This document shows, piece by piece, positions 1-25,908 of a DNA stretch of 25,908 bases. This DNA comes from a virus. The stretch lies in IMG/VR virus record IMGVR_UViG_3300044695_001836, positions 1-25,908 of that record; one strand, 5' to 3'. The notes below the pieces were generated by a model that was not told where the DNA came from, made no database searches, and worked only from the letters and a program-made list of their open reading frames with translations. The position numbers were made by a program, and so were the translations under genes. How positions within the stretch are numbered: the first letter of the stretch is position 1; each line of letters starts with the position of its first letter.

Positions 1-1587
1 GTAGAGCACCAGCTGCGGAACACACGATTCAGTGACCTGCTCACGGTCTGGGATGCGCTAGACGGGCGCGGCTCGGACCATGCGGCAATGCGCTGGCTGG
101 CCACGGTCGACCGGTATTATCTGCTGGTTAAGCTGCTGGGCCGCACCGACGTCTGGCACCCGTGGCTGTATGAGCGCTGCCGGCAGGTAGAGCTGCACCC
201 GGACAACCATCTCGACCTGTGGGCGCGTGAGCACTACAAGAGCACCATCATTACGTTTGCCGGAATCATCCAAGAGATTTTGAAAAGACCAGAAATTACG
301 GTCGGTCTTTTCTCGCACACCAAGCCAATCTCTAAAGCGTTCCTAGCTCAAATCAAACGCGAGTTCGAAGGCAACGAACTGCTCAAAAGTTTGTTCCCTG
401 ATGTGCTATGGGCCAACCCACAAAAGGAGGCACCAGTCTGGAGTCTGGACGCTGGCATCGTGGTGAAGCGCCAGGGCAACCCGAAGGAGGCCACCATTGA
501 GGCTCACGGCTTGGTCGACGGACAGCCGACGTCCAGGCACTTTGCGCTCCGGGTTTATGATGACGTCGTGACGTTGGAATCAGTAAGCACTCCGGAACAG
601 ATCACCAAGACCACCGAGGCGTGGTCCATGAGCGACAACCTGGGCACCGCTGGTGGCCGCTGGTGGCACATCGGCACCCGGTACAACTTTGCGGACACCT
701 ATGCGCACATCATGGGCACAGGCATCGTCCCCAGAATTCATCCAGCGACGCACGACGGCACCAAGGACGGCCGGCCGGTGCTGTTCAACGAGGAAGAATG
801 GGAGCGCAGGCTTCGCACGCAGCTGGAAGCCACGATCGCCTGCCAGATGCTACAAAATCCGCTGGCCGGAACTCAGCGCTGGTTCAACCCGGAAGACTTG
901 CAGACCTACGAAGCGCGACCAGAGACGCTGATGTGCTATCTCATGATCGACCCGGCACGTTCCAAGAAGAAAGGCTCGGCCAATACTGCGATGGCGGTCA
1001 TCGGCATTGATTTCCAAGGCAACAAGTATTTGCTGGACGGCTACGATCACAAAATGGACTTGCTCGAGCGCTGGACCCATATGCGCGACCTCTGGCGCAA
1101 ATGGCGAGTGGCACCCGGCATAGTGGGCATCAAGGTTGGCTATGAGCGGTTCGGCGCGATTGCCGACATGGACTACTTTGAGGAGCGAATCAGGACTGAG
1201 AACGTGCAGGGACTTAGCATCGACCCGCTGGAATGGCCGCACGACAGTCCGGGCTCTAAAGATGACCGCGTGCAGCGCTTGCTGCCGGACATCAGAAACC
1301 ATGCGTTCTTTTTGCCGAGAGAGCCTGAAGACGACGAGCCAGACTTAAGCCCGCAGCAGGTGCGCATGATTGCCCAGGGCTATGATTACCGTATTGCCAA
1401 GCCCATCGTGTACCGAGATGAGAACGGCCAGCTGTACAACCTCAGCGAGCGTCTCAAGATGCAGGTAGCGTATTATCCGTTCTGCGGGTTAAAAGACTTG
1501 ATCGACGCGGTTTCCAGAATCTATGACATGGACCCGCGTGCACCCGAATATATTGATTCCGACATTATGGAACCGGAGTACAGCTAA
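1..1587 (+). CDS. Terminase large subunit (5' end outside window)
   Basis: This is the ATP-driven motor and nuclease that packages phage DNA into the prohead. The frame is open from base 1, so the true start is probably upstream; the first ATG inside is at 88. The ATPase half has a terminase-style Walker A (AREHYKST, 223-246) and a Walker B-like run LRVYDDVV (from 547) with paired aspartates. The nuclease half starts near LMIDPARSKKKGSANTA (about 940-990) and has further acidic residues in KDDRVQRLLPD and in KDLIDAVSRIYDMDP near the C-terminus. From the internal ATG it is 499 residues, within the usual range for the family. The small terminase subunit is not seen and may lie to the left. The tailspike ATG follows the stop directly. 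The family call is firm; the exact start is unknown. Confidence 0.93.
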   Translation, partial: VEHQLRNTRFSDLLTVWDALDGRGSDHAAMRWLATVDRYYLLVKLLGRTDVWHPWLYERCRQVELHPDNHLDLWAREHYKSTIITFAGIIQEILKRPEITVGLFSHTKPISKAFLAQIKREFEGNELLKSLFPDVLWANPQKEAPVWSLDAGIVVKRQGNPKEATIEAHGLVDGQPTSRHFALRVYDDVVTLESVSTPEQITKTTEAWSMSDNLGTAGGRWWHIGTRYNFADTYAHIMGTGIVPRIHPATHDGTKDGRPVLFNEEEWERRLRTQLEATIACQMLQNPLAGTQRWFNPEDLQTYEARPETLMCYLMIDPARSKKKGSANTAMAVIGIDFQGNKYLLDGYDHKMDLLERWTHMRDLWRKWRVAPGIVGIKVGYERFGAIADMDYFEERIRTENVQGLSIDPLEWPHDSPGSKDDRVQRLLPDIRNHAFFLPREPEDDEPDLSPQQVRMIAQGYDYRIAKPIVYRDENGQLYNLSERLKMQVAYYPFCGLKDLIDAVSRIYDMDPRAPEYIDSDIMEPEYS

Positions 1588-3270
1588 ATGACGCAGCAAG
1601 TAATTAACGTGGGCACAGTGGCCGGGGACAACACTGGCGATCCCGGTCGTACTGCGTTTCAGAAAGTAAACAGCAATTTTAACGAGCTTTACACCGCAAA
1701 CACCCTTGCACAAATCACCAACGTAAAAGCATATGGCGCGATTGGTGATGGGGTGACGGATGATACAGTTGCCATTCAAGCGGCAATTGACGCAAACCAA
1801 AACAGCACAATCATTTTTCCGCCGGGAACCTATAAGTGTTCAAGTGCAATTTTGTTGACCGATACATCTGGTCACAATTTTCAAGGACAACTAATTGGAT
1901 TAAAAGCCACCATCACGTTTACGCATTCAACCTTGAGCACTGCCGCTGACAAAGACATGGCGCATGGGTTTCAAGCGTTTCCGCTCACGAATGGAGTCGG
2001 CGGCGACATCACTGGAATGCGCGGCGTTCTCATCCAAGGCTTGACCATCAACTGCCCGACAAACGGCTGCGGAATTTATTTGGCGAATTGCCAGCGAACG
2101 TCGATTATCCAATGCATATTTGTTGGTGGCCGGTACAACGTCGTTGAAGAATGCTGCATCAACACGGTTCACGACCGCTGTTACTTTTCCCAGTTCATCA
2201 ACGCGGGCTTAGGGCTGTTAATGACCAACGACACCGCCCGCGTTTGGTATGGGTCTGCGACTCCTACGTCAACTTACTGGAACGATTCTCCCCAAATTAG
2301 CAATAACGGGTTTGCGACTGACGTTGCCAACGGAATTTTGGCGATGATTCTTGACTACGGGTCACAATCAGAAAGCATCCGAAACGTGACCAACTGTTAT
2401 TTATACAGCGGCACAAACGCGCAAACCCAGTACGGGATCTTAGGCAGAAACTGCAACTACAACATTCAATCAAGTTGGTTTGAGAACATCAATTATCCCG
2501 TAAGATTTTTGATGACCAACGCTAATGAAGGTGGCAGCAGCACGACGATTACAGGCGTCACCGCCGCTCAACCTAACGGGACTTATACTGTCGGCGCGTT
2601 TCCAGATGGATTTAGTTATACCGCCAGAATCAACAACAATCACAGCAACCGAGCAGTCACCGATTACGACGTAAGCGGCGTTAATGGGCCGTGTTTCATT
2701 GGCCAAAACATTTCTTACCTGTCATCTGGCACCTTTCTGAAAAGTTTACAGGCAGGCAGTCAAAGAATTGTTGATGGCGGAAACTCGCTAATCAGTTCTT
2801 CTGGAACTTACAAAAATCTCACCTACAACCAATATGTGCATTGGTATATTGGCGACACGACTGGAACGGCGAATGCTCTCGCGGGAGACATCGGGCAGTA
2901 CATTGAGTCAAACATTGCGGCAGGAAGCGCGGTTGCACTAACTACCGCGACGACAGCCTCAATCACCAGCATTAGTTTGACTGCTGGTGACTGGGAAGTG
3001 TGGGGCACCGGGGCGTTTGCTTTCACTGGCGCGACTGCCGGGTATTTGCAAAGCGGCATTTCTACGTCAGCTGGTACATTTTTAACCACGCGATACAACA
3101 CGCAAGTGACGCCGGTTTCTGCCATCGGCACCATCACAAATAGCTATTCACTTCCCCGCAATCGTTTTCAACTAGCCACCACAACGACAATCTATTTGTT
3201 GCACTTCGCCACGTTTTCGGCAGGCTCGGTTGCCGGGTTCGGTGTGCTTTCGGCAAGGCGCATCCGGTGA
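1588..3270 (+). CDS. Tailspike with beta-helix (pectate-lyase-like) domain
   Basis: A 560-residue receptor-binding or polysaccharide-degrading spike. The N-terminus (VINVGTVAGDNTGDPGR, then FQKVNSNFNELY) is a short segment common at the start of phage tail proteins, probably the virion anchor. Residues 46-60 (VKAYGAIGDGVTDDT) are the typical entry into a right-handed parallel beta-helix of the Pectate_lyase_3/GH28 kind. The body is rich in N, G, T and S, as expected for helix coils, and the C-terminus (from about residue 440) looks like a beta-rich trimer cap. Catalytic residues cannot be assigned by eye. GGAG at 1575-1578 serves the ATG, which abuts the terminase stop. Base composition is visibly lower in G+C than its neighbours, and its place between terminase and portal is unusual. 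Both fit an exchangeable host-range module. Confidence 0.85.
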   Translation: MTQQVINVGTVAGDNTGDPGRTAFQKVNSNFNELYTANTLAQITNVKAYGAIGDGVTDDTVAIQAAIDANQNSTIIFPPGTYKCSSAILLTDTSGHNFQGQLIGLKATITFTHSTLSTAADKDMAHGFQAFPLTNGVGGDITGMRGVLIQGLTINCPTNGCGIYLANCQRTSIIQCIFVGGRYNVVEECCINTVHDRCYFSQFINAGLGLLMTNDTARVWYGSATPTSTYWNDSPQISNNGFATDVANGILAMILDYGSQSESIRNVTNCYLYSGTNAQTQYGILGRNCNYNIQSSWFENINYPVRFLMTNANEGGSSTTITGVTAAQPNGTYTVGAFPDGFSYTARINNNHSNRAVTDYDVSGVNGPCFIGQNISYLSSGTFLKSLQAGSQRIVDGGNSLISSSGTYKNLTYNQYVHWYIGDTTGTANALAGDIGQYIESNIAAGSAVALTTATTASITSISLTAGDWEVWGTGAFAFTGATAGYLQSGISTSAGTFLTTRYNTQVTPVSAIGTITNSYSLPRNRFQLATTTTIYLLHFATFSAGSVAGFGVLSARRIR

Positions 3271-3563
3271 TGCACGAGCTTGAGCACCTGCTGATTGCGC
3301 TCGTCGTGCAAACCGCAGTCGGCTTTGCCACCGGCGACTGGTGGGCCGGCGCTGCGCTGGGCGCTGGCGTATTCATTGGCCGCGAACACGCGCAGGCCGA
3401 ATACAAGTGGATCGAGCATTACGGCCAAGGCCGCCGTGCCAACCTGCCGTGGTGGGGTTGGGCAGACCCCCGCGTATGGGATGTGCATTCGTGGTGGTGG
3501 AATCTTACGTTACCAGTGTTGGCCGTCGTCGCAGTCGCAGGAGCAATAACTTATGGCGTATAG
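3270..3563 (+). CDS. Small membrane protein, unknown
   Basis: A 97-residue protein starting at the ATG that overlaps the tailspike stop (TGATG, 3268-3272); a GTG one codon earlier is possible. Two hydrophobic stretches are visible: LLIALVVQTAVGFATG, running into WWAGAALGAGVFIG near the N-terminus, and LTLPVLAVVAVAGAITYGV at the C-terminus. A polar, tryptophan-rich middle (NLPWWGWADPRVWDVHSWWW) separates them. I have an impression that similar small membrane proteins sit near tail genes in other podoviruses, but I cannot name a family. It is distant from the lysis cassette and lacks a clear holin pattern, so a holin role is only one option. Tight overlap on both sides implies coupled translation. 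Confidence 0.7.
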   Translation: MHELEHLLIALVVQTAVGFATGDWWAGAALGAGVFIGREHAQAEYKWIEHYGQGRRANLPWWGWADPRVWDVHSWWWNLTLPVLAVVAVAGAITYGV

Positions 3564-3924
3564 CAACGCATGGCAAAACCACGACGATTTCACTGCGGAT
3601 AGCGTTTTGATCAACGCCAGTGGTTCGCCAGGCTATGTCACCAGCCCAAGCACGCCATCATCGGGCGGCACCTATGCGCAATGGACGGCTGATGGTTACT
3701 TCAGCACATACCTTTATCCGCCGGCAATTCAGCAGCGCGGCGTCCCGGAAAGCCTTGGCCTAAACGTCACATCTCGGCAATTCTCTTGGAAGGAGATGGC
3801 AATCCGTGCGTGGGGTTCGGAGTTCAACGCACCCGACCATAGGGTTTATGAGTTTTCCAACGGACGCGGATTTGCTTCAACCGACCGGGGCGATACCGGT
3901 TTTTACGAACCAGTGGTGAACTGA
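3553..3924 (+). CDS. Hypothetical protein, possible structural
   Basis: A 123-residue soluble protein with no membrane segment and no motif I recognise. The sequence is rich in S, G, Y and W, with short beta-like stretches and proline turns (for example STYLYPPAIQQRG), which suits a small virion or adaptor protein. The ATG at 3553 overlaps the previous gene by 11 bases and has AGGAG at 3539-3543, nine bases upstream, so the start is well supported. The stop overlaps the next ATG (TGATG, 3922-3926). Its position between the tailspike gene and the portal gene suggests a morphogenesis role, which is inference from context only. Confidence 0.7.
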   Translation: MAYSNAWQNHDDFTADSVLINASGSPGYVTSPSTPSSGGTYAQWTADGYFSTYLYPPAIQQRGVPESLGLNVTSRQFSWKEMAIRAWGSEFNAPDHRVYEFSNGRGFASTDRGDTGFYEPVVN

Positions 3925-4286
3925 TGCGAATTCTTGAGAAAGGCGACGCGGCAGAGCGTTCCCAGATGGAACTGGCGATGGATGTCGGCAAGGCTCTGAT
4001 GGAGCACTACCCTAACCATCCGTGGGTGGTCGGTTTCCAAGGTGGAGGCATCGTGATCCGTCATCTGGTGATTGCCGGGGCTGTGGCCGAGGAAATTGGG
4101 CGAGAAGGGTTTGCCAGCCTGCTGCCGAAAGACAAGCTCGGCACGCCGAAGGAAGTTCAGCGCTCGGCGGTGGAGTTTGGCGGGCAGCTGCTGGAGGCCT
4201 TTGGCTTGAAACGCGGCGCTTGGCACGGAGAGCTGCCGATTGTTCCTGTGTCTTGGCGGTTCCGACAGGAGAATGGTTTCACATGA
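3924..4286 (+). CDS. Hypothetical protein upstream of portal
   Basis: A 120-residue protein, mostly predicted helical at the N-terminus (MRILEKGDAAERSQMELAMD), followed by a G-rich stretch (VVGFQGGGIVIRHLVIAGAV) and a mixed C-terminal part. No catalytic motif or family is recognised. The GGG-rich run is not a Walker A or other known nucleotide site. The start overlaps the stop of the previous gene (TGATG), and its own stop overlaps the portal ATG (ATGA at 4283-4286). It is therefore likely made together with portal and could be an assembly helper. Confidence that this is a real gene is high; nothing firm can be said about function. Confidence 0.72.
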   Translation: MRILEKGDAAERSQMELAMDVGKALMEHYPNHPWVVGFQGGGIVIRHLVIAGAVAEEIGREGFASLLPKDKLGTPKEVQRSAVEFGGQLLEAFGLKRGAWHGELPIVPVSWRFRQENGFT

Positions 4287-6451
4287 GCGAGAGCACCCAA
4301 TCGCGGCCACAGCCGCCAAGCATCAAAGACCCGAAAGAGGCTGATGTTGACCTTTGGTATGCGGCGTCAGAAGAAGATGACGGCGGCCCGCAGCCTGAGC
4401 AGTACGACGATGATGATATGGAGTTTGATTCAGACCAGCCCAACTGGTCGCGACGAGCCAAAGATGCTTGGCGTTTCTCCACATCGTTTGTGGACTCCAA
4501 CTACCGCAGCCTATGGGATGACTCGATCCGAGCGTTCAACAATCAGCACGCATCCGACAGCAAGTACAACAGCGAGATTTTCCGCAAGCGCTCGCACATG
4601 TTTGTGCCGAAGACCCGCGCCATCATTCGCAAGAACGAGGCGGCAGCGGCGGCAGCATTCTTCAGCAACATGGACCGTATCAGCGTCACTGCGCAGAACC
4701 AGAACGACCAGCAGGAACGTGTTTCGGCTGAGGTAATGCAGCAGCTGTTGCAGTACCGGCTAACGAAGTCTATTCCGTGGTTCCAAGTCGTGATGGGCGG
4801 TATGCAGGACGCGCAGACGCAGGGCGCTGCCGTGGCGCATGTGCATTGGCGCTACTCAATGAAGCGCGATGCCAAGGGCAAGATAGTGCCGAATGAGGAC
4901 AAGCCGTGCGTGGACCTCATCCCGATTGAGAACTTCCGGTTCGACCCGTCTGCGCAGTGGACGGATCCGATCAATTCAAGCCCGTATGTGATCCATGTTA
5001 TCCCGATGTATGTCGTGGACGTCAAGAACCGCATGGCGCGGCCAGACCCGAAAGGCCGGCAGTGGAAGGAATATCCAGACTCCGCACTGGTAGCGACGTC
5101 TGACGATGATTCGACTCGGCGAACTCGCGTAGGCAACCAGCAAGACCCCGCGCTTGAACGGCGCTCTGTGTCCGATTACGACATCTGTTTCGTGCACCGA
5201 CATATCCATCGATGGAACGGCACCGATTACGAGTTCTACACGCTCCGGAGCGAGCGGATGCTGACGGACCCGGAACCGTTAGAGCAGACCGTGTTTCACG
5301 GGAAACGGCCCTACGTCATGGGCACGATGTTGCTGGAGACGCACAAGCCATTGCCAACTCCGTTGCCTCAGCTGGTTAAAGACCTGCAAGAAGAAATCAA
5401 CGAGATCAAGAATCAGCGCATGGATAACGTGAAGTTTGTGCTGAACAAAGGCTACTTCGCGAAACGCGGCAAGAACGTAGACCTTCCGGCGCTCGTGCGT
5501 AACGTGCCAGGGCGAGTGGTCTTGATGGACAACCCGCAAGAGGATGTTGTTGAGAACCAATGGCAGGACGTCACGCAGTCGGCTTACCTAGAGGAAGACC
5601 GGAACACTGCGAACTTTGACGAGCTAGTGGGCAACTTCAGCAGCGCCAGTGTGCAAACCGCAAGGTCACCTCGTGAGCCTGCGCGATCGATGACGTTGTT
5701 ACAGGCTCCGGCCAACATGCTGACTGAGTATGCACTGATGACGTACTCAGAGACGTTTGTGGTGCCCATCCTGCGTCAACTGGTTTTGCTCGAGCAGGCG
5801 TACGAGACAGACCAGAACATTCTGAATCTTGCTGGCCAGAAGTCTAAGCAGTTCCAAAAGTTCGGCATGGACAGAGTGACAGACGACCTGCTTGAAAAAG
5901 AAATGGTCGTGAACGTCAACGTTGGCATGGGCAACACGGATCCGGTAACCAAGATGCAGAAGTTCTTGGCCGGCATCAATTCGTTTGCGGCCATCTCGGC
6001 GCGTCCACCGCCGGGCATGAACTTGTCAGAAGTCTGGAAGGAAATCGCAGCGTTATCTGGGTATCAGGACGGCGAGCGCTTCACCTTGGGCAACGATCCA
6101 GAAGTAGCAAAGCTCCAGCAGCAGAACCAGCAGCTGATGCAGGCAATCCAGAGGCTGTTAGCCGAGCGCAAAGACAAGTCAGAAGCGAATCAGGTCAAGA
6201 TCGACACCAATCGAGAAAACAACATCGTCAAACTGCTTTTGGCCGACAAGGAATACGAGCAGCAGAATGTTCAGATGTACGCGGAGCATCTGGCTCTAAA
6301 AGATTTAGCAGAAGGTAAGCAGCCCATGCAAGCCCCAGTAGGAGTGCCACCGGCAGGCGGGCAGCCTGTTCCGCAGCCTCAAAGCCCAGCGCAAGCCATG
6401 CCAGGACAAGGGATGCCGGGCGTTGAACAAATGGGGGCCATGCAGCGATGA
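4283..6451 (+). CDS. Portal protein (P22-like)
   Basis: A 722-residue portal: the dodecameric ring at one capsid vertex through which DNA enters and leaves. I chose ATG 4283 because it overlaps the previous stop as ATGA; the open frame runs further upstream to 4022, but that stretch is read in another frame by the preceding gene. The N-terminus is very acidic (runs of D and E between about residues 20 and 50). The core contains family-typical stretches such as RKNEAAAAAAFFSN and PLPQLVKDLQEEINEIKNQR. The C-terminus has a Q-rich coiled-coil-like segment (QQQNQQLMQAIQRLL) and a P, Q and G-rich tail. The length is close to P22 portal (about 725 residues). It sits directly before the scaffold and coat genes, as expected. 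Confidence 0.85.
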   Translation: MSESTQSRPQPPSIKDPKEADVDLWYAASEEDDGGPQPEQYDDDDMEFDSDQPNWSRRAKDAWRFSTSFVDSNYRSLWDDSIRAFNNQHASDSKYNSEIFRKRSHMFVPKTRAIIRKNEAAAAAAFFSNMDRISVTAQNQNDQQERVSAEVMQQLLQYRLTKSIPWFQVVMGGMQDAQTQGAAVAHVHWRYSMKRDAKGKIVPNEDKPCVDLIPIENFRFDPSAQWTDPINSSPYVIHVIPMYVVDVKNRMARPDPKGRQWKEYPDSALVATSDDDSTRRTRVGNQQDPALERRSVSDYDICFVHRHIHRWNGTDYEFYTLRSERMLTDPEPLEQTVFHGKRPYVMGTMLLETHKPLPTPLPQLVKDLQEEINEIKNQRMDNVKFVLNKGYFAKRGKNVDLPALVRNVPGRVVLMDNPQEDVVENQWQDVTQSAYLEEDRNTANFDELVGNFSSASVQTARSPREPARSMTLLQAPANMLTEYALMTYSETFVVPILRQLVLLEQAYETDQNILNLAGQKSKQFQKFGMDRVTDDLLEKEMVVNVNVGMGNTDPVTKMQKFLAGINSFAAISARPPPGMNLSEVWKEIAALSGYQDGERFTLGNDPEVAKLQQQNQQLMQAIQRLLAERKDKSEANQVKIDTNRENNIVKLLLADKEYEQQNVQMYAEHLALKDLAEGKQPMQAPVGVPPAGGQPVPQPQSPAQAMPGQGMPGVEQMGAMQR

Positions 6452-6732
6452 GAAACCTCGACCCATCCGACCCGGTAGTGAATTCGGCTGTGTTTGGCAA
6501 ACAGGTTGAGGACTTCATTCGTAGCGACATCGGCGCATATTTGTTGAAGAAATGCGAAGAAGAGGAAGAAACAGCTTCTGAGAAACTGATCACAGAAGCT
6601 CATCTGATGAGCATCAAAGACATTCTGGCGGAACAATCCGTCATCACACGGGCGCGGTCATTCCGCGATTGGCTGGCGTATGCAGTGCAGGACGGCCTGC
6701 AAGCGCTCAACATGTTAGAGGGGGAACAGTGA
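6448..6732 (+). CDS. Small hypothetical protein between portal and scaffold
   Basis: A 94-residue, mostly helical and acidic protein (KKCEEEEETASEKLITEAH) of unknown function. ATG 6448 overlaps the portal stop as ATGA, and a G-rich sequence about ten bases upstream can serve as ribosome-binding site. Its stop overlaps the GTG start of the scaffold (GTGA, 6729-6732). Both junctions and the lack of a better reading in other frames support a real gene. The position suggests a role in prohead assembly, but no family is recognised. Confidence 0.75.
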   Translation: MRNLDPSDPVVNSAVFGKQVEDFIRSDIGAYLLKKCEEEEETASEKLITEAHLMSIKDILAEQSVITRARSFRDWLAYAVQDGLQALNMLEGEQ

Positions 6733-7739
6733 GCAAGCGAAACAAATCACAAACACAGAACGACGAGGCACCGTTAATGCGGGCCAGCCGTAGTGAAGAT
6801 GAAATCCGGCGCTTAGAGGATGCCAAAAAGGCAAACGAAGAACGCAACAATGAGCGGCTGGAACGTCTCAACGCTATCGCTAATCAGGCCGACGATCGCA
6901 AGCGCGAACTCGATGGCCTAGACGACGTTGAAGAAGAAACGTGGCAGGACCGGGAAGAGCAGGACGATTCTGCTCCAGACACCGAGCCTGAAGACGTCCA
7001 AGAGGCGCGGCAGCATGGGGCTGACGATGTGCGCCAGACCAACGGCGAGACGTATTACCGAATCATCGTGAACGGCCAAGAGCGGTGGTTGTCGCTCCAG
7101 CAGTTGCGCGAAACCAGCAGCAAGGTAAGCGCTGCCGATGAATACTTGCGAAATGCCAAACAGGCGTTGCAGAATGTAGCCGTGGCTCCATCCGTTGAGG
7201 ACGAGCCACAATCCCGGCAAACCGGGGTCCGCGATGTGCTCACGCGGGCATTGATGGGTGAGCAAGACGCCATTGAAGAGTTGGCACGGCGATTGGAGCA
7301 GACACCATCCGAGAAGGACGTTCTGCGTGCTGTGGACGGGCGAATAGATGGTCGGTTGACGTTTCGGCAGGCTGTGGACTGGTTTGAGGCCGAATACGCT
7401 GATGTGCTGAAGATTGAGCCAGTGCGGCAACGAGCCGTGCAGGTGGACGCAGAACTCGCGAATCAAAATCCTGACATGGATTTTAAGGCGAGGCTAAAGA
7501 TGGTCGGGGATGATGCCCGAACTTACTTGCAGCAGCTGCGCAATCAACTTGGTGCTGGTGCGGATTCTGGACGAAGCCAGAAAGAAGCTCGCAAGGCGTC
7601 GGTTCGTTCGCTTCCTGTTGCTGGTGGACGCCAGATGGGAGACGACGACGAAGGAGACGACGAGACTTACGAGAGCGCCATTGCGAAGTTGGCAAGCGCT
7701 CGGGGTCAGGGTCGACCGATCATTCACAGACGTTCATAG
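6729..7739 (+). CDS. Scaffolding protein (probable)
   Basis: A 336-residue, highly charged, helix-rich protein encoded directly before the coat protein, the usual place for a phage scaffold. Residues 15-65 are dense in E, K and R and look like a coiled coil (EIRRLEDAKKANEERNNERL). A long acidic linker follows (DREEQDDSAPDTEPED), and the C-terminus ends in a basic tail (RGQGRPIIHRRS), a pattern found in scaffolds that bind coat with a basic C-terminal segment. I chose GTG 6729: GAGGGGG at 6718-6724 lies about five bases upstream and GTGA overlaps the previous stop. ATG 6777 is a later alternative. Sequence similarity to a named scaffold family is not obvious, so the call rests on composition and position. 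Confidence 0.75.
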   Translation: MSKRNKSQTQNDEAPLMRASRSEDEIRRLEDAKKANEERNNERLERLNAIANQADDRKRELDGLDDVEEETWQDREEQDDSAPDTEPEDVQEARQHGADDVRQTNGETYYRIIVNGQERWLSLQQLRETSSKVSAADEYLRNAKQALQNVAVAPSVEDEPQSRQTGVRDVLTRALMGEQDAIEELARRLEQTPSEKDVLRAVDGRIDGRLTFRQAVDWFEAEYADVLKIEPVRQRAVQVDAELANQNPDMDFKARLKMVGDDARTYLQQLRNQLGAGADSGRSQKEARKASVRSLPVAGGRQMGDDDEGDDETYESAIAKLASARGQGRPIIHRRS

Positions 7740-7750
7740 GAGGCCAAAAA

Positions 7751-8722
7751 ATGGCTGGTCAGATTTGGGCTGTTAACTCGCTGGGTGGCTACATGTACAG
7801 CCGTCAGCTTTCCAACGTGCTGCGTGCCAACGTGCAGCCGCTTGTTAAATTCCGTCAGTTCGCCGACGTCCATGACATCAGTCAGCAGGGCAAAAAGAAG
7901 GGCGACTTGTTCACTTGGGACGTTTTCTCTGACGTCGCCACTGCCGGTCAGGTGCTGGTTGAAACCAACACCATGCCGGAAACCAACTTCACGATTGTCC
8001 AGGGCACGCTCACGATTACCGAAGCCGGTAACTCGGTTCCGTATTCCGGCAAGCTCGACAACCTGTCGAAGTTCCCGATCGAAGACGTTATCAAGAAGGT
8101 TCTGAAGAACGACTGCGTCAAGTACCTTGACCGTGGTGCTTGGACCCAGTTCAACCAGACTCTTCTGCGCGTGATTGCGTCGAGCGGCACCGATACTGCT
8201 GCCATCCAGCTGTACACCAACGGCACCGTGACCGGCACCAACAGCATTGCCTTGAACAACGGCCACGTGAAGTCGATCGTCGACACCATGAAAGAGCGCA
8301 ACATCCCGGCGTATATCGCTGACGATTACTACGCTATCGCGTGGCCGACGACTCTGCGCACGTTCAAGAACAACCTTGAAACCATCCACCAGTATTCTGA
8401 CACTGGTTTCGCGTTGATCATGAACGGTGAAATCGGGCGTTACGAGAACACCCGGTTCATTGAGCAGACCAACATTGCCAAGGGCACGGGTACTGACGGC
8501 ATCACCACGAGTGCGTGGACCAACGGCAAATCGGACTGGTGTTTCTTCTTTGGTAACGACACGGTAGCCGAAGCTATCGCGGTTCCGGAAGAAATGCGCG
8601 GGAAGATTCCGACCGATTACGGTCGAAGCAAGGGTATCGCGTGGTATTACCTCGGCGGTTTCGGCATCGTCCACACGCTTGCCGTCAATTGCCGGATCGT
8701 GAAATGGGACTCGGCGGCCTAA
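7751..8722 (+). CDS. Major capsid protein
   Basis: A 323-residue coat protein, probably with the HK97 fold and closest in style to the N4 gp56/P22 gp5 group. Family-like features are the N-terminal SRQLSNVLRANVQPLVKFRQ segment, VPYSGKLDNLSKFPIEDVI (an E-loop or spine-helix style region) and NGEIGRYENTRFIEQT at residues 225-240, where 'GEIG...RFIE' is typical. A near-perfect Shine-Dalgarno (TAGGAGG, 7737-7743) seven bases before the ATG fits very high expression. The gene lies just after the scaffold and before two or three small head genes. A strikingly long open frame on the opposite strand reflects its regular codon pattern and is not a second gene. Confidence 0.88.
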   Translation: MAGQIWAVNSLGGYMYSRQLSNVLRANVQPLVKFRQFADVHDISQQGKKKGDLFTWDVFSDVATAGQVLVETNTMPETNFTIVQGTLTITEAGNSVPYSGKLDNLSKFPIEDVIKKVLKNDCVKYLDRGAWTQFNQTLLRVIASSGTDTAAIQLYTNGTVTGTNSIALNNGHVKSIVDTMKERNIPAYIADDYYAIAWPTTLRTFKNNLETIHQYSDTGFALIMNGEIGRYENTRFIEQTNIAKGTGTDGITTSAWTNGKSDWCFFFGNDTVAEAIAVPEEMRGKIPTDYGRSKGIAWYYLGGFGIVHTLAVNCRIVKWDSAA

Positions 8723-8734
8723 GGAGCAGCACAC

Positions 8735-9268
8735 ATGAGTTTGACGAATAGCACTACTAACTTTGCTTACGACCATCCGACCTACACGGGCCGTGGTTCG
8801 TTCACTGCGATTGCCGCTGCTGGTGCGAACTTGGCCACTACCAAGTTTGTGGCTCACGCCAACCTGCAGTTGATGAGCATCAGCGTAAGCACGACCACGG
8901 CTGGAACTTCCACCTACACCAAGACCCAGTACTACCCCAACGGGTCGGGCTCTGTGCATGTGGCGGCCAGTCAGTACACCGTTTATCGCATCTTTAACAC
9001 CGCTGCGGCTGGTGTGGCGGTGTCTTTGGCGACTGCCACTCTGGCGCAGTTCAGCCCAGACATTCTCTACGCAAACGGCACTGGCACTGGCGCTGTTGGC
9101 GAGACTTACATTCAGGCACTGAACACCCAGACGGGTTCGGCTGGCCTGTATGGGTACTCTGTCAGTCAGGGCGACGTGATTCAGGTTCTGCGCGGTACCG
9201 ATGCCACTGAGGCTTCTATCATGACGCTGGACTTCAACATCCAGCCGCTCGCGAACGTAATCGGTTAA
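8735..9268 (+). CDS. Probable head decoration/structural protein
   Basis: A 177-residue protein rich in A, T, S and G with alternating hydrophobic residues, typical of a beta-sandwich virion protein. It has no membrane segment or enzymatic motif. AAGGAG at 8721-8726 lies eight bases before the ATG, and the gene follows the coat protein after 12 bases. The position directly after coat, the strong ribosome site and the composition suggest an abundant capsid decoration or head-completion protein. No specific family was recognised, so the exact role is inference. Confidence 0.72.
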   Translation: MSLTNSTTNFAYDHPTYTGRGSFTAIAAAGANLATTKFVAHANLQLMSISVSTTTAGTSTYTKTQYYPNGSGSVHVAASQYTVYRIFNTAAAGVAVSLATATLAQFSPDILYANGTGTGAVGETYIQALNTQTGSAGLYGYSVSQGDVIQVLRGTDATEASIMTLDFNIQPLANVIG

Positions 9269-9278
9269 GGAGAACGAC

Positions 9279-9761
9279 ATGCCGAAAATTAATCAGCCTG
9301 GTCGGAAGCAGTACGAAACTCCGCAAATTACGCAGGAATCGTTGGGCACTCAGACCTACGGCGACATGGCTCCGACCATGCAGGACATCATCAAGTCGGC
9401 GAATGCCCGTGGGCAGTCCCGTCATGAGATGAAACGCGCCGAAGTTGCGGATATTGATGTGTTGCCGGACTCGGCGATGATGGCCCGCAACGAAATGGTG
9501 GGCGTTCGTGACAACGGTTATCTGGCCAAAAAGGGTTTGATGTACGGCGTCAACGCTATGTACAACACGCTCCCGCCGGGTTCCGACATTGAAGACCAAG
9601 AGCTTTGCGACATTCGCGAAATGCGCATGTCGTCTTACGAGGGCGGTCTGGGTTATCCCGGCGACGGTTGGGTTCTTCGTGGCGAAGGCAGCCAGATGCC
9701 TAACACCAAGGACATGGGCCGTCCTGAGATGACCAACAAAGTCGGCAGCGCCAAAATCTAA
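9279..9761 (+). CDS. Small head-region protein, DIEDQE paralogue A
   Basis: A 160-residue soluble protein of unknown function. It carries NTLPPGSDIEDQELCDIREM at residues 96-115, which matches 15 of 20 residues in the next gene; both proteins also begin MPK. The two are therefore tandem paralogues that have otherwise diverged. The N-terminal third is Q, T and P-rich and looks flexible. AAGGAG just upstream serves the ATG, and the gap from the previous gene is 10 bases. The location between head and tail genes fits a minor virion protein or head completion factor. No known family was recognised. Confidence 0.72.
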   Translation: MPKINQPGRKQYETPQITQESLGTQTYGDMAPTMQDIIKSANARGQSRHEMKRAEVADIDVLPDSAMMARNEMVGVRDNGYLAKKGLMYGVNAMYNTLPPGSDIEDQELCDIREMRMSSYEGGLGYPGDGWVLRGEGSQMPNTKDMGRPEMTNKVGSAKI

Positions 9762-10001
9762 GGGGAACCAGCCATGCCAAAGGTAGTACAGGAAAAATTC
9801 CAAGTAACTCTCCCGTATTCTCCGGAGGGTCATGGCTGGGTAACTTCTGAGGAAGCGCGAGGGAAAAAGGGAATGCCGGGGCGAGAACGTCGTCCCGGCG
9901 GTGATTACGAAGCCAAACACAGCATGAACAACGTGTTCATGAATTCCCTGCCGCCGGGCATGGACATTGAAGATCAGGAGTTTAGTGACATCCGTCGCAT
10001 G
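9564..10001 (+). repeat. Repeated 20-residue LPPG-DIEDQE coding motif (two copies)
   Basis: The two copies lie at 9564-9623 and 9942-10001, in adjacent genes and in frame. At protein level 15 of 20 residues are identical (N, LPPG, DIEDQE, DIR and M conserved). At DNA level the copies differ at many third positions, so the protein sequence has been kept under selection and this is not a recent copy. Confidence 0.8.
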
Positions 10002-10208
10002 GGCATCAACACGGCTGGCAATATGCCGACCATGTATGCCGATGGAGACGTTACTAACTTTGAAGTCAACAAAGATTCGCTTTGCTACGGTTTCGACAAA
10101 AAACCGTTGTTGCAGACGGATGATGAATACACTCGCGACCATAACGACGCTTTCTATGATGACGTTGGCGGGTTCGTAGAGCGCAACAATTATTTGGATC
10201 GGATGTAA
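9774..10208 (+). CDS. Small head-region protein, DIEDQE paralogue B
   Basis: A 144-residue protein, partner of the preceding gene: NSLPPGMDIEDQEFSDIRRM at residues 57-76 aligns without gaps to that protein. After the shared motif it has an acidic, aromatic C-terminal region (DDEYTRDHNDAFYDDVGGF) that paralogue A lacks. It starts MPKVVQ and has an AAGGGGA ribosome site about ten bases upstream. It is the last gene before the terminator at 10268-10295, so it closes the head-gene transcript. Function is unknown. Low similarity outside the motif means duplication was old, or the motif is a shared binding element. Confidence 0.72.
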   Translation: MPKVVQEKFQVTLPYSPEGHGWVTSEEARGKKGMPGRERRPGGDYEAKHSMNNVFMNSLPPGMDIEDQEFSDIRRMGINTAGNMPTMYADGDVTNFEVNKDSLCYGFDKKPLLQTDDEYTRDHNDAFYDDVGGFVERNNYLDRM

Positions 10209-10240
10209 GCCACGGGCAGCGGATGGAACGTGCTTTGGGA

Positions 10241-10268
10241 TTGATAGAGTTTTCTCCCGTTGTACACT
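10241..10268 (+). promoter_or_regulatory. Possible sigma-70-type promoter
   Basis: TTGATA (10241-10246) and TACACT (10263-10268) are 16 bases apart, matching five of six and four of six consensus bases. Transcription would begin at about 10275, inside the terminator hairpin, so the new transcript would lack most of the 5' arm and escape termination. It would explain how the tail block is expressed after a terminator, but the match is weak. Confidence 0.3.
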
Positions 10269-10295
10269 GCCCCACTTAGGTGGGGTATTTTTTTT
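10268..10295 (+). terminator. Intrinsic terminator after head genes
   Basis: The six-pair stem CCCCAC (10270-10275)/GTGGGG (10280-10285) has a four-base TTAG loop and can extend by a G-T and a T-A pair. It is followed by TATTTTTTTT (10286-10295). It lies about 60 bases after the stop of the last head gene and just before the methyltransferase-GT9 gene. Confidence 0.88.
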
Positions 10296-10310
10296 ACGGG
10301 GGGGGGCAAC

Positions 10311-11966
10311 ATGACCTGGAGAGATACGGACCCGCAAGGGAACGAAATCGGAAAGATTACTTGGGAGCTGGTGCGCTGGACTCGGGGACGCGTACTTGAT
10401 GTCGGATGCGGGCGCAATAAGGGTTTCCCGCATTTCATTGGCCTAGACAACGGTATCGACCGTCAAATGTTTGGCATTGATGTGAAGCCAGACATTTGGA
10501 TTGAAGACGCGGCGGACTTAAAGCTGTTCAACAGCGGGGCATATGATGCCGTGCTGTCTTCTCATCTGCTTGAACACATTCCGTTAGAGAACGTCCCGGC
10601 CTGTCTTAAGGAATGGTGGCGCGTGCTCAAGGTGGGCGGTTATCTGGTGCTCTATCTGCCGCATGAGGATTTATATCCCAAGGTAGGTGAGGTTGGGGCC
10701 AATAAAGACCACAAATGGAACGTGAGCGAGCAGCTCGTGATCAGCATGATGCGCGAGGTCGGAAGCTGGGATTTGCGCGTGTGTGATAAGCGCGATCAAG
10801 GCATGGAATACAGCCTGTTTGCGGTTTTTCAAAAGTTAGCAGAGCCAGATCCTACGCTAGACCGCGCCTATGAATGGCGGTTCAGTCACCAGCTGCCAAA
10901 GCCTGAGAAGACCGCAGCAGTTGTCCGGTATGGCGCTTACGGCGACATCATCCAAGCGTCTAGCGTGATTGCGGGACTCAAGAAAGAGGGTTACCACGTT
11001 ACGGTGTTTTGCTCTCCGCCGGGGTCGGATGTTTTGCTACACGATCCAAACGTTGACGACTTTTACTATCAGGACCGTGACCAAGTACCCAACGCACAGC
11101 TGTCTCTGTTCTGGGACTGGCACGCGAAGAAGTACGACCGCTGGATCAACCTGTCCGAATCGGCGGAGGGAACGCTGTTACCGATTCCGGGCCGATTCAT
11201 GCACCAAGCAGCGCCAGCTCTCCGTCACAAGATGACAAACCACAATTATCTGTGGTTCCAGCACGCATACGCTGGAGTGCCTCACCGGCCAGCGATGAAG
11301 TTTTTCCCGACAGAAGACGAAGTGCTGTGGGCAAAAGCAGAGCGGGCCAAGATGGGCCAGTTCGTCATTGTCTGGTCGCTGGCCGGGTCGTCTGTGCACA
11401 AAGTGTGGCCTTGGGTCGATAACATCATTGCGCGATTGATGCTGGAGTTCACGGACGTCCATGTGGTGCTTGTCGGCGGTGATGCCGGAATTATCTTGGA
11501 GCAGGGTTGGTTCCAGCCTAATGAACAAGGCGCACCAATCCGCCACGGCAAGTTCAAGGTCCAGACAGAGCCTCGCGTGAGGCCTATGTGCGGGGACTGG
11601 TCCATCCGCCAAACCATGTCATTCTGCTTGCAGGCCGATATGGTCGTGGGGCCGGAGACTGGTGTATTGAACGCGGTGGCTCATGAGCAGATGGCCAAGG
11701 TTGTGTTGCTGTCGCATTCAACGGTGGAGAATCTCACGCGTGATTGGGAGAACACCAAATCCTTGTGGGCCAAGGCTACGAACTGCCCAGGGCGCGGCAA
11801 AAACGAGGCTCCGGCGTGCCACCAGCTGCATTACAACTGGGACCATTGCCAGCAGGCTGTTGGAGAAGATGGACAGCCGATGGGGATTGCACAGTGTCAG
11901 GCAGAAATCACTGCTGATATGGCATACGATGCGATTGCGCCGATTGTCAGGAGACGCATGAAATGA
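10311..11966 (+). CDS. Fused SAM methyltransferase and GT9-family glycosyltransferase
   Basis: A 551-residue two-domain enzyme. Residues 1 to about 185 are a class I methyltransferase: VLDVGCG (28-34, SAM-binding motif I), AYDAVLSSHLLEHI (motif II region) and LKVGGYLVLYLPHED. Residues from about 200 resemble glycosyltransferase family 9 (ADP-heptose:LPS heptosyltransferase): RYGAYGD at 206-212, VIVWSLAGSS, VVLVGGDAGI and a nucleotide-sugar-site stretch GPETGVLNAVAH from 447. I chose ATG 10311, after the terminator, with a nine-G tract (10298-10306) as the only ribosome-site-like sequence; the open TTG at 10260 would lie before the terminator. The stop overlaps the next ATG (ATGA). A likely role is building or altering a glycan, such as host LPS or a glycosylated virion protein; the substrate is unknown. 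A fusion within the virion operon is notable. Confidence 0.82.
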   Translation: MTWRDTDPQGNEIGKITWELVRWTRGRVLDVGCGRNKGFPHFIGLDNGIDRQMFGIDVKPDIWIEDAADLKLFNSGAYDAVLSSHLLEHIPLENVPACLKEWWRVLKVGGYLVLYLPHEDLYPKVGEVGANKDHKWNVSEQLVISMMREVGSWDLRVCDKRDQGMEYSLFAVFQKLAEPDPTLDRAYEWRFSHQLPKPEKTAAVVRYGAYGDIIQASSVIAGLKKEGYHVTVFCSPPGSDVLLHDPNVDDFYYQDRDQVPNAQLSLFWDWHAKKYDRWINLSESAEGTLLPIPGRFMHQAAPALRHKMTNHNYLWFQHAYAGVPHRPAMKFFPTEDEVLWAKAERAKMGQFVIVWSLAGSSVHKVWPWVDNIIARLMLEFTDVHVVLVGGDAGIILEQGWFQPNEQGAPIRHGKFKVQTEPRVRPMCGDWSIRQTMSFCLQADMVVGPETGVLNAVAHEQMAKVVLLSHSTVENLTRDWENTKSLWAKATNCPGRGKNEAPACHQLHYNWDHCQQAVGEDGQPMGIAQCQAEITADMAYDAIAPIVRRRMK

Positions 11967-12946
11967 GCACGAGCGGCACTTACACGTTCACGGTTACCCG
12001 TGATGACATCATTCGCGAGGCGATGCTAAACATCGGCAAGCTGGATGCGTACGGCTCAATCGATCCGCAGGAAACCACCGACTGCGCTCGAAAGCTGAAC
12101 ATGATGTGCAAACAGTGGATGGGCCGCTACGACTTCGCGAGCGGGCTAAAAATCTGGACCCGGCAGCGGGCCGACTTGTTTTTGTCGTCCAGCAAGTACC
12201 AATACGGTCTTGGCCCGTCAGGAGATAACTGGGCGGCGGGCGTCACGGCATTGCCGGGTCAAAACTTTGCCACCAACAACACCAGCGTCTATGCCGCTGC
12301 TGCGGCGACGAGCCTGTTATTCACAAGCACCAGCCAGTTTACGGCTGGGGACTATGTGGTCATCCAGCTGTCCACCGGAGACATTCAAAGCACGACTGTA
12401 GCCACGGTGGCATCTGGCAGCATCACGTTGAATGCGGCGCTGACAGCGGCTGTGAACCAAGGCGCGTACGTTTGGAACTACACCACGAAAGGCCAACGAC
12501 CTCTTGAGATTGTCACGGCCATTCTGCGCGACTCCTTCAGCACCGATACGCCATTGGATTACATGACGATCGAGACGTACGAGGCGCTGCCGACCAAGAC
12601 GCAGCCCAATTACGTTACAGATCCGACCGCCATTTACTATGAAGCGCAGTTAACCAACGGCCAGCTGTACATTGACTGTGGCGGTGCTCAGGACGTTACA
12701 AAGCACATTCATATTGTTTATCTGCGACCGGTGCAAGATTTCGACAACGCTCTTGATAATCCGGAATATCCCCAAGAGTGGTTCAATGCGTTGTGCTGGG
12801 GATTGAGCAAGCAAATCTGTCCGATGTTCAACGCAGTTTGGACGCCAGAAATGAACAGCAATTATCAGGAAGCGATTAGCTACGCTCGGGAAGCAAACCC
12901 GGACCGCACTGAAATTTACTTTCAGCCCAATCAGTATTCGCCATGA
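11963..12946 (+). CDS. Tail accessory factor, P22 gp4-like (probable)
   Basis: A 327-residue protein, probably the first ring added below the portal. The N-terminal helical part (DDIIREAMLNIGKLDAYGSI, then ARKLNMMCKQWMGR) and the C-terminal part (HIVYLRPVQDFDNALDNPEY, then EWFNALCWGLSKQICPMF) resemble the helix-rich connector proteins of P22-type and related tails. Residues of about 100-172 form a T, A, S and V-rich insertion that looks like an extra beta domain. The protein is therefore about twice the length of P22 gp4 (166 residues). ATG overlaps the stop of the GT9 gene, and its own stop overlaps the gp10-like start. The call rests on pattern plus the directly following gp10-like gene; a T7 gp11-type adaptor is the main alternative. 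Confidence 0.68.
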   Translation: MSTSGTYTFTVTRDDIIREAMLNIGKLDAYGSIDPQETTDCARKLNMMCKQWMGRYDFASGLKIWTRQRADLFLSSSKYQYGLGPSGDNWAAGVTALPGQNFATNNTSVYAAAAATSLLFTSTSQFTAGDYVVIQLSTGDIQSTTVATVASGSITLNAALTAAVNQGAYVWNYTTKGQRPLEIVTAILRDSFSTDTPLDYMTIETYEALPTKTQPNYVTDPTAIYYEAQLTNGQLYIDCGGAQDVTKHIHIVYLRPVQDFDNALDNPEYPQEWFNALCWGLSKQICPMFNAVWTPEMNSNYQEAISYAREANPDRTEIYFQPNQYSP

Positions 12947-14376
12947 GAGTTTATCCGCTGTTCGGTAATGGGATGGCGGGCCACTCGTATCCGGTGACCC
13001 GGCAGCGGCGCGTGAACGTGTATTTTGAAAATCGGCCAGACGGCGATAAGACCAACGTGGCGGTTTTCGGTACGCCAGGACTAACCACCAAGTTCACACT
13101 GGGTGGCGTATCGCGTGGCGTGCTCGGAACTGAAGCTGCTCTTTACAACGTAATCTCTAATACGTTCTACAGACTCAATTCTAGTGGTTCAACGGTAGCC
13201 AGCGCGACGATAAACAGCTTCATCGGCAACGTTGCTATGGCTAACGATTCAAACCAAGTCCTGATCGTGGACGGTGTGAACGGTTACGAGTTCAACACAT
13301 CGACTAACACGTTGACGGAGGTGACGGGCGGATTCCCAAACGGAGCCAAAACTTGCACGTTCGTTTCCAGTTATTTCGTAGCAGAACTACCCGGCTCGCA
13401 AAAATTCTTTGTCTCTGACACGTTCGACGCCTCAACTTGGAATGGCTTATCGTTTGCCAGCGCCAGTGCGTACACCGACAACATCGTGGCTGTGGATGCG
13501 TTGATCGGTAATCTGGTGATCTTCAGCCAGCGCCACATTGAGTTCTGGCAGAACGTCGGCAACAGCCCGCAGCCATTCGCCCCAATCTTATCGGCCACCT
13601 CTGAATATGGAATTAATGCCATTTGGTCGCGGGCGCATGCGGGGTCGACAATCTTGTTTCTTGCGCAAAACCCACAAGGAACCAGTCAGGTTTGTCAGAT
13701 TTCCGGTTACAGCGTGTCGGTAGTTTCGACTCCAGACCTTGAAGACGCCATCAATCAATTTTCGACCATTTCGGATGCGGTAGCGTTGTCGTATGTGATT
13801 AACGGGCACCCGATGTATCAGCTCACGTTTCCAACGGCGAACCGTTCGTTCTTGTACGACTTGAGCACGGGAATTTGGTCTGAAGTGCAGAGCGGGATAT
13901 CCGTGACGTATGCCCAGCGGCATCGAGGACAGTTTTCGACAACATTTCAAAATCAGGCTCTGATCACCGATGCCAGTAGCGGCAAAGTGTTTTTGATTGA
14001 CCAGAACAACTACACCGATGACGGCACCCAAGTTTTGCGGGAGATGGTTACGCGTCACGGCCAACAAGATCACAACGTCTTGAGCATTGCAGAGCTATAT
14101 TTGGACATGGAAACGGGCGTGGGAACCAATGTCGCATCCGGCAACAACGCGGCCACGCCAAACCCGGTGATCACGCTGGAAGTGTCCAAGGACAACGGCA
14201 GAACATGGAACAATCCAAGGCTGTTGCAGATCGGAGCGCAGGGTAAATACCTCACGCGGGTTATTGCGCGGCGCTTTGGTTCTGCTCGGGATTTTGTGTT
14301 CCGGTTCCGCATGACAGACCCGGTAAAGTTTGTGGTGACCGAAGGCGCGGCAGTGGTGTCGGAGCGGCAGCAGTGA
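12943..14376 (+). CDS. Packaged-DNA stabilization protein, P22 gp10-like
   Basis: A 477-residue protein close in length to P22 gp10 (472 residues), the tail hub that closes the portal channel after packaging. Typical features are the N-terminus MRVYPLFGNGMAGHSYPVTR and QRRVNVYFENRP, then FGTPGL, followed by repeated beta-propeller-like strands including VVFSQRH-type blades (LVIFSQRHIEFWQNVG) and IWSRAHAGSTILFLAQNPQG. The C-terminus (VSKDNGRTWNNPRLLQIGAQ, then RFRMTDPVKFVV) is a pattern widely seen in this family. ATGA overlap at 12943-12946 couples it to the gp4-like gene, matching the expected order of assembly factors. Confidence 0.85.
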   Translation: MRVYPLFGNGMAGHSYPVTRQRRVNVYFENRPDGDKTNVAVFGTPGLTTKFTLGGVSRGVLGTEAALYNVISNTFYRLNSSGSTVASATINSFIGNVAMANDSNQVLIVDGVNGYEFNTSTNTLTEVTGGFPNGAKTCTFVSSYFVAELPGSQKFFVSDTFDASTWNGLSFASASAYTDNIVAVDALIGNLVIFSQRHIEFWQNVGNSPQPFAPILSATSEYGINAIWSRAHAGSTILFLAQNPQGTSQVCQISGYSVSVVSTPDLEDAINQFSTISDAVALSYVINGHPMYQLTFPTANRSFLYDLSTGIWSEVQSGISVTYAQRHRGQFSTTFQNQALITDASSGKVFLIDQNNYTDDGTQVLREMVTRHGQQDHNVLSIAELYLDMETGVGTNVASGNNAATPNPVITLEVSKDNGRTWNNPRLLQIGAQGKYLTRVIARRFGSARDFVFRFRMTDPVKFVVTEGAAVVSERQQ

Positions 14377-14966
14377 GTGTGTCTCCAGTTCCGGGCAATG
14401 ACATCACCGAGCGCAACAGCCCTCGACTGACACCGCCCTGGCGTGCGTGGTTTGATTCTATTCGCTCTGCCATCAACACGGCACAGGACACGTTGGCCAA
14501 TCCGTATGGTTCGTTTCACGACAGCAGCACGCAGAGCATAACCAGCACGACTGATGCGTATCCAATCACGTTAAACACGACGGAAATTTCGTCAGGCGTA
14601 ACGATTGGAAGCGTTGAGAGCCAAATTACCGTAAGCAAGGCGGGGATTTATAACGTCCAGTTTTCGGCGCAATTGGTCAACGTAAACACACAGGAGAAAG
14701 ACGCGCAAATCTGGATCAGGATCAATGGCGCAGATGTGCCGTGGAGCACTGGCTTTGTCAGTGTGCCATCGAGCCACGGCGGGGTAAGCGGTCATTGTTT
14801 GCCATCGTGGAATTACTTTTTAACGATGGCCGCCAATGATTATGTGGAATTTTTCTGGCAGGCAACCAGTACGGATGTCACCTTGGCAACATTTGCGGCT
14901 GGCACGGCACCAGACACGCCAGAAACACCGTCGATGATTGTCACTGTGATTAGGGTGGGGGTTTGA
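14373..14966 (+). CDS. Jelly-roll (C1q-like) virion protein
   Basis: A 197-residue protein with a short N-terminal anchor-like region (residues 1 to about 45; TPPWRAWFDSIRSAINTAQD) followed by a beta-rich domain. That domain has a C1q/TNF-like pattern: ITVSKAGIYNVQFSAQL, AQIWIRINGADVPWSTG, and NDYVEFFWQATSTDVTL. Such modules occur in tail-tip and head fibres of phages, where they trimerise and bind receptors or sugars. The GTG start overlaps the gp10-like stop (GTGA, 14373-14376) and has GGAG at 14361-14364. The family call is by fold pattern and position next to tail genes; receptor binding is inference. Confidence 0.7.
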   Translation: MSVSPVPGNDITERNSPRLTPPWRAWFDSIRSAINTAQDTLANPYGSFHDSSTQSITSTTDAYPITLNTTEISSGVTIGSVESQITVSKAGIYNVQFSAQLVNVNTQEKDAQIWIRINGADVPWSTGFVSVPSSHGGVSGHCLPSWNYFLTMAANDYVEFFWQATSTDVTLATFAAGTAPDTPETPSMIVTVIRVGV

Positions 14967-14970
14967 GGGG

Positions 14971-15516
14971 ATGAGAAATTTTCAGTTTGTGACGACTTTT
15001 GACCCGGTAACGTTGTTGCACCAAGTGCAGCGCAAGCCGGGTTTGTGGAACGAGAACACGTTGCGCACCACGCACGAAGCGACACCTCACAAACAGGTTG
15101 ACGACATCTGGGTGCGGTTTAACGACCTCAGCGAATACGAGCACAACCTTGTGGGCGTGATCGACGAGCACGAATCAATGTGGTATCCGCCAATCTACGA
15201 ACTGCCTGCGGTGCGTCCAATCGTGTTTGGCCTGATGGCTCGCGTTGAGGGTGAGCGTCTGGGCCGAGTGCTCATTACCAGACTGGCACCGGGCAAGGTC
15301 ATCACGCCACACGTAGACAGCGGAAGCCACGCCAGCTACTACGAGCGCTATCACTGCGTGCTGCAAGGCTTGCCGGGTTCTCTGTTCCGCTGCGGAGATG
15401 AGCAGATAACCATGCGAACAGGCGAAGTTTGGTGGTTCAACAACGCCATCGAGCATGAGGTAATCAACAACTCGACCGATGACCGCATTCACCTGATAGT
15501 TGATATCCGATGCTGA
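14971..15516 (+). CDS. Aspartyl/asparaginyl beta-hydroxylase-type 2OG-Fe(II) oxygenase
   Basis: A 181-residue oxygenase-like protein. The facial triad is visible as HxD (H114, D116 in ITPHVDSG) and H162 (in NAIEHEVINN), with R172 in DRIHLIVDIR as the probable 2-oxoglutarate-binding arginine. The spacing and the strings RYHCVLQG, MRTGEVWWF and IEHEVINNSTDDRIHL match the Asp/Asn hydroxylase (Asp_Arg_Hydrox) family. Such enzymes hydroxylate Asp, Asn or Arg side chains or small substrates, using 2-oxoglutarate and O2. It sits four bases after the jelly-roll gene and overlaps the GNAT gene. Its target could be a virion protein, but nothing in the sequence identifies it. All key residues are present, so activity is plausible. 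Confidence 0.85.
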   Translation: MRNFQFVTTFDPVTLLHQVQRKPGLWNENTLRTTHEATPHKQVDDIWVRFNDLSEYEHNLVGVIDEHESMWYPPIYELPAVRPIVFGLMARVEGERLGRVLITRLAPGKVITPHVDSGSHASYYERYHCVLQGLPGSLFRCGDEQITMRTGEVWWFNNAIEHEVINNSTDDRIHLIVDIRC

Positions 15517-15965
15517 CGCTACAGGTCGAGTCATTCACCGAGCTGCTGGACGAACTTAAGCCGCTGTTGCCGCTCCACTGGAAAGAACTGGCGCTGGACA
15601 AGGACAAGGTGCCACTAGACCCGCAGTTCGACGTCTACATCCGGCGCGAGGCCGCAGGCGAGGTCATGATGGTAACCGCTCGGCAGGACGGCAGGCTGGC
15701 CGGGTACTTCATCGGGTTCGTGGCGCCAGGACTGCACTACAAAACATGCCTAACGCTGATCATGGATATTTTCTTCATCCATCCAGATTCCCGGAATGGT
15801 TTCGCAGGCATAAAGCTGTTCAAGGCTGTTGAGAAAGAGGCAAGACGCAGGGGCGTTCAACGGATCATCGTTGGGAGCAAAATGCACGCAGACGCATCGA
15901 TATTGTTTGAGCGTTTAAGTTATTCGCCGGTCGAGACGTATTACTCGAAATGGATAGGAGGCTGA
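15510..15965 (+). CDS. GNAT-family acetyltransferase-like protein
   Basis: A 151-residue protein with the GNAT core: beta strand DIFFIHPDSRNGFAGIKLFK (motif A with the acetyl-CoA loop SRNGFAG near residues 97-103), the following helix AVEKEARRRGVQRIIVG and the C-terminal FERLSYSPVETYYSKW. GNAT proteins move an acetyl group from acetyl-CoA to an amine. Related GNAT-like proteins are encoded in podovirus tail regions, and a purely structural role is also possible. The start overlaps the hydroxylase gene by seven bases and the stop is one base before the ejection protein ATG, so the gene is embedded in the tail operon. The loop lacks one of the usual glycines, so catalytic competence is uncertain. 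Confidence 0.8.
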   Translation: MLTLQVESFTELLDELKPLLPLHWKELALDKDKVPLDPQFDVYIRREAAGEVMMVTARQDGRLAGYFIGFVAPGLHYKTCLTLIMDIFFIHPDSRNGFAGIKLFKAVEKEARRRGVQRIIVGSKMHADASILFERLSYSPVETYYSKWIGG

Positions 15966-15966
15966 C

Positions 15967-16671
15967 ATGGTATTCGTAGCGGTTGGAGTTAGTGCTGTTT
16001 CTGGTGTGGCTGGAAGCGCAATCGCTGGCTCGATGGCCGCTGATGCCACCGAGGAAGCGACAGCCAAGCAAGTGCAGGCTCAGCAGGAAGCGCTGGCCCA
16101 GCAAGAGCGGTTGAGCGCTCCGTATCGAGCGCTGGGCGAGTCTGCCATCCCTGCGTATCAGCGCCTGCTCGGCATCGGGCCAAACGGCCAGCAACTAAGC
16201 CCTCAACAGATTACCCAGCAGCTAACGCAGATGCCGGGCTATCAGTTCCAGCTGAGTCAAGGTCTTGACGCTACGAAACGGCAGGCGGCGGCGATGGGCC
16301 TTGGCCTATCCGGCAACACGCTACAAGCCTTAAACAAATATTCCCAAGGACTGGCCTCGACGTCTTACCAGAACCAGCTTGAAAACTTGTTGAACCCCAT
16401 CAAGATTGGGCAAGCGGGGGCCGCCAATCAAGCCGCAGCCGCATCGCAGACAGGCGCAAACTTGGGGAACATTTACGGTGCGCAGGGCCAGAATCAGGCC
16501 AACATTGCTACCGGGATGGTTGGTGGAATCACCAATGCGCTGGGTGGAGCTGCCAACAATTATGTGACCATGAACACGCTTCAGGGTTTGACTGGCGCAG
16601 GCGGTGGGGCCGGACTTGGGAGCCCCGCGAATTTCAATAATTTCAACTCGTACGCTCTGGGAGGCTATTGA
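15967..16671 (+). CDS. DNA ejection protein 1 (internal virion protein)
   Basis: A 234-residue protein with a hydrophobic, glycine/alanine-rich N-terminus (VAVGVSAVSGVAGSAIAGSM) that could insert in a membrane, then a Q- and A-rich helical region and a G/N-rich tail ending YALGGY. This composition is typical of the first of the three podovirus DNA-transfer proteins (functional analogues of P22 gp7, gp20 and gp16), which are ejected to form a channel across the cell envelope. AGGAGG (15956-15961) lies five bases before the ATG. Two larger ejection-type genes follow directly. The assignment rests on order and composition, since these proteins diverge strongly. Confidence 0.75.
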   Translation: MVFVAVGVSAVSGVAGSAIAGSMAADATEEATAKQVQAQQEALAQQERLSAPYRALGESAIPAYQRLLGIGPNGQQLSPQQITQQLTQMPGYQFQLSQGLDATKRQAAAMGLGLSGNTLQALNKYSQGLASTSYQNQLENLLNPIKIGQAGAANQAAAASQTGANLGNIYGAQGQNQANIATGMVGGITNALGGAANNYVTMNTLQGLTGAGGGAGLGSPANFNNFNSYALGGY

Positions 16672-16673
16672 TC

Positions 16674-18239
16674 ATGGCCATAAACCCATCAGACATTTCA
16701 AACATCGGATTGGCCGGCGGCAGTCCGGTTGAGGCTATGGCGCAGGGGTACAAGCTGGCCGATTTGGTGGATCAGCGCCAGATTAATCAAATGAGAATGG
16801 CCGGTGCCCAACAGGAACAGCAAGACCTCCAAACGCTAAAAAGCCTGTCCAGCAAATACGACTTGAGCAACCCGGAAGGTCAAAGCAAGTTTGCAGCGGA
16901 AGCGATCAAGGTAAACCCAGATCTGGGAATGAAGCTGCAAAAGCAGTTTTATGAATCGCAAACAGAGCAAAACAAGCTGACGGAGAGCCAATACAAGTTA
17001 ATGGGCCAGAAGATGGAATTTGAAGCCAACGCAGTGGCTCCGTTGTGGCAAACAGCAACTCAAATGCAAGCGCAGGGACGAAGCCAACAGGAAATTGACG
17101 CGGCATTGATGGGTCCGGTAGCGCAAACGCTCAAAACTCTGTCCCAGACTACGTTGCCAAACGGGAAACCTGTGCTGTCTCAGGAGGAAATTTCCGGATT
17201 CACGGCCAAACTTCAAAACGGCAACATCAAAAGTGCTCTTGACGGCATCATGATCAGCCATGCCAAAGGCGCAGACCTGTTGAAAGGACAGCAGTTTGGC
17301 AGGCCGGTGGAAATGACAGGTGAGCAAGGCCCTGGCATGTATCAGCAAGACCCAACGACCGGCGCATTCAGAAGAGTAGGCGGCCTTGCGCCGACCGCTG
17401 CCGAGCGTGGTGGCGGTGGTGGTATAGCCCCGAAAGTGCAGCGCTCAGAAATTCTGACCGGCGGCGCAGTAATGACCGTGATGGACAACGGAGAAAGCAT
17501 TGTCAGAGACACCGACGGGAACGTGGTTACCGGGAAAGAACGTTCAGAACTCTTAAAAAATGCTGGGCTCAGCAAAATCGAACAATCTGGGGAAATGGCG
17601 GCAACGAAACAGTTGCGCGAAGATGCGGTGAAGAATGCTGATGTTGCGTTTAAGTCTTCTCAATCCATCAGAGCCAACATCGTTAACCTTAAGGAAGCCA
17701 TTGCCCAAATCGATGCTGGGGCAAACACGGGCGTGATCGCAAGCAAATTCCCCAACCTGTTGAACGCCTCAATCGAATTGCAAAACATTCAAAGCAGGCT
17801 GGGCCTTGATGTCGTCGGCCAGACAACGTTTGGAGCGCTGTCAGGCTCAGAATTAAACCTCGCATTGCAAACTGGATTACCGACCAATTTAGAGGGGCCG
17901 GCTCTTAAACAATGGCTGATAAAACGCATTGAGGCCCAAGAAAACGTTTCTAAGTACCTCACCAAGCAGGCCACTTATCTGTCAAAACGCGGAAACACTC
18001 TAGCGGGATGGATGGAAAAGATGCAAAACGAGGCAGAAGAAAAACAGCGGTCTGAAGCGCAAGGCGGTGGTGCGCCATCCGAACAAAGTCCCGCTCCGTC
18101 GTCGTCCGGCGCTCCCCCCTCCCCACCGGGCGCGACGGGTGGCGGGACACCCAAGCAAATCACAGAAGGCACGATCGCATACGGCCCGGATGGCAGAAAA
18201 ATTATTGTCCGAGGTGGCGAATGGCAGCCGATGAATTAA
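16674..18239 (+). CDS. DNA ejection protein 2 (internal virion protein)
   Basis: A 521-residue, Q-rich helical protein. I chose ATG 16674 because GGGAGG (16659-16664) is nine bases upstream; a TTG two codons earlier is too close to it. The N-terminal half is rich in Q, M and A (LADLVDQRQINQMRMAGAQQ). The middle has a short beta-type segment (VMTVMDNGESIVRDTDGNVV). The C-terminal half is helical and then becomes a P, S and G-rich linker (residues about 455-495), ending in GTIAYGPDGRKIIVRGGEW. It stands between two other ejection-type genes and overlaps the next one by 19 bases. The role in forming the DNA-transfer conduit is inferred from order and composition. Confidence 0.72.
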   Translation: MAINPSDISNIGLAGGSPVEAMAQGYKLADLVDQRQINQMRMAGAQQEQQDLQTLKSLSSKYDLSNPEGQSKFAAEAIKVNPDLGMKLQKQFYESQTEQNKLTESQYKLMGQKMEFEANAVAPLWQTATQMQAQGRSQQEIDAALMGPVAQTLKTLSQTTLPNGKPVLSQEEISGFTAKLQNGNIKSALDGIMISHAKGADLLKGQQFGRPVEMTGEQGPGMYQQDPTTGAFRRVGGLAPTAAERGGGGGIAPKVQRSEILTGGAVMTVMDNGESIVRDTDGNVVTGKERSELLKNAGLSKIEQSGEMAATKQLREDAVKNADVAFKSSQSIRANIVNLKEAIAQIDAGANTGVIASKFPNLLNASIELQNIQSRLGLDVVGQTTFGALSGSELNLALQTGLPTNLEGPALKQWLIKRIEAQENVSKYLTKQATYLSKRGNTLAGWMEKMQNEAEEKQRSEAQGGGAPSEQSPAPSSSGAPPSPPGATGGGTPKQITEGTIAYGPDGRKIIVRGGEWQPMN

Positions 18240-20257
18240 AACTCCCGGAAGGTTTTTCACTGGAGCCACCATCTGGGCAAGGTTTGCAATTGCCGGAAGG
18301 GTTCACGCTTGAAGCGCCAGCGGGGCCGATGAGTGCTTTCAATGAGCCATTACAAGCACAACCACGTTCCGGCGTTTTGGGTGGCGCTCTGGACATTGCT
18401 CAGGGCGTGGCTGAAGTGCCTATGTCAATGGTTACTGGATTGGGCGCATCGGTTGTTGGTGGCGCTAGAGGAATACAAAACGTGTTGTCTGGGTACGGGC
18501 CGGAACAATCCGCAAAAACTGTGGAAGAAACGCAGCAGCGGTACACGTATCAGCCTCGAGGGGCTGTCGGTCAGGCGTTACTGTCCGACATTGGCAAAGT
18601 GTTTTCTTACGGAAACATCCCCGGCGAGAAATTGGCCGAAGCTGGTTATCCCGGCGCGGGAGCCGCAGTAACTGGCGCAATCCAAACGGCTCCGATGCTG
18701 ATTGCACCAGAAGCTCGTGCGGCTGTGGTGAATGCTGGCAAGGGGATTGCCACAACTGCAAAGGCTATCCCCGGTCGCCTTGCAGAGAGCACCATGAGAG
18801 GCCCCATCGGGCGACAGATTGGCGCGGTAGGCAATGTCGGTCAGGCAGGCCCGACTGGTGCGGCTGGCGGTGCAGGCGGCGGCGGTCGCCGTCTCGGAAT
18901 GATGTCACCAGAAGCGCGAGCGTTGCGTCAGATTGCCACGGAGTTACGACGCGAATTCCCAAACGAAACCCCGGCGGAATTGGCGACCAGAATGACAACG
19001 ATGTCGCAGCTTTCTGGCGGCGAGGCCAGAGTGGCTGACGTTGTTGGTCGTGACCTCTTGGACTTGGTTGCATCATTGCCTGGCGAAACGCCGAAAGGAT
19101 GGTTTGATGTTAGAACCGCCCGAATCGCAGGAAGGCCAGAACGATTAGATCCTGTCGTTGACGCATTGTCTCGTGGCGCTGGTCGAGCGGGAGACGTTGA
19201 GGCCGGTTTGGTGGCTTCTCAACGGTTAAACGCGGGGCCTTTGTATGAGCAGCTGCACAGCATGTCGATCGCAGCCACTCCAGACTTGACCGGAATTTTG
19301 CAATCAATGCGGCAACTTGGGGCGGTAAAAAATGCAGAAAGAATTGCCACTGCTGAACAACGTCCGTTGACCGTGACCGAGCGATATTTAGACGATGCAC
19401 AGCAAGCTGGGATTGCTGAACCGCTGTCGATGCGCGACCTTGATTTAGTCAAGCGCGGCATGGATGACGCCATTAACGCAGCCAAAAAAGACAACCCAAC
19501 GTTGGCTCGTTCAATGATTGAACTGAACAATCGGTTCAAAAGCGAGCTAGACAATTTAACCGGCGATTTGTATCTAGACGCCAGAAATGCGTTTTCCGGG
19601 CCGGCCAGCATTCGCACTGCGATTGAGGAAGGCAGAAACCTTTGGTCTGGCACTGCCGAAGATGTCCGCAGCACGATGCGGAACATGACAGAGTCGGAAA
19701 AGCAGGGTTTCCGAGTTGGCGCGGCTGAAGCGTTTCGAGAAAAAATTGGCACTCAACGCGGGCAGACTCAGATTCTTGACCTATGGAAAGACCGAACGCT
19801 TAGAGAACGTCTGCAAGCTGTTTTCGGAACGAGGGCAGAATTTGAACAAGCGGCAAACTTGATTGCAAACGAACGCAAACTCAAAGACCTTGAATCAGTT
19901 GCGATGAACAGCAAGACCTTCGCGCGTGAAGCAAGGGCGGATGATGCAGCGCTTCAAACAATCGCTGACATGCACGAGCTTGGAAAGGTTGTGGCCGGTG
20001 GTCGATGGGATCAGGCGGTGCAATGGATGGTGCAGAATAAATCTAGGCTCACGATGCCAGAATCAGTCAGGAACAAAATAGGTGAATTTTTGTTGAGCAG
20101 AGATCCAGGCGTGTTCACCGCTATTGAATCGGCAATGACTCAGGCGGCGAGAGCGCGGGCACAACGCTCGCAGGCGGCCAGAGCAACCACTAGAGCAGCA
20201 TTGACAGCCCCAGCTGCGCAGACTTTGCAGACTGTGCCGGGTTACGGTACGCCATGA
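18221..20257 (+). CDS. DNA ejection protein 3 (large internal virion protein)
   Basis: A 678-residue protein, in the size range of P22 gp16 (609 residues). The N-terminus has two copies of LPEGF-[ST]-LE-[PA]-P (residues 8-19 and 24-35), followed by a glycine/alanine-rich, partly hydrophobic region (GLGASVVGGARG and GAGAAVTGAIQTAPMLIAP). The rest is a long R, A, E and L-rich helical region ending in an A-rich tail. ATG 18221 lies inside the end of the previous gene with GAGGTGG just upstream; the spacing is short, so a start at the nearby ATG 18305-18330 region cannot be fully excluded but would remove the repeats. The stop overlaps the ATP-grasp ATG (ATGA). Confidence 0.72.
   Translation: MAADELKLPEGFSLEPPSGQGLQLPEGFTLEAPAGPMSAFNEPLQAQPRSGVLGGALDIAQGVAEVPMSMVTGLGASVVGGARGIQNVLSGYGPEQSAKTVEETQQRYTYQPRGAVGQALLSDIGKVFSYGNIPGEKLAEAGYPGAGAAVTGAIQTAPMLIAPEARAAVVNAGKGIATTAKAIPGRLAESTMRGPIGRQIGAVGNVGQAGPTGAAGGAGGGGRRLGMMSPEARALRQIATELRREFPNETPAELATRMTTMSQLSGGEARVADVVGRDLLDLVASLPGETPKGWFDVRTARIAGRPERLDPVVDALSRGAGRAGDVEAGLVASQRLNAGPLYEQLHSMSIAATPDLTGILQSMRQLGAVKNAERIATAEQRPLTVTERYLDDAQQAGIAEPLSMRDLDLVKRGMDDAINAAKKDNPTLARSMIELNNRFKSELDNLTGDLYLDARNAFSGPASIRTAIEEGRNLWSGTAEDVRSTMRNMTESEKQGFRVGAAEAFREKIGTQRGQTQILDLWKDRTLRERLQAVFGTRAEFEQAANLIANERKLKDLESVAMNSKTFAREARADDAALQTIADMHELGKVVAGGRWDQAVQWMVQNKSRLTMPESVRNKIGEFLLSRDPGVFTAIESAMTQAARARAQRSQAARATTRAALTAPAAQTLQTVPGYGTP
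18242..18325 (+). repeat. Two-copy LPEGFxLE peptide repeat
   Basis: Codons for residues 8-19 (18242-18277) and 24-35 (18290-18325) of the large ejection protein encode LPEGFSLEPPSG and LPEGFTLEAPAG, offset by 16 residues. The repeat is at the extreme N-terminus and looks like a short linear binding or packaging element. Confidence 0.75.
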
Positions 20258-21576
20258 AAATCCTAGTCCTTGAGCACGAAGACGCCGGCTGCGGATTGGA
20301 TTTCGTTCTGCGCTGCGTGTCTGCCGGCCATCAAGTGCGCTACTGGCTCTCACCAGACGCTTCACCGCACATTGGCCAAGGCTTCAAGGGCATTGAGTTC
20401 ATCAAGAACTGGACCGGCAGCGCCAAGTGGGCCGACCTCGTGTTCTGCACCGGTAACGAAAAGTACATTGACCGGCTAGAGTTTTTCCGCAAGCAGGGCG
20501 TGGCCGTGTTCGCACCGTCAGTGCAGTCCGCACGGCTGGAAATAGACCGAGCCTACGGGATGAAGTTCTTGGACGACCACGGCATCGAGTGTCCAGAGCA
20601 CCAGACGTTCAAGACGCTGGCCGACGCCGAGAAGTTTGCGAGGAAATCCGACGAGCGTTATGTGTTCAAGACGCTTGGCAGTGAGGAGGACAAGAGCCTG
20701 TCCTACTGCGCCAAATCGCCTGCCGACCTTGTGGCGCGTCTCCAGCGCTGGCAGCGTATGGGGATGGTCCTAAAGGGACCGTGCATGTTGCAGAAGTTTA
20801 TCCCTGGCATTGAGTTCGCTGTGTCGGCGTGGATGGGCAAGGATGGTTTCATTGGGTTGCCTAACGAGAACTTTGAGCACAAGAAGTTACTCAGCGGGAA
20901 CTGCGGCCCAAACTGCGGTGAGGCTGGGACAGTGATGAAGTATTGCAACGACTCAACGTTGTTTGAAGAAGTGATGAAGCCCCTCGAGGAGTCGCTCGTT
21001 AAGCTGGGCCACTTTGGTGGCATTGACGTCAACTGCATCATCGACGAGGACGGTAAAGCGTGGCCGCTGGAGTTTACTGCGCGTCCGGGCTGGCCTGCGT
21101 TCAACATCATGATGGCGACGACCAAGGGAGATCCTGCGGGATGGATGCGCGACGCTTGCTATGGCGAGGATTCCTTGGAAGTCAGCACGGCTATTGCGGT
21201 TGGCGTGGTCGTGGCGCAACCGGACTATCCGTACAGCAAGGCGACGCAGAAGGAAGTGATCGACATTCCGATTTATGGCGTGACCGCAAAGAACCGTCGC
21301 TTCATTGCGCCTCAGAGCGTCAAAATGGCGACGATGCCGGACATGGACGACGATGAGCTGGTGGAGCGCGAAATGTGGGCCACTGCTGGTGATTACCTGT
21401 GCGTTGTCACAGGCACAGGACGCAGCATCAAGCAGGCATCAGAGCGTGCTTATAAAGTCGTCGACGATTTGCACATCTCAGACATGATCTACAGAGACGA
21501 CATCGGCGAAAAAATTGAAGATGAATTGCCGACGCTGCAAGAACATGGATACGCAACAGAGTTTGAATACGAGTAA
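20254..21576 (+). CDS. PurD-like ATP-grasp enzyme
   Basis: A 440-residue ATP-grasp protein resembling phosphoribosylamine-glycine ligase (GARS, PurD), which joins glycine to phosphoribosylamine using ATP in purine synthesis. Matching stretches are RLEIDRAYGMKFLDDHGI, CMLQKFIPGIEFAVSAW, GPNCGEAGTVMKY and GIDVNCIID. LEFTARPGWPAFN carries E273 and R277, with D258 and N260 before it, as in the ATP/Mg site. The length fits PurD, but the N-terminus (MKILVLEHEDAGCG) lacks the usual GGREHA motif, so the amine-substrate domain has changed and the substrate may be different. No other purine gene is nearby; it lies between the last ejection gene and the tail fibre. It overlaps the former as ATGA. A peptide- or glycan-modifying ligase is an alternative. 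Confidence 0.8.
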   Translation: MKILVLEHEDAGCGLDFVLRCVSAGHQVRYWLSPDASPHIGQGFKGIEFIKNWTGSAKWADLVFCTGNEKYIDRLEFFRKQGVAVFAPSVQSARLEIDRAYGMKFLDDHGIECPEHQTFKTLADAEKFARKSDERYVFKTLGSEEDKSLSYCAKSPADLVARLQRWQRMGMVLKGPCMLQKFIPGIEFAVSAWMGKDGFIGLPNENFEHKKLLSGNCGPNCGEAGTVMKYCNDSTLFEEVMKPLEESLVKLGHFGGIDVNCIIDEDGKAWPLEFTARPGWPAFNIMMATTKGDPAGWMRDACYGEDSLEVSTAIAVGVVVAQPDYPYSKATQKEVIDIPIYGVTAKNRRFIAPQSVKMATMPDMDDDELVEREMWATAGDYLCVVTGTGRSIKQASERAYKVVDDLHISDMIYRDDIGEKIEDELPTLQEHGYATEFEYE

Positions 21577-21582
21577 ACACAC

Positions 21583-22626
21583 ATGGCTTACTTCCAATCC
21601 CCTATCGCGTTTCAACTCCAGAGCTTTACCAATCAGGGGCTAATCCTGTCGGGTGGTTTGATTTATACCTATCTGGCTGGGACCACTACGCTACAGAACA
21701 CCTATACCGATTCGACCGGCACGGTATTGAATTCCAATCCGATCGTTTTGGACTCTTCTGGCCGTCTAACGACCAGCATTTGGGTTACTGGTGGCGTCGC
21801 CTTGAAAGTGATCATCAAGGACAGCAACAACAACACGCTGGCCACGGTCGACAACATTGCTGGCATCAATGACATCACGTTGGCGTTGGCGGCACCCGGC
21901 ACCATCGGCGGCACTACGCCAGGCGCGGCAACGTTCACGACTGTTACGGCCAACACCAGCGTCACAAGCGCGGTCGGCAATTTTACAACGCTGGCAAGCA
22001 CTACTTTGTCAGGCAATTTGACGGTCACCGGCAACAGCACGCTAGGAAACAATCCAAGTTCAGACACTGTGAGCTTGAATGGTTGGACAGGAATCGGAAC
22101 CACGGGAGGTTCCCCGCATCAGTGTTTTATTCTGGCAAAAGATTCTTCAACAAGTTACTACGCTCTGACTATTTATGATCCGGGCAATACAAATTTGCTT
22201 TTCCGTTTACGGAACGACGGGAACATAACTTTCGGATCAACAAGTGCTGGCGGTCCGTATAACGCCACCACGGCGTCTGCTGCGAATGTTTTTATAACGT
22301 CTGGTGGAGTGTTGCAGCGCTCAACCTCATCAGCCCGTTATAAGAAAGACATCACGGACGCCACTCATGGGCTTTCGGAGGTTTTGAAACTTCGCCCAGT
22401 AAAGTATCGCGGCGTGAATGACGGCGATACTTGGTTTGGTGGGTTGCTGGCCGAAGACCTGCACAGCCTTGGCCTGACGGAGTTTGTGCAATACGACGAG
22501 CAAGGCCGCCCAGACGCCATCAGCTACGGGCCAATGGTGTCTCTGATGGCTAAGGCCATTCAGCAGCTCACAGCGCGTGTGGAGGCGCTGGAAGCCGCTG
22601 CACAGCCTGTCACCTCCGGCGCTTAA
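21583..22626 (+). CDS. Tail fibre with C-terminal S74 intramolecular chaperone
   Basis: A 347-residue fibre. The N-terminal about 100 residues (LQSFTNQGLILSGGLIYTYL, then SSGRLTTSIWV) form a segment commonly seen in phage fibre N-termini and probably attach it to the tail. The middle is T, S, G and N-rich with repeats of the kind TFTTVTANTSVTS and TLSGNLTVTGNSTLG, typical of fibrous beta-structure. From about residue 247 there is an S74 (endosialidase-type) chaperone: SSARYKKDI at 249-257, with serines 249/250 and lysines 254/255 in the usual places for the self-cleaving dyad, and a final coiled coil (AIQQLTARVEALEAA). The chaperone would trimerise the fibre and cut itself off. The ribosome site is weak; the ATG is six bases after the previous stop. 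Confidence 0.87.
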   Translation: MAYFQSPIAFQLQSFTNQGLILSGGLIYTYLAGTTTLQNTYTDSTGTVLNSNPIVLDSSGRLTTSIWVTGGVALKVIIKDSNNNTLATVDNIAGINDITLALAAPGTIGGTTPGAATFTTVTANTSVTSAVGNFTTLASTTLSGNLTVTGNSTLGNNPSSDTVSLNGWTGIGTTGGSPHQCFILAKDSSTSYYALTIYDPGNTNLLFRLRNDGNITFGSTSAGGPYNATTASAANVFITSGGVLQRSTSSARYKKDITDATHGLSEVLKLRPVKYRGVNDGDTWFGGLLAEDLHSLGLTEFVQYDEQGRPDAISYGPMVSLMAKAIQQLTARVEALEAAAQPVTSGA

Positions 22627-22804
22627 TCGGCTCATCCAAAGTCGGGACAATCGTTTCGGTTGGTTCAACGGATTCTAGGGGGCCAAAAGTCTCCACCAGA
22701 TTACCGACGAACCGCCGAAACACCTCGTCAGACTGCACCAGTTCTGCCACTTGCCTGTGGCGCTTGATGCTTTCCCATGTTGCTCGTTTGGCATCAACGG
22801 ACAT
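22610..22804 (-). CDS. Small hypothetical protein, end of leftward operon
   Basis: A 64-residue protein with a helical, basic N-terminal half (DAKRATWESIKRHRQVAELV) and an acidic, proline-containing tail ending KRRR. I chose the ATG at 22804, which overlaps the end of the HTH gene by 11 bases; the open frame continues upstream, but that part is already coding. Its 3' end overlaps the tail-fibre 3' end by 17 bases on the other strand. No family was recognised. It is the last gene of the leftward block. Confidence 0.55.
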   Translation of the reverse strand: MSVDAKRATWESIKRHRQVAELVQSDEVFRRFVGNLVETFGPLESVEPTETIVPTLDEPIKRRR

Positions 22805-23015
22805 GGAAATGCGTTTCCATCGCCAAAACCTTCTCAATGGTTCGGTGATGCACTCCGTAGCGTTGAGCCAGCGCAGCGTTGGTTAAATTCTCCGTGATGT
22901 AGTCGCGAAGCTCTTCTCTCCGGATAGCAGCCTCGCGAATCTCAATAACCTGGGCGTCGCTGATTTTGGTCTGCGGCAACTCGTCACCCCGTTTGAACAG
23001 ATAACATTCGCGCAT
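22794..23015 (-). CDS. Small helix-turn-helix protein
   Basis: A 73-residue protein. Its C-terminal half (NLTNAALAQRYGVHHRTIEK, residues about 43-62) is a good helix-turn-helix of the resolvase or homeodomain-like type, with A-L-A-x-R-Y-G-V as first helix and turn. The N-terminal part (KISDAQVIEIREAAIRREEL) is a common preface in phage HTH proteins. It may bind DNA as a transcription regulator. A G-rich stretch lies upstream of the ATG, and ATGA overlap with the previous gene implies coupled translation. Confidence 0.72.
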   Translation of the reverse strand: MRECYLFKRGDELPQTKISDAQVIEIREAAIRREELRDYITENLTNAALAQRYGVHHRTIEKVLAMETHFHVR

Positions 23016-23671
23016 CAGTGCCCCCAGCGTCTTGGCTTTTGAAAATACGCCCAGTCATCTTCGCGGTCGGCCTGCGCGGTGTACTTCAGCGGGCTGCTGG
23101 CCGGGGCGTCGCGCACGATTTGCTTGGCCACTCTGGCGCTCCACGCCGGCCATGATTCCTCATCCCCTCGAGGATACCGCTCAAGCATGTTGAGAGGCCG
23201 CCAGCGCTGGATGACAGGGTTCTGGCTAGTCTTCACCTCCTCGTACCACTCAGCCGTATGGCAAGCCTTGCAGATGGCTTTCCCGTACTTGTCGCGTCCG
23301 TAGAATTCGCCACCACATTTGCATTGTTCGGCACTGCTCTGGCGCTTCAGTTCTCCGCTGCCTTCGTTTACTTCAGCCTCAAACCGAAATTGATTGAGGT
23401 ACGTTGAAACATGCGGCAGCGGGGCCACGAACTTGTTGGGGACTCGTCTGGCGGTCCTGCGGTTTTGCGCGTGGATGCCGTAACCGTGGTTCACGGCCTG
23501 CGCAAACTTTAGCTCAGGCTCGCTGTCGACCTTCTCCTCTTTCGCCCACTTCTTACATGCTTTTTCCCAAGCCTCAAACGCTTTGCGCTTGGACCCCTTA
23601 GCCGAGACGTCCATACGATCATCGGTGCCGTAGCGTGCCCAAAAGTCGTCAAAGTGCTTTGTGTAGTTCAT
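23015..23671 (-). CDS. Phage replication-type protein with four-cysteine zinc site
   Basis: A 218-residue protein starting at the ATG at 23671, with GGAGGGAGAAGGA just upstream and ATGA overlap with the previous gene; the open frame upstream to 23830 belongs to that gene. The N-terminal half shows the layout of phage replication or helicase-loader proteins: FDDFWARYG near the start, KRKAFEAWEKACKKW, then PHVSTYLNQFRFEAE (residues 86-100; family members often have PHxxTWLNQxRW). It is followed by C117, C119, C134 and C137 (CKCG, then CKAC), a likely zinc ribbon, and an R/W-rich C-terminus. It could help load the helicase at the origin; a zinc-containing late antiterminator is a less likely alternative. 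Confidence 0.62.
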   Translation of the reverse strand: MNYTKHFDDFWARYGTDDRMDVSAKGSKRKAFEAWEKACKKWAKEEKVDSEPELKFAQAVNHGYGIHAQNRRTARRVPNKFVAPLPHVSTYLNQFRFEAEVNEGSGELKRQSSAEQCKCGGEFYGRDKYGKAICKACHTAEWYEEVKTSQNPVIQRWRPLNMLERYPRGDEESWPAWSARVAKQIVRDAPASSPLKYTAQADREDDWAYFQKPRRWGH

Positions 23672-23958
23672 TCCTTCTCCCTCCTCACATACAACGCAGT
23701 GCCATGCGGCCAGACCCCGCGAGGGTTTATTGGCGAGGCAGACAAACGTCCACCGTGAGCACCAAACACCCGTCCCCAAAGTTCGTACTCCAGCGCCGCA
23801 TCCAACTGCTGGTGTGTTTCCGATAAACACACTAGGTCATATTCTCGGATTGCCTCTCTCAGCGCTTGAATCAGCTCCGAAGTGTGTGCTGCATCTTTCC
23901 ACAACGGGGTATCCCATCTCTCGATGAGCGCCAATGCGGCGTCGATAACCTTATTCAT
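23668..23958 (-). CDS. Hypothetical protein in leftward operon
   Basis: A 96-residue protein starting at the ATG at 23958, where GGAGGGG lies a few bases upstream; the longer open frame to 24060 overlaps the preceding gene. The sequence begins with a helix (NKVIDAALALIERWDTPLWK) and continues with another (TSELIQALREAIREYDLV), then an R, G and P-rich end. I have an impression of similar short proteins in phage early regions, but the role is unknown. It overlaps the replication-type gene as ATGA. Confidence 0.65.
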   Translation of the reverse strand: MNKVIDAALALIERWDTPLWKDAAHTSELIQALREAIREYDLVCLSETHQQLDAALEYELWGRVFGAHGGRLSASPINPRGVWPHGTALYVRREKE

Positions 23959-24166
23959 TCCTTCCCCTCCTGCTAATCGTGGTCCAGAGTCCTTGCAGGT
24001 TCTCGGCGCTCTCTCGCATCCAATAAGCGTCGATTTTGCGGCCATCCTCGTCTGCTTCATCGGCCAAGCGACGCAGATGCGCGACCATCTCTGGCGTGTC
24101 TTCGTACGTCATTATCTGGTCGGCTTTGATCCGAATCCGATATTCCATCTCAGCAACCCTTCCCAT
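23951..24166 (-). CDS. Small hypothetical protein in leftward operon
   Basis: A 71-residue protein, mostly helical and charged (PEMVAHLRRLADEADEDGRK, then YWMRESAENLQGLW). I chose ATG 24166 because GGGGAGG is seven bases upstream; the TTG two codons before it would be too close to that site. It overlaps the next gene by eight bases. No family was recognised. Confidence 0.65.
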   Translation of the reverse strand: MGRVAEMEYRIRIKADQIMTYEDTPEMVAHLRRLADEADEDGRKIDAYWMRESAENLQGLWTTISRRGRNE

Positions 24167-24168
24167 AT

Positions 24169-24492
24169 TCAAACCTCCCCAAGTTTGTTTATCTCTTCAA
24201 TCAGTTTTACGCCTGGCGTCAACAGCCATGAGCTTCCTTTGCTCCGATTGACGTCCTTGTTGATCCATCCGCGATTTATCAGGATGTTGAGCGTGGCGTT
24301 TGCCGTTTTCCCCTTCGTGTTCTGGCTCCAGAAATTCTTCATAAACGACCTGCGCGGATGAGTGATAAGCACCCAAACGAACATTCGTTTAACTACTTGC
24401 TCAACGTTCACCAAATCGCAGTCATCAGCCCCAGCTGCGGCCAGCTTGTTGGCTATGTCGTCAGCTTTCCTCAGTAGTTCTATGATCATCAT
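24169..24492 (-). CDS. Hypothetical protein, possible winged-helix
   Basis: A 107-residue protein. The N-terminus is helical (IIELLRKADDIANKLAAAGA). The C-terminal part (KTANATLNILINRGWINKDV, then GSSWLLTPGVKLIEEINK) has the rhythm of a winged helix: recognition-helix-like segment, short hairpin with S/G turn, and final helix. This suggests DNA binding, but no specific residues confirm it. Two ATGs are adjacent at the start; the first, at 24492, is used here. It overlaps the upstream gene by 32 bases and leaves two bases before the next ATG. Confidence 0.65.
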   Translation of the reverse strand: MMIIELLRKADDIANKLAAAGADDCDLVNVEQVVKRMFVWVLITHPRRSFMKNFWSQNTKGKTANATLNILINRGWINKDVNRSKGSSWLLTPGVKLIEEINKLGEV

Positions 24493-24682
24493 TCCGCCCC
24501 AATTTCATCCCATCAATGTTGAGCCGTATCCTGTGCGCTCTCCGTGGTAATCCCTTTTTGTCGTACCGGTCTGCTTTTTCCATTGCAGCGTTGTAAGCCT
24601 CCGGGCTATCAAAGAAATGCCGATAGGTTCCCAGCGGTATGGGCGCGGTAATGGTTTTGCTCTTGTTATGTGGTCTGCTCAT
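24461..24682 (-). CDS. Small basic hypothetical protein, first gene of leftward operon
   Basis: A 73-residue basic protein (TAPIPLGTYRHFFDSPEAYN, then KKGLPRRAHRIRLNIDGM). I chose the ATG at 24682, with GGAGG four bases upstream. A second ATG at 24697, 15 bases before and in frame, has an equally good GGAGG at the same spacing and would give 78 residues. It is the most upstream gene found in the leftward block, so the operon promoter should lie to its right. No family was recognised. Confidence 0.6.
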   Translation of the reverse strand: MSRPHNKSKTITAPIPLGTYRHFFDSPEAYNAAMEKADRYDKKGLPRRAHRIRLNIDGMKLGRNDDHRTTEES

Positions 24683-24706
24683 GTTTCCTCCAGACATAGT
24701 TCCTCC
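24680..24706 (-). promoter_or_regulatory. Duplicated ribosome-binding site and start
   Basis: On the minus strand, GGAGG at 24706-24702 and again at 24691-24687 each sits four bases before an ATG (24697 and 24682). The two 15-base units share TGGAGGAA and ATG and are in frame, so either start gives nearly the same protein. Confidence 0.6.
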
Positions 24707-24734
24707 AAGGGTGGCTAGAAGCCTGCCCCTTCCA

Positions 24735-25058
24735 TCCCAGCTCATACCTGTCTGGGACCAAAGTTCCTAGTGGTTGCGATTCCATCCATGCCTGCTTGGG
24801 TTTGCCACTCATCAGGCGTGTTCTGCGCTACCTCGCAAACAGTGCGCGACGGACAAACCGGGTGTGGAGTCGTCCGTATGTTTTCTCCTCAGCCGCCCAT
24901 GTAGGCGCATTGCTATCGCGGAGGGTACGGAGATGGACGGGAATCAGAGGGGACTGTAGACTGCTGCACGGCGCAATGCCGTTGTTCTACTGTCCTGACG
25001 ATGCCTTGTACATCTCAGGTCAACCCGGTGGGGAGCGCTAACTCCTCACCGGGTTTTT
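24735..25058 (+). ncRNA. Candidate structured RNA ending in an intrinsic terminator
   Basis: This gap has no credible gene but many complementary segments on the plus strand: 24735-24740 with 24752-24757; 24774-24779 with 24833-24838, enclosing 24788-24794 with 24813-24819; 24849-24854 with 24872-24877 (or 24873-24878 with 24926-24931); and 24894-24897 with 24904-24907. A ten-pair arm with one mismatch (24951-24960/24986-24995) is capped by ACGGC/GCCGT, and nine pairs with one bulge join 24994-25003 and 25011-25019. It ends at the terminator at 25022-25058. That terminator would need a plus-strand transcript, and no plus-strand gene precedes it within 2.4 kb. No promoter or known RNA class was recognised. 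Pairings were found by eye, so some will be chance. Confidence 0.35.
25022..25058 (+). terminator. Strong intrinsic terminator between leftward operon and lysis cassette
   Basis: A 14-pair stem (25022-25035 with 25042-25055, one G-T pair) has the six-base loop CGCTAA and, on the plus strand, five Ts at 25054-25058. In the minus direction the hairpin is followed by only two Ts, so it is mainly a plus-strand terminator. It lies just downstream of the lysis cassette's last gene and may also slow leftward transcription. Confidence 0.82.
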
Positions 25059-25063
25059 CAACT

Positions 25064-25225
25064 CTAGCCTTTTCGCACTACCTCAACAAGCCCGATGGCC
25101 GCAGTAACGGCTGTGCCGATGGCTGGCATCAGGTCAGGGTGCATGTGCACGCCAAACGCACCGATCATGACGGCCAAACCGCGCCAGGTCGAAGGTTCTT
25201 TTAGGCGGTCCAAAAGATAGTTCAT
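25064..25225 (-). CDS. Small holin-like protein of lysis cassette
   Basis: A 53-residue protein. It begins MNYLLDRLKEPSTWRGLAVM and continues with IGAFGVHMHPDLMPAIGTAV, then TAAIGLVEVVRKG. The KEPSTWRG motif followed by two short hydrophobic segments and a basic end is a familiar pattern for small phage holin-type membrane proteins. GGAGG lies seven bases upstream of the ATG, and the ATG overlaps the endolysin stop as ATGA. The gene ends nine bases from the terminator hairpin. It probably helps release or time the endolysin; with an XhlA-like protein in the same cassette, which of them forms the holes is open. Confidence 0.75.
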   Translation of the reverse strand: MNYLLDRLKEPSTWRGLAVMIGAFGVHMHPDLMPAIGTAVTAAIGLVEVVRKG

Positions 25226-25695
25226 TTGATTGCCTCCAAAAGGTTGCCGGCGATACGTCGCGCCCAGCCTCGTCCGAAAACCGGCCAGCCGTCAAGGGAT
25301 GCCATGAAAATCAGGCGGTGCGCATTGAACCGGGCCAGCAGGTGAGCGGGTTCCACACCCGCTATGGCGGCCATCGTGTTCGTGCCGAGTAATCCATCCT
25401 CTACTTCACCAACGGCCCGCTGGAGCAGCGTTGAGGCACGTTGCAGGCCGGAGTTCACGCAGCAGTCGAAAACGTCGAACTGGATCAGAGGCGGTAATTT
25501 CTCAATGCGCATCCGGTCCCAAAAATCTCGCTTGTAGATTTCCTTAGCCTGTTGCTCGGTCAAATTCTTGATGTCGAGATTGGGATATGAGCGCTTACTG
25601 ATTCCCCAATTAGTCTCGCCACCCGGATCGTTCGGATGCCAAACGTAGCGGCCTTCGTGGCCAATCAGTCGCTCGAAAGCAATGTCGAAATTCAT
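25222..25695 (-). CDS. Endolysin, GH108-type N-acetylmuramidase
   Basis: A 157-residue peptidoglycan hydrolase that breaks glycan strands at lysis. The N-terminal domain has the GH108 signature: LIGHEGRYVWHPNDPGGETN, with the likely catalytic E14 in HEG and the conserved PNDPGGETNWGIS at 21-33. The C-terminal part (QRASTLLQRAVGEVEDGLLG) resembles the PG_binding_3 domain that usually accompanies GH108. No signal peptide or N-terminal membrane anchor is visible, so export depends on a holin. I chose ATG 25695, which overlaps the XhlA-like stop as ATGA; the open frame to 25794 lies inside that gene. The ribosome site (AAAGG) is distant, implying coupled translation. Confidence 0.9.
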   Translation of the reverse strand: MNFDIAFERLIGHEGRYVWHPNDPGGETNWGISKRSYPNLDIKNLTEQQAKEIYKRDFWDRMRIEKLPPLIQFDVFDCCVNSGLQRASTLLQRAVGEVEDGLLGTNTMAAIAGVEPAHLLARFNAHRLIFMASLDGWPVFGRGWARRIAGNLLEAIK

Positions 25696-25892
25696 TTGAA
25701 AAAGCCTTTGATTGTGTCGCCGAGAAGGATCCAAGCAGTGACGCCACCAGCCAGCCATTTCACGAAAGCGACTATGCCGCTTGCGGTCTGCCATGCTGCG
25801 ACAAGGTTTTTGACTTCCTCAGAAAGTACGTCAACTTTCTTTGTGAGTTCTTCAACATCCCTGCGCAACATGGCGCTTTCGGTTTCGTTCAT
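25692..25892 (-). CDS. XhlA-like holin-type protein
   Basis: A 66-residue protein with an N-terminal heptad-like coiled coil (MLRRDVEELTKKVDVLSEEV, about residues 8-32) followed by one hydrophobic segment (GIVAFVKWLAGGVTAWILLG) and a basic end. This is the layout of the hemolysin XhlA family, often linked to phage lysis. It is the first gene of the lysis cassette in this window and overlaps the endolysin as ATGA. The ATG at 25892 has an AAGGG-containing stretch upstream, near the window edge; a second in-frame ATG at about 25871 would shorten it by seven residues. Confidence 0.75.
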   Translation of the reverse strand: MNETESAMLRRDVEELTKKVDVLSEEVKNLVAAWQTASGIVAFVKWLAGGVTAWILLGDTIKGFFK

Positions 25893-25908
25893 CTGCTCGG
25901 CCCTTGGT

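Follow-up and report, generated by a model that had tools for sequence, protein, structure and literature searches.

A conserved methyltransferase–glycosyltransferase fusion gene in the virion operon of putative uncultured podophages

Gene content of the locus

The window, i.e. the whole stretch of DNA analysed here, comprises positions 1 to 25,908 of the viral record IMGVR_UViG_3300044695_001836. Between its head genes and its neck and tail genes, in agreement with the tail-operon location given in the initial annotation, lies a gene with a stop-free translation of 551 amino acids plus a stop codon (Table 1). The motifs VLDVGCG, GAYGD and GPETG, which had been assigned to a single reading frame, are all present in this translation. 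A G-rich, SD-like run precedes the ATG, and the stop codon overlaps the start of the following gene as ATGA, the coupling noted earlier.

The following gene, previously called gp4-like, models as a podophage portal-tail adaptor (pLDDT 85.6) with Foldseek matches to the portal-tail complexes of cyanophage A4 (1.5e-5), Moo19 and N4, besides short matches to tailspike structures. The third gene had been described as gp10-like and falls into the PHROG family of head closure Hc3. Upstream, a terminator-like hairpin with altered stems recurs in 13 loci out of 109, counting the window, versus 0.7% of random stretches. It separates the head genes from the fusion gene, which is therefore probably the first gene of a neck/tail transcription unit.

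The window also contains a pectate-lyase-like tailspike gene (1588-3270), directly after the terminase gene, and two adjoining small genes (9279-10208, 160 and 144 aa) with a common ...SLPPG.DIEDQE... motif. The cluster of the latter is found in 104 loci and has no PHROG match.

Table 1. Features of the fusion gene and its neighbours, with positions in the window.
Feature	Position	Strand	Basis
Major head protein, upstream head module	7751..8722	+	phrog_1357, 8.5e-19
Intrinsic-terminator-like hairpin with T-run, between head genes and fusion gene	10268..10287	+	conserved within the subclade of the window
MT-GT9 fusion gene, 551 aa	10311..11966	+	translation, conservation, AlphaFold2 model, Foldseek
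N-terminal class I SAM-dependent methyltransferase domain, residues 1-182	10311..10856	+	Methyltransf_11, Foldseek
Motif I VLDVGCG, residues 28-34	10392-10412	+	sequence motif
C-terminal GT-B glycosyltransferase domain, GT9 type, residues 195-551	10893..11963	+	Foldseek, PF01075 in relatives, hhalign
GAYGD, residues 208-212; D212 pairs with catalytic Asp13 of WaaF/WaaC	10932..10946	+	invariance and alignment
K364 in SSVHKxW, pairs with conserved Lys of WaaF KRWP (K195)	11400..11402	+	invariance and alignment
GPETG, residues 447-451; E449 replaces Asp of the GT9 motif (D)SG/(D)TG	11649..11663	+	invariance and alignment
Four-cysteine segment C492, C503, C513, C529, possible metal knuckle	11784..11897	+	conservation
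Portal-tail adaptor (gp4 slot), inserted beta domain	11963..12946	+	AlphaFold, Foldseek
gp10-like head closure Hc3	12943..14376	+	phrog_578, 3e-92

Methyltransferase and glycosyltransferase domains

The methyltransferase (MT) half matches the Pfam profile Methyltransf_11 over residues 29-114 (2.8e-10; 41.1 bits against a curated cut-off of 21.2), as do all 44 fusion relatives scanned. Foldseek matches of this half are the class I methyltransferases 6mro, 3e23 and 3dli. Profile match above the cut-off, motif I and predicted class I fold together place it among the class I SAM-dependent methyltransferases. In a set of 48 non-redundant sequences (minimum pairwise identity 48%), which is the conservation set for both halves, the invariant residues of the MT half include G32, G34, D46, H85, E88 and H89.

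For the glycosyltransferase (GT) half, Pfam scans of the window protein and of the whole window gave no match to PF01075 (Glyco_transf_9), a profile matched by 15 of the 44 fusion relatives (best 5.7e-9). The PDB sequence search resulted in a weak GT9 match only for the whole-protein profile (3tov, E 1.3) and in no match for the GT half alone, so that a fold search and a profile-profile alignment were needed. AlphaFold2 on the family alignment yielded a confident model of the fusion protein (mean pLDDT 91.6, pTM 0.88), for which Foldseek listed GT9 structures first (3tov 6.2e-12, WaaF 1psw 8.7e-10, 6dfe 5.1e-7), with WaaC and TibC also among the matches. In the hhalign comparison with Escherichia coli K-12 WaaF/WaaC/WaaQ, 251 columns align colinearly (single-comparison E=4.4e-6, probability 87%); D212 falls opposite the Asp of GxxGD, K364 opposite the Lys of KRWP and E449 opposite the Asp of DSG. 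Invariant in the conservation set are G208, A209, G211 and D212 of GAYGD, G447, E449, T450 and G451 of GPETG, K364, and the cysteines C492, C503 and C513; C529 is present in 46 of the 48 sequences and falls into a gap in the other two.

Glu449 and Asn454 are invariant at positions where E. coli GT9 enzymes have Asp and His, a motif drawn from four E. coli paralogues that may not represent the whole family. Because of these two replacements the sugar donor may differ from that of canonical GT9 enzymes; the sugar is therefore not taken to be heptose, and we call the domain GT9-type, after its modelled fold, rather than a proven GT9 member. The substitutions would bear on donor identity more than on fold.

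The proposed fusion of a methyltransferase to a GT9-type glycosyltransferase is thereby borne out by the Pfam match of the MT half, the predicted GT9 fold and its recurrence in relatives. An earlier concern, that structure prediction might reveal a missing SAM or nucleotide-sugar pocket in one of the halves, did not materialise, and both halves fold confidently. Values of dN/dS between 0.01 and 0.10 in both halves indicate strong purifying selection on each, and this, together with the invariant pocket and catalytic residues, argues for two working enzymes in one protein.

Occurrence and gene order in related viruses

The fusion query retrieved 142 viral relatives, 80 of which were kept, and the GT-half query at least 582. 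Among 115 distinct related contigs, 99 possess the full fusion, ten have separate MT and GT genes, five are cut upstream of the GT by the contig end, and in one (L078) the fusion had been missed by the gene caller and was found whole by tblastn. Identity of the fusion ranges from 48 to 100% among dozens of independent metagenome contigs. The split genes (MT 172-192 aa, GT 354-361 aa) share one operon, usually with one or two small genes between them; in most split loci these are two small conserved genes, c23 (~88 aa) and c24 (~71 aa), e.g. L124:4726-4989 and the preceding gene.

No record of INPHARED (50,697 records) matches the fusion, the split GT has no match in the phage collection searched, and the GT half none in the plasmid collection searched. 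A single bacterial contig with the fusion was detected in an Acidobacteriaceae MAG (L083); since it is 6.3 kb long and probably viral, it provides a weak host hint. Literature searches for MT-GT fusions in phages turned up nothing on point. The MT-GT9 fusion is real and conserved and, as far as these searches show, not described in the literature.

Gene order downstream of the fusion is nearly constant. The adaptor gene directly follows the GT in 90 of 99 contigs, with gp10/Hc3 next in 86, and the GT-adaptor junction is most often a 4-nt overlap (31) or a zero gap (23). In a search led by the adaptor, 50 of 56 loci have MT and GT upstream, and the other six end at a contig edge; many of the 56 are contigs already in the fusion set. 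Judged from this gene order, the fusion appears to be a near-fixed part of the virion-building operon in a lineage of uncultured short-tailed phages (podophages), and the MT and GT pair looks like a core gene of this lineage. Distances of MT, GT, adaptor and capsid correlate similarly (r 0.65-0.74), as expected for vertical inheritance, and therefore single out no acceptor.

Linked sugar genes and candidate acceptors

Characterised TylF-type O-methyltransferases methylate a macrolide sugar. Fifteen contigs have a gene of this type, in most cases immediately 5' of the fusion gene (PF05711, 1e-11 to 2e-16 in the three tested), and in contig L149 a GT2, the TylF-type and the fusion gene are arranged consecutively. 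The podophage ctkAd229 (MW202691) has a 425-aa protein combining a GT-A-like domain with a methyltransferase, encoded just before its gp4-type gene; the GT-A call comes from reading of the sequence and weak matches, and the Pfam methyltransferase matches are below curated cut-offs. A glycan that is both made and methylated by the virion operon is favoured, because MT and GT remain linked when split, a gene of the TylF type (once along with a GT2) often lies just upstream, and ctkAd229 has an unrelated GT and MT combination in the same slot. A joint GT and MT pathway is likely on this gene-order evidence.

Genes for a nucleotidyltransferase (PF00483) or an NDP-sugar epimerase (PF01370) were not detected in 20 related contigs, so the nucleotide-sugar donor is probably made by the host. 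In many relatives, the stretch from the head genes to the fusion gene encodes variable Gly/Ser/Thr-rich proteins of ~350-900 aa. These highly variable appendage proteins share the N-terminus MSYDLPVRRSQ... (e.g. L102:2851-4149, L023:4980-7679). Together with the adaptor they may be regarded as candidate acceptors.

Proposed function and alternatives

A methyl-capped sugar, placed either on a virion protein or on the surface of the host, is the probable product of the fusion protein. Our main reading, with a probability of about one half, is that of a late-made two-domain enzyme whose GT9-type half glycosylates, and whose MT half O-methylates that glycan, on a virion protein of the same operon. 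The enzyme would be made late, along with the neck and tail proteins. Its GT9-type domain would transfer a sugar from a host-made nucleotide-sugar to the virion protein, and the MT domain would then methylate the same glycan, probably at a hydroxyl group. As acceptor, the adjacent adaptor would be most likely, or else the variable Ser/Thr/Gly-rich appendage proteins whose genes lie shortly before the fusion gene in many relatives. A bolder version, to which we attach limited credence, sees a "glycosylate-and-cap" enzyme in a single polypeptide, dedicated to the portal-tail adaptor or the neighbouring appendage proteins. It would be a phage counterpart of the bacterial protein heptosyltransferases, and its gene would belong to the core set of a large lineage of uncultured podophages.

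Gene position alone fits a virion substrate and a late-made host-surface substrate alike. Most GT9 enzymes with an established activity work on the LPS core, as do WaaF and WaaC of E. coli, which are soluble enzymes. The main alternative is accordingly that the fusion enzyme alters LPS or another surface glycan of the host late in infection, adding and capping a sugar, and so blocks superinfection or re-adsorption of progeny to debris and infected cells. It draws on the solubility of WaaF and WaaC, on the closeness of the GT half to both in predicted fold, and on the pectate-lyase-like tailspikes encoded by the window and by contig L119, which are consistent with glycan receptors. We nevertheless consider it less likely, because the near-fixed partner of the gene is the adaptor gene rather than a lysis or conversion gene, an enzyme expressed late has little time to remodel the envelope, and the NDP-sugar synthesis genes named above were not detected in the 20 contigs tested.

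Less probable still, the two domains may act on different substrates, e.g. a protein side chain for the MT and a glycan for the GT, and be fused just for co-expression or scaffolding. The NCBIfam matches of the MT domain are all far below the family cut-offs and thus give no substrate assignment, and the halves also occur as separate genes, both of which would suit such an arrangement; the constant co-occurrence of MT and GT and the adjoining sugar-type TylF methyltransferase and GT2 genes speak against it. That the protein is itself a virion component, situated in the neck or ejected, with enzyme folds inactive or used for binding, appears very improbable: its gene does lie within the structural module, directly ahead of the adaptor gene, but invariance over ~50% divergence extends to the glycines of motif I, to D212, K364 and E449, and to three cysteines out of four, and dN/dS is low in both catalytic domains. 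An assembly fusion or a chance open frame, the former raised in the initial annotation, is ruled out by the recurrence of the fusion across many samples and assemblies, in 99 distinct contigs altogether, and by their divergent DNA (dS up to ~2). A role in DNA modification was set aside, as no nucleotide-hypermodification genes were noticed nearby in an unsystematic look.

Phage genes for sugar modification tend to be classed as auxiliary genes of scattered occurrence. In the present case a GT9-type transferase and a methyltransferase form a near-fixed part of the virion module, in a podophage lineage present in many metagenome samples and in none of the INPHARED records. If the virion is what is modified, methyl-capped protein glycans would be a standard part of these particles, which bears on adsorption, particle stability and host defence, and the adaptor linkage offers a concrete candidate acceptor.

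Comparison with known systems

With WaaF and WaaC (PF01075) the fusion protein shares the predicted GT-B fold, the Asp of GxxGD, a Lys before WP and the nucleotide-binding (D/E)(S/T)G motif. It differs from them in the N-terminal methyltransferase, in Glu for the motif Asp and Asn for the following His, in the four-Cys C-terminal segment and in its location in a phage virion operon.

The BAHT protein heptosyltransferase TibC (PDB 4rap/4rb4) is a GT9-like enzyme acting on protein, in which four C-terminal cysteines bind iron and are needed for activity (PMC4358343). The GT9-like catalytic fold and four conserved C-terminal cysteines are common to both proteins, whereas the cysteine spacing differs (339/342/358/370 in TibC, 492/503/513/529 in the fusion), a methyltransferase takes the place of the N-terminal beta-barrel, and no autotransporter is encoded next door. 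Because of the spacing and the absent beta-barrel, the fusion is not filed as a BAHT member.

For actinobacteriophages such as Maravista, phage-encoded glycosyltransferases have been proposed to act on capsid protein (PMC11256854). The glycosyltransferase is phage-encoded in both cases, and in the present one its gene lies within the virion operon; hosts and morphology differ, the enzyme here is GT9-type and MT-fused, and virion glycosylation is putative.

In the ctkAd229 protein a GT and an MT are likewise joined, and its gene immediately precedes a gp4-type tail accessory gene and gp10. Unlike the window fusion, this protein has the reversed domain order, a GT-A-like rather than a GT-B domain, and weak family support. 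Uncultured Caudovirales also encode RfaF-like or family-9 glycosyltransferases (BFVD A0A6J7WHE7 and A0A6J5PAN8) with the GT9 fold (Foldseek 6.8e-14 and 1.6e-6), but these are listed at ~300 aa, too short for an extra MT half.

Further genes of the window

A GNAT-type acetyltransferase gene (15510-15965; phrog_1249, PF00583) is located between the gp10-like and the DNA-ejection genes; in MW202796 a GNAT gene likewise follows the stabilization protein. The tail region contains a gene for a PurD/GARS-like ATP-grasp protein (20254-21576; PF02843 5e-11, PF01071 7e-7), which adjoins a tail-fibre-like gene and belongs to a cluster of seven members among the loci examined.
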